Below are positions 1-64,000 of a stretch of DNA of 64,000 bases, in pieces. Origin of the DNA: Parelaphostrongylus tenuis (taxonomy: Eukaryota; Nematoda; Chromadorea; Rhabditida; Metastrongylidae); the NCBI GenBank assembly GCA_019055375.1, contig JAHQIW010002152.1:16001-80000 (forward strand). Reading direction: 5' to 3'. A model generated the notes under the pieces. It was given only the letters and a program-made list of their open reading frames with translations, was not told the origin of the DNA and made no database searches. The first letter of the stretch is position 1. Each line of letters starts with the position of its first letter. Both the position numbers and the translations under genes were made by a program.

Positions 1-3000
1 CTAGAACCATTCTCTACCATGCAAGCTAGAGTATCAGTTAATGACTGCTGAACAACCAACCTGCCAATTGCAGCAAAACACTGCCCAACAGGCCTGCTAA
101 CGTATTTCAGTGGATCTAAAGGCGAGTGAACGATTCGTCCCAATCCCCACCTTCTGATCCTGTTGATGTCTGAAAAAGCCAGGAACTAATACGACTTCAA
201 TTCCTGTGGCAAATTTGAATTGCCATGAATAAAAAAAAAGCTTTTCACAGAATGCAATTCACGTGTCCTAAACTACAGCGTGAAATAGATCTTAATTACC
301 TAAAGTGTACAAAAACGTCTATTCAGCTTACACATTCTTTTACTAACATGCCAAGTTGCTCTCTATATGACGAGCTACACTTCCTAACGATACGCCTTGC
401 TGATGCTGTTCGAAAACAAAAGCTATCAGAAAGGTCTCACCTTCAGTTTGGACCAACTCTTTGTATCGAAATGAGAAAATTATGAACAATGCTTGACACA
501 ACGCATAGAATGTTCCATGACGAAGCACACCAGCAGTAATCTAGGTTACGTATTGAGCATACATTTGCCTGCTCTTATAGCAGAGCACATTAACAAAAAT
601 AATGTGCCAGTTTGAAAAAAAAAACAAAATTACGCTAAAATTTCACCTTGCTGCTAGCCATAGCACAGTTTTCAACATATTTAATACACCATTTGACTAT
701 ACGATGCATCCACGATGAAGCTACTCTAAGATGGACATCGAGATAGAATTGAAAAGAGGTGGAAATCAGACTTGTAAAATCTCTGTGCAATCACCTGACG
801 TCGAAGTATTTCGCTCTAGCAAGAAGGCCAGCCAAATAAGCTGCTGCACCATGGGCCTTTGCCACGTCTGCTTGGGCCACTTGTGGTCGGATAACGACTG
901 ACCATAACAGCTCAAGCATCCGAGTAGCGTAATTCTAATGGGTACGATTTTTTCTTTGTACAAATAAACGTATTTAATGAGGCTAAAGTAATATCGATCA
1001 CCTCATATAATCCACATAGATATATCCATATAAATGATGTGTAGCGTACATGAACAGACAATAGCATACGGCTTTCCAAAAGCGAGAGTAATATAGAGAA
1101 TATTTCTTCAGCGTTTGAGTCACTTCCTATCCGTAACCAACTTGAATCTAAACAAAACCATCTTAAAACACAAAATAAATGCTAAAATTGTAACTATCGA
1201 TTTGTAACTACTATGCATACCAAAACATTCAACATAATCTTTGTAATTCAAAACGAATGAGTAATCGAAAATCAAGGCTCTCTTCCGCAAGTCTGTGGAG
1301 ATAGCAACGAGATGTGCGGATCCCAGTATTTTTAGCATTCAATTCGTTCCTCGTCTTCTTGAACGGCGTAGAATACCGGTTGAAAGAGTTATCTTGAAAT
1401 CTCGATGACAGCCTTGCTGTGGCATTCCATAGGACTGCAGGAGAGACGTGATAGTGGAGCTCGGCTCCACGCGCGCCGTGACGAGCATCACAACCACTCG
1501 ATCAAGGCGCCCCGAGACGAGATGAAGGGAAAAAAAGCGGGATAAAGCAGTCATTGCTGACAAGAGGGAGATAATTTTCATGAAAGTGATCTACGTAGCC
1601 CAGTAAAAACGTTCCACTTCTCTGGAACTATATCGTTTGACTACAGCTCCAAAATACACTGGGAGTGAAGTGCACCCACCTATGATATCGATTTGAACGT
1701 GATGTTTCAAAGAGATGTAACACAAAACATCCTGCATCACACCATCAAGTTTCGACATCAGTTCACTCTCCTCAGCTGCGGATTGCTTTTCTAGATCCTC
1801 ATCCTGAAGTTTTGCAGCTCATTTTCAATCAAACCGTTTCACTTTTGCAAAATAACAGTTGGAAACCACACTAAGTAATATGCCTGATAATCATTATTTG
1901 AGCCACGCATGTCAGTGGTCTGTCAATGAGGGCTGACTTATAGAGCCCGATACACGCGTTTCGATCTTGCGATCCCGTCAGTCGGGCAGTTGCCCTCTCT
2001 CGTCCTTTGCTAATCCCAGTGGGCGCTCCATTCCCCACAATAAGAGTTAGCGACGACGTACGTTTTACACTCTATGTTCAGTGAAGAACTCACCAAACAC
2101 AGAGTGTTGTACACTCGAATGCTCGTGGCTAGTATATTCAATATAACATATCCTTCATTTCGAGTGTTTTCTTAAGACCACAGCTCAAATTTTAATATGC
2201 CTGATAATCAATATTTGAGCCACGCATGTCAGTGTCATCACACTAAGTAATTTTTATGCAAACTTTGGCTAAAATTCGAAAAAGCGAAGTGGACCTCTTA
2301 CCATATGGAATATGACAGCATCCGTTTCAGACTTTATATCATCCTTGCAACTCACTTTTGTTAACATATTCTGCAATAAGCAAAGTTATACGGAATTTGA
2401 AGGGAAATTAAAAGTTAGAATGTTAAGAGAAATCGAATCCTAAATATCTGCAAAATGGAGGCAGTGATGTATGGATGATAAATATCAACAAAGAAGTTCA
2501 CTAGCATCAAGTCAAAGAGAAACTCTGAGCACAAAAAAAGTTGGAACTTACGTCACATAATACCATTTGATCGATAATCAGTTCCCAAATATCGGCACGA
2601 AGTTCCTTTATATACTCAAGACACTGCAGTAGATTCCTTATGTAGCCGGTGACAGAATGATAGCTGTGGCTTAGATGTGGAACACCATTTTTCAATGTTC
2701 TCAAAAGAGCTTTGCTAGACCTAAAACACAGTAAAATCAAGAGGTTAAAGCTAACAAGGACAGTAATGAGTGAAAATATCGAAGCGAAATCGCCCATGAA
2801 AATGAGGATTGCTGAAGGATACGACTCGTGCTGAGATCTGCTTCATGTTTACAAGCAAATGACACTTCGTAACACCACCAGTGTCAGATTCTATCACATA
2901 TGATCGACCATCATCGTGTTTCTCACCGGACATCCGTATTCTCAGATACTGCTGAGATTACCGAACGACACTAGGAAAGATCACGACGTTCAAGAGAGCA

Positions 3001-6000
3001 ATACTGCGCACGAAGACTGGATGCATACGAAAGGGATGGAAAGAATACTAAGGGCCACTTGCGTTATTGAGAAAAATAAGCGAAGCATCAAAGTACTTCA
3101 ATGAGTAGCCTTTGAAACAAAGAACCCTAAACGCCCTTTTATTTCTGACGGGTTCAGCTCCATACCTTTAACTAAAAAATGGGGGAATTTGTACCTTCAT
3201 ATCCAACTTTTTTTTAAGACGTCACTTAAAATCAATACACTCTGAGAGCATATGTCAAGCCTTCTCATGTGGTCTGCTATGGTACTTACATAGTGCTCGA
3301 CACGTGTTTCGGTCTTTCAGACCCATCTTGCACGAGGATATACCCTATATTCAGAGGTATCGACGCCGAACTATTTACACTGCCCATAATTTGATAAAAT
3401 CACCCGTCTCTTGTCCCTTCATTCCCTCTCTTCTTCCTTTTCGCTCCTTTTCGCTAAAAATTTGATACATCTTGAGAGCGAGGCCTTAACAAACAATTGA
3501 ATATAAAGGTACTATAAAATCTACCACCCACGAGCAGTCGACTGCAAAACACTGCACCTTAGGTGATTTTGAAAGTGTAAATAGTGCGCCGTCGATTCCT
3601 CTATTAAGTAGTATATTCACTTGCAAGGAACTGACTGAACCAAAAGGCATGGTGCAATCTACAAGAGTGAAAGGCCGAAATGCGTGTCTTGCACTGTGTA
3701 AGTGCCATAACGGACCTCATGAAAGGCTTAAAATATGTTGTAAAGTCTGGTCTGAATTCGAAGGTTCAGAAAGGTGATCGGAAACACTTGTACCTTTGGA
3801 AGTTTCATATCCACCAAGAAGAAGAAAGTACCTAAGGCGTAAAAACCTTTACACAAAAGCCAAGAAGAACTATCGACTTACATAGGGAAACATTTCAAAA
3901 CGTGTGCAATGATGCGGTGGGCCATACCATAGAACTTATCCTGTTCTTCGACAGAAATTGCAAGCACTGTGCCTTCATCTTTATCTGGAGACAAATTCTA
4001 CTCATCGCACAAAACAAAGAACGACATCTTTTGAATTCTCACCTTCCTTCACTACCGGAATAAAGTTGTTTACGGCAGCACCGTATACTGTTTCTACATG
4101 ACAAACCTAAAATCAGGCCAATTTCTGGAAGATGTGTGCACATATAATTTTAGGTGCACACAAATTTCCACATGCATACAAGGTGTATAAGCACATTAAT
4201 GTACAGATATAAAGGATAAAGGATAAAGCTCTCGGCGTTGATCAATCCCTTAGGGATGCGCCATGCATTCGACTTCAATTTCTAACTTCGTTTAAGGTGA
4301 CTGAATGCATATCTGGCCTTTACAATGACTCGCGGTGGCCTCCCGCTGAACCGAGTCAGTGCTACTTATCCTCCCAGACAAGTCTGAGACCTGCCTGGTA
4401 CCAATTTACCGACCCCGGAGGGATGGATGGCTTGGTGGGCCATGAGCGCAAGATCGAACCATTGACCTCGTGTGCGACGCAGGGCACCTCTAACCACTGC
4501 GCCACATGCGCTCTATGTACAGATATACATGTAAATTTATGCGCACACATGCATGCATATGTGTATGTAAATAGACATATGTATACAGACATATATGGGC
4601 ATATATGTGGAAAAAACCAGATACAAATGAACTTACGTGACGTATAGCCACATCGCATAACATATTCAGATAGCGCTCCACGATCTCCTCGGGTATCACT
4701 TGCCAGTTTAGTCGCTGGAATGGTATAACTATATGCATGACATGCAGTTCATTTTGAAGTTTTCTTAAGACCACGCTCAAATTTTGATATATCTGATAAT
4801 TATTTTTTCTGAGCCAACATGTTATTTGGTCTTTTATGGGCACTTACAAATCCCAATACACGTGTTTCACCCTTGACTATGATTGGCTAAAACGAAGGGT
4901 CCTGCTTAGCTTATGAGGCTGTCAAGGCCGAAACACGTGTTATGGGCTCTATAAGTGTCCATTAAAAAACCACATGACATGTTGGCTCAAACAATAACTA
5001 TAAGCTAAATGCATGACATCTAAGCGTTTAAACGTCGCGGTTGGAGTTCAAACTCTTATAGAAAAGGAAATAAGGTTAATACCTAAATAGTTCCACTGTG
5101 GGTAAAAAGTGGTCTCTTTCCGTGACCCAGGAACAAAAGAAGTGACGACCCCCTTCGCTGCACAAAGACTTTTTATTGCACTTTTAGTAACCATTCGAAA
5201 GCCTATATCACCGGCTACTGCTGCTGCGTGCCTGATTTTTGATAACCCTTATTTTGACGCTGTAGCAAAAAAAATATTTACGTTCCAGACACGCATATTT
5301 CTCACAGAACAGAACATTCGGCGATTCTTACGCTGCGCTTAATCTCTAGAAAGGCCGTCTCCCCTGCAAAGGAGCAGGAAACATAAGACTGAGCTCAGGC
5401 GGGCGTTCGCTTTTCGGCAAATTCACGAGCTGGGACAGGAGGGCAGGTGGGCTGCCCGTGGTTCCAATAGGGTGATCGACCGACTCTACTGATGCGTTGC
5501 ACAAGTGACGTGCAATTTTTGTTAATTAATTAGAACTTTTTCTCCACTTCGATAAAATCTCCAGATAGAACGTATGAATCTGGTACTGAAAACAATCCTC
5601 CACACGTTCATATGCTTTTCGCGTTGAACATAAATTAATCTTGGATGTTACAGCGTTATAAAGAGATCAATATGAAAAGAAAGCAAGTAGTGCAGTAGCC
5701 AGAGATTTAAGCTTTCGAATGATTACCAACACTTTTATGAAGAGCTTTGCCCAGCGAAAGCGCTCGCTTTTTCATTTGCTTCCAGATAACGGAAAAGAAC
5801 ATAAAAAGTTTAGATCCCTTGAAGCAGAGCATAAGCTATGCACAACATTTTACTGAATTATGGCGAAATGTGCTGTATAATGATGGCGTAAGTGGATATA
5901 GTCACACTATAAATGTGAAGACGTCACAATAGTGATGAGGAGTTGATAGGAACTCACTGCAAGACCTGCTACCAAATCCGCACACCGTTCGTTCAGAATG

Positions 6001-6360
6001 TTACTGATGTTGAGAAATTGCTCCAGAAATTGAATCTTCGCCGCTTTTTCCCATGTGGGTAGAATTTCAAGAGCATTGCAAATCTTTCGGTAGGTCATCA
6101 ACGCTACTGTGTCACCCTAAAAGCGAACAATTGACACGTTCTCTCATGATTATCACACAACGATAATTGATTTGTTGTATATGGATGGTAACCCAGATTC
6201 ACAAGCGAGTAATGTACAATTGAACCTTCAGATACTGCATTAAGATCTCCCGCCCGGTGATGACTGGCTTAGGCTTTGATTCCGATCCCACTTCAGTTTT
6301 CTGTGATTGTTGATTTCCCGAGGAACCTCGAGAATTAGCAGCATCGATGGTAGACGTCAT
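1..6360 (-). CDS. RRN3: RRN3/TIF-IA homologue, RNA polymerase I transcription initiation factor (partial, 13 exons)
   Basis: RRN3 binds RNA polymerase I and recruits it to the rDNA promoter factor, so it links rRNA synthesis to growth. Predicted exons in transcript order: 6226-6360, 5958-6116, 4637-4714, 4043-4106, 3882-3984, 2552-2720, 1680-1803, 1221-1292, 1159-1181, 795-934, 647-725, 441-540, and 1-169 running off the edge. Phases agree at every junction and give about 471 residues. Human RRN3 is about 650, so the C-terminus lies outside. Ungapped matches to human RRN3 as I recall it: YLKGDT (human YKKGET), IWELIIDQMVLCD (ILELIIEKLLKLD), LLARAKYFDV (FLARAKFIPL), HGTFYALCQALFIIFSFRYKELV (at 446-515), and IVHSPLDPLKYVSRPV (IVMSQLNPLKICLPSV). 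The start at 6358-6360 is the first ATG before an acidic, Ser/Gln-rich N-terminus. Odd points are a 39-nt intron (1182-1220), a 23-nt exon (1159-1181) and large transposon-filled introns 2, 5 and 6. The gene appears intact. Introns 4, 8 and 10 are under 70 nt, as usual in nematodes. Confidence 0.9.
1307..1524 (-). mobile_element. SINE-A copy in RRN3 intron 7
   Basis: This is a tRNA-derived SINE in minus orientation. The tRNA-like head is near 1516 and the tail near 1315. It shares its body with copies at about 6730, 9530, 28090, 44000, 49620, 61450 and 63520. The A-box-like GTGGCCGAGTGG of better copies is altered here. An 8-bp repeat ACGAGATG at 1307-1314 and 1517-1524 is the likely target-site duplication. 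It lies 15 bp upstream (in transcript sense) of the exon 8 acceptor. Confidence 0.75.
1867..2251 (-). mobile_element. Hammerhead-bearing retroelement, family B, in RRN3 intron 6
   Basis: The 359-bp insertion 1880-2238 is flanked by the 13-bp direct repeat CACACTAAGTAAT (1867-1879 and 2239-2251). Inside, a block of about 40 bp at 1880-1918 recurs at 2197-2236, so the element is 1.1 units of a repeat of about 318 bp, head to tail. It carries a hammerhead motif on the minus strand (listed separately). Other family members are at 3230-3520, 4744-5008, 55925-56204 and 57484-57900. Confidence 0.8.
1945..1987 (-). ncRNA. Hammerhead ribozyme motif (type I), one core change
   Basis: On the minus strand the 6-bp stem I is GCCCGA (1987-1982) paired with TCGGGC (1950-1945). 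The core reads CTGACGG where CTGANGA is expected, so A9 is G. Stem II is GATC/GATC closed by a GCAA tetraloop, followed by GAAA and a short stem III, with A at position 17 as the cleavage nucleotide (1951). All three stems pair. Only A9 departs from the hammerhead consensus, so activity is probably reduced. It lies sense to the RRN3 transcript. Confidence 0.7.
3230..3520 (-). mobile_element. Family B hammerhead element, decayed, in RRN3 intron 5
   Basis: It shares ACACGTG-GAAA hammerhead sequence and flanking sequence with other family B copies. On the minus strand near 3290-3345, stem II (GGTC, TGAAA loop, GACC) and the GAAAC/ACACGTGT stem III are intact, and GAGCAC follows for stem I. The CTGATGA strand is damaged by a short deletion and reads GCAAGATGG. 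The borders are approximate. No clear target-site duplication was found. Confidence 0.55.
4209..4515 (-). mobile_element. SINE-B copy in RRN3 intron 3
   Basis: This is a tRNA-derived SINE in minus orientation. The head at about 4515-4440 has an A-box-like TGGCGCAGTGGTTAGAGG and the B-box GGTTCGATCTT, followed by a body shared with 7345-7655, 16560-16850 and 45030-45330. The tail is AT-rich and simple (ATAAAGGATAAAG). The ORFs crossing this copy on both strands are SINE sequence, not genes. It is followed at 4513-4610 by a degenerate AT/ACATAT-rich microsatellite. Confidence 0.8.
4733..5019. mobile_element. Family B hammerhead element, head-to-head halves, in RRN3 intron 2
   Basis: The 265-bp insertion 4744-5008 is flanked by the 11-bp repeat ATGCATGACAT (4733-4743 and 5009-5019). 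The left half carries the family sequence in minus orientation, and the right half carries it in plus orientation with a hammerhead-like motif at about 4904-4955. That motif has core CTTATGA (G5 changed to T), stem II GGCT/GGCC and GAAACACGTGT. The insertion ends about 20 bp upstream (transcript sense) of the exon 3 acceptor at 4715-4716. Confidence 0.75.
5100..5780. mobile_element. Foldback element in RRN3 intron 2
   Basis: The left arm (about 5140-5340) and right arm (about 5490-5775) are imperfect inverted complements. Both include a block resembling AGTAATCATTCGAAAGC and TCTGGCTACTGC. Related single arms occur at 19640, 20440-20840, 21640-21835, 34215-34370 and 41460-41790. The central 5345-5480 is unrelated and G-rich. 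No transposase ORF is present. The ORF at 5109-5342 is the arm itself. Confidence 0.6.
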
Positions 6361-6483
6361 CTTGTTAGTCGATCAGATTCCTTAAGTGACAGTGAGGTTT
6401 TCATAACTAACGCTTTTAAGAGTCAAAAATCCATATAAAATTAAGATTGAAATACATCTGACTTACTGGTTATAGTCAAAAAT
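6361..6483. promoter_or_regulatory. Shared divergent promoter region between RRN3 and an unknown gene
   Basis: Only 123 bp separate the RRN3 start codon (6360, minus) from the start of the plus-strand exon at 6484. The space is AT-rich with no TATA box close to either start. A bidirectional promoter is inferred from the geometry, not from recognised motifs. Confidence 0.45.
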
Positions 6484-6641
6484 ATGACGGCGTTTCCAAA
6501 GAAAGACGGCTTATTACTTAATGCCTATGCTGTAGACATTGATAACCCAAGTCCTGAAATAATTATGGCTCGAAATGAATGGCTTTTTGAAACACTTTCA
6601 TCTCTTGAAATCAACGAAATCGCAAACTACCACTTCTCAGA
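6484..6641 (+). CDS. First exon of an unidentified gene divergent from RRN3
   Basis: The ATG at 6484 opens 52 codons and ends in a strong donor (GA then GTAAGTTAG at 6642). The peptide begins MTAFPKKDGLLLNAYAV and continues acidic and hydrophilic with a W-L-F-E-T-L-S-S-L helix-like stretch. I do not recognise the family. Before the SINE insertion at 6719, the next acceptor would have been the TTTCAG now duplicated at 6719-6724 and 6971-6976. Reading on from the downstream copy gives 14 codons and then a stop, so either the exon is short or the gene is damaged. Confidence rests on the donor, the codon content and the position next to RRN3. Confidence 0.5.
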
Positions 6642-6718
6642 GTAAGTTAGCAAGATATTCATAACTTTCAAGAGCAGCTAAATAGAAGAGTTAAAAAGAA
6701 ATGAATAAAATTCTGCCC

Positions 6719-6981
6719 TTTCAGACATCCTACTATTTTTTCACTGTGCGAATTTAGTACTTCCACATTCAAGTGATTTTTTTCGTCTTCTTGAACATCG
6801 CAGAATATTGCTTGAACGGGTTTCATTGCTATCTCGAGGATAGCCTGGCTGTGGCGCTCCCACATGGCGCTGTTATTAACTACCGGCTCGGAAAGCGCTG
6901 GGGGGAGGGTGAGTCCCGTCTCTACGCGCGCCGCGACGAGCATCACAACCACTCGGCCACAGCGCCCCAATTTCAGACATC
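6719..6981 (-). mobile_element. SINE-A inserted at a splice acceptor
   Basis: The SINE-A body 6730-6970 is in minus orientation. It has an 11-bp target-site duplication, TTTCAGACATC, at 6719-6729 and 6971-6981. The duplicated site contains TTTCAG, a nematode 3' splice site, so the insertion doubled an acceptor downstream of the exon at 6484-6641. Confidence 0.85.
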
Positions 6982-7335
6982 AGCATTTTCGTATTAACAC
7001 ATTTTGTGACACAGAATAACATAATATTGATGCCATTCATATTGAGGTTCATGTTCACTCTGCTACCACATCACCACGGGCCCACCAAGCTCATCATCTC
7101 ATCTCTACGGGATCGTGAAATCGGTACCAGTCATCTCTAAGAAGTTAATTCAATGGATTCCAAATGGGATAATTCCAGACCGATTATCTCCGGGAAGAAC
7201 CGGCTTGACCATCACTCCATGACACTGATGACAAAAGAGAAATAGTTAGGCAGCAGACGCTGATACAAAAAGACTTCATGGACGATGGATGCTGGGAAAC
7301 GAATCAATTTCAAAGTGTTAGAACCAACAAAGTAG
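6982..7335 (+). pseudogene. Possible decayed coding sequence
   Basis: One plus frame is open from about 7035 to 7222 (it includes VISKKLIQWIPNGIIPDR). It continues in another frame from about 7223 to 7330 (it includes REIVRQQTLIQKDFMDDG) after what would be a single-base shift at about 7222. Both stretches look protein-like but match no family I recognise. They may be further exons of the gene starting at 6484, or an old transposon fragment. Confidence 0.25.
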
Positions 7336-7344
7336 GTAAGGATG

Positions 7345-7655
7345 ATAGGTTAAAAGAATAAACGATAACGCTTCCGTCGTTGATCAATCCATGAGGGATG
7401 CGTCGTCATTCCCCTTCAATCTTCAGCTTCGTTTGAGGTGATTGGAAGTATAATTGTGGGCTTTAATGACTCGCCGTGGCCTACAGCTGTATCGAGTCAG
7501 TGTAAGTTGTCCTCCCAGCCGAGTTCGAGGCCAGTCCGGTACCAATTTACAGACGCCGGAGGGATGGACGGCTTGATGAGCCACGAACGCGAGATCGAAC
7601 CATCTATCTTGTGTGCGATACAGAGCATCTCTAACCACTGCGTCACATGCGCTCT
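7345..7655 (-). mobile_element. SINE-B copy
   Basis: This minus-orientation copy has its tRNA-like head at 7655-7575, with B-box GGTTCGATCTC, and its tail at 7345. It abuts the palindromic block starting near 7685. In the inverted copy of this block a SINE-B fragment (47125-47165) sits at the equivalent border, so the SINE was there before the block was duplicated. Confidence 0.8.
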
Positions 7656-7684
7656 AAAGAAACTGAGTGAAATATCTATTACGA

Positions 7685-9480
7685 AATAATAGGCACGTCT
7701 CTCACTTGAAGTGACTGACTGGGCGAGGCTGCGTTGCGTATTCCCTCGTGGGCATGGGTCGGACAGGGACGAAAACGATTGCTTCGAATTAGTTCTGGGG
7801 AGCGACCTTATTTTTACAACTACCAGATTGATTCTACTTCCCAAATGCCCCAATTATTTTGAATATGGACAAATATACGTCAGTAGAATTCTACGCTCGA
7901 TTCCTACAAAAAGTCGACAAGTAGACGTATATTTCGTTAACAAGAAATTTTATGAACTTTCTCGCCTTTGTTGATTATTTCCCATGCATTTAAGTTTTTG
8001 CTTTTACTAACGCTTAGAGCAGCCATTTGCGGTTATTTTGATTCATAACACTTATACGGTTCTTTGTGATTAAGAGGGAACAAATGAGAACACCGATCTC
8101 ATTAGCTGGAGAGGAACTTTTCATAGACGTGTTAGTAACTATTCGACAGCTGAAGTTTCTCGTTACAGCTGCCCGTATCGGTTCCTTGGAAAACCTTTTT
8201 TGTGCAATGTTATTGACGAAGAAATTTCCTGCATCACAGATGCGCATATTCCTCGCCGGACAGAGCTTCTTCTGTGGACCTTAGTAGTCATTCGATAGCG
8301 CAATCGTTTCTGATTCAAAGGTGTGCTCATATCCTAAAGATACCGTTTCTCTGCAACTCATCAGTAAAATAATTTGAATCCACATCTGCGATCAAGGAGG
8401 TTTTTGAACAATTCACGTGTCTGCGGGTGAGGTCATCACGTGAACTGCTGACGCGATACTTCTCTACGCGTTCGTATGCCCGAAAAATCAATGATCATCG
8501 CGTAATCGAACGCGATCGCCTAACGTACAAGCACGTGAACGGGCCAAAGACCCCGCTGATCGCAGAATGGGAACTCAACTTATTTTACCTGCCGCGTTTC
8601 TGCAAGACGGTCTTTTCAGGATATAAGCACAGCGTTTGAATCACGAGCGATTACGCTATCGAATGATTACTAACAGCCCAAAAAAGAAAGCTGTGCCCAA
8701 CGAGAAATATGCGCGTTTGCAACGCAAGAAATCTCACTCTGTAGCAACGTCAAAAAAGTCTTCTTAGATAAACCAGCGAAATGGAGCTGTGGCCTGAAGT
8801 CTCAGCTTTCGAATGATTACTAAGGTAACAGTTCTATGGAAAGTTCCTCTTCAGCGAATCAGATCGTTTTTAATTTGCGCCCTCATAGGCGAATGAAACC
8901 CTTATACATTCGCTTCAAGAAGGAATTGTCCTGAGATCAAAAACGACTGTTGATGCTACATGAGCATCGATAGGATTCAACTGCTGCTTGCAGGGAATGA
9001 TACTCGTCCCGCACCAATAGTCATTTTTTCTCTCGGGACAACTTCATACCGAAACAAATGCACAAGTATTATATATCAAAGTAATCGCAAAAGTTGCTCT
9101 AAGCGACTGTAAAACAAAAATTCAAAGGGATGAAAAATAACAAAAAAAAACGGTAAAGTCTGGAAAATTTCCCGGCATCTCAATACAAGCGACAAGATAA
9201 GGTTGATGGAGTTTTCGCATTGCACGAGCCTAGCGCATAAAGGTGCTGAAGTAAGGGGCTAAATTCTAACACCGGAATATTCCTGCGAAAACCGTGCAAA
9301 TAGAGAATCTGAGAGGAAAATTGCCCCGAGGAGAGCCCTCTACGAAACGTTACCGAAAACTTTTCTGAAGAACGACTCGGTAGGATTCAGTTGTGGGAAA
9401 ATACAGCGGACAAACAGCATCATGAACGACAATGTGCAGAGCGACTAACAGTGATTGCTGCTTCGAGACATGCGGGGGAA
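7685..9480. mobile_element. Long palindromic foldback element, copy 1
   Basis: The left and right arms are imperfect inverted complements centred near 8465. The arm sequence near 8035 (GTTATTTTGATTCATAACAC) corresponds to the inverse near 9080, and the GGTCTTTG-type blocks at 8397 and 8540 face each other. A second copy lies at about 45640-47100, and a single arm (44220-44590) matches the inverse of 9130-9470. There is no transposase ORF. The short ORFs here are arm sequence. Confidence 0.7.
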
Positions 9481-9527
9481 AATTGTCCTAGTCGTAAAAT
9501 AGAGTAGATGGTGTGTAATCACAGATA

Positions 9528-9750
9528 GGCGGCGCCGTGGCCGAATGGTTGTGATGCTGCGCCGCGGCGCGCGGGCTAAACCCAGCTAACAACACTCTCC
9601 GGGGGTCATCAACGAGTATCTTATAAAGTTCCACGGCCTGGCTATTCTCGATTTGGGAAGAGACGTGCTCAACCAGCTGTTCTACGATGTTCGAGAAGAA
9701 GACGAAGAAAAGCGAACTGAATGCTAGAAGTACTGGGGATCGACACAGTG
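9528..9750 (+). mobile_element. SINE-A copy
   Basis: This plus-orientation copy has head GGCGCCGTGGCCGAATGG with an A-box, a GC-rich variable part, and a tail at GATCGACACAGTGAAGAA. It is the counterpart of the minus copy at 43975-44200 inside the inverted duplication. Confidence 0.75.
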
Positions 9751-10184
9751 AAGAACAAGCAATGCACAGTGAACACGGACCAATAAAGTGCCAAAAGTAT
9801 TCACAGATTAAGGCCGGTTATTGTATTGCTTGTGGCGGTCCTCCGGCCGAAACTCGACTAATATCCCGGACGGAGATAGTCCATTAGTAACCTGGGGAGG
9901 CCTGTTCACATTTCTAGAGCATATACAGTTGCATCAGTGATTAAGTATGTCTGTATTTCTTGCTGCGAAGGTCGTATGCGGTCTTGCAACGAAAAGTCTA
10001 CTGTAGCCGACGACTAGTCGGCCAGAGGAAGTGAATCGCTCCCACGCTGGTGTACACGCCCAGCGTGGGTCCGCGGAAGTCAACCGGTTCACCTGTTTCC
10101 TTGATCGCCCTAGTTACTAATTGCACGTCCTTTTTCATCGTTGTTATAGAACTCGATCTGAAATAGATCTCTCAAGAGTAGATC

Positions 10185-10290
10185 TGGGTCAGGGTAGCTC
10201 ACTGGTTAGTGAGATAGTGCATCAGAAATCGGAGTAACAAGCACTGCTCTGGTTCGATTCTCTTCTCTAACACTCTCATAAAATCAATCA
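10185..10290 (+). mobile_element. tRNA-like SINE-E copy
   Basis: The A-box-like TAGCTCACTGGTTAGTGAG and B-box GGTTCGATTC lie at tRNA-like spacing. The counterpart in the inverted duplication is 43560-43690. The tail contains AAAATCAATCAACT. Confidence 0.6.
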
Positions 10291-10539
10291 ACTGAGCGTC
10301 TAGCAACCCCCAAGCTCGACTACCTTCAAGCTTACAAGAAATCGTCTCAACCGAATTCTACGACATTCATAAAGGGTACGGAATCTTCAAGGAACAGCCG
10401 AAGCACTATGTGAAATATTCGAAGAGCAAGTAGGTCAAAAATATATCCTTTCAAGAGTAGACATTTTCTTGCGAGCTTCCGTGGAGGCAACACGGATCTT
10501 TACATCAGCCTTTAGAACCAAAATCCTCGACAACTTTGA

Positions 10540-10890
10540 ATGAGGTGGTGTGTTTGCACGTACTCACAAGATGTGTCTGTAAACCAATACACCTCCATTC
10601 TTTCTCTGGAAGGATATCACCTGTATCACCTGTTGTCTCGTTGATCGTCGAGTGACTCGAGCGGGTACCAGCGACACTCCTAATTTTCCCTATCGCGCCC
10701 AGTGGGTCCTCCTCGCTCTAGGGACTCGCTGAGCATCATATCTTTCTTCTATAGCTTTCGTGAAGAAATCGGACCATCGGGTCGGGGATCTTCCTGTAGA
10801 GCGCTTGATGTCCCGAGGAGTCCAGTCACTACATTTCAAATAGTGCAGAATTCGTTGACTTCATTCCACGGGGACGAAAGCAGCATCCCT
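10540..10890 (-). pseudogene. RTE-type retrotransposon 3' fragment
   Basis: The minus-strand translation shows WTPRDIKRSTGRSPTRWSDF, the C-terminal signature of nematode RTE-like endonuclease/reverse-transcriptase ORFs (usual form W.PR..KR..GRPP.RW.D). Downstream decay includes stops. There is no polymerase or endonuclease domain in this fragment. It is absent from the inverted copy of the block. Confidence 0.6.
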
Positions 10891-11499
10891 AAGTTCCCTT
10901 GAACGAGACTTACTACACTGCTTTCGGCAGATAACATGCCATTACGTTTCAACTTTTAGTTCCTGTTTATTCTCTTTTTTTTCGGCAGGATGCGAAGTGA
11001 AATGCAACCACAGGGGTACTGAGGTACAGGCAATTTCCGGAGCCTCAATTGGGCTTCGAATTCGCGACAACCTTTTCCTGAGGCTCACGTATAACCCACC
11101 ATCTGAAGGTGGTATCGTTTTCCAGTCTTGTTCTAACGTTGAGAGGATCAGAATCACTCGTTCAACGAAATTTGGTCTGAGGAGCATAAATCGTCACTGA
11201 ACCCATCAGAACTGTATCTGAGATTCCAAGCTTCACACGTATCTCATCACCTTTCGCTAATCCCTTTCTGATCTACTACCGAGTCCTACATTGAAAGGAA
11301 ATCTATAGACTTCGTCATTCATGAGGTCTAAATCATGGCAATGTCACAACGTCCTAGCATAACACTTTCCGTACCGATATGTATCAATGGGTATATTTGA
11401 AACATCATATCATCGCTAGAAGCGGTTAAATGAAAAGAGATTATCTGAGCCAAGCCATTGACTGATGGTCGCTGACAGATAGATGCGTTGTATTGTGGG

Positions 11500-11640
11500 A
11501 AGAGTGGTGAACAAAACGGGCGTCAGTAGCGCAACTGGTTGGAGCCCGCGCTTCCGGATAGAGTGAGATGTGGGTTCGAGTCCCGACTGATGCGAGAAGT
11601 TTCGCACACTCTATATCTATGGGTATATTTCCCTACGGAG
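11500..11640 (+). mobile_element. SINE-D copy
   Basis: The tRNA-like head is at 11521-11600. The acceptor-stem-like GCGTCAG pairs fully with CTGATGC, and the B-box is GGTTCGAGTCC. It is followed by TTTCGCACACTCTAT and a family tail (GGGTATATTT, then ACCGCT-AGCGGT in other copies). The anticodon arm does not fold as a real tRNA, so it is called a SINE. Confidence 0.7.
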
Positions 11641-12960
11641 TTGCTCTCTCAGTTCTCATCTGATTGAGTAATGAACTATTTGTTCCACAATGGCTTACAT
11701 TTCAATGGACTTTGGCCTCTCCTGTGACTTTCTCCAATGCGAAGACTAACAACGAAGCCTAGATAGTTAAGGAGTGTCGCTCGTTATCCTAGCATATGTT
11801 GATTGAAAATGAGTCCAGACAGGCGAAATCTTGTATGTTGTGGAGTTGGTTCCGGGTGTTTGCGCTTACTAGTTTGTTTGACACGTTTCACACTTTTCTT
11901 CCCACTCTGCGGATCAGTACTCCAAGCATTCTACTTCGTTTATCGGTTGAGTCTTGAACGTCGTCAACGTGGAAGCCAAAGGTTCAAAGAGAATTTTGTC
12001 ATTACCAGGGCAAAGCTGACGTGGCAGCTAACTCCCAACTTACAGCTCCATAATATTAGGTTGTAATTTTCGCATGGAATTCCTGAGTACAACGACTGTA
12101 AATGATTCAAGAGAGGTGCTAGCACCTCGATCTTCACCTGCTGCTAATGTTGTTGTAGAATGACGTAACTCTGGTCGTGAAGGTGTTGAAATCGGATGAA
12201 TGATTCTATACAGCCAGGTAACGATGATGTCGTATATAGCTTTGATAATCTCTTTATCTCTACCAAGTTCGATACAGGGCTGGGATAGCGCAACGGTAGC
12301 GGTACCGCCTCCACCACTTACACTAATGGCTCGATATCTCGTCGGGCTCATCATTCCTCTATCTTCCGTAGTCGAGGGAGTTAATGGGTACTCTCATTGT
12401 CAAACATCTGAAATGGCGAGTTCGAATTACGACCGCTCATAGATTTCCTGAATGTTCGACTCTCAGGAAATCAAAACAGAACACTGTATGGTTCACCACT
12501 GGCGAGATAGCACGCACGCTTACAGCAATATATCCATTGAATAATGCCTCATCCTCCTCCCGTCAGTAAGTGCAGCCTTAGCTGTTTATCTCTGTTTCAA
12601 AATTTTCTTCATCACCTCCACGTAAAAATTTGCGAACTTCTACACCGAATTTACTGCTCATTTGCTAGTGGTGAGTGTAGTTCTGATCGACTGTAATGGA
12701 GAAAATTATGGTTTCATCTCAAAGCCGCCCCAACTTCATAAAAAAAAACGTTTCATTAATCGCAATCCCTCGGCCTAGTCGATGCACACACAGCACGTCC
12801 AAGGGCATCTCCGAGTCAAAAACAAGCTGTCCATTACTGCCTTATTCGTCGCATAGCCTTTCCACTGAAACCGAATGGGAGTCCTATTCGGGAAATCAAA
12901 AGATCTCAACGATTTAATATAGAAACCTATTAGCTATTTTTGGCCACACATCGTCCTTAT
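11641..12960. other. Intergenic region without a recognised gene
   Basis: The ORF at 11803-12066 (plus) has a hydrophobic stretch (LLVCLTRFTLFFPLCGSVLQ) after a basic start but no acceptor, donor or family signature. At 12281-12440 an A-box-like TAGCGCAACGGTAG and a distant GAGTTCGAATTAC suggest a degenerate tRNA-like repeat. Nothing else could be supported. Confidence 0.4.
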
Positions 12961-13000
12961 CTGTCATACTGCATGCATGGAACAAGTGATATCTCATGAT

Positions 13001-13006
13001 TTTATT
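13001..13006 (-). terminator. Polyubiquitin poly(A) signal
   Basis: AATAAA on the minus strand lies 77 nt past the polyubiquitin stop codon (13083-13085), which gives a 3' UTR of about 100 nt. Confidence 0.7.
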
Positions 13007-13082
13007 CACAGCACTTTCCAGTGACAATTTTACACGAGACCAGTTCCCTTGCACAAATCGAAAAACAATAATTGTAAAATGT

Positions 13083-16099
<3,017 letters not shown>

Positions 16100-16185
16100 C
16101 TATGCTTTTATACCGACCTGCAGATGACGTCATTTTTGACTCGAATGTTCCGTTCGTCGTCGTGTCGTTGTCATGAGTCACAGAT
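16100..16185 (-). promoter_or_regulatory. Polyubiquitin promoter: TATA, CRE, AP-1 and heat-shock-like motifs
   Basis: Reading toward the gene: AP-1-like TGAGTCA at 16174-16180, a GAAnnTTC heat-shock half-element pair at 16143-16150, the palindromic CRE TGACGTCA at 16125-16132, and TATAAAAG at 16105-16112. Transcription would start near 16080. The 15267-16080 stretch would then be outron or leader intron. The motifs are exact matches, but their function is inferred. Confidence 0.6.
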
Positions 16186-16229
16186 TCATCGACTGTCATT
16201 AGTAGTTAGCGATTTATATTAATAAATGG

Positions 16230-16480
16230 TGAGCGCGGGTGGCGCAGTGGTTAGACGTGGTCTGCGACACTCACATGGTCGATCAATCGATGTGTCGATG
16301 GTTCGATCCCACGCTTAGCTCTCACCAGGCTTTCCATCGCTCCCAAGTCGCTGAATTTGTACTCGACTTATCTCGGAGGATAGCAACACTAACATGATGC
16401 ATCCGGGGGCCACCTGAGATCACTGTAAGGAGGGCCAACTTTCATTCGGTCACCTCGAACGATGCTTATTATTGAATTCT
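16230..16480 (+). mobile_element. Divergent SINE-B-like copy
   Basis: Head GGTGGCGCAGTGGTTAGACG (A-box) and GGTTCGATCCC (B-box), with an expanded variable region (GTCGATCAATCGATGTGTCGA), then a body ending CACCTCGAACGATGCT as in SINE-B. Confidence 0.65.
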
Positions 16481-16559
16481 GACATGTCCTTAAAGATCTA
16501 TCTATCAAAGCCGGATTATTATGTTATTTTTCACTTACGACCTTCTATTACATGTTGTA

Positions 16560-16850
16560 GGAGCGCCTGCGGCGCAGTGGTTAGTGGGTGGGTGCTCTGC
16601 GTCGCCCACGAGATCGATGGTTCGGTCTCGTGCTCATGGCTCACCTAGTCATCCACCCCTTTGGGTCGGTAATTGTTACTTGACTGCTCGCTGGCTTGTC
16701 TGGTAGGATAAGCAGCACTGACTCGATACATTGGTAGGCTATTACTCATTGTAAAGGCCAGTTATGCCATCGATCACCTCAAACGATGCTGGATGAAGAC
16801 GAATGCATCGCGCTTCCCTCAGGGATTGATAACACCAAGAGCATCATCCT
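16560..16850 (+). mobile_element. SINE-B copy
   Basis: The plus-orientation head is GGCGCAGTGGTTAGTGGGTG, then a B-box-like GGTTCGGTCTC, the body with AGGATAAGCAGCACTGACTC, and the tail ending AGGGATTGATAACACCAAGAG. Confidence 0.75.
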
Positions 16851-16984
16851 TTTTTCTTCACCAAAATAGTTCAAGGTGTTATTAACTCGTACTGATCCCA
16901 TTTCCGGCTGCTCTAAAATACTCAAGATTTACGATGTTTTTACTGCTTTTTCGTAGTGTTATGATATCACAATGCACCTCAGAC

Positions 16985-17330
16985 TGGTGAGCAAAAATTC
17001 GACCTCAGCTAGGATCGAACCCGCATTTCGTCCATACTCAGTTCTCTTAGCTGCATCCGAAACATCATAGCACTGCGAATAGTGAACATTGCAAATCTTG
17101 AGTATTATGTATCATCACAATGGCTGCTAGCTTAATGGGTTTATGAAGCGATATTGCTCATCCGACTAGAGCTGTTGAAGGTTGATGGCTAATAGCTATG
17201 ATAGATATTAAATAATGAGTGGTGGCGAAATGGTGCCTAGGTGGTAAGCGGTAGCATGAGCCCCTGGTATGGGTGAAACCCGGGTTCAATTCCCGCCTGA
17301 GTTAGAATTTTTGCTCACCACTCAATTTTC
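16985..17330. mobile_element. Inverted pair of SINE-C sequences
   Basis: The left arm (16985-17045, minus) and right arm (17218-17330, plus) are inverted copies of a tRNA-like unit. The right arm has A-box-like TAGGTGGTAAGCGGTAGCA and a perfect B-box in GGGTTCAATTCCC. Both outer ends read (C)TGGTGAGCAAAAATTC or its complement. Other copies are at 34425, 47350, 54675 and 63160. Confidence 0.65.
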
Positions 17331-17334
17331 CTAG

Positions 17335-17825
17335 GTGTTTTCAAATAATTTTCTATCGCTTAGTCATTACTACGAGGATGTTACGATAACACAAACCTGA
17401 AGAAAAACCTTCCTAACAAACTCTAATAATAGACTATAACAATCTCGTGGCGCTACCTTAGTCTTAACAGAAAAGGACAATGAGGGTGATGATGACCAAG
17501 TTTGAAAGGAGATCAGTATTCGAGATGTTTTCAAATGATTTGATGCAGTACTGGTGTACTGTAGCCCATTCCTTAGAGTTGCTGAGTGTTTTTGTTTATG
17601 TTATCAGCGTTTTTGTTCTTATCATTCTATTACACCCGATGGAGACTATCGGAAACCTTTTCGACTGATTTTACAGTGCTGGCAGCATAATTGACTAATC
17701 AATAGAATAAATGAAAAAACGTAGAGCTCACTGTTAATGCGGAATGAGAATGTTCATTGTAAAATATTCATAGCTAAATTATTTATTTGAAGTGCCACTG
17801 TTGCAAATAACATCTACTAGGACGA
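17335..17825. other. No recognised feature
   Basis: AT-rich. The ORF at 17480-17668 contains a hydrophobic run (FVYVISVFVLIILL) but no splice sites or family motif. Confidence 0.4.
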
Positions 17826-17827
17826 TA

Positions 17828-17995
17828 TACCCAATAATGTGGAGTGCTGTGTAAAAGCTTTTGCTTCAGCCGGGATTCGAACCCAGATCTCACTCTTTCT
17901 GGAAGCGTAAGCTATCCGTTGCACCACCGACGCACCACATTATTGGGTATACTGTAACATCATATCACCGCAAGTGGCGGTCAGATAAAGAGAAT
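17828..17995 (-). mobile_element. SINE-D copy with inverted ends
   Basis: The minus-strand tRNA-like head at about 17935-17865 has B-box GGTTCGAATCCC. Outer inverted repeats are ATACCCAATAATGTGG (17828-17843) and its complement (17936-17951). The tail contains the ACCGCAAGTGGCGGT hairpin. Confidence 0.7.
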
Positions 17996-18439
17996 TTTTA
18001 CCGATTACCAGGAAGATAAACAAAACGCTGTTAGCGCGATTGTTCTTTGCTCTATTCATACTGCTACTAGTATATTTTTTTGTATAGGTTATAGAACATA
18101 GATGTAATTGAAGAAAATGATGTTTGTGACCCTTGACTCTTATTCATGACGGATTATGATGATCAGGATCAAAATTCTCGAGTGTCATGCATTGCTCTTT
18201 TCTTTATTTACGACTTTAAGAGGTTGTAACGTCAGTAGTTTAACGTAATTTGATGGTTTCTCGCCAACAACCAAGCTTAGTGTCAAAATCAAGCTTTCTT
18301 AAGTCATTGAATTACTAGAAAAGCACAAAACATAAAGTAAGGACAGTTCGTAAGAAAATTTGCATTTCTTCAATCATGCCAGTTTGGAGATAGTCGGACT
18401 TTTGAGTTTCGTGTATTAGGTGTGATTCAGGATCAGGTA

Positions 18440-18615
18440 ATCTGAATTGTACTCTATGTACCACGCATGCCCGCATTACGCGGGAGCACGCATTCCCTGA
18501 AAGAGTGAGGTGCGGGTTCTAGTCCCGCCTGACGCTAAAGTTTTGCACATCACTCATAACACTAGGTATATATCTATTCATGCCACCGCAAAAAAAGCGG
18601 TTGAATAAAAACAAT
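18440..18615 (+). mobile_element. SINE-D copy
   Basis: The tRNA-like head contains GGTTCTAGTCC (B-box), followed by TTTTGCACATCACTC, the GGTATATATC spacer and the ACCGC...GCGGT hairpin tail. Confidence 0.65.
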
Positions 18616-18839
18616 TTCATTTGACTCTATGTACACTTTTGAAGATGACGTACAGAATATCTCACATTACAGAGCCTTTTCATTGATCATCAATCTCATT
18701 TGGGCGATGATCCTTTGATGAACTGAATCCAATGAACATTCCGTCCTGAATCATTCAATATACTTCGTCAACATAGCCTCATGTCATGACGAATAGTGTA
18801 CTTTGACTGAAATGAGTTTACAACGGCTGTTCACACCCT

Positions 18840-19560
18840 CCCCATCAGCGATAACACGTGGATCACATGTCGCCCATTGATGATCAAGTGACTCAAGCGG
18901 ACATTAGTAATACTTCCATTTTTCCCTATCACGTGTAAGAGTAGCCCAGTGGCCTCCTAGCTAACAAATTCGTCGAGCACTAAATCCTGAATTTCCGTAA
19001 AAAATCGCACCATTGGGTCGCTGGTCGTCTCCTTGTGGAAAGCTTGACATCCTGATGAATCCAGTCGGTAATAGCTCTCGTCCATCGGTTTTTATTGAAG
19101 CGCATCACGTGTCCGGCCCACCTTATCTTCGATAGCCTCGTGTGTAAAACCACATCTTTAATTTTCTGTCGTTGGCCTAGGTAAGAACTTCGTATCCTTT
19201 CTCCCATTTGCGAGATACGGGATACTCCTAGCATCCATCTTTCGACTGCGCTTTCAATAACGTCAGGTGAATTTTTAATTTGCTTACATAGCCACCACGT
19301 TATGGCAAATACAACCATTAAGTCGCATAGGTGGGCAAGGAGCTGGAATTCCTTATACTTTATACTGCATTAGCGATGCTTTTGAACGCTTCGCAAGCCG
19401 GCCGCTTCCTGCTGCTCAATTCTTGAGCTAACTTCATCATGTTCATTATTCGACCTAGATAGACGTACCGAAACGCTTGGAGAGTTTCATTTTGCTGAGT
19501 TTGACTGGGACAGAGAGTCTTCGTTAGCTTTGGTGTCGAAGATCATTCCCATCTAATAGT
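18840..19560 (-). pseudogene. RTE-type retrotransposon C-terminal fragment
   Basis: The best-preserved open stretch (18983-19318) includes ERWMLGVSRISQMGERI, KIRWAGHVMRF and WIHQDVKLSTRRRPATQW. These are the classical C-terminal motifs of RTE-like endonuclease/reverse-transcriptase ORFs in nematodes (ERRMLGIS, RWAGHV.R). An upstream frame near 19360-19500 contains ETLQAFRYVYLGRIMNM, matching the ET..YVYLGR region. Frameshifts and stops separate the parts. No catalytic domain remains. Confidence 0.75.
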
Positions 19561-19749
19561 AAAAGTTTGGCACATCATTCAGCATAATGGAGACATACTT
19601 GCAAATTCTTTCCTGTTGGACGATGAAGAACTGAGCCCTTTCGCCGAATAAGAACTTTTCATGAGAGTGTTAGCAACTAGAGAGTGTCAATTTCTGGCTG
19701 CTGCACCAGGTGGCCGTTTTATAAAAAAAAAGCCCCTATAACGCTCAGC

Positions 19750-20269
19750 AGAAAGGAAACATTCAGCCCTGCATTGAAGCAAGGAGGGTGGCGTATGTGG
19801 TGATGGCACAGTGTACTATGACACTGTACCATCACCACCTCTCAGTCGATAGATTTTTGCTGTTAGATCAAAACTATATCAAAAGATCGACTGTTTTTGA
19901 AACTGTGTTTTTGAGCTTAAATCATTCTTTTTTGGAATTATTTGAATGTTTTTTGGGGGTTTCAAAAACAGTCGATCTTTTGATATAGTTTTGATCTAAC
20001 AGCAAAAATCTATCGACTGAGAGGTGGTGATGGTACAGCGTCATAGTACACTGTGCCATCACCACATACGCCACCCTCCTTGCTTCAATGCAGGGCTGAA
20101 TGTGGGCGGGGGTCACTGATGAGGAGGACGAACCTCCGAAACACCGGTGTATGACCCTGGGCTTACCAACCCCTTTTTTGAGCTTAAATCATTCTTTTTT
20201 TGGAATTATATTGAATGTTTTTTGGGGGTTTCAAAAACAGTCGATCTTTTGATATAGAAAGGAAACATT
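19750..20269 (+). mobile_element. Hammerhead retroelement, family A, with 14-bp target-site duplication
   Basis: The 492-bp insertion 19764-20255 is flanked by AGAAAGGAAACATT (19750-19763 and 20256-20269). It has three parts. A left inverted arm 19764-19900 is nearly the exact complement of 19960-20102. Then comes a unit from about 19909 carrying the hammerhead. Then the start of a second unit follows at about 20172 (TTTTTGAGCTTAAATCATTC occurs at both starts, about 264 bp apart). Inverted plus tandem partial units resemble Penelope-like element terminal repeats. Symmetric ORFs at 19788-19988 and 19922-20116 are the two arms of the palindrome. Confidence 0.85.
20110..20157 (+). ncRNA. Type I hammerhead ribozyme
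   Basis: Stem I is GGGTCA (20110-20115) with TGACCC (20152-20157). The core is CTGATGA (20116-20122). Stem II is GGAGG/CCTCC (5 bp) with loop ACGAA. GAAA follows at 20138-20141. Stem III is ACAC/GTGT with a 2-nt loop, and A17 is at 20151, so cleavage is expected between 20151 and 20152. Every invariant core nucleotide is present. The very short stem III is typical of minimal hammerheads in metazoan retroelements, which often act as dimers. Confidence 0.92.
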
Positions 20270-20984
20270 TGTGCTTACGCACACACATATCTGTCGCGAG
20301 AGAGAAGTGTTTCTTAAAATTATGAATGATCGTTAAATAGCCCTAATTTTGGCGATAAGGCTATGTTATTTTCTGTAAGTTCATTTTATGTCAGTGTAGC
20401 AGAGAAAATAAAGATGAGCTTCCTTAGCGATGCATCTGATTCTCGTCTAGTGTGTGTGCTGGGCCTGGACTGTGTATGTGGCAGTCGTTGCTTCGATACA
20501 GTGTACGATCCATCGCGCTAACGCGACACACATGTGGAATGCGATTTTTGTTAGTTAATTTGAGATTTTTTTCCACGTCGAGAGATTCAGATGGAGCTTA
20601 TAACTTTGATAGTACAAGAATTCCTCTTCACGTTTATATGCTTTTCGTGCTCTCTGCGAAGCGATAACTTCATGTGAATGCTACAATGTTATGAAAAGAT
20701 CTTTCCAAAAAGAAGTATCCAGCGCAGGAGCCAGAGATCTAAGTTTTCAAGCGATTACTAACACTTTCATAAAAAGTTTTTATCCAGCAAAAATGGTAGT
20801 TTTATCGTTTGCTCTCGAATAACAGAAAAGAACCTCTGTGACATCATCTTACCGCTAGAATCGGTTTGATAAAGATTTTGAGCTAATTATTAACATTTCC
20901 AATATCTGCCAACGTACTGGGATAATTGCCTATATATGCTTGCCAGGCCAAGTCGTGACGGTTGGTTGCTGACAGATCGCTGCG

Positions 20985-21165
20985 TTGTATTGAGGAATGA
21001 ACTTCTGGCTCAAGAAGAGTGTAAGTAGTGCAGTTGATCACCTTGGGCCCTGGAAAGAGTGAATTGCGGGTCCCTCGTTTGACATTTGGCCTTTTGCACA
21101 TCAATCAGCATTGTTAGATATTTATTCGTAATATCACACCATCGCTAGAAGCTATTGGATAGAAT
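20985..21165 (+). mobile_element. Degenerate SINE-D copy
   Basis: The order TGCGTTGTATTGAGGAATGA, a tRNA-like head, TTTTGCACATCAATC and the ATCGCTAGAAGC tail matches the SINE-D order with many substitutions. Confidence 0.5.
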
Positions 21166-21639
21166 GATCTCAACTTGATTATAATAGTACGGTCAGCTAC
21201 CGCGGGAAAGATCTTGCGAAAGTAATAATTGAGAGGCATAAGAGTTCTTGTGTAGTAGAACCATCAACTGTTCTAGTTAGAATTACCTTGAATACTTTGT
21301 CCAAGATGTACTTTGAGATCGTTTCGAATCGTGTTAGATTTGCTGGACGAAAGGAAACATGCGACGATAGTGCACAACGTTGTTTTGGAGCCTGAAAACT
21401 GATGAAAGAGCGAGACGGTTCAAACTATTACGTAGCTCCTCAATTTCCTCGTTAACAGGGAACGTTCCAAGGTTACAGAGTTACGCATTAAGCGTTTTTT
21501 GCGTACACAAATCATTGTGGTTTCTGAAATGGTGACGGTGAAGAACGCGATCGGCCGTGGACGACGACAATCTCTTTTGAAAAGAAAGTTATCCTACTAG
21601 GGTATTCAGAAATTTACAACGTATCTTTTCGGTTAATCA

Positions 21640-21835
21640 TGGACAAATGAAGAAACGAATAATTTCACTGGGCAGAGGCTTTCCATTACACTTTCAGTAA
21701 TCATTCGAATGCTTAAATCTCTGGCTAGTGAGCTACATGGCCTTTTTTGAGAAGCTTTTATCATAATGCTGTGTTTCACACATGCATATTTATTTAGGGA
21801 CAGAACTCTTTTTTCAAATTACAGGTAACCATTCG
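21640..21835. mobile_element. Single arm of a foldback element
   Basis: It contains CAGTAATCATTCGAATGCTTAAATC and CTCTGGCTAGTGAG-type sequence of the foldback family described at 5100-5780. No matching opposite arm lies nearby. Confidence 0.5.
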
Positions 21836-21899
21836 ATAAACAGTTGAATATTAATATCGAGTAATTATCGAATACCAATCGAATATATCGAAATATCGA

Positions 21900-23075
21900 A
21901 TCTAGGAGGAACTAGAGAAAGGAAGGAGAACAACATGGGCCTCACTGGGGCCTCTCAAAGAAGCCACCGACCAGATAGCGGACCTCAAATTCCACGCTCA
22001 CCTTTTTGATTCGACAGTACTCTCAGGCCCTATTATGAGGCGGAAAAGTGGGCCAATATCTTGACCACGTGAAAAATATTGCGAACAACTCACAGAGCGC
22101 TCGAACGTTGTTTTTCGACATTTAGTCGGCACTCACAGCCTAGTAGCCTTGCGCAGCTCAGATCTCAAGAATTTATCTCATCTTTGCGACTCAGAAGAAT
22201 TCAAATTGATAGCGAAAAACAGATGGTCGATCTTATAGAAGGAAGATCCGAGGACAAATGGGCGAATATAATTGTAGAGTAGACTCTACGTGAATACACT
22301 CGTCCCTGAGTACGACCACCTACAACGTTGGGCGTACATGTTTGTTAGATGGATTACTAAGCTGTACTCGCAGCTGCTGATATATTATAGATCACGGTAT
22401 GAAAGTTGCTCCTGTCGCCATGCTTGAAGCAAACCACCACTATGGACGACAATCGCGAGAAGAAGAGAAGAATGAAAAATTTGCTGCGGTCAGCACAATT
22501 CGTGAAGACGGACCGTCGAAGTATCGAAGTAATCCTTGTCTAAGTATCCTTGGATATATGCTAACTGTTTTACTTTTAGAAGGCCAGTTTGCACCAGTTT
22601 CTTCATATGAAGTCTACCTGTCCCCGCAGGTATGCAGCGACGAGTCTATTGACATTTTAGTAAAGATCTTTTTGGGTTGGATGACAGATTTATGTTCAAG
22701 AAAGAAGTTAGTGTGTTAGTTAATAAAATTCTTCATGTATTACCCAGTTACTTGATTAGAAAAAATCAAAGAGTCTCCATGAATTTGACTGTCTAGAGTC
22801 GTACAGATAGCTGATGATTCGGAAAAATAAGTTAGTGATCAAATCCCTCTTTGTTATTAGCCTTGAGCGTCCTCAAAGGCCTCAATTCAGCATCAAAAAC
22901 TACCAGACAGATCAGATAACAGCATGACAAAATAAGATCGGGGTATACATATGAGGTTCATTTGCTTGTCGTATAGTGTATGTGCTAGCCATGGATTAAC
23001 GGCCACCAGTCGACCGCGCTAACGCCACCAACATGTGGAATGCAAATTTTGTGAGTTGATTTGAGTTTTTTATCT
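21900..23075 (+). repeat. RTE retrotransposon 3' end and flank, paralogous to 40310-41520
   Basis: The translated pieces TWASLGPLKEATDQIAD and LRSSDLKNLSHL, and the reading near 22300-22380 (YDHLQRWAYMFVRW), are RTE C-terminal sequence broken by stops. The match to 40310-41520 continues past the ORF for about 700 bp (for example CTTGTCGT..AGTGTA.GTGCTAGCC at 22965 and 41407), so both are copies of the same larger unit. Confidence 0.7.
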
Positions 23076-23183
23076 CCAAGCCTCGAGCTCACTGAGAGTA
23101 AGTGCAGCGATAAAAGTTAGGGGTTGCCCCAATCTGTTGAGATTGTTTCTTTCCATGAAAGATGATATTGCCGACTTTCAGCC

Positions 23184-23560
23184 ATGACGGTTGTGCCAGT
23201 CACAATATTTAGTAGACTTAAAGAACTACATTTTATGTATGTGAGACAGACAAGGCAACTGGATTGAGATTTCAATCATTATCTCTCATATGGAATTTAT
23301 TTTGTTTCCAGTCACATGATAAAGTGATGCACGAGGTTTTATCTCAACTCTGGAAAGGAATCGACTCAGTGAGGATCTCCGAAGATCTTACAAAAGCTCA
23401 ACTTGAGAGCGACCTATCGAACGTTAGTGAAATCAACGGGTTTTTCTTCTTTTATCTGTAGATAGAAATTTTTTCAACTTCATGTAATAGTGTTCGTTTT
23501 TTAATTCCTTAAGACTTTTGCTACAACTATTTTATATAGGCTCGAAGTCACCTCGATTAG
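23184..23560 (+). CDS. Possible small three-exon gene, unidentified
   Basis: The ATG at 23184 is 2 nt past an SL-type acceptor (GACTTTCAG, ending 23181). Exon 1 is 23184-23240 (donor GTGAGAC). Exon 2 is 23312-23422 (acceptor TTTGTTTCCAG, donor GTTAGTG). Exon 3 is 23540-23560 (acceptor TTTATATAG, ending in TAG). All junctions are phase 0. The product is 62 residues, with a helix-like C-terminal half (ISEDLTKAQLESDLSN). A poly(A) signal lies at 24043. Alternative phases at exon 3 would extend the protein by up to 80 residues. The family is not recognised. Confidence 0.45.
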
Positions 23561-24042
23561 TTGCATGTCCGCTGAGACTGCAGAAGCGGTTAGAAGACAA
23601 CAAAGTGATTACTTTATTAGTTAGTAATCTTTCTTTGAGAGCGTGTCCTGATCTTTTAGATACGATTATATCGCTCATATCACTACTAGATCTCTGTTTA
23701 CGTTTTCTTAATACGAGTCGTATTTTATTTCCATCTCGCACCGTCATTGCTAATACTTTTTCTGAAACTACTTTCTGTAAAAGATGATGTAAAAAAAGGT
23801 GGTGTTATAGGGGATCTGCAGTGATTATTATTTTACATGTGAGATGGCTTTTTTTCGCATTTTGGAACTGAAGTCTTGAGAAGATAAGTAATATCAAATT
23901 TGAATAATGTGAACTTTTAAACACAAGATTTCTAATTCAAGATGAGCTGTGAGTTGTATCAATCATTAGAGTGATATTGTAAACTTGTTAAATTCATTTT
24001 ATGTTCGTTCACTTGTAAATTTGAGGAGTCTTGAATCTGTGT

Positions 24043-24048
24043 AATAAA
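24043..24048 (+). terminator. Poly(A) signal
   Basis: AATAAA about 480 nt downstream of the predicted stop at 23560. It is the first clear signal for the small plus-strand gene. Confidence 0.4.
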
Positions 24049-24124
24049 CATAATCTTCATAACATTACTGTTCACCGCTTTACCATAGATCGATGACCGT
24101 TTGGTCTTCCTCATAGATGTGGCA

Positions 24125-24260
24125 AGAGCTTATGCGGGCGTAGATGGTTAGTGATGCTCTGCTTCTGCGCACAGAGTCGATTGGCTCGATCCAGCGACTA
24201 TGGCTTGGTGATGCTTTCAACGGCTGTGATGCAATCGCAGTTCGTATAGTAATTGGGCGA
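24125..24260 (+). mobile_element. Degenerate tRNA-like SINE (SINE-B type)
   Basis: Contains GCGGGCGTAGATGGTTAGTGATGCTC and GGCTCGATCC at A-box/B-box spacing, followed by decayed SINE-B-like sequence. Confidence 0.4.
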
Positions 24261-24417
24261 ACTCATAATTTGTCATATTAGTAGACTTGAAATGTCGTGG
24301 ATGTTCACTCTTTGTACAACTAGACGGCTTTGACTGCCTTACCTTGAATAGCTGCTTGCATACTAACTGGTAACGTGTGAAGAGCCGAGCCACTCTACTG
24401 ACGAAGACCGCCCGGTG

Positions 24418-24849
24418 ATGTTTAGGTCTGACAGGACCTGGTGCTTCTACGATTTCGCGCTAACGGAAGAGTATGTCGAATTTTGGAAGAGAGAATCGGT
24501 TAAGCTTTTATCTTACTTCTACACTGAGGTTGCAGTAATCATCGCGGACGATCTGCTCCGCCTTTATGGAAGCCGTCACACTTTCCTGTGGGCTTCGCAT
24601 TACGAGCATCATAGTCAAGTGCGTAGCGAAGTGTGGCCTGGCGTTGCCAATGCCTTCCCAATCTCGAAAGCTTCGTTGCTCATTGCTGTTTTTGTCTGCG
24701 TAAGGTCTTTCATCACCTTTATACGAAATGTTACAAGTTCGGCGCGAGTCGGGGTTTTATGTGACCCACGCGATTTTGAGTTGGCGTATCAACTCAATGC
24801 TTCTGCATACAAAAGTCTTTTAGTAATCGTAACTGAGAGATGTAAGTGA
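24418..24849 (+). CDS. Unidentified 144-codon ORF
   Basis: This is the longest non-repetitive single ORF in the window. It is protein-like in composition, with aromatic-rich DFALTEEYVEFWKRESVKLL near the start and a possible membrane segment (ASLLIAVFVCVRSFITFI) in the second half. No acceptor, donor or domain signature was recognised, and no homologous copy was seen elsewhere in the window. It could be an exon, an old transposon ORF or chance. Confidence 0.35.
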   Translation: MFRSDRTWCFYDFALTEEYVEFWKRESVKLLSYFYTEVAVIIADDLLRLYGSRHTFLWASHYEHHSQVRSEVWPGVANAFPISKASLLIAVFVCVRSFITFIRNVTSSARVGVLCDPRDFELAYQLNASAYKSLLVIVTERCK

Positions 24850-25286
24850 TGAACAAAGATCAAAGAAACGAAAAAATGGAAACGAAAAGTCCGAAGAATT
24901 TCTTGCCAACCCAATATAATAGCTTGCGACTGAAAATGGGGAAATGACAGCAAGAAACTTTATGCACAAAACAAACTACCGCCAAGAATGTGAGTGGACA
25001 GTAACACACGTCGGTCATTAAGTGGACCAACGTATGAGTGAAAATACATTCACGTCAGACGTTATTTGTCCGGGATAACGAATGTCAAAGACTGGCTGAT
25101 AAAACTCAACAAACATTACATCCATGACATCTTTATCAACTCGTTTGTATCTTTATTCTTTCTTCATAAAACCGAATGACGTCCTGTGGGTGTTTATAAC
25201 ACAGTCTCTTATGAAAAGAACACCGACAGATGATTTTGAAAATGGGTGTGAAACTCGCGAGTAAAGACTTCGGTAACCTATATCAC

Positions 25287-25426
25287 GTTGAGCTCCCTAG
25301 GCGGTACCAATACAGCAGTATCGTCCTTCCATTTGATCAAAAAAATGGGATTTACCGGGAGCATCTGTCCATCCCGATAATGCAGCTGTTTCTCTTCACA
25401 TCTTTCTGATATCGCAGAAGAGCTTT
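25287..25426 (-). CDS. Exon-like ORF, unidentified gene
   Basis: Bounded by an acceptor-like ATAAG (ending 25427) and a donor GTGATA (25286). It encodes 46 codons including LHYRDGQMLPVNPIFLIKW and DDTAVLVPPREL, with no stops. It may belong to the same minus-strand gene as 26689-26967, with a foldback element (25650-26215) in the intron between them. The family is unknown. Confidence 0.3.
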
Positions 25427-25649
25427 CTTATTTCTCCATCCGAAAAAAATTCAATTCAAATTGGATTTTGACAAAGTCTGTAGTAATTGTGGATTGCATC
25501 ACTCAAGTCAAGCCACTTGAAAAAAAATAACGACTCACACCGAATACATCACCAGAGTAGTAAGTCTTCTTATCAGTTTTGGCATTAGAGCAATAAATAC
25601 CAAATGCAATAACGTAAGTGAATTACTGGTGGTCACCCCACAGTCCGAA

Positions 25650-26215
25650 TCTCGAAAATTTCGATGCTCAAACTGATTTTTGAAGCGGTCTATACAGAAC
25701 GTTGTTAGAGCAGAAAGAAAATCATGCTACACACTCGCAGTAGCTAGCTCATTGCTTGAACTTTTTAACCGTGTTATTTGGCAGTGTGAAGCAAAGAAAA
25801 TTCTTACTATAGTACGATAGAACAAAGTGTCCTCCACAATTCTCACACGAGAAACCTAAAAATTTTTTTTGAAGGGAAAAAAGTCAATAACTAAAGAAAA
25901 TGGCGCGTTTCAAACGATACGCTTTTTCAGGGAGGTAGTCAGAATCGTTGCCTACAGTGCCGCTTATTTAGAAAATTTTCCCTTTTCCGAGAAAATTTCT
26001 AGGTTATTCGTATAAGTATTGTGAAGAAGACTTCGCTCTATTGTTCGAAGGATACAATTTTTCACATTGACAGATAAACCCGCTATAAAGTTCAAGCGAC
26101 GAGCTAACTATTTTGAGTGCGAAAGATGATTTTCTTCATGCTCTAACAGCGCTCTCTACATACCGTTACAAAAACCAGTTTTAGTATCAAAACTATTGAG
26201 ATTTCCTATTTATTG
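25650..26215. mobile_element. Foldback element with arms of about 200 bp
   Basis: The left arm (25665-25870) is the imperfect inverse of 25990-26200. For example, TGTTAGAGCA-GAAAGAAAATCAT on the left matches TGTTAGAGCATGAAGAAAATCAT read from the right arm. The centre is near 25930. It is unrelated in sequence to the 5100 and 8465 foldback families. An open frame on the minus strand (about 25970-26110) is arm sequence. Confidence 0.6.
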
Positions 26216-26688
26216 CTGTAGTAACAAATTTTATGAGGAGACCTAATATATTGATGCTTTATAAGTTTGCACTTATAACTGAGTTGACAGAAGGTTAAAC
26301 TATTAGCCTCGCCAAAACCAAAATGAGACAAGACCATCTCGCCACATACATCAGAATCAATTACAAAATCTTTTCCGAATCACGCTCGACTTTATAAAAG
26401 AAAACATTGCTTGTGAATAAAAAGATGTAGCTGCATCGTCCAAATTTAAGATGTTCAGAAATTATGTGATGTTTAGCCTTTAAGAGAAAAGAACCTAAAA
26501 TTGGTTAGGAACGGAACTTCATTTCGCCAATGAAACACCTGCTCCATTGTGTAAATGGTGAACAAACGATGTTCAATAAAGTGGAGAAGAGATTATGATT
26601 GCAACTTGTAAGTCGCTTACTTCCCTAATACATAAGGACATATGTACACAGCGAATACTTTCTTAGTCATCTAGGTCATATATTTTAC

Positions 26689-26967
26689 CTATGTAAGCTT
26701 TTCAAAGTGCATAAATCCGACCTCGACACTCTGAAAACCACCGTTGATAGGTAGGTGTCATCGCGCTGTAGCAGGTAGACGCCCTGTATATGTTTGTGCT
26801 TGCATGCCTGGCTATCTTCCTGTTTTCCCACAAGACGCAACGCCGCCATAACAGTAGCTGAGCGAGGCTTGATGTCACGCACCTCGATACGAAACGTACC
26901 ATATGCTTTGTTGGGGTTGAAGGACATACTGAGTAACTCTGGGAGACAGCTCTTCACCTTTACATGT
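26689..26967 (-). CDS. Exon-like ORF, unidentified gene
   Basis: Acceptor-like AACCAG (ending 26968) and donor GTAAAATA (26688). The 92 codons include AYGTFRIEVRDIKPRSA and HKHIQGVYLLQRDDTYL. The beta-rich pattern and lack of stops suggest a real exon. It lies just outside the segment duplicated at 48550-52600. The family is not recognised. Confidence 0.4.
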
Positions 26968-27251
26968 CTGGTTCAGATCTGTAGACGTTAATACCGAGTT
27001 TTAAACCTTCGATGTCAGACATGACAACGCTAAAAGATTAGATCTTGCAAGATCCAAGACGAGTACTAAAAGGAGTTAAAGCATCAAAACTCTTATTCAA
27101 AACCCTCCACCCATGAGAAATCCTCGAATGGGCGAGGGTTGTGCCTGCAGTTGAGAGCTTTACATTTTTTATGACTGCCACTAAATGCTCTAATACAACT
27201 GATGCACCTTAAAATCCTGAACATATGCATCAAAGAGTTCTCAAGTTCTTA

Positions 27252-27536
27252 CTACCAACAGTCAGTCCACCATTGTGGATTGAGGAAGCTTTTCCCATAC
27301 AAATCTGCATTTAGGATTTCGACACACAGAGTGCCTGCTCGTATCAATTCAAGCTCGAATCTGTGACCACGCACGTGTTGAACGGCATCTTCAATCAGCA
27401 TGATACGCGAAATGCGACGTTGAAGAGAGCCTATGAACTCAGAGGAAAGTGAAACGGCATACAAAGAAAGCTCCAAAAAAGTGCTTTCGTTATTATGTTC
27501 CACGAGTGCAATTTCCGTTGAGGTATAAAGTATCAT
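27252..27536 (-). pseudogene. Exon-like ORF of 94 codons, broken in the paralogous copy
   Basis: The ORF from an ATG at 27536 runs to a donor-like GTAGTAAG at 27255. It contains FLELSLYAVSLSSEFIGSL and HRFELELIRAGTLCVEIL. The matching stretch at about 48790-49080 has small deletions that destroy the frame, so at least one copy is dead. The product is not recognised. Confidence 0.35.
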
Positions 27537-27801
27537 AGTAGCGAATTATCCATGTACATCACCGCCCAATCTCTCAAATGACTGAGCTGATATTAATCAC
27601 CGAAGAGATATAGAAGTCACCACCGATTTTAGATGTGACAGTAAAAAAAATCGAGTTTATTCTTGTATCCGGTATTGTTCTCACGTCAACGCTGATAAGA
27701 CTTCCATTGAAAACATATTTTCAGTACTATGAAACACGTAAATTGATCACTCTATCAGACTTTATCAGCATTTCTGATATCTCTGATAAGGTGGCGTGGT
27801 G

Positions 27802-28715
27802 TATAAAAGCACAATAGAGTCGGGTGTAGTTCACTAACTACTAAAATGTCCAACTGAAGAAGTCGCCACGGATCAGAGTGGCAAAAGCCGAGGAAGCCGA
27901 ACTCGCCACAGTCACTACCGATCAGTGCGCAGACGTTCGCACTGATCACGCAGCCAACGATCATGGTGAGTAATTGTTCGAAAAAGAAAAAGTTTTCACA
28001 GTTTACAATATTAGTTCAGTAGACTCTTTAGGACTTTACTTCATTTATTATCCCACCTACGGTTTTTTTTACTTCACGATTTGGGGGCGGCGCGGCCGAG
28101 TGGTTCTGATGTTCGTCGCTGCGCGCGTGGAGGCGGGCTCCACCCCATCTTGTTCCGGCAGTCAACAACAACGTTCTATGGAACACCACATCAAAGCTAT
28201 TCTCGAGATTGCAAGGAGACTCGCTCAGCCAGTATTCTACGCCGTTCAAGAACAAGACGGAAAACGAGTTAAGCACTGGGATCCGCATAATGAAAAAAAC
28301 AGTGATAACGCATCAAATAAAGTGCTAAATTATCCGTCCCAAGGTTTTTCTTTTGCTGTGCGGTTTCCACTACTTCTAGCATGCAGTTCGTTTTTAGACT
28401 TCTATTTGAACGTAGCTGAATATCGGTTGAGCACGTTTTGCACATTCGAAGATAGCATAGCTGCGGTGTTCCATAGGGTGTTCGTCGTTGACTGACAGAG
28501 AGTGTTGGAGAGTACAAGTTAACCTAGTGCCGTGATGAGCATCAAAATCGCTTTGTTGCACTTCAATTCCCCTTCCGCTTTTCTGCAGATTAATATCCTC
28601 AAGTTTTTAATGTGGCCGTAACAAAATCTAAGAAAAAATCTGATTTGAAGAAAAAAGCCGCATCAAAGGAAACATTGGATCTAAGAAAAATGCGGATCTA
28701 AGAAGACCAGCAAAC
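27802..28715 (+). pseudogene. Lysine-rich repeat gene, copy 1, broken
   Basis: TATAAAAG at 27802-27809 precedes an ATG at 27846 that is followed at once by a stop. One frame over, an exon reads SPRIRVAKAEEAELATV and ends at a GTGAGTAA donor (27966). A second exon from about 28608 encodes VAVTKSKKKSDLKKKAAS and stops at 28715. The acceptor that is TTTTCAG in copy 2 is mutated here. A SINE-A pair fills the intron. The hexapeptide pattern KKSxxx is present but short. No function is proposed. Confidence 0.45.
28085..28560. mobile_element. Two SINE-A copies in inverted orientation
   Basis: A plus copy at 28085-28320 (head GGCGCGGCCGAGTGG) and a minus copy at 28335-28560 lie back to back inside the intron of the lysine-rich gene. 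The same pair is present at 49615-50135, so both insertions predate the segmental duplication. Confidence 0.75.
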
Positions 28716-29344
28716 CTAAGCAGGATCGTGAGTATTTGTCTATATTGGTTCTTGTGTTTGATGGACACGACAGATTGCATTATATAATTTTTCATAAAAA
28801 TTCTCACTCTTGACGCTCACCAAAAGGAACAGTTTTTGCATTCTAGGTAATATTGAAAATTTTCAGTGAGTGAGCCGGAATCTGTCACTTATCAGTCAGC
28901 TTAAACACCATCATTTTGTTTCCACTTACCCTCTAAAAAACTTCTATTTACTTGAATTCCTTTATTTGTATATTAGACAAACGTTACTCAGTGTCTCGTC
29001 ATGACTTAAGCGAAAAACATGGACGGTTTATTGCGATATTCTGTGTGAATTAAGTACACCATCTGTACAATTTCTTGAACTCCTCGAAAGCATTATTTAG
29101 ATTGTCTTTGTGTCTTTTGTTTCATTATTAGAGGGGCAATCTTGTTATTTTTCCAGGGGTCAGATCGTTCATGTTGTTTATTAGTTATCGATAGTATACC
29201 GCGAAAGTACACCATAGATTCTGAGCGATTGAGTATCGACCATCAACAACTCAAGGAAATCAAAATTGAAAATTCAACATTGTTCCAACCTTCTTAGGAT
29301 AAATGTGCTAATGATGCCGCAATCATTCTTCTTTTGCTATCATG

Positions 29345-31130
29345 TTCCAGAAACAGTTCACTTCAACCGACCCAGTCGCCAGTAGCTCTACCACGAGCTC
29401 CAAAAGGTTATCACATAGAAGAAAACGAAGACTAGGTTCGTTTAGTAATTCATACTTTCAACGTGCACTTATGGTGTACAGCGTCGTGCCATATCAATGC
29501 CATATATCAATTTCAGAAACAGTTCATTCCAACCGACCCAGTCGCCGGTAGCTCTACCACGAGCTCCAAAAGGTTATCACATAGAAGAAAACGAGAACTA
29601 GGTTCGTTTAGTAATTCATACTTTCAACGTGCACTTATGGTGTACAGCGTCGTGCCATATCAATGCCATATATCAATTTCAGAAACATTCATTCCAACCG
29701 ACCCAGTCGCCGGTAGCTCTACCACGAGCTCCAAAAGGTTATCACATAGAAGAAAACGAAGACTAGGTTCGTTTAGTAATTCATACTTTCAACGTGCACT
29801 TATGGTGTACAGCGTCGTGCCATATCAATGCCATATATCAATTTCAGAAACAGTTCATTCCAACCGACCCAGTCGCCGGTAGCTCTACCACGAGCTCCAA
29901 AAGGTTATCACATAGAAGAAAACGAGAACTAGGTTCGTTTAGTAATTCATACTTTCAACGTGCACTTATGGTGTACAGCGTCGTGCCATATCAATGCCAT
30001 ATATCAATTTCAGAAACAGTTCATTCCAACCGACCCAGTCGCCGGTAGCTCTACCACGAGCTCCAAAAGGTTATCACATAGAAGAAAACGAAGACTAGGT
30101 TCGTTTAGTAATTCATACTTTCAACGTCCACTTATGGTGTACAGCGTCGTGCCATATCAATGCCATATATCAATTTCAGAAACAGTTCATCCAACCGACC
30201 CAGTCGCCGGTATCTCTACCACGAGCTCCAAAGGTTATCACATAGAAGGAAACGAAGACTAGGTTCGTTTAGTAATTCATACTTTCACGTGCACTTATGG
30301 TGTACAGCGTCGTGCCATATCAATGCAATATATTAATTTCAGAAACAGTTCATTCCAACCGACTCAGTCGCCGGTAGCTTCTACCACGAGCTCCAAAAGG
30401 TTATCACATAGAAGAAAACGAAGACTAGGTTCGTTTAGTAATTCATACTTTCAACGTCCACTTATGGTGTACAGCGTCGTGCCATATCAATGCCATATAT
30501 CAATTTCAGAACAACAGTTCATTCTCATACCGACCCTAGTCGCCCGTTAGCTCTACCCCACGAGCTCCAAAAGGTTATCACATAGAAGAAAACGAAGACT
30601 AGGTTCGTTTAGTAATTCATACTTTCAACGTGCACTTATGGTGTACAGCGTCGTGCCATATCAATGCCATATATCAATTTCAGAACAGTTCATTCCAACC
30701 GACTCATCGCCGTAGCTCTACACGAGCTCAAAAGGTTTCACATAGAAACGAAGACTAGTTCGTTTATTCATACTTCAACGTGCACTTATGGTGTACAGCG
30801 TCGTGCCATATCAATGCAATATATTAATTTCAGAACAGTTCATTCACGACTCAGTCGCCGGTAGCTCTACCACGAGCTCCAAAAGGTTATCACATAGAAG
30901 AAAACGAAGACTAGGTTCGTTTAGTAATTCATACTTTCAACGTCCACTTATGGTGTACAGCGTCGTGCCATATCAATGCCATATATCAATTTCAGAACAG
31001 TTCATTCCAACCGACTCAGTCGCCGGTAGCTCTACACGAGCTCCAAAGGTTATCACATAGAAAACGAAGACTAGGTTCGTTTAGTAATTCATACTTTCAT
31101 CGTGCACTTATGGTGTACAGCGTCGTGCCA
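29345..31130 (+). repeat. 166-bp minisatellite, 11 units
   Basis: The TATGGTGTACAGCGTCG landmark occurs at 29470, 29636, 29801, 29967, 30133, 30296, 30463, 30637, 30787, 30949 and 31109. Spacing is 163-167 bp in most units and 150-174 bp in the last five. Units 2 and 4 share a GAGAACTAGG variant and odd units have GAAGACTAGG, a dimeric pattern. Units near 30325 and 30815 share ATGCAATATATTAAT. Many single-base indels occur at 30500-31080. The unit occurs once in the partner duplication (51070-51235). Confidence 0.95.
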
Positions 31131-31204
31131 TATAAATATTTCGTTACAGGAGATACGCATTGAGTACTACGACTAGTGAGAATCGATTAAGAACTAAAGA
31201 AAGA

Positions 31205-31390
31205 AATTTCGCTTGAGGAATCGCCTGTTTCTTGCCTTCGTACTTTTCAGTCTCTGTTCATTATCACAGTATAAATGATTTTCCATCGATAAAGAATTAG
31301 GAAGAGAATTTTGTTTGAATAATTGCCTTGTTTATTGCCTTTGTATTTTCCAGTCTCTGTTCATTATTACAGTATAAATGCTTTGCCAGA
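31205..31390 (+). repeat. 103-bp tandem repeat, 2 units
   Basis: The TTCAGTCTCTGTTCATTA landmark occurs at 31246 and (as TTCCAG) at 31348. The partner duplication has four units at 51300-51680. Confidence 0.8.
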
Positions 31391-31817
31391 AGTTGTAGAT
31401 TGTGAGAGCACATCAAAAAAGTTCTATGTTAGGCGAATCTTTATAAACCGGAAAGATAGTAGTTTATTCCACGCTACGTGCCAAATAGGAATAACTCTTT
31501 GTTTTTGTTCGTGTCAACACAACAATGTTACTCTCACAATTTTTCTCAAACTTGTCGTGAATGAATTTGGTTTTATTATATGACTAGCGAGGGTGAGATA
31601 AAGTAATTTTGGCCAGCTGTCATCGCCTCGAAAAACAACTTTCTTCACACCAATAGTAATGGACCCGATTTTGACATTTTTATTTGCACGCAACCCATCG
31701 TCGCAGAACTCTTAACATTCAATCCGTTTCTTGGAATGCAACACCACAAAAATCACTATGTTTGGTGTCTTGGTTATTGCAGCTTGAGGCGTTCGTGCTC
31801 TTCATAATTGACGTCGA

Positions 31818-32297
31818 ATGATGGCCGAGACAAATCATCTTCCAGCTTTTGAGGTGGCCGACCTGAGACTTTTTAAGGCGTCCAGTTCACTGATTACGAG
31901 AACTCCATGCCTCAGTATACCTATGTATGTACAGCAGTTGGCACAGCAGGGACGAGGAGTCTATTTTATGTCCGCTTGCCTCTCAGTACTACTAAATATT
32001 GGCTATTCCCACGACCGACTTCTAATGATACCTAAAGGTCAACTAATTCCCTATTCTCCTGATATGCCGGCACGAGATTGAACTGATAACACTCTGGCTA
32101 AGATGTCAGGGTACCTTCCTAAAAGCCTAAAAGTCGCTGTATAGGCAATCTATCCAGTCAAGGACTTTCTTGTCTGATCGCTCTTAACTTGGTATGTTCA
32201 ATCGCATAGTAAGCAGCTTCTTTTGGACACTCACTGCTTTATTGTTTTAGGATTCTGCAGTTATTGCTAGAGGGCAGGAGCACAAGAACTTACATGG
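31818..32297 (+). other. Possible exons in duplication copy 1
   Basis: An ORF at 31818-32081 and a well-bounded 47-nt exon candidate at 32251-32297 (acceptor ATTGTTTTAG, donor GTGAGTAATG) lie at the right end of the duplication. In copy 2 the acceptor is kept (TTGTTGCAG) but the following sequence diverges after GATTCTGCAG. No family is recognised. Confidence 0.3.
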
Positions 32298-32300
32298 GTG

Positions 32301-34210
32301 AGTAATGTACCTGGTTCACATCAAAGAAAGTTCTGAAATATAGCGTGATATCCACGCGCAATGATAGGAGACTCTTATTCGCGACTTATTTTGAGGATTA
32401 ATAGAATTCCTTAGAGACTTTTGTGTACTAATAATCTAGTTTCCTGCGCGAAGGTAGCGACCTTTACTACAGAACGCTTCAGTAAAGAAAGACACGCTTC
32501 GGGCAGAAAGGAACAGCGGAGAAGATTCAGAATCAAAAAACGCTATCCTGTCAATGTCACAACAACCTTGTTAAGGCTTGAAACATCCACCCAGACTATA
32601 ATAATTTTGGACTAACATTCAAACATAGTCGATTGGAAGGCATCCCACCATATTTTGTCAACTAGTTTTTATTTAGGAGGGTTTTTTGATCTCGTTTGAA
32701 CTGTTTCGAATTGCTTTATTTAAACTTTGTTTTCGCTATTTTTTTCCATTGGAAAACTTCATGTTTTCCAAGCGTTCTTACGACATCTCATAGTTCTAAG
32801 TTTTTACTGGGAGGAAATTGCTTAAACCGTTTTTATATTTTGAGCGTTCGTCGATTCAGAAACAAAAGAGGTACGATTCGTTTGAGGAATACTCGTCAGT
32901 GCAGCAGTTTGTAATAGGCAGCAGTTGGGACGATCCTCAAGTTCTATGACATTTTTTTTCTAATATAAGTTACCGAAATCAACATACAGCATACGGCAGT
33001 GCTCTGTCATAGGAGCTTTGATATCTTTGCTCTTTAAATTGAAATATCAGATCTTTTGGGCAACAACGCCAATGGACGTTTGCTGTGAGAGCAAATGGTC
33101 CAGCGGACAATCTTTGACCACACCAAGATGGCAATAGGCGACACACAGCTGCCGTCAACCTCTACAGTCGATTCAGTCGTCGAGCATCATCCGAACGGTC
33201 CTTGACCTCACCTTGATCGCGTCACTTGGAAATTCTTATCAGTCCATCATTGCTCACCCACAAACACTCCTTGGCCAGCTCTTGATCACCTCAAAATCGT
33301 TGCTGTCTCCATCGCTTCTTGCCTTACAAACAATCTATCTATTATATTACTGAATGGTTTACGTTTTGCATTACTGTGAAACGACTCATGGATGTCCTCA
33401 AAAGATATGTGAACGGAACTTTTTCGCTGATCAAAGCATTTTCTTCAGACTTCTAATGACTAGTCGATAAATAAAATCATAAAGATTCCAATTATGATGT
33501 TGATTGCGAAAAGGACTTTTTATTGCTTTGTAGTAGCCAAAGAATGTTAAATTTCGCGCAGCGCAACATCGACTTCAAGCCACCACGCCTTGGCGATATG
33601 TGGCCACAATTTCGCCATATTGGCGCCAAGTCTAACGGCTTTTACTTGCGTGTGTGTAAGATTTTGCAAGAAGCGACACCAGTACTTTGCACATCGATTG
33701 CCTCAATTGTTTTCTGCTGCTTCTCATCGAGTTCCCTCAATTATGAGCCTTTATGCATTATCAGGTACTGAAAAAGACACAGTCATGTTCCCACAAAAAC
33801 GTAGCGTGTTACAAAGCGATTTTCTATGCAAGAATGGTCATTGATAAATTACAAGCATAGCCTCCTCGGATAAGACACATCCTGCGCGCCGAGCGTGAAA
33901 CCCGATCTTCTCTTGGCTATTGTCAAAACCAATTACATTTTTGGATTTCCTGAGACTTGATCTATCAATCGGTTTGCAGAGTTCTGGGCAAAAATTCTTG
34001 GTCAGGGTGAAATGTTTGAATAAGAAACAGAATTTTATTTTGCTGTTTCAGCATGAAAATGAAGCGGTTTCGAAAATAATATTTGCCATTCAAATTCCTT
34101 TGATTTTAGCTACCAAATGACTACTTGACCACTGGAAACGACCAAAAAATAAACTTTCTGGAGGATCGAAGTAGGGTGCTGACAACGGAGAATTACCCCA
34201 AATTTGAATG
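32301..34210. other. No recognised gene
   Basis: AT-rich sequence with short ORFs on both strands. None has paired splice sites or a family signature. Confidence 0.4.
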
Positions 34211-34214
34211 TTAC

Positions 34215-34520
34215 AACGCTATATGAGAAACCTCCTAGAAAAAGGACATACAACGAAGTAGCCCGATATCTAAGCACCTGAATGATTACTAACATTCCTA
34301 TAAAAAGTTCTTGTTTAGCAGAAAGGATCGTTTGTTCATCGACTTCTGTCTAATAGAAAAAAACCACTCTATTGCTGTGAAATTGTAGATTATTATTACA
34401 GAAACTTTCAGGAGAGAATTGAGTGGTAATCAAAAATTCAACCTCAAGCGGGATTTGGACCCGCGTTTCATCCATATCGAAGAGCGTGTTGCCACTGCAC
34501 TACAGAACTTATATAAAAGT
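34215..34520. mobile_element. Foldback arm followed by a SINE-C copy
   Basis: 34215-34370 carries the foldback-family block (AATGATTACTAACATTCCTATAAAAAGTTC). 34425-34520 is a minus-orientation SINE-C with GGGATTTGGACCCGCGTTTCATCC (plus-strand reading). Confidence 0.55.
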
Positions 34521-34524
34521 TTTT

Positions 34525-35417
34525 TTTTATGAAAGAAATGTCCAATTCCCCCTGAAATATCCAATTTTCAGTAATTTTGTGCTAAAAGCAGGTGCCCTTT
34601 GTGGAATGTGTTCGTTTTCATTGCCTTTTTTTACCCAACTGAGCTTTTTCACTAGACTAATAGTATTCATTTGATAGCTTGGGAAATGCTAAATTCAGTT
34701 TTGAGCCTGATTTGCAAATCTACTTTTATTTTACGATCTACCAACAAAAAGAGGATTACGTTTTGCGTTCACTACTCAACCCTTTGTCTGATCCTTATAG
34801 CGACTTTCTTTCGTGATATATAGTAAGGCTTTTGCTTTGCGCTAACTTGTCGTTAGAAAAAAACTAGTATAGCTATCGAATTTTCTTGAAATGTACTTGG
34901 TGAAACAAATTCAATTGACCTAAAATCCGTACTTTTCAATACGAAAGCTGTATACCTGCGAAACAAATCCAGAGAGCACCTGGATTAGTGCACAAAAACA
35001 GTGACAAAAGCTGCCTTGATAAATGATGTTTAGAGTAAAATATACGAGATGCTACAAATATTAGTAGCTATAGAAAGATAGAACAATCTGTTTTCTATAT
35101 TTTTACAAAAGTATCCACTCCTCAAATACATTTATCGAGAAAATTTGGAAAAGTTAACAAGAAAGTGCATCGCATACTGTGTGTGGCGATATTTTTGACA
35201 AACTATTCACTAACCTGTAATGTTCAACCACAGTGATGAATTTAAGTTTGCATGGAATAAGATCATATCAAACTAAAGGTCAATGCCGTAACATTTGACA
35301 TCGGAAATACAATACGGTAACATGATTGATTATTTGACAATATTATATTGATTACTGATAATCTGATGATTATTTGAATCAATCATGGAGAAGAATTCAT
35401 CTTGACATAGGAGATGA

Positions 35418-35467
<50 letters not shown>

Positions 35468-36425
35468 TGAAGTATGGATAAATTCAAATGATAAAGCATA
35501 AAATTGTTTGATAAAAGTATGAAACAAGACCTTACGGTAGGCATTTAATTTTCGCTTCTAAAATTGTGGTGCTTCAAAAAAGCATTGACATCATTTCACG
35601 ATGAAATAATTTTTATGGCTAGCTATAATAGATTTGTGAAGTTTTCACCTAAAGGACAATAAAACAGAGTCTATACCACAATTCTTTAGAAGTCCCAACT
35701 TCTCAAGTCCACTAATAGCAAAAAGCTTCTTCAACTTATCGGCGATGAGGCATAACATTGTAAAGGGCAAAACCATTTTTAACGAATAGTTCTTTGATGT
35801 CTGATTGTTTTAACACAGTTCTACATCAAAGTCTCATTAGCGATGAAAAGAAATATAAATTTCATCAGAAGACTACCACATCGTCATTGCAGCGCCCTTG
35901 CTCGCCGTCACGATCTTGCCGCCTGTTGCGCAGGGAGACAACGCGAATCGGATCAGAGAATCTTCCACAGCATCTATCTTTTCCACTATTTTATCAGGTT
36001 CTAAATTCCTCAGCTATTCCAGTTATCAAAGAAATGCTGATAGTTGTTGAAAACTAGCGGTTTTCATTATGTGATACACATTGAAGTGCTTCTACGAATA
36101 CTTTCTTGGACACAGTGGAGCAAGTCCAAAGGATCAAAAAGTTGTTTATTTCATCTCTTTTCCCTCCTCTCCTATCCTAGAAGCTTCAGTTTTCTTATTA
36201 TAAGATTCACGTATTGAAGCACAGATAAAGCATGCTCCTAACCCTCGTTCTCAAGCCTTCATTTCAATCCATGAACAAAATCTATGTGAAAACGACGGTA
36301 GTAGCTTGGTTACTCAGTTTTTGGACGCCCAATCTTCACATTTCCTACATACTTCAGCATCTTTTCTGATTGATTATGTACTTTGCGTATGTCATCCAGT
36401 GGTTATGATCGGTTTTGTATACACA
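34525..36425. other. Intergenic, AT-rich, with an AT microsatellite
   Basis: A perfect (AT)n tract lies at 35420-35464. An ORF at 35794-36057 (plus) includes a possible exon from a TCATTGCAG acceptor near 35880. Two frames are open there, so no call is made. Confidence 0.4.
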
Positions 36426-36428
36426 ACT

Positions 36429-36722
36429 TCAATGAGCACAACCGTCTTCATCAACAATTCCAACCGCTACTAGGTCAGGTTTTCTAATAAACCTGCTTTT
36501 CTTTATTGATTTTTTCTCATTGAGTATTAGAACTTGATGAACAGGCTCAGTCACAAGGTTAGATAATTCTTTCAAGGTTAGGACCGTGAATTGTGAAACT
36601 AGAGATTTCGAAGCTTTATCCCTCAAAGTATCGTTTAAGCTGGATGTGTTATAAGTGGAATTTTGGAGCCTTTGTGTTCGTGCATTTTGTACACCTCTAA
36701 CGTGGGTAATCAAACATTCATG
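36429..36722 (-). pseudogene. RLE-type non-LTR retrotransposon endonuclease remnant
   Basis: The 94-codon open stretch reads ITHVRGVQNARTQR, then a long helix (LRDKASKSLVSQF), then FIRKPDLVAVGIVDEDG. The order CxxxH-V..V...R, a helical spacer and then RKPDLV resembles the C-terminal zinc-finger and PD-(D/E)xK endonuclease of R2/R4/NeSL-like elements (H....C...R..RHN, EP, KPD, D). No reverse transcriptase was found upstream. Identification is by motif only. Confidence 0.45.
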
Positions 36723-36984
36723 TCAATAATTGCAACATAAATAACAACATTAGGCATCAGCAAACGTACAGACAAGAATTACAGTGTTATAGCTTCTCCA
36801 CTATGTCATTTCTTATAGGCAATATTTAGAGATGTGTGCTGTTTATTATAGTTTCATACTTATCGCAGTTGCTGCCGAGGAAGTTGTGCTCAAGTCCTAA
36901 CTCAATCTCTATTTGGCTTGAACTTCGTAATTTTAAGAAAAAAATTCTGTGATATTCGTAGTAAATTCATCAGCGTTCTTTTTC

Positions 36985-37137
36985 ATGCGTCTAACTTCTA
37001 AGTTATTCGTGACCGTGATCCTGACGATATTTCTAGTAAGTGTGCTTCTGGAAGGAAGTTGTTATTGCACTGTAGCATCCAAAGAAAGATTAAGTTCTGT
37101 AGATAATCGATATGTTGCAAGAAGCGCGATGACTTGA
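36985..37137 (+). CDS. Possible short secreted peptide
   Basis: The 50-codon ORF starts 11 nt after an acceptor-like TTCATCAG. It has a clear signal peptide: MRLTSK, hydrophobic LFVTVILTIFLVSVLL, then a likely cleavage after GSC or CYC. The remaining 22 residues are polar. A strong donor-like GTAAGTGTG lies inside at about 37034, so the ORF may instead be the first exon of a longer secreted protein. No homologue is recognised. Confidence 0.4.
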   Translation: MRLTSKLFVTVILTIFLVSVLLEGSCYCTVASKERLSSVDNRYVARSAMT

Positions 37138-37689
37138 TGTCAGTGCTGCGATTCCCATTCACATGTCGATGCAAAGAATGTGTGGTAGACACATTACCGT
37201 TTGGCTGCTATAACGCATTGAGAAGCTTTTTCATAAACCAAGATTACCATTTAAATCTCAGGGATTTGAGTTACCGAGTGATTACTGAAAATCTAGGAAA
37301 AAAATCTGCGTGCAGAAATGCATGGGTGTGAAACATAAAGTACAGTAAAACACGAGTTCTTCAACGCCTATAATTCTTCCTCTTCCATGAGTTCTCTCAA
37401 CTTTCTTCAGATACGCCAACTCTAAATAATTGGATTTAAACAAATGACTGATATAAACTTTGTTATCGTGAGAGTTATAAATAAAATGGTATCGAATACA
37501 GTATGCATCGCCGTCTTTGACAGATTATTCTCTGTTTTCCAATTTTTACCTACTATTATGACTCATCGGTCTTGCATGATACTACTGAGATAAAAAATAA
37601 ACACTTTCATTGTAATATCGTTCAAACAAATCAGTACAATATTCTTTTTGCCTAGCAATCAAGCATTTTTTCTATACCAGACGCAAATA

Positions 37690-38616
37690 TCTAGACAAAA
37701 AGCATATGAGAGTAGAGAAAATCGTGTTGTATCAAAGTTTTGCAACAATTCCAAAAAAATCCCTGCGAATTGGAGAACGAAACCTTAATCAGACAATGTA
37801 AATCTCTCACCGCTTCACAATTCGCACTGCGCGCACCAATTTCAGTAACCGTCCCCGAAGAGTTGAAATTATTGGCATCGCTAAAAGTGGTGAGCCTTCA
37901 TTGAATTACCCTTTGAAGAGAGCTCATCGATTGCATACAGATTATCGACAAGGTTCTGGTCACTATTTATGCAAGATATTATGTGCGAGATCAAAACTGA
38001 AGAATTTGTTCAGACTTATCTCGCTCAGTTGGTGGTAAAATCAGTTTGACACTCTTTCACTTCAATTGCTTGCATCCATGACAGCATTCCTGAAAAAATA
38101 GACGAAAAAAGGCTAGTTTACATATGCTTATGAAATGTTCTTACGTGAACCAAGACACTATTGTATACATAGTAAATCGAGGCCAAACTAAATTTATCAG
38201 TACATCAGTGAAAGTACAGCTATCGAGTGTCGCTGGTGCTCAATCGAGAGCAAATCGATAGCAGGAAAATAACGTGATTTATTGTTCTATGTAACAAGGA
38301 AGTGGTTTTCTACCTACCGCTGTGATTCACAGTCGTTTTCATTGTCCTATCTTGTTACGACTAAATAAGATTAGATTTCAGCTAATTTACCCTGCCCGAT
38401 CGCACATAGATCATTGTATCCATTCTAGCGCATTGAGAGTCACGAGTAGGTGCTGCCTCACCTTGTGACTAAATTTGTCAAGTAGTTGTAGAATCCTGGG
38501 ATAACTTGAATATAAGCTATCCTTTAATAACGCAGGCATCGCTAATGCCTTAATCGCTACGAGACCATGCGCAATGAGTTCAACATGTACGCTGGTGAAC
38601 GTTGCCAACCTTGCAT
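37690..38616 (-). other. Exon-like fragments of uncertain gene(s)
   Basis: On the minus strand, 38462-38616 is open with a donor GTGAGG and encodes VHVELIAHGLVAIKALAM and SSYPRILQLLDKFSHK. 37811-37880 has acceptor CTTTTAG and donor GTGAGA and encodes NNFNSSGTVTEIGARSA. On the plus strand, 37760-37880 is also open (LIRQCKSLTASQFALRAP) before a GTGAGC donor. The phases do not join into one model, so no gene is asserted. Confidence 0.3.
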
Positions 38617-38802
38617 CTTGATTTTAGCATTTTTTGTGGCCCATCTCACAGTACAGAGCTTTTATTTCGAACGTTTGTAGTAAATTGCTAGCTTGCCAAA
38701 CGTAAATTTTATCACGATAGAATGTGAAAGAACTGGGTAATATAATGGAAACCACAGATTCGGTGCGCCATTTCGGTGCGCGCTCCGACGACGTTCTGAT
38801 GA

Positions 38803-39360
38803 ATGCGTTCGATGGCTTATTCCGCTGAATTGGCTGCGCCCTCGAAGAGATTAGAAAGCTTCACTCGGGTAAACCTTTGGTATCCAGCACAATTTGTGAT
38901 GCGACAGAATCTCTCTACTTTAATGAGGTTCAACGCGTATAAATGTATTTATGTGAAAGATGACCTGATTACAAGAATTGTTTTGACAAATGCGCAAGAT
39001 CTAATTGAGATTCGTTTTTAAAATGAAGTCGCACCCAGTGAACGCGAAATTCATACCGAATTAAGTCTTTGGAAAATCAAGTATTGGGGCTGCTTATTGT
39101 AATTTGTTTTCAGCTCCGAAGGAAGAGTCTACGGAGCTGTCTCCAGGCGATCCTAGCATGACTAATTTGGGTACCACAATGACATCACTTCGTAAATGAA
39201 GTCACAGTTGACTAGAATAGTATTAAATGTGACGAAGGTTTTTCAAATCAGCGACAAGATAAACGGCACCTTCAAACCGAGAGCTGCTAGTGTCTCTCAA
39301 ATACTCGCTCCTCGTGTGGGCACTAATAGTCACTAGTCTAAGATCAGATCATCCAATACC
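38803..39360. other. Repeat-rich intergenic region
   Basis: 39265-39440 resembles 41935-42150 (GAGCTGCTAGTG.CTCTC shared) and probably belongs to the RTE element 5' part. An AGCTCCG...CGGAGCT hairpin sits at 39112-39138. No gene was recognised. Confidence 0.4.
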
Positions 39361-40740
39361 ACTCGTCTGTTTAGTCGTCCGTTAGGTGCTGTACGTCCTA
39401 CTGCTCAGCGTTCAAATAGTGAATGTTGAGCAAATGATACTGAAGCGATTACTCGGTCATCGGTTCAGTCTACGTGTACTAGTGATCTTCCTCCTGCTCA
39501 ACAAGCGCCACTCAAAAGGAACAATTCCAGCCCAGTGGAGAACATCCTGCGCAGTCATCTTGCAAGAAGTTTGACCAAAGGGATCTTCGTAAATATCGTT
39601 CAATTAGATTGTTAAGTGTACTCTACATGCTCTTCCTAAAGGCCACCGTTTTGTGCATATCGCCGGTTTTGGATGAGGGCGCAGCTAGTTGAACAAGAAG
39701 GATTCCGTAAGAGATTCTATTGCATGGACCACATTCCAAACCGTATCACGGGCCATTGAAATTTATCGAGAATACCATACGCCTCTTGTTCTAGCCTTTG
39801 TCGAATGTGAAAAGGCGTTTGACATTGCAGAAACGAATGCAATTCTATCAGCGCTCCTCGACCAAGATGCAGCCTCGTCTTATATACGAAATTAGCAGAC
39901 TGCAATCGAAACTGTAGCACGAAAACACAGCTGCTCCATCGACCGCTCATCGCACACATCGGAAAAGGGTTTCGACACTATTTCGCCAAAGCTGTTTACC
40001 GCCTGACTGCAACTCACGATGGAGTCGCTCAGTCACGATTGAGAAAGCGTACGAATTGATGGCAAATTCCTATAACCTTCATTTTGCGAGCAACATCGTC
40101 ATCTTTTCAAAGCGCATGTGAAGCAGAGACAGTACTCAACGATCTTCACAAGCGGGAAGAAAGTTCGGGCTGCACTTGAATAGGACGAAGACACAGTGCA
40201 TGAAGAATCTATGGTGCGAAGGTGAGCATAGCGAATTGGATGGTTCTGTGATCAAGGAGACCGACTCGTGCACGTACGTTGGACATTCAGTGAACATGGC
40301 GAACAACATGAAGGAGGAACTAGATAGAGGAAGAAGAGCTGGATGGGCCATACTGGGGCCTCTCAAAGATGTCAGCGATTAGATGGAGGACTCCCGATTC
40401 CGCGTTCACCGTTTTGATTCGTCTGCCCTCCCAGAGCTCTGTTATGCGGCTGAGACGTGGGATAATATCTCGACTGCGCCAAAACTACTGCGAACAACAT
40501 ACAAAGCGCTCAAACGTTGTCTTCCAAGATTTAGTCGGCACTCAAAACATCTAGCCGGCTTGCGCAGCTCAGATCTCAAGGATTTATCTTATCTTCAAGA
40601 TCCAGAAGAATTTAAATTGATAGCGAAAAACAGATGGGTCGATCATATAGCAAGAAGATCAAAGGACAATTGGGAAAATGTATCTGTAGAGCAGACTCCA
40701 CGTGACTACACTCGTTCCTGAGAACGACCACCTACACGTT
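39360..40740 (+). pseudogene. RTE-type retrotransposon reverse-transcriptase pseudogene
   Basis: The translated pieces run in order through the RT domain: KGTIPAQWRTSCAVIL (finger region), AIEIYREYHTPLVLAFVECEKAFD (39749-39820, the first catalytic-aspartate motif, normally FVDYEKAFD), HRPLIAHIGKGF, the S.VYLGRS.NM-type region (YVGHSVNMANN), ELCYAAETWDNI, LRSSDLKDLSYL and NRWVDHIARRS. They fall in all three frames with several stops. The FADD-box stretch is decayed. It is clearly dead. The 3' portion matches 21900-23075. Confidence 0.85.
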
Positions 40741-41459
40741 GGGCGTACATGTTTGTCATATGGATTACTAAGCTGTACTCGCAGCTGCCGATATTTTATA
40801 GATCACGGTATGAAAGTTGCTCTAGCCATCATGCTTGAATTAAACCACCACCGTGGACAACTATCGCGAGAAGAAGAGACGAATGGAAAATGTGCTGGGG
40901 TCCGCATATTACGTGAAAACGGTCAGCCGAAGTATTCAAGTAACTGTGTATCCTTGGATATTTGCTAAATGTTTTACTTTTGGGAGTCCAATTTGCACTA
41001 ATTTCTACCTATGAAGTGCACATGTTTTTGCAGATATGCAGCGACCAACGTTTCCTTCAGGATATCGTGTCGTCGTTCGCTGAAGAAAATCTCCGTTCGA
41101 TCGAAAAGCTCAAAATTAGAGGATTATCAACCACTCAATAGAGAACTCTTTGGGCTATCTGGCACTTTCTAGCTCAAAGATGAAGTTAATATGTTGGTTG
41201 ATACGAGTCCCCATGATTTTTGAGCTATTCACAGTCGTACAGATAGCTGAGGATCCGGGAAAATGAGCTTTTTGAACAGATACCCTCGTTGTTTTTAGCC
41301 TTAGGTGTCCTCAAAAGCCCATTTTGTACCAAAGCTACAGATCATCAGACAGATCAGATAACAACAGACCAAAGTAAGATCGGGGTCTACATACGAAATG
41401 CATTTGCTTGTCGTCCAGTGTACGTGCTAGCCGTGGACTAACGGCGACTAATCAATGGC

Positions 41460-41900
41460 GCTGACGCGTCTCACAAGTGGAACGCAATTTTTGTTACTTG
41501 ATCTGAGATTTTTACCTCCGCTTCGAAAGAAGAAAAGAAAGAAGAAAGAGAAGAAACAAAATCATGACTCTGAGACTGCATAATTTCCTCTGCACGTTCA
41601 TATGCTTTCCGCTCTTCAAATGAAATGGTAGTAAAAGCGCGCGGCCGTTTAAAGCATAGTTTTATTTCTAGTGCTAGAGCATTGTAAAATGGGCTTTTTC
41701 AAAGAAACAACGTTACGCATTGGTTAGAGGTTTATGCTTTTAAATTCTTACCAATCTGCTTGTGAAAGTTCTTGTAAGGCGAAAGGGGTCGTTTCTTCAT
41801 GTGCCCTCGTTTATCAACAAAGAATCCTCTATGTATATGAACATATATACATATGCAAATATATATATATATATTTATGTATGCATATATATACTCATAT
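41460..41900. mobile_element. Foldback arm and AT-rich microsatellite
   Basis: 41460-41790 is the foldback-family right arm (CACGTTCATATGCTTTCC, then TTAGAGGTTTATGCTTTTAA). 41833-41895 is a TATATA/CATATA microsatellite. Confidence 0.55.
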
Positions 41901-44900
41901 TCTACAGAGCCACAACTGAATGGAGTTAATTATAGGTGTGTCGACAGGCCCTGTCCTAAAACCCAGAGCTGCTAGTGCCTCTCGGGTGCCTGCTGCTCCT
42001 TCTGTGAATTCCAGTACCTACCAGTCCAAAATCAGGTCGTCCACTGCCACTTGTCTGTGTGCCCATATCTATCGGTGTTACACACTCTGTTGTTCAACGT
42101 AGAAACAGTGAATGTTTAGCGAACAATCCCAAAAGCATTTGGCATTCATTAGCTCAAGGTCCAAGTAATATTCTCCTTGTACCTCGTCCGCACAATTTCC
42201 CTTACCCCGCGGTCAGTTGTGTTGCAGAAGTGATACTTTATTCATTTCCAATATGCAGTATAGTATGATTCAGTTTTTCTGATATGCTACTACACGGTTT
42301 TTTAACTGTTTCACGCAGTACTGAAAAATATGCTTAGTAATGTAGAGTGATGTGCAAAACTTTCGCGTCAGGCGAGACTAGAACCCGCACCTCGCTCTAT
42401 CCGGGAGCGCGTGGTCTGACCCGTTACACTACTGGCGCCCATTCTGCGCACCACTCTTTCTACGCTATAGCTCATCTATTTGTCAGCAGCCAGCCTTCAA
42501 CGGCCTGGCTCTGGTAGTCGGTATCCACATTCAACCCAGTCACCCTGACAGATATTGGGTATCAGATGATCAAATATGACTTCTTTTCTTTAACCGCTTC
42601 TAGCGGTGGTATGATGTTTCAAATAAACCATTGATATGTATCTGTAGGAAAGTTTTACTTTAGGACGTTGTGATATTGCCATAATTTAGACCACTTGATT
42701 GACAAATTCTTTAGACTTCCTTTCAATTAGATTTTCGTAGTAGATAGTAGTAGTATCTGGAAGAGGTTAATGACTGTAGAAGGGCAGCCATCAATGAGAA
42801 TCGACGGGAGGTGATGAGATACGAGTAAAACTTGGAATCTAGGTTCAGTTCAAATGGATTCAATGAGATTTATGCTCCTCTGATCAATTTTGTTGACGAG
42901 TGATTCCTTGCTACTCTAACTTCAAAACATGGCTGGAAAAAAATTAAACTTCACCATTGACGGTGAGTTTTACGTGAGCTTCAAGAGAGGGTAGGCGCAA
43001 ATTCGAAACCCACTTGAGGTTCTGAAATTGGCTCGTACCTCAGTACTCCTGTGACTGCATTTCGAATCTTATCCAGCCGAAAAAAGATTGAGCAGGAATT
43101 AAAAGTTGTACTTTATGGTATGATATCTACAGTGAGCAGTGCAATAAGTCAAGTTCAAGAAAATTTAAGAATGCTGCTCCCGTTCATGTCGAACCAGGTC
43201 ATCGTATTCTCCATGGCTGTGGAATGTAGTGCCCTACATCCTTTCAGAGGAAGTATGAAGTGTGTTGGTAGCAGATATTTCTTCTAAGTTGCGTGCAAGC
43301 ACACCACCCCATCAATGTTGGGCGAGGATTTCGGCTCTAAAGGCTGATGTAATGAGAGAAGATGTCTACTCTTAAAAGGTTGTGCTTTAATCTATGTTTT
43401 TTTTTCACAATTTTTGCATGACTCGTCATTACAGATTAATGTGCTAACGTGCTGCTTCGGCTGTTGCGTGACTATTCCGTCCTTTTCATGAATGCCGTAG
43501 AATTTGCTCCAGACGATTCTCCTTGCATGCTTAAGGGTATCCGAGCTGAGGCGTTGCTAGGCGTATAGTTGATTGATTGTAAAAGAGTGTTTGAGAAGAT
43601 AATCGAACCAGAGCAGTGCTTGTTACCTCTTTCTGATGCACTGTCTCACTGACCACTGCGCTACCCTCACACAGATTTACTCTCAAAGAATTCATTTTCA
43701 GCTTGACATATTATACAATGACGAGGAAAGGTGAGCATGAGTAAGCAGTAGAGCGATCAATGGAATTTGAGAATACAAGTATTCCTTTGTGGTGCTGAAC
43801 TATATTCCCACTGAAAATGTAAGTAAACCTCTCCAGGCTAGCAAGGGCTTATTTCCATCCGAGATTTTAGTCGAGTTTTGACATAAGAACCGCCACAAGC
43901 AATGCAGTGAACCGGGGCCCTCTTGTTCTACTAGTACTTTTGCATACTTTGTTGATTGTCTTACAGTGTGTTGTTTATCTTCACTGTGTCGATCCCCAGT
44001 ACCTCTAGCATTTAATTCGTTCTCTTCGTCTTCTTCTGAAACATCGCAGAATGCCGGTTGAGCACGTCTGCTTGCCATCTTGAGGATAGCGCGGCTGTGG
44101 CGCTCCATAGAGCGCTGCTGTTGCCTACCGGAGAGCGTTGAGGGCGGGGTTTAGAGAGTGCGCCTCGGCGAACATCACAACAACTCGATCACGGCGCCCT
44201 CGATCTGTGAGTGCACAACACCTATTTTGTTTTACGGCTGAACCTTTTTTTCTGAGCATGCCAGGAAGCAGCCAGCACTCACTATTAGTTGCTCTGCACT
44301 CGTTCATGTTGCTGTTACTCCACTGTATTTTCCCACAGCTGATTTCTTATCAAGTCTTTCTTCAGAATAGTTTTGGTTGACGTTTCGTAGAGGGCTCTCC
44401 TCGGGACAATTTTCTTCTCAGATTCTCTATTGGCACGGTTTTTGCAGGAATTACAGTGCTAAGATTTGACCATACTGAAGCACCTTCATGCGCTAGGCTC
44501 GTGCAGTGCGAGAAGTCCCATCAACCAGTCGCATGTATTGAGTTGCTTAGAAATTTTTCAGACTTTACCGTTTTTGATGTAGTGTGCAGAAACGTTTGCA
44601 TCAGCTGGTACTTGAAATCAAATCTCACTCTATTCGGGAGCGTGTGCTGAACCGTTGCACCACCAACGCTCGTTTTGCACAGCACTTTTTCACGCTACAA
44701 CGCGTTATCTGTCAACAGCCAACCGTCGACGGTCTGGTGGAGCATCCGCATGGCATTGAACCCACTTATGCTATCAGATTTTGGATATCAATAATCAGTC
44801 GGGATTCATTCATTTGACCGCCTATTGCGGTGTTATGATGTTGCAATAAACTCAATGATGTAGAGTGGTGCATCAGTTGCATCAGCGGGGACTTGAACAA

Positions 44901-45029
44901 AGAAACACCGCAAGAGGCGGTCAGATAAAATGATTTCTGATTGATTACTGAAACCCAATTTCTGTCAACATAAGTGAGCTCAATGCCGTAATTGACTGCC
45001 CGCGCCAGACCGTAGATGCTTGTTTGATT

Positions 45030-45330
45030 ACAGCTGTGGCGCAGTGGTTAGAGGTGCTCTGTGTCGCGCACAAGATCGATGGTTCGATCTCGCGCTTAGG
45101 GCTCATCAAGCCGTTCATCCCTCTGGGGTCTGTAAATTGGTACTGGACTGGCCTCAAACTTGTCTGGGAAGATATCTATACCTAGCACTAACTCTGTAGG
45201 CCACCGCGAGTCAATGAAGCCCAAATTTACTTCCAATCACCTCAAACGAAGCTAAAGATTGAAGAATAATGATGACGCAGCCCTCATGGATTGATCAACG
45301 CCGAGAGCGTTATCGTTTATCCTTTTAACC
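45030..45330 (+). mobile_element. SINE-B copy
   Basis: Head TGTGGCGCAGTGGTTAGAGG and GGTTCGATCTC, with body and tail (GATTGATCAACGCCGAGAGC) as in the other SINE-B copies. It is one of the better-preserved members. Confidence 0.8.
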
Positions 45331-45639
45331 CGTCTTTCATATCTACTGTGTTTGTCTTAACAGTTCTTGACTCTGATTCGTTTCCCAGCATCCATCGTCC
45401 ATTGAAGTCTTTTTGAATAGGTACATGGTTGGCTGTTGACAGATAACGCGTTGTAGCGTAGAAAGAGAGGTGTGCAAAACGAGCTTCGATAGTGCAACGG
45501 TTCAGCAGGCGTTCCCGGAAAGAGTAAAATCGGGTTCAAGTCCCAGCTGACGCAGACGTTACTGTATGCCACTCTGCATCACTGGGTTTATTGTAACCTA
45601 GGCGCAATAGGCGGTCAGATAAAATGATATCTGATTTAC

Positions 45640-47100
45640 CGCATTTGTTGATTGTTTTTCATCCATGTAATTTTTTTGTCTTTACTATCTCTTAGAGCAA
45701 GTTCTTGCGGTTATTTTGATTAATACATTTATGCATTTGTTTCACGATTGAATCGCCCCGAGAGCAAAAACGATTGTTGATGCTACACGAGTATCTTTAT
45801 GTCTCAAAGCAGCACTTGAACCCAAATAATACTCGTGCAGTATCAATAATGGTTTTTGATCGCGCTACAAATCCATCTTAAAGCAAGTGTGTAAGGGTAC
45901 TATTCGCTCATCTGGGAACAAGTGGAAAGCCGATCTGATTTGCTGGAGGGAAACTTTTCTTAGGAGTGTCAGTAATCATCCGAAAGCTGAGATTCAGGCT
46001 ACAGTCCCACGTCGCCGGTTAAGCCTTTTTTCGACGTTGCTACAAATTGAGATTACTTGTATTATAAACGCGCATATTTCTCGTCAGACAGAGTTCTTTC
46101 TTTGAGCTTCTGGTGATCATTCGTTGGCGTAATCATTTCTGATTCAAGTGCTGTGCTTATATCTTGAAAGAACCGCTTCTCATAAACGCAGCAGTTAAAA
46201 TAAGTTGAAATCTTCTCTGCGATTAACGAGGTCTTTGGGCAATTACGTGCGGATGGCTGAGGCAGCCGCGTTCTATTACGCGATGATCATCGGTTTTTCG
46301 GACATAGGAACGCGTAGAAAAGTGTCGTGTCAGCGGTTCACGTAAACACCTCACGCTTAGACGCGTGAATTGTCCAAAAACCTCCCTGCTAACACAAGCG
46401 AATATAACATATTTTACCTGCTGCGTTTCAGAGAAACGACTTCTCCGTAAATAAGCACAGTGCTGGAATTAGAAACGATTACGCTATCGATAGATTACTA
46501 ATAGTCTAAAGAAAGAGCTCTATTCGACTAAAATATGCCCACCTGAAGAGCAAGGATTTTTCTTCTACAACAACGTAAAAAAAAAGCATTTTCAAAAACC
46601 GTTGACGTGGTGCTGTAGCCAGAAGCCTTAGCTTTCGAACGCTTACTAGCACTCCTATGAGAAGTTCCTCTCCAGCGAATGAGATCGGTTTTTCATTTGT
46701 CCCCTCATAGCCCCAATATAAGTGTTATGAATCAAAATAACCACAGGAAGCTACCATAAATGATAATAAAAACCACCTTAAATGCCTGAAAATGATCAAC
46801 AAAAGCGAGAAAGTCCGTGAAATTTCTTGTCAGCTCAATAGACGTCTACTTGTGAGCTTTTTGCCGAATCGAGCGTAGAATTCTAGTGCGCATATTTGTC
46901 CATGTTCAAATAATTGGTCGCATTCGGGAAGTATGAATCAATTTGGTAATGTAGAAATAATGTCACTTCTTAGAACCATTCTGAAGCAATCGTTTTTCGT
47001 CCCTTTCCGGCCCACCCGCCACGAAGGAATACGCAACGCAGCCTCGTCAATTCAGTCACTTCATGTGAGAGAAGTGCATAATATTTTGTTATTAGATTTA
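45640..47100. mobile_element. Long palindromic foldback element, copy 2
   Basis: Centred near 46300. GAGGTCTTTGGGCAATTA at 46229 faces TTGTCCAAAAACCTC at about 46372. The ends carry GTTATTTTGATT...TTA (45712) and its inverse (46735). Arms of about 700 bp could form a very long hairpin. No ORF of note. Confidence 0.7.
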
Positions 47101-47349
47101 TTCCACGTTAACCGTCTTTCTTAAGAACACATGTGGTGCAGTGGTTAGAGGTGCTTTGCGTGGGTATATTTGAAACATTATACCACCGCTGAAGCGGTTA
47201 AATGAAAGTAATTCCAATTGCTGAAAAAATGCTTTTGATGTCCGCTGCATTTTTTGCCAATACTTGCAGCATAGATAATTTGCAAAAACCTTTCATTTTA
47301 GCTCTTTTGTAGCAGTGTTATGATGTTATAATTTCATATCAAGGATGCT

Positions 47350-47455
47350 AAGTGATATGCATAACTTTTGACCCCAGACTGGAGTTCAACCCTGTTTCAC
47401 CCATTCCGCGGGCACGTGCTCCCGCTACGTTACCAGGGCCGCCACTGTTTCTTCA
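47350..47455 (-). mobile_element. SINE-C copy
   Basis: On the minus strand, GGGTGAAACAGGGTTGAACTCC at B-box position follows a CGTAGCGGGAGCAC head. It opens with the GCATAACTTTTGACC-type border of this family. Confidence 0.5.
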
Positions 47456-47564
47456 GATTATGTGACCAGTGACTGTCAGCTAAATTGAATTTTACCGGTT
47501 ACTTCCACAGGCCCAACCTGGGCGTGTCCGACTCCACCCCGTCATAAGGGCTCGCTAGATTTAC

Positions 47565-48385
47565 GTGTTGTGTCCGCGCCTGCGCAGACTATTGTTTTGT
47601 ACGTGTATTCTCTTTCACCCTGTTCCTTTTACCAGGAACTTACAGGCGGCGCTTAGTTCTTCTCTAAATGGTATCGGCTCGTCGATGCGCCCATCCTTTC
47701 CCGGCCTGTATACAACCTTACAGATACTGATCACTACTTTCGTCCGTTGCCTTATCTTATACAATTTGTCCTTTACGTTCGATTCGTCATTGTCGGCTGC
47801 ATATGGATGGGACATAATTTCTGAAATCGATGCCTCGGCATGATATGTGACTCCGTTGAAACTCTCACAAGACCCGGACGACTGCTCCGGTAATCGTTCA
47901 GTTGTGGCAGTCGGATGATAGACATTTTCAAACACAAGGCAATGAATGTCTTCAATTCGTCGATTGTCATCTCTTTTCAATCTTTAGTTTTTTTGGTGAC
48001 CGTAGACATTGTCTGCTAAACAAGCACTTCCCAGTACCGCTCATGAAAACTTCGAAGAAGTCCACTGGATCTAGGCAGTCGCGGAATGCCTTATTCTGCA
48101 TGCGAACTCGACCATCATCGAACTTTTCGGGACTAGGCGTCACCACGCTACTCGACCAATCACCCACTGCGCCGGTGTTGGCTGGTTTAGATGGTGCTCC
48201 GTCGTCTCAGTCACTATTCTGAGAGCTGCTAGTTGCGACGGCCGACTCCATGTTTTCGTTATCGTTAGATTCTTAGGTTCCTCAGAGAGTACTTCATCGT
48301 CGATGTGTAAGTGGAAAAGAATATCTTCCACTTTTGCGATTGCAGACTCAACACTATCTTCAGTTCCCTGAATGTGAGACATGAC
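47565..48385 (-). pseudogene. piggyBac-family transposase pseudogene
   Basis: The translated pieces in order: an acidic N-terminus from 48382, FDDGRVRMQNKAFRDCLDP (48130-48080), then MTIDELKTFIALCLKMSIIRL with LPQLNDYRSSRPGLVRVS and SHIMPRHRFQ (47970-47830), then AADNDESNVKDKLYKIR and YRPGKDGRIDEPIPF (47820-47650). ELK.FI.L.L.MGI..LP...DYW, F..I..R.RF and the VDE..PF motif with its catalytic Asp are hallmarks of piggyBac (DDE_Tnp_1_7) transposases. At least two frameshifts separate the pieces, and the C-terminal half with the other catalytic Asp residues is missing. Confidence 0.85.
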
Positions 48386-49344
48386 GGTGGTTCGTACTTT
48401 TTGGAATTAATGGCTCACCCGCGTTTCCGAGTTTTCAATATCAGGCATGCCGGTGACTTGCATGCCCACTTGACGGCTCACTCCATCTGTCAGTCGTTGG
48501 GTTCGATAATGAGGCTATCTTGAGCTGCTTCTCTTCGACGGCTAATACTGACTCTCAAATTTTTGATGTCGGACATGACAGCGCTGAAAGATTAAGTCTC
48601 GTAAAATCCAAAACGAGTATCAAGGTGAGTCGAAGCAATAAAACTCACATCTGAGGCATTCTACACATGAAAATCCGCGGATTTGCGCGTGGGTTCTGCC
48701 TCCAGTTGCCGGCCTTGTATTTTTCGGCTGCCGCTAAGCGCTTTAGTGCAACTGATGCACTTTAAAATCCTGACACAAATGCATCAAAGCGTTTTCAAAA
48801 TCTTATTACCAGCAGTGCTCCCATTTATGGGTTGAAGAAACTTTTACCATATCAATCTGCTATCAGGATCTTGGCGAATAGAGTGCCTGTTCGTCTCAAT
48901 TCGAGCTCGAACCAGCTAGCGCGTGTTGCACGGCATCTTCAACCGCCATGCTACACGACCACGAGGTTCAAGAACTCAAAGGGAAAGTGAAACAGCATGT
49001 AGAAAAAACTCCAAAAGAGTTCTTTCGTTGTTACGTTCCATGAGTGCAATTTTTGTTGAGATGGTAAGGTATCATAGAGTGAATTATGCATGTACATTAC
49101 CGTTTGATCGCTCGCTTGACTGAGCTGGTGTTAATCATCGAAGAAATATAGAAGTCATCACCGACTGCGGATGTGGTGACAAAAAAAAATCGGGTCTATT
49201 CTTGTATCTGGTATTGTTCTCACGTCAACGCTGATAAGATTTTCATTAAAAACATAATTTTCAGTACTATGAAACACGTGAATTGATCATTCTGTCACAC
49301 TATATTAGCATTTCTGAAATCTCTAATAAGGTGGTATGGTGCAT

Positions 49345-50405
49345 AAAAGCAGAACGAAGTCGGGCGTAGTTCACTTACTACTAACATGCCTAGCTGAAAT
49401 GGTCTATGGATCAGAGTCAGAAGTCGAAAAGGCGAAATTCGCCGCAGTCAGTACCGATCAGTGAGCCGAAATTCGCGACGATCATGCAGCCAACGATCAC
49501 AGTGAGTTATTATTTGGAAAGAAAAAGTTTCCACAGCTCCCATATTAGTGCAGCAGTCTCTTTAGCACTTTGCTCTATTTATTATCCGTCCCACGGTTTT
49601 TTTCCACTGCGCGGATTAAGAGCCGTGGCCCGAGTAGTTGTAATGCTCGTCGCGGCGCGCGTGGAACCGGGCTTCACCCCACCTCTCCCCTGCAGTCAAC
49701 ACAACGTCCTATGGAAAGCCACAACAAGGCTATCCTCAAGACTGCAAGGAGACTCGCTCAACCAGTATTCGACGCCGTTTAAGAAGAAGACGAAAAAATG
49801 AACTGAATGCTATCAGGAACTGGGATCCGCATAGCGAAAAAGAACACCGTGATAACGGATCAAATAAAGTGCTAAATTATCCGTACCACGGTTTTTTTTA
49901 TTGCGCTAATTCCATTACTTCTAGCATTCAGTTCCTATTCGAACTTTTAACGTAGCAGAATATTGGTTGAGCACGTTTCCTTGCACTTTCGAGAATAGCA
50001 TAGCTGCAGCGTTCCATAGGGCGTTCGTTGTTGACTGACAGAGAGTGTTGGAGAGTACGGATCGACCTCGATCTGGGGAGCCGCGATGAGCATCAAAATC
50101 GCTCTGCTAGCTTCCACCCCCTTCCGCCGTTCTGCAGACCAATATCATTAAGTGTTTTCAGGTGGCCGTAATAGAATTCAAGAAAAAAATCTGATTCAAT
50201 GAAAAAATCCGCATCAAGGGACACAGTGGATCTAGGAAAAAAATGCGGATCAAAGAAGAAATCCGGATATAGGCAAAAATCTAGATCCAAGAACAAATCC
50301 GGATCTCGGCAAAAATATGGATTCACGAAAAAAACAGGATATCAGAAGCAATCTGGATGTAAGAAAAAGTGCAGATTCAAGAAACAATATGTGCTGCAAG
50401 GAGTC
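49345..50405 (+). pseudogene. Lysine-rich hexapeptide-repeat gene, copy 2, broken
   Basis: A TATA-like CATAAAAG at about 49350 precedes an ATG near 49386 that also meets an early TGA. The first-exon region (about 49390-49500) ends at a GTGAGTTA donor. The second exon follows TGTTTTCAG (ending about 50160) and encodes about twelve 18-bp units up to 50405: KKSGYR, QKSRSK, NKSGSR, QKYGFT, KKTGYQ, KQSGCK and others. A one-base insertion in an A-run near 50187 shifts the frame relative to copy 1. It is a basic, low-complexity product, possibly nuclear, but no function is assigned. Confidence 0.45.
49615..50135. mobile_element. Two SINE-A copies in inverted orientation
   Basis: These match the pair at 28085-28560: plus copy 49615-49850, minus copy 49890-50135. 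Confidence 0.75.
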
Positions 50406-50419
50406 TAGATTAAAATCCT

Positions 50420-51060
50420 GATGGAGAGAAGGACTGCAGATTTGAGCAAACCTAATCTGGAGCCGTGAGTATTTGTATATATTGACTTTGTGCCTAATGG
50501 ACACAGGAGATTGCATTATATTTTTTTCATAAAATTCTCACTCTTGACGCTTATCAAAAGGAGCAGTTTTTGCATTCTAGACAATACTGACAAGTTCTCA
50601 GTGTGGTGAGCCGGAATCTGTCACTCATCAGTCAGCTTGAACACCATCATTTTGTTTCCGCTCACTCTCTCAAAACTACTTGAATTCTTCTATATGTATA
50701 TTAAACACACGTTACTCAATGCCTCGTCATGACTTAAGCGAAAAACATGGACGGTTTATTGCGATATTCCGTGTGAATTAAATACACCATCTGTACAATT
50801 CTTGAACTCCTCGAAAGCACTATTAGATTGTCTTTGTGTTTTTGTTTCATCAGTAGAAGGACAATCTTGTAAATTTTTCAGGGGCAGATCGTCCATGTAG
50901 TTGATCAGTTATCGATAGTATACTGCGAGAGTACATCATAAGTCCTGAGCGATTGAGTATTCACCACTAACAACTCAAGGAAATTGTAATCGAAAAATCA
51001 ACACTAATCCAACCTTCTTAGGATTAACGTGCTTATAATGCCGCTCTCATTTTTCTTTTG
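50420..51060. other. Duplicated non-coding segment
   Basis: Collinear with 28730-29340. No ORF or motif of interest was seen. Confidence 0.5.
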
Positions 51061-51069
51061 CTATCGTGT

Positions 51070-51235
51070 TTCAGAAACAGATCATTCCAACCGACCCAGT
51101 CGCCGGTAGCTCTACCACGTGCTCCTAAAGGACATCAATCACGTAGAGTAACGCGAGGGCTAGCTACGTTTAGTAAGTCAGACATTTTCAATGTGCACTT
51201 GTGATGTACAGCATCGTGCCATATCAATATTTCGT
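51070..51235 (+). repeat. Single ancestral-type unit of the 166-bp repeat
   Basis: TCATTCCAACCGACCCAGTC through GTGCCATATCAATATTTCG occurs once here, with both flanks matching the flanks of the 11-unit array in copy 1. Confidence 0.9.
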
Positions 51236-51299
51236 TGCAGAAGAAATGTACCGAGTATTACGAAGAATCGATTAAGACGTAGAGAAAGAAGTATGTTTA

Positions 51300-51680
51300 G
51301 AGAATCGCCTCGTTTACTGCCTTCGTACTTTTCAGTCTCTGTTCATTATTCAGTATAAATGTTTTGCCATCTATTAAAAAGGAGGGAAAGAACTTTGTTC
51401 CAAGAATTGCCTCTTTTATTACCTTCGTACTTTTCAGTCTCTGTTCATTATCACAGTTTAAATGTTTTGCCATCGATTAAGAAGTGAGGAAAGAACTTTG
51501 TTCCAAGAATTGCCTCTTTTATTACCTTCGTACTTTTCGGTCTCTGTTCATTATCACAGAATAGATGTTTTGCCATCGATTGAGAAGTAAGGAAAGAACT
51601 TTGTTTGATGAATTGCCTCGTTTATTGCCTTTGTTTTTTTCAGTCTCTCTTCATTATTACAGTATAAATGTTTTGCCAGA
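51300..51680 (+). repeat. 103-bp tandem repeat, 4 units
   Basis: The TTCAG/TTCGG-TCTCTGTTCATTA landmark occurs at 51331, 51433, 51536 and 51639. Each unit includes TGTTTTGCCATCGATTAAGAAG-type sequence. Confidence 0.85.
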
Positions 51681-52619
51681 AGTTGTGATTTGTGAGAGCA
51701 TGTTAGAAAGTTGTATTTCAGGGGAATCTTTATACACCGGAATGATGGTAGTTTATTCCACGCTACGTGTTGAAGAGGAATAACTTTCTTTTTTTCGTGC
51801 CAGCCCAATAATCTTTATTGCACTCACAATTTTCTCAGTCCTGTGTTGATTCATTTTGGTTTTATTATATGACCAACAAGGGTGACATAAAGTAATTTTG
51901 ACCAGCTGTCATCTCGTTTAAGAACAACTTTCTTCACACCAATAGTAATGTATGGCCGGATCTTAACATTTTTATTTGCACTCAACCCATCATCACGTTT
52001 TAATGTGGAGGTCTCAGAACTTGTAACATTCAAGCCGTTTCTTGGAATGCAACGCCACAAAATTCACTACGTTTGGCGTCTTGATTGTTTGTGCTTGAGG
52101 AGTTCGTGTTCTTTATAAATGACGTCAAATGATGGTCTTCCTAGACAACTCATCTTTCAGTTTTCGAGGTGGCCGACCTGAGACTCTCTTAGGCGTCCAG
52201 TTCACTGATTGAGAATTCTTTGTCTCAGTATAACTATGTATGTACAGCAGACATAAGTCAGTTGACACATCAAGAACCGTGAAGCTCATTTCATGCCTGC
52301 TTGTCTTCTAGTACAACTAAATATTGGCTATTCCCACGGCCGACTTCTAGTGACCCCTAAAGGTCAACTAATATCCCATGTTCCTCATTTCTCGGCACCA
52401 CATTCTAGTTGACATGACAAAGATTTACCTTCCTAAGAGCCTAAAAGTCGCTGTATACGCAGTCTATCCAGTCAAGGACTTCTTGGTCTGATCACTCTGA
52501 ACTTGACATGGAAATTTTTAATCGCATAGTAAGCAGCTTCTTTGAACACCCACCGCTTTGTTGTTGCAGGATTCTGCAGCTTGCGCTATCGCCATAAATA
52601 ACGTCTCCTCATCCCTGCT

Positions 52620-52740
52620 ATAAAGTGGCGCACAGTGCATGGGGGGGGGGGGAGGCCACTAATGAAGAGGGCGACACCGCTGAAAGGTGCGTATGGCTCT
52701 GCGTACTAACCTGGATAAGAAGACATTCTCACAGACAATA
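52620..52740 (+). mobile_element. Decayed hammerhead-like element
   Basis: Contains GGCCA-CTAATGA-AG...CT-GAAAGG...TATGGCTC: stem I pairing is present, the core has G5 changed to A, and stems II and III are degraded. A 12-G run precedes it. The overall layout (G-rich run, core, GGATAAGAAG...) echoes family A downstream sequence. Confidence 0.35.
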
Positions 52741-52744
52741 TTGA

Positions 52745-54670
52745 ATATTCGAAGTAAGATTCAAAGGCAGTCGATGAGATAGATACTTTACAGCGTCAAA
52801 AATGAGGGTACTGTGCATTAGCGTAGCAGATGAGTAGATGACATCAGTGACTGTGTTAAAAATGTCGAGTGCTCATCAAGTAGACCACCACCAGCCCTGT
52901 GATCAGAATTGTTACGTGGATTCTGAAACAAAATAATACAATGCCTTTGAATCGTCTTTATCAGTGCCCTTTTACGAAGTTTGGAAGAATAGTTAAAGTA
53001 CTTTTTTCCAATAGCGCTTGGAAAGTAATCCCAAATCTAAAAGACTAGTTTACATTCGCGAATTGCTACAAGCATAAGACCATGACCTAGAAATTTAAAT
53101 AAACCACTTGAAAAGTTTCTGAGTGCCTTTTCAGGTTAAAGAAATGAAGTTGAGTAAAACAATAGCAGAAAACTACTATAGTTATATATGGATTTTTGAA
53201 TATACATAATATCAATGAAATTTTGAGCAAAAGAAAGCACGTTTATGTATTCTAAGTAAGATCGTTTTTGTATTTCATATGGGATCATACCAATGTCGAC
53301 TTCTTCTTGATGTTATATGAAAAGATAAGGGCTTTGAAAAGCACAAGTTTGGAAGCGCAGAAAAGAAGAAGAGTCATTTTGCCGATTTCGTTCCACAAAT
53401 CACTGTCTTGTTGTCAATTGCTTATTTCTTTATTCACTTTGGTTTGCCTGTCTACCTTAAAACAGGGGATATCATAGGCGATCAGCCACCAAACGTTGTT
53501 CTCGTTTCTGATTAGATGCATAGCAATTTCCAAAATCCACTATCTAGAGCCTCGACATTCTTCAATAATTCACACTTTTCTCTTTGCAATTCAGAATTCG
53601 GGGTTGATACGATACAATTTAACCAAGCTGACGTTTAGGACGTTTCGCCTATTTGGGGGTTTGGAATGATCTGACTATGTACAACCCACTCGACCAAACT
53701 CGTCCATTTCTTCCTTAGAAAACTGACTAACCTATGCATAAGGCACAGCAATTTTCAACATACTCACAGTTTATAAGCCTCCACTAAGTTGTTCAGTGAA
53801 GACCAAGTAGGTAGAAATCACATGGATTGGTAATGTATCTCCCACATCAAATCAAAACTTTATATACTGACGTGCCATATCACGTGTGATTATGAAATAC
53901 TCCTCCCTGCGGTTCATGTATGTAGACGCGTTGATGTTTTATGTCTTTGTGCAAGAATGGTGACTTCTACTTCGAATTTTCAAAAACGATCTGATTAAAC
54001 AGCATCATTGCAAACCGCAGAGAGAAATGTACCGTCACCAGTCACGGGTGATATGGCACAGCATACAAGGCCGTTATATCATTGTGGGAGGTGAATTACC
54101 AACCATGTAATCTCTGCCCGGTTGATCCCCACTTGAGCATTAAGTGGAGGACTTATAAAAAGCGGTGATTGCGTTTAAGGTTGTTTTGTGCTTAATGCGC
54201 TTGGAATCTAGGTTTGGTGGATCCTTCTAATGAAGTTATTGAGGTGTTTGCCCAACTGGATTGTAATCAGCAATCGTTTCAGGCTGTGAACAAGGCAAAG
54301 TCGCCGAAACGTCAACTGTTCTATTAAGTTGTATCATATCAACCCTCAAGCTATGCCCTAAAAAAGGAAGTGTGAATTATAGAAGATATAATCATTTATT
54401 ATAGAAGACATATTCTTGTTGCTCTGACTCATCACGTGTTTTTCGTTTCTCTTTGTATGAAAGCAAAGCCATCATGTATTTGAATGCTTGCCGATCATGG
54501 AAAGGTGTACTGAATACCAATAAAGTTTTAAGCACAAGCAAAGATATCAGTATATGTTAAATGAGAATGCTTTCTGTTTTTATATAATTTGTATCACGCT
54601 TTACGCGGTGTCCTGTCAAGAAAGAACATACTCACGGCTTTTATAAGCCTTGTAAAAATATAAAATGGAA
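52745..54670. other. No recognised gene
   Basis: AT-rich. The ORF 53268-53477 has no splice sites or family signature. 54230-54360 shows a transposon-tail-like block (CAGGCTGTGAACAAGGCAAAG, then CGCCGAAACGT) also seen, diverged, at 61768-61810. Confidence 0.4.
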
Positions 54671-54674
54671 GATT

Positions 54675-54800
54675 TTAGTGATATGTAAAGCAATTATTTC
54701 CATGGGTAGGTTGAACTCGTGTTTTACCCATACAGGGATCGCGTGGTGCCATTACACCACCTAGACCATAACCTGTCACCACTCTTATAGCTGTGCTCTT
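54675..54800 (-). mobile_element. SINE-C copy
   Basis: The minus strand reads GTCTAGGTGGTGTAATGGCA (A-box), GTATGGGTAAAACACGAG and TTCAACC (decayed B-box). Confidence 0.6.
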
Positions 54801-54884
54801 TGCAGTATAATGATAGCACGCGCTCCCATCATGGGTTAACGCTGGTTCATCTCCCAACTGAGACCGAGTGCGTATCTCTAAACA

Positions 54885-55530
54885 TCATTGGGTATGCAGT
54901 TGTAACATTATAAGAGAGCTGAAAAAAAACGGTGAAATACAACACAAAATGGAAAAGTAGGAAAAAGGAGGAAATTTGACATCATACTTAAAACCTTTCA
55001 GAGGTCTATTATAGCATGGTACAAGACGTACGTTTTGGATTTTTAGCAGGCCCCATAAGTAGCACATGGCTTTCGCTTTGACTTTCCCCCTACAACTAAG
55101 GATAGCGGCGCCGAACATATTCCAGTGCACGTCAAGTGAAAAGATCACTTGACATTGAGGTGACTTATGGTCGGCCTTTCTATTCGATAACAATGCCTTC
55201 CTGTTCGACTGTTTTTGAGACCTTGTTTGAGCTTTAATATAATCCAATAGGATATTTTAAGCCTTCCAAAAGTCTCGGTATGGCACTTCAAGAGTTAAAC
55301 GTACGCTTCAGCTTTTCATTGATCCTCATTAGTTCGGGGAGCATGTTCGGCACCGCTACCCTTAGTGGTAGAGAAAGATTGAACCGAAAGGCATGAGCTA
55401 CTGATGAAGCTTGCTAGAAAGCCGTAACGTACGTCTATCACTGCAGGTGCCACATCGTACCACTGAAAAATGCTCTCAGGTTAAATTAAATTTTGAGCGA
55501 AGTCTCAAAAGCAGTCGAATAGAAAGGAAC
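54885..55530. repeat. Inverted, permuted repeat pair
   Basis: Blocks ATGTTCGGC.CCGCTA.CC, ACGTACGTCT and GTCTCAAAA.CAGTCGAA occur on the minus strand at 54960-55245 and on the plus strand at 55290-55520, in a different order. The 120-codon ORF 54885-55247 (minus) lies in this repeat, so it is not called a gene. Confidence 0.5.
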
Positions 55531-55915
55531 GAAAGTCTTTTTTGCCGATTCTGCTCTACAATCAGTCGCCTGAATCTCCTAGGAATGATAATTTTGCTCA
55601 CATTTCATCCGAATCAATGTTGTGCCAACTACTTCAAATTGTCGGCTCATCATTCTACTTACCATAAAAAGCTATGTCTTCACACAGCATTAACACGCGA
55701 CACGACACTATTAGATACGACTTCAATATAGTAAGCCTCCTGCTGTTTTCCTACACTTCCCTTTTATCATTCTTACACTCTCTATCCATTTTCATAATAT
55801 TGTCTGAAATTCGACACAGATATGATTATTTCAAATGCAGGACCCAATCTCATTTGTAATACATTGACGTCCATTCTTTTGCTTAAGAATTCACTGCTAT
55901 TCTGTAGGTGCAAAA

Positions 55916-56213
55916 GCAATTATACCGCTCGTTTCGAGTGTTCATTCAAGACCACGCTCAAAATCACGATGTATCTGATAATTACTTATGAGCCAACGTG
56001 TCTATGATCCTTTATGAGCACCTTATAGAGCTCACTGCACGTGTTTCGGCCTTGACAGCCTCATCAGTTGGGCAGTACCCTTCGTTTTAGCCAATCCTCT
56101 CGGGGGGCCCTATATTCCCATATGTAGAGTACACGACGACATACGATTCACACGTGTCGTCTTGTGAAGCAAGCCACTCGAGCGGAAATGTTTCACATTC
56201 GATTGCAATTATA
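55916..56213 (-). mobile_element. Family B hammerhead element with 9-bp target-site duplication
   Basis: The 280-bp insertion 55925-56204 lies between GCAATTATA repeats (55916-55924 and 56205-56213). On the minus strand at 56031-56077 an intact core CTGATGA is followed by stem II GGCT/GGCC and GAAAC. Stem III has one mismatch (U16.1 is C) and stem I is largely unpaired. Confidence 0.75.
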
Positions 56214-56449
56214 AAATGAAGCGACTTTCTAGCATTGTTTTATCGATTTCATTTCTTAAGCCTGAAGGCACACTTCAAAGTTCTTCAAGACGTTCTTTTT
56301 CAATTTCTATCCTATGGTTTTATGTTTGTGGCCCTTGAGTGCTAACCACTTTCTCAAACTGTGTAGTACTCTCTGGCCATCTTACCTTTAAACAAGTCGA
56401 ATCAGCAGACATTCAATTACACCAGCTTTCTGAGCAGTCCGCCAATTTT

Positions 56450-56545
56450 ACCACAATGATATCTTTTTTCACGACGCTTCAAAAACTCGCTCGAGAGTTC
56501 TTAACACCTCAAAAGTAGAAGTGTCTCCAAAGCGTCGTATCATTG
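56450..56545. repeat. Short palindromic MITE-like element
   Basis: Outer inverted repeats of about 17 bp (ACAATGATA with CGACGCTT, separated by a short insertion on the left) flank a centre of about 50 bp. No target-site duplication was confirmed. Confidence 0.4.
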
Positions 56546-56710
56546 TGTTCAAAAATCGAAGTGAACAGTTCTAATCACAAAGCTGGTTCAACTTGCCGAT
56601 CGCTCAATATTCAATGACACTAAGTCTCTGACGTCTCCTGCCCATCTACTTTCGTTAAGATACGATTTATTAAAACTATGGTGCAAATTGCGGCGGCACT
56701 GACCACTTAC

Positions 56711-57116
56711 CGTCGTCCTGGGGCGAAGTTCTAAGTTTTTCAACGCCGCTAATGATCAACGTTGTTTGTGACGTGAGACGTGAAATACAGACATATTTCA
56801 CATGAAATTCGGCCTCCTGCTACAATAACGAAATTTCATTCCAAATTTACTGATAAAAGTATTCAGCTCACATTTTAGCGTAAGTTGGGATGAAAGAAAG
56901 AGTAATATTTTTCCTTTGAGGAGAGTGATCAGGTTTGCCGTAGATAGTACCGTGTTCATTGCCTGTGTTTACATTTTCTGTCGTTGTTTCATTCTTAATA
57001 ATCAAGGAGCTGATACAAGCTGGAGCGCATTGTTCACCTAGCCGTTCCTTCTGAAATCGAGGCTGCAAATCCTCTACATTCGTGGAAGTGTTCACCATTG
57101 TGACCTCTGCTACCAT
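56711..57116 (-). CDS. 5' part of an unidentified minus-strand gene (two exons)
   Basis: Exon 1 is 56872-57116: ATG at 57114-57116, 81 codons plus 2 nt, donor AAAAT/GTGAGC. Exon 2 is 56711-56748: acceptor CATTAG, donor GTAAGTGG. The junction phase is consistent (AT + C) and exon 2 ends in phase 1. The product begins MVAEVTMVNTSTNVEDLQPR and is polar, probably disordered, with a GKPDHSPQRKNITLS basic stretch. Later exons were not found. A family B element at 55925-56204 and other repeats occupy the downstream space. The gene is not recognised. Confidence 0.5.
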
Positions 57117-57286
57117 TCCTCATTCATGCTCTTTCCATTGGAAACACGTTACAGTCTTCATAATATGTAATTTCTTTCAAAGATCCAGTAACTATTGTTG
57201 CAAAGATGCTCCTTGGAATTTTTTTTTCCGGAACTTCTATGATTTCTCTACTGTTTGTTGTCATTTTGCAATATTATGATCCCGCA

Positions 57287-57304
57287 GACGGCCGCCATTT
57301 CGGC
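57287..57304 (-). promoter_or_regulatory. YY1-like promoter motif
   Basis: On the minus strand AAATGGCGGC lies about 175 bp upstream of the ATG at 57116, in the sense orientation usual for AAGATGGCGGC elements. Single-motif evidence only. Confidence 0.3.
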
Positions 57305-57483
57305 TGGAAAGCGGTTCGGTCGGCTAAGAAGAGAGGCTGGCAGAGAGCGCTCTAATGCTAATGTAATAATTTTCTAACAAAAGTCACGCTTTCTCGTCAA
57401 AATCAAGGTTTCATTGCCACTAAATTCTCAGATATAAAAACATTTCATTTGAAGTATTTTAAGTAGAAAAAACGCTAACGATG

Positions 57484-57900
57484 TTTTGAGTGTTTCTTAA
57501 AACCACGCTCAAGATCAAGACCTATCTGGAACATTCTGATATTTAAATATAAGCCAAGCATGTGCTCTATTATGTGCACTTTTACAGTGCAATACACGTG
57601 TTTCGGCACTGCAGCCTCGTCACTTCACAGTGCCTTTCGTCTTTCTCAATTTCCTTTGAGAGACCTCCATCCCCCCCCCCCTTTACATAGGGGAGGACCA
57701 AACGTACTATTTACACGTATCATCAAGTGAAAGAAATCACTAAATGGGCAATGTTGCACACTCGATAGCTCTTGGCTGGTAATTATCAAATGTCATACCG
57801 TTCGTTTTGAATGTTTTCTCGAGACCAGACTTAGATTTCAACATTCGTGATGATCACTTTTTTGAGCCATGTGTATGGTCTGTTAAACAAAATAATTGTC
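57484..57900 (-). mobile_element. Family B hammerhead element, partial tandem
   Basis: The unit start (GTTTTGAGTGTTTCTTAAAACC at 57484) recurs diverged at 57804 (TTTTGAATGTTTTCTCGAGACC). On the minus strand at 57590-57635 the hammerhead has stem II GGC/GCC, GAAAC, a perfect ACACGTGT stem III with A17, and core GTGACGA (C3 changed to G). Stem I is partly paired. Confidence 0.65.
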
Positions 57901-57904
57901 AGGC

Positions 57905-59560
57905 ATACCGAAATTTGACCGTGGTCTCATAAAAACAGTCAAAACAATCAATATGATATTTCATAAATACCACACAAGATCAATCGGGTGTACAATTAGT
58001 GATTTCTTTCATGATGACACGTGTAAATAATACGTCTGCATGTCCTCTATATAAGGTTTTGTAGTGCTCCCTTGATCCATTCAACGAAGATGTGCATACT
58101 ATTTGTGTCCAGTATTTCATATACAATAGTCAGTTTTTCGTTTTTGATCAAGAATTTATTTTAGTCATTTGTTCAATCAAAAATGAGAAACGGACTACTG
58201 TATATGATGCAAATAGCATGCAAAACTTCGTTGTATGGATCAAGTGAGCACCACAGAAACACCGAGATTTGAATAGAAACGAATAATAATAGTGTGAATA
58301 AACATGCAGAAAATGCAAAGACGAAATGAGTGAAAATTTATAAAAAATATAATATATTTACGAGTTTAAGGTTGGGATCGTGGTGGGTGGCTCATCGTTA
58401 TCTTAATCGGTGGTGTTGCGCTCACGTGGCCAGACAGTGCGTCCTACCACGTTCGCTGGATCGTATTTTGTCTCCACATATTATCTACCTTCATAATACT
58501 CCATCAAAACGTGACAACCCAGCGGTATCAAGCTCAGTCTCACCCAGGTTGCGGTGCTCTTCATTTTCGTAGGCCGAAAGAAGCCATGGCTTTTAGTATG
58601 TCAAATTCTCAAAAAACTGATTCACTGATTCTATTATCATGTTCGTTTTTTCACAGCTAACTGTGTTCTTTTGCTTTCTTCACTCATTCTCGCGGTCTTT
58701 TTCCAGTTTTCAACCTTAAGCAAATGGTTCGCCTCCATTCGCAGCAAACTTTATAGGTTGAAATTTAAATCATCATGTTCATAGGTTTTTCTGGAAAAGA
58801 ATTGATTAATCTTCATAGTTTTCTAGATGTTCCACACTCAGTGCCTGGTCTTTGCCGTGTATATCTGTCTTCACAGCAGTCACAGTAGCAAAATCAAAGT
58901 GAATGTCTCTGTCGACTGCATTCGTTGGGGCGCGGCGACTCAATGGATGTGACATTAGGTACGAGAAAAAGTGGTGAAAGTTGAAGGTAAAACGTAATCG
59001 GTCTTAGAGGGAGCGCTATACACTCAACTCCATTGCTCATCCTGGAATAACTTAACATATATTAAGGCTGTACATTAACTTGCCATGTCCTACTTAGTAG
59101 AGTCGGTGTTTCTATTCTCCAAAACAAATTTTTGGCCAATTTGCTGGGTGAGGCCGAGATACGGATTGGATTAACGACCACGTGTGTGTGTTGGAAATGC
59201 CCTTTAACCAATGCTTCACACACACACACACCCGTACGATATGAAACTATGAGAGTGAAAAGCTTATGGGAAGAGATGTCACCTTAATTGAAGAAAATGA
59301 ATATTGTGAGTCATTTCATAATATTGGGGATATAGAATGAAGAACTTATAGGTGGACTAGGTAAAGGCACTTAGTGTTATTTGATATGCTTGTTTTATCT
59401 GCTGAAAGGAATACTTAATCTGGGGAAGTTTTACAGTTCCCTGTTACTCGAGAATATGTTACCTACTACCTGTTACTTCTTGTTACCTATTACCTATTAC
59501 TCCTTATCCAACGACTGAGGTCGAATATTCATTGTCGCCATTTAATGGAAAATATCCATG
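57905..59560. other. No recognised gene
   Basis: Contains a short CA/TG run at 59217-59232 and a TTACC-rich tract at 59456-59512. The ORF 58330-58572 has no supporting signals. Confidence 0.4.
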
Positions 59561-59564
59561 TATA

Positions 59565-59698
59565 TATAAATATATAAATATATATATATATATACATGTA
59601 CAAATATTAATATGTACGTGTACGAGTGTATATGTATATCTGTGTGTATACATATACACATGTTCGTATACACATATAAGTGTATATGTATATGTTTG

Positions 59699-59735
<37 letters not shown>

Positions 59736-59765
59736 GTGTATATATAAATATATTTTTTTACATCA
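59565..59765. repeat. TA/TATG microsatellite region
   Basis: About 200 bp of ATATAT, ATGTATA and CACATAT runs. All tyrosine/isoleucine-rich ORFs here are low-complexity artefacts. Confidence 0.9.
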
Positions 59766-59862
59766 TATTTATATATTCAACTTCTTTCATCGTTCTAAGA
59801 ATTCCTTCTTACTTTCCACCTTCATCCGAATCTTTCTCAAACCTTCAGTGCTGTACTTTGTA

Positions 59863-60162
59863 GATGGTGCTTCCAAGCTTTTGAAACTTGCAATTACAGA
59901 AGTATTTGCCACATGGATGTTCCACGGTCTCACGTTTCTTTTGCCTTTCCTGGTCGTAATGTATATGCCCGAGCTAATTTTTACATACTATATTGTATCT
60001 GGAGAGATCAAGAAAGCGTTTAGCAAGTTGGGAAAGTTTTTCGTCATGTTATGTTCACATATGAGTGACCAAGTGCAGAAAGTGCTGAGCCAGCATACGA
60101 TCAGTCGGGATGGAAACGTATTTACGTGCTGCATTATATTAAATACCGTGAAAAACGTATAA
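59863..60162 (+). CDS. Exon-like ORF with membrane segments, unidentified
   Basis: After an acceptor GTACTTTGTAG (ending 59862) the frame stays open for about 100 codons. It includes the hydrophobic FHGLTFLLPFLVVMYM and PELIFTYYIVSG and then a basic IKKAFSKLGKFF. It may be one exon of a multi-pass membrane protein. No family motif was seen, and the 3' boundary is uncertain. Confidence 0.35.
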   Translation, partial: DGASKLLKLAITEVFATWMFHGLTFLLPFLVVMYMPELIFTYYIVSGEIKKAFSKLGKFFVMLCSHMSDQVQKVLSQHTISRDGNVFTCCIILNTVKNV

Positions 60163-60164
60163 AT

Positions 60165-61440
60165 TCGGCATTTTCTTGATGAGCAGATGCGAGAGGCTCA
60201 ATAGTAGAAATTATTGAATAGAATATAGCTCAAAATAATGGCTTACGTTTCAGCTGGTTAAGTCTTCTACGAAACCTGGAAGAAGCAAATTGTTATTCAA
60301 TCTACTCTTCTCGTTTACACATTAAACAGCTTTTGGAGGAAACTCACTTCCGTTGTTTTTGAGTGTTCCAGCTATTCATTGGAGAGAAACCACACAGAGT
60401 CTGGCATGGGGATGGAATGTGTTTGGCTCAGGTCGGAAAAAATTAGGTTGAGATATGCTACAAGGTCATGTGTAATCGCGAGACATTCCTCCTTGCGATT
60501 CGTCTTGGATTTTTAGCATTTATTCGAACTTTTCCAAGAGTCTTGCACAGTTGCTCTAGACTCCTGTGTGAGGATACTGACTTTTGAATCAAAATCTTCT
60601 CTGCTGTATTTTTGTGCCCTATACTTGATGCCCAGTGAAGTGTTTTGTTTGACTTCAACTTTCCACCTAAGTGGTCATGTAAATGGACATACTGCGATCT
60701 ACTTGCTTCGTCGATCTATTCGTCCCCTCACGCCTTCAAAAGTTTGGGTATATCGTTCCTGAACTCGAGCAATCGCCGTCATCACCGTCAGGACATATAT
60801 TAAGCTCGTTTTCGTTGCGCTAAGACGGTCATGCATTTGGTTACGGGTTCAGAGTAGTTGACGACTTAGACTGGTGGGGGGTGTTTAGGCCGCACTCCGC
60901 CCTATCTGAGCCAGCACTTTTTTAGCAGCGTTTTGTAACTGTGTGTATTTCGTTAAAAATGGAGGGCAAGATCAATTCTACTCTTAATCTGCCCAAAAAC
61001 TCCCACCGTTTCGCAGCTGATAGGAATGGATTTTTTGCTCCAAGTTTATTACCTCTTGATGCTCTTCCCTTGTGCGCACAATGGTATCTGTTTGCGCGAT
61101 CTGTGTATGGTGGATGATGAGGAAGCTAACGAACGAGTTTGTTCTCATCACTCACCTTTCGGTTCCACTCTATTTTCTGGGCGTTTCTAGTTAAATTGAA
61201 CGTTCAAAGGTGGAAGCCAATTTGCTTTTGGTTTTTCTCGCCTTATATACGTATTCTGGTAGTTCATTCAACAACTCGAAATTTTCGTTCATTTTTGGTA
61301 GAGCTCATGGCCCAGTAAAACCTATACATCTCCAATAAAGAGAGGCGAAGGTCTATTATTGGGGCATCCACTTTCTGTATAAAGGAAGTGGCATAAACAA
61401 GAAGCTAATTAAGCGGAACAAAATTTGTTTATCTTATTGA
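60165..61440. other. No recognised gene
   Basis: Short ORFs on both strands (60458-60658, 60568-60762) lack splice sites and family signatures. Confidence 0.4.
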
Positions 61441-61446
61441 GGTTAT

Positions 61447-61700
61447 GAGGGCGCCGTGGCCGAGTGGTGGCAGTGTTGATCACGGTGCGCGTGGAGTCAA
61501 GCTCCACTCCCCACTTATCTCCGGCAGTCAACAACAACGTCCTATGGAACGCCACAGCAAGGCTATCCTCGAGATTGCAAGGAGACTCGATCAAGCAGTA
61601 TTCTACGCCGTTCAAGAAGAAGACGAAGAGCGTATTGAATGCTAGAAATACTGGGATCCGCACAGTGAAAAAAAAAAGAAAACACTGTGATGACGGATCA
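61447..61700 (+). mobile_element. SINE-A copy
   Basis: Head GGCGCCGTGGCCGAGTGG, full-length body, tail GGGATCCGCACAGTGAAAAA with an A-rich end. It is the best-preserved SINE-A in the window. Confidence 0.85.
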
Positions 61701-61851
61701 AATAAAGTGCTGAAGGTGTAATTATGAAAGTGTTCGAGTGAATAGATTGCGTGTCAATCTTAAGTTTCCAGGCTGTGAAGAGGATAAAGCCGCCAAAACA
61801 TCTGCTAATGTTTATCCTACTTTACTGTAATCAATAAGCTGTCCTAACAAC

Positions 61852-62075
61852 AATCTCGTATCTAAATCAAAAGATCGACTGTTTTTGAAACCCCGCAAAA
61901 AACATTCAATATACACTCATTGTACACTGTTCCATCACCACATACGCCTCCCTCCTTGCTTCAATGCAGGGCTGAATGTGGGGCGGGGGTCACTGACGAG
62001 GAGGACGAACCTCCGAAACACCGGTGTATGACCCTGGCGTAACAACCTCGTTTTTGAGCTTAAATCTCGTATCTG
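61852..62075 (+). mobile_element. Hammerhead retroelement, family A, second copy
   Basis: The roughly 200-bp insertion 61864-62063 lies between copies of AATCTCGTATCT (61852-61863 and about 62064-62075). It shares TCAAAAGATCGACTGTTTTTGAAACC, TCCTTGCTTCAATGCAGGGC, the ribozyme and TTTTTGAGCTTAAAT with 19764-20255 but lacks the long palindrome. Confidence 0.85.
61987..62034 (+). ncRNA. Type I hammerhead ribozyme, second copy
   Basis: Stem I GGGTCA/TGACCC, core CTGACGA (position 7 may be any base), stem II GGAGG/CCTCC with ACGAA loop, GAAA, stem III ACAC/GTGT with CG loop, A17 at 62028. Complete except for the allowed U7C change. Confidence 0.9.
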
Positions 62076-62079
62076 TTCA

Positions 62080-63155
62080 TCAAGGAAGACGCTGTGTTGT
62101 TAGATCAGTGCCGATATTGATAGAAAATCGAGTCTGGAAAATCGCAGTAGCTCCATGTATTTCGCAAATGACCCTAGTGAACAAAGAGGCGATCATTTTC
62201 ACTTAGTGTCAAATTACAGCGAAAAAATTTTCACTGCTCTTTTCCACTTCATAATTGCCGTGCAAGGTTACAAAATCGCAACTGGAAAAGATTTGTCTCG
62301 GAACGTTTCAGCCAAAGTTTGAGATTTATGCGATAGCATGAAAAAAGACACGATAGAAGCGCAGAACATTTCTACCGGTTAACTCCGAAGCAGAAATCAC
62401 AAATTCTGTGACTTTCCTGACCGATATGACAATTTTATTTCAAGTAGAAAAGTTTTCAGACTAGTAGAGTTCGTTCGATAATTGTGTTCCTATTGAATTA
62501 GTGAAAGGAACCTTCGTGCTACGGTCTAGTATTTTGATTGAGTGCGCTCTATAATCGCTCACGAATGTTGTTCTATCACGCGAAAAGAAAGCGCTGACTA
62601 ACAAATTAGTGAACCCTAAACGCTAAGCTACGTGCTAAGGAGTTACGTACTTTGATTCAGCGATTCATGCAACTCCAAGATGCGTGGGTTCACATCTGAA
62701 ACACATAAAGAATGTTGCGCAACACTGGAATGTTGCAAGCATAAATCGAAAGGTCGAAGGATGAACGAGAAGAATAATGAAAAGAACTATTGGATGCAAA
62801 CATCTCCTAAGATGGGCCAACTATCTACAAGATATGGGAACATGTTTGTAAACCTTTCCAACTATTCACATTCGCAAATGGAAACAGTTTATGGACAACT
62901 AACCAGGCTCGAAGATGATATACTATGCCCGAAGTAGACCATATGGATCGCAATCACTCCAACTGCTCGAGAATGAATCAAATATGAAGTACAGCGCACA
63001 TAAAACTCATGGGGAATCTCTGTCGAAATATCCAAATATCCAAGTAGACACTCCATCAGCACCATATAACGGGCATTGAGACAACTTTATCCGATAAGTA
63101 TACGACTATTGGCAGTACGTAATGAATACTTCGTGAAACTAGATAAATACACCTA
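62080..63155. other. No recognised gene
   Basis: ORF 62680-62937 (plus) is polar (MFVNLSNYSHSQMETVYGQL near its end) and lacks splice or family evidence. Confidence 0.35.
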
Positions 63156-63159
63156 AGAG

Positions 63160-63265
63160 ACTGGGTGGTGAGCAAAAACACGGCTCAGGCTGGAATCGAA
63201 CCCGCGTTTCATCCATACCGGGGACGCGTGCTACTGCCACTACATCACCAAAGCACATTTACGCA
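63160..63265 (-). mobile_element. SINE-C copy
   Basis: The minus strand reads TGGTGATGTAGTGGCAGTAGC (A-box), GGTATGGATGAAACGCGGGTTCGATTCC with a perfect B-box, then GAGCCGTGTTTTTGCTCACCAC. Confidence 0.75.
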
Positions 63266-63514
63266 ACCACTTATTCTTCAACATCTCTATGTTAGCTATC
63301 AGCCACCAACCTCTAACAGGTTTGGTCGGTTATGCGAGCAAATTGAAAGTTCTGCTTGACCGACGTTCGCTCCTGTTCCTAATCTTCGAACAGGCTCATA
63401 GCACTGCCCCTTTCGCGCAACGTTCCATTTTTCGCTGAAAGGAGAGAAAGCTGCTAAGTTCAAACAACGAAATCCCAGAACTGCAATAGACACTTTATCA
63501 ATCCGTCTTCACAG

Positions 63515-63740
63515 CTTATCTTTTTCACTGTGCAGATCCCAGTACTTTCGGCATTCAGTTAGCTTTTTTTCCGTCTTTTGAACGTCGAAGAACGCTGGTT
63601 GAGCGAGTCTTTTGCAATCTCTAGCATAGTCTGGCTGTGGCGTTCCATAGGGAGTTTGTTGTTGACTGCTAGAGATTATGGGGATGGAGATCGGTTCCTC
63701 TGCGACAACACCACAACCACTCGGCCACTGCACCCTCAAA
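63515..63740 (-). mobile_element. SINE-A copy
   Basis: Minus orientation: head at 63735 (GTGCAGTGGCCGAGTGG), tail at 63520 (TTTTTCACTGTGCAGATCCC on plus). Confidence 0.8.
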
Positions 63741-64000
63741 TTGCAATAAGCTAGGATATGTTCAAATCATTAGTTCGCTCTTGTTAGAATCGACGAAGAA
63801 TTAGACCGTCTCATACAACATTCTGACGTTAGCGCTATACAAAGCGAGAGTCGTAGAGTCATTAATAGACGCTTTTCCCACATATATCGGAGGTAATACA
63901 AAACGTGGAATCGCACTATCTTGAGGCAATCGAATGTCACGTTCAAACTTGCAATAGGCTGCAGAAATGAGAGAAAAAAAATTCCAAAGAAAGAAGAGCA

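Follow-up and report, generated by a model that had tools for sequence, protein, structure and literature searches.

The 64-kb stretch of DNA analysed here (64,000 nt; hereafter the window) contains two insertions of a short repeat that carries a complete hammerhead ribozyme motif. The sequence fits a small non-coding mobile element, namely a non-autonomous non-LTR retrozyme of the metazoan type, which is probably mobilised by the protein of resident Penelope-like elements (PLEs) through two-sided target-primed reverse transcription of a unit-repeated RNA. This reading is built on features that were observed directly: the anatomy of the insertions, the positions of their outer ends, a rule in the sample by which one end lies at each of two sites, the same rule in PLEs of this genome, and motifs shared by the two kinds of element.

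The two hammerhead copies and their parts were located as follows.

20109..20158, plus strand: hammerhead copy 1 (descriptor scan, shuffles and forced-fold energy)
20109-20115 and 20152-20158, plus strand: stem I of copy 1
20116-20122, plus strand: CTGATGA core of copy 1
20123-20127 and 20133-20137, plus strand: stem II of copy 1
20138-20140, plus strand: GAA of copy 1
20141-20143 and 20148-20150, plus strand: stem III of copy 1, with a CCGG loop
20151/20152, plus strand: predicted cleavage site of copy 1
61986..62035, plus strand: hammerhead copy 2, with C at N7 (descriptor scan, shuffles and forced fold)
62028/62029, plus strand: predicted cleavage site of copy 2

The first-pass annotation had claimed that the stems pair and that the core is intact in both copies, and a descriptor scan of both strands bore this out. 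Each copy had the CTGANGA, GAAA and H17 = A core, a 7-bp stem I with one G-U pair (GGGGTCA/TGACCCT), and a closed stem II (GGAGG/CCTCC). It had also stated that the copies differ slightly and keep the ribozyme; indeed, N7 (T or C) was the sole difference over the 50 nt. The assignment to type I was upheld by the sequence (CUGANGA, GAAA and UH core, three helices, helix I open), but the 4-bp stem III that went with it was not. Stem III is the perfect palindrome ACACCGGTGT, so that in cis it would form 3 bp closed by a CCGG loop; a fourth pair was dismissed because the resulting 2-nt loop is sterically implausible. Alternatively, two copies may form a longer palindromic duplex with each other.

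With a relaxed descriptor, the two copies were the only matches on either strand of the window, and matches occurred in 19 of 300 dinucleotide-shuffled windows. A motif as strong as the real one appeared once per 300 dinucleotide-shuffled windows, and a comparable motif with compact loops once per 6000 shuffled windows. These results confirmed an intact hammerhead motif, above chance expectation, in both copies. When the hammerhead was forced, the energy was -15.6 kcal/mol for each copy, compared with an unconstrained minimum free energy (MFE) of -18.0 for copy 1 (2.4 lower) and -17.6 for copy 2; the plain fold favours other pairing at the centre, and the MFE structure is therefore not the hammerhead. 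In the predicted fold of copy 1, helix I runs on beyond a small internal loop.

According to the first-pass annotation, covariance scores at background for both copies would refute the ribozyme, and a score at background was what the Rfam search returned. No hammerhead was found at gathering or in an E-value search of the whole window, and a 201-nt search of copy 1 gave Hammerhead_3 only (E 1.9; 14.4 bits, with the cut-off at 48.5), in a run that listed no type I model and had no positive control. Viral and bacterial sequence collections gave 0 matches. In our judgement, the genome-wide copies described below outweigh the background-level Rfam score.

In the surrounding genome assembly (481.5 Mb), insertion 1 had at least 372 BLAST matches. 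The ribozyme half, allowing at most 2 mismatches, had 4597 matches (2350 + 2247) over the whole genome, compared with 0 for the reversed control of the same pattern. The repeat unit is 270 nt long with 44% GC, and its longest ATG ORF is 41 aa, so that the RT and GIY-YIG coding capacity of a PLE is absent. At one locus (L031, C1459:1-9900), 14.1 minus-strand and 16.7 plus-strand units of 270 nt are arranged head to head. The 29 units of this array mix T and C at one column and T and G at another, in both arms; at one site with two alleles, 22/29 units have T. This mixing speaks against one unit-length circle as the sole template, an arrangement that was consequently unsupported for L031. Folded as a circle, the unit was more structured than its shuffles (z -4.8), and the linear form of 267 nt gave a z of -5.5.

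These properties correspond to those of metazoan non-LTR retrozymes: a type I hammerhead, a tandem non-coding unit within 150-450 bp, a GC content below 45-50%, and target-site duplications longer than 4 bp (here 9-15 nt, in 34 distinct insertions among 41 loci). The first-pass annotation had likened the motif to hammerheads of PLEs and other metazoan retroelements; the likeness to retroelements held, while the carrier appears to be retrozyme-like and non-autonomous, and its motif is distinct from the PLE minimal hammerhead. Three further loci (L057:2990-3440, L072:75-553 and L081) hold older retrozyme copies or a subfamily, in which most aligned pieces are 77-83% identical and short pieces 91-100% identical; loop II is changed in these copies, and some of their ribozymes are broken.

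Positions in the unit are given relative to a reference (U) taken from the plus array of L031, with U1 as the base directly 3' of the predicted cut. The two insertions of the window have the following anatomy.

19764..20255, plus strand: retrozyme insertion 1
19764-19903: antisense arm of insertion 1, U216 to U77, separated from the sense arm by a 4-nt filler
19908-20255: sense arm of insertion 1, U24 to U104, 1.3 units
19750..19763: left target-site duplication of insertion 1, AGAAAGGAAACATT, 14 nt
20256..20269: right target-site duplication of insertion 1, AGAAAGGAAACATT, 14 nt
20204..20212, plus strand: site A motif AATTATATT, U53-61, common to a subtype of this genome's PLEs
20237..20248, plus strand: site B motif ACAGTCGATCTT, U86-97, 11/12 common to PLEs
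61864..62062, plus strand: retrozyme insertion 2, truncated, with the antisense arm to about 61913 and the sense arm from about 61917
61852..61863: left target-site duplication of insertion 2, AATCTCGTATCT, 12 nt
62063..62074: right target-site duplication of insertion 2, AATCTCGTATCT, 12 nt

The exact 14-nt and 12-nt duplications agree with the earlier statement that the copies sit at separate loci, each with its own target-site duplication. Insertion 1 contains a 145-nt inverted repeat, and its sense arm of 1.3 units accounts for a direct repeat at 267-269 nt.

To define the insertion signature, 41 loci were mapped as a discovery set, consisting of the window's two insertions and 39 from the BLAST list of insertion 1, a list that is biased to two-armed copies resembling the query. 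Windows for the end sites A (U46-66) and B (U98-116) were drawn on this set, and 12 later loci, taken near the head of the contig-ordered list of ribozyme-half matches, were the sole fresh test; the total sample was 46 insertions (34 + 12), drawn from a family whose ribozyme copies number in the thousands. The typical insertion is head-to-head, with an antisense arm followed by a sense arm. The discovery set included 35 distinct two-armed loci, and 5/41 loci were one-armed. Exact duplications of 9-15 nt, mostly 12-14 nt, flanked 34 distinct insertions, 33 of them two-armed (one duplicate locus was dropped), and a duplication of at least 9 nt was missing at 6/41 discovery loci. The duplications had an AT content of 75%, compared with 61% in the flanks. 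Among the 12 later loci, L072 and L082 had no duplication, and their ends were taken from alignment edges; the 27-nt duplication match of L073 is an AT microsatellite, and the duplications of L074, L078 and L079 were found allowing one mismatch.

The outer ends fell into two clusters about 47 nt apart, corresponding to A and B. In the discovery set 59/66 outer ends lay at A or B, and in the two-armed copies of the later loci 17/18 did so. The pairing of the ends in the 33 two-armed discovery insertions was BA in 15, AB in 10, BB in 1 and AA in 0, and the remainder had one end elsewhere (o), with Bo in 4, oB in 2 and Ao in 1. The 12 later loci included nine two-armed copies; of these, 8 were AB or BA, and 1 had B and an end elsewhere. 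The 3 one-armed copies each had an end at A. The left end of one-armed L074 at U106 (B) is an extrapolation 16 nt past the alignment and was excluded from the counts. Pooled, the 42 two-armed insertions comprised 33 AB or BA, 1 BB, 0 AA and 8 with one end elsewhere (Fisher 2e-8 for the A/B pairing, in the 34 insertions with both ends classed). The PLE-type signature of inverted copy, duplication and one-arm tail was thus present in 33/42 two-armed retrozyme insertions; the 9 exceptions to the one-of-each rule include insertion 1 of the window, with its left end at U216.

Relative to the motifs, A-class ends lay -7 to +13 nt from the start of the A motif (median +4, n=27), and B-class ends 12-30 nt after the start of the B motif (median 18, n=33). 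Inner junctions were not restricted to A and B (20/70), and they showed an overlap of 2-9 nt in 15/33. Microhomology between primer and RNA at the A and B ends averaged 1.95 nt (60 ends), compared with 0.59 in swapped controls, a difference that counts as weak evidence because the way of delimiting duplications inflates the value. Two loci, L042 (C2291:365400-368800) and L043 (277200-279900), share an identical inner junction (U6|U104 with the 6-nt filler tacgat) and differ in their duplications and outer ends. One possibility is the renewed insertion of an RNA that already carried an old junction.

PLEs of the same genome were examined for the same signature. In a GIY-YIG search, 150 of 1723 candidates were scored, and every match listed was above the cut-off; 23 of the matches listed lie in open frames of at least 600 aa, the longest being 902 aa. 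Neighbouring matches at most 6 kb apart were oriented (-,+) in 20 cases, (+,+) in 1, (-,-) in 1 and (+,-) in 0, i.e. 20 head-to-head and 0 tail-to-tail pairs among the matches listed. One locus with head-to-head arms (L083) has an 893-aa ORF with RVT_1 (1.1e-11) and GIY-YIG (2.4e-7) domains; a comparison of the PLE ORF with solved structures by sequence gave no match. Seven pairs were chosen by hand from the 20, and three of them (C406, C3232 and C4824) were read by eye and verified by script. All six scoreable pairs had duplications of 12-13 nt and one end each at A and B; relative to the start codon, the two ends of a pair lay at ATG-6 to -16 and at ATG+29 to +37. In the seventh, C411, which was unscoreable, the right side enters another copy and the left end lies outside A and B. 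Measured from the A motif, which 4 pairs have, the PLE ends lay at -2 to +8, and measured from the B motif (6 pairs) they lay at 14-21; these values are inside the retrozyme ranges of -7 to 13 and 12 to 30, respectively. Only a minimal hammerhead-like motif was found in the PLEs examined: their 3' region has the putative motif GGCTCTGAAGAAGGCGAACTGCCGAAACGTCAGCT (L083:5288-5322). In this motif an additional A precedes stem II, and the hammerhead descriptor did not detect it.

Of the motifs shared by PLE and retrozyme, AATTATATTGAA matched at 12/12 (in the C240 PLE) and ACAGTCGRTCTT at 11/12. The C240 block AATTATATTGAA...ACAGTCGGTCTT aligns with the retrozyme block AATTATATTGAA...ACAGTCGATCTT at offsets of 30 and 33 nt. 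The gapped alignment score of C240 was reached by 1/2000 shuffles of the retrozyme block and 4/2000 of the PLE block, and that of C4824 by 39/2000 and 73/2000, respectively, the blocks having been picked after the motifs had been noticed. For single ungapped motifs, the shuffles equalling the match numbered 17 for C240, 53 for C416, 71 for C411 and 155 for C4824, of 2000 each; in C416 and C411 the B motif is present and the A motif diverged. When the whole unit was compared with PLE stretches, the best local match was equalled by 20/300 shuffles for L091, 69/300 for L095 and 191/300 for L083, and such whole-unit matches are not clearly above chance.

On this basis we propose the following course, in which we infer the cleavage, the circularisation and the contact between protein and RNA. 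Genomic retrozyme arrays would be transcribed, and the hammerhead of each 270-nt unit would cut the oligomer RNA. The resident PLE RT/GIY-YIG protein would bind uncut oligomers or re-ligated circles, the contact being a block that is similar to the start region of the PLE itself and contains the start sites A (about U57) and B (about U103). In an AT-rich target, each strand would be cut by the protein, with about 12-14 nt between the two cuts, and the 3' end of one target strand would prime at A and that of the other at B. Both cDNAs would extend upstream, often for more than one full unit, and would be joined head-to-head, often via microhomology, leaving an antisense arm and a sense arm between duplications. 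We lean towards the view that retrozymes are to PLEs what SINEs are to LINEs. The retrozyme would carry the bipartite PLE start region (AATTATATT ... ACAGTCGRTCTT), each cut strand would have to take a start site other than its partner's, as though both sites were bound by a protein dimer at once, and the unit-repeated RNA made by the ribozyme would let both strands be copied for more than a full turn.

Published work on PLEs describes the component activities. In work on a lizard PLE (PMC11167929), the purified protein cleaved both strands of the target and extended them, with synthesis beginning at two neighbouring positions inside the RNA and no preference for either strand. The start sites in that report are not homologous to the cut DNA; some microhomology was seen at the ends here. 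Rotifer PLE copies have an inverted pLTR and target-site duplications, and one side may carry a 31-bp tail (PMC3846280). The retrozyme end pattern is what these properties predict with a non-coding ribozyme RNA as the template. The use of one strand per start site is not stated in the parts of PMC11167929 and PMC3846280 drawn on here, and the one-of-each rule limits models of PLE insertion on both strands. Since, within a single genome, retrozyme and PLE share one kind of insertion scar and have it at similar sequences, mobilisation by the PLE is directly testable.

Inverted arms might also be ordinary 5' inversions, produced if a LINE, for example of the RTE type, mobilised the retrozyme by twin priming. 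Twin priming likewise yields 5' inversions, and insertion 2 of the window, taken alone, is compatible with it; moreover, closely upstream of insertion 1 lies an ORF (18983-19369, minus strand) that resembles the 3' end of an RTE-type LINE and, at the protein level, the C terminus of its product. However, a LINE is expected to fix one 3' end, whereas two end sites, one per arm, were found in 33/42 two-armed insertions, and the two-site ends of the PLEs (6/6 scoreable), with their common motifs, also argue against a LINE, so that this route is improbable. Snap-back self-priming, in which a single cDNA folds at a hairpin and copies itself into a head-to-head product, would accord with internal complementarities of the unit (CCCC/GGGG and CATTC/GAATG) and with the recurrence of inner junctions near U14/U76 and U24/U63, and self-priming has been proposed for PLEs (PMC3846280). 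The second arm would then be a DNA copy ending at the start of the first, unlike the A/B pairing, and insertions with arms of very unequal length argue against it as well; we regard it as very improbable. A chance motif within satellite or foldback DNA would explain the background Rfam scores, but it is scarcely credible in view of the rarity of comparable motifs in shuffles (1 per 6000), the thousands of copies that retain the ribozyme half, and the duplications that flank single insertions.

Mobilisation by the PLE protein could in principle proceed with the ribozyme as a passenger, uncut RNA being inserted and the hammerhead having no present role. In keeping with this, 63/66 arms seem to extend across the cleavage site, the inner ends form a broad cluster at U1-81 (46/70) with no sharp run-off at U1, and no compensatory pair changes were found in the hammerhead stems among 35 distinct variants of 200 copies; in addition, for a lizard PLE, mutating the ribozyme left insertion in vitro normal (PMC11167929). 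The excess of inner ends at U1-81 is partly due to recurring complementary joins. A sharp cDNA run-off at the cleavage site was considered and rejected, since rotated queries showed that L041, L060 and L067 continue past U1, the apparent ends being alignment-edge artefacts. Sequence conservation points the other way. Over 200 copies the per-base deviation was 0.0075 in the hammerhead and 0.018 in the flanks, and within the hammerhead it was lower in the core (0.0045) and stems (0.0065) than in N7 and the loops (0.0135). The ribozyme was identical in 161/200 copies from the fetched loci, and it was intact in W2, L074 and L078 despite a flank divergence of 9-10%. Ten copies had flanks more than 8% diverged, and some of their ribozymes were broken, as dead copies are expected to decay. 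A passenger ribozyme is hence rather unlikely, and self-cleavage as part of the element's life cycle is plausible.

The element resembles the metazoan non-LTR retrozymes described in PMC7229834 (Cervera and de la Pena 2020) in its type I hammerhead, its short non-coding unit (150-450 bp) in tandem dimers to large arrays, its GC content below 45%, its duplications of more than 4 bp and its predicted highly paired circle; the insertions here are mostly head-to-head with two preferred end sites, an arrangement not described in the parts of that paper drawn on here. That paper regards LINEs or PLEs as possible movers, with PLEs a strong candidate, and the parts drawn on here hold no insertion-end evidence on the point. 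The link between PLEs and retrozymes was thus proposed previously, and the insertion ends and shared motifs reported here add support to it. The words nematod and worm are absent from its main text. If the host is a nematode, as the ubiquitin sequence in the window may suggest, natural hammerheads in that group may be unreported, none being evident from the title or abstract start of the papers listed by searches of the open-licence literature.

With PLEs (PMC3846280, PMC11167929) the retrozyme shares the head-to-head inverted copy, target-site duplications, internal RT starts, priming on both strands, and a tail of some 40-50 nt on one of the arms; unlike them, it encodes no RT or GIY-YIG, and its stems I, II and III are fuller. 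PLE minimal hammerheads are of type I with stem III absent or very short, and may act as a dimer (PMC7761336), whereas stem III of the retrozyme has 3 bp and a tetraloop, so that cleavage in cis may be possible. Plant LTR retrozymes are likewise non-coding with hammerheads and a circular RNA stage (predicted here), but they have a type III hammerhead, LTRs with PBS and PPT, 4-bp duplications and Gypsy machinery (PMC7229834).

Several other features were noted in the window. A tRNA match at 17862-17933 (minus strand) scored 34.1 bits at gathering, another at 42364-42438 (minus strand) scored 35.7 bits in the E-value search only, and weaker matches were seen at 11520-11594, 34440-34509 and 63181-63254; these are possibly tRNA-derived SINEs. 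Four frames at 13221-15052 (minus strand) have what we take, by eye, to be ubiquitin-unit sequence. Breaks separate the units, an arrangement like that of a polyubiquitin gene having introns or duplicates. A long hairpin-like stretch at 58082-58233 matched the MIR6140 model at 47.6 bits, below the cut-off of 140, and is possibly a small foldback element. At 29436-31057, a coding-looking repeated segment (VYSVVPYQCHISISE and its neighbours) occurs in several plus-strand frames.
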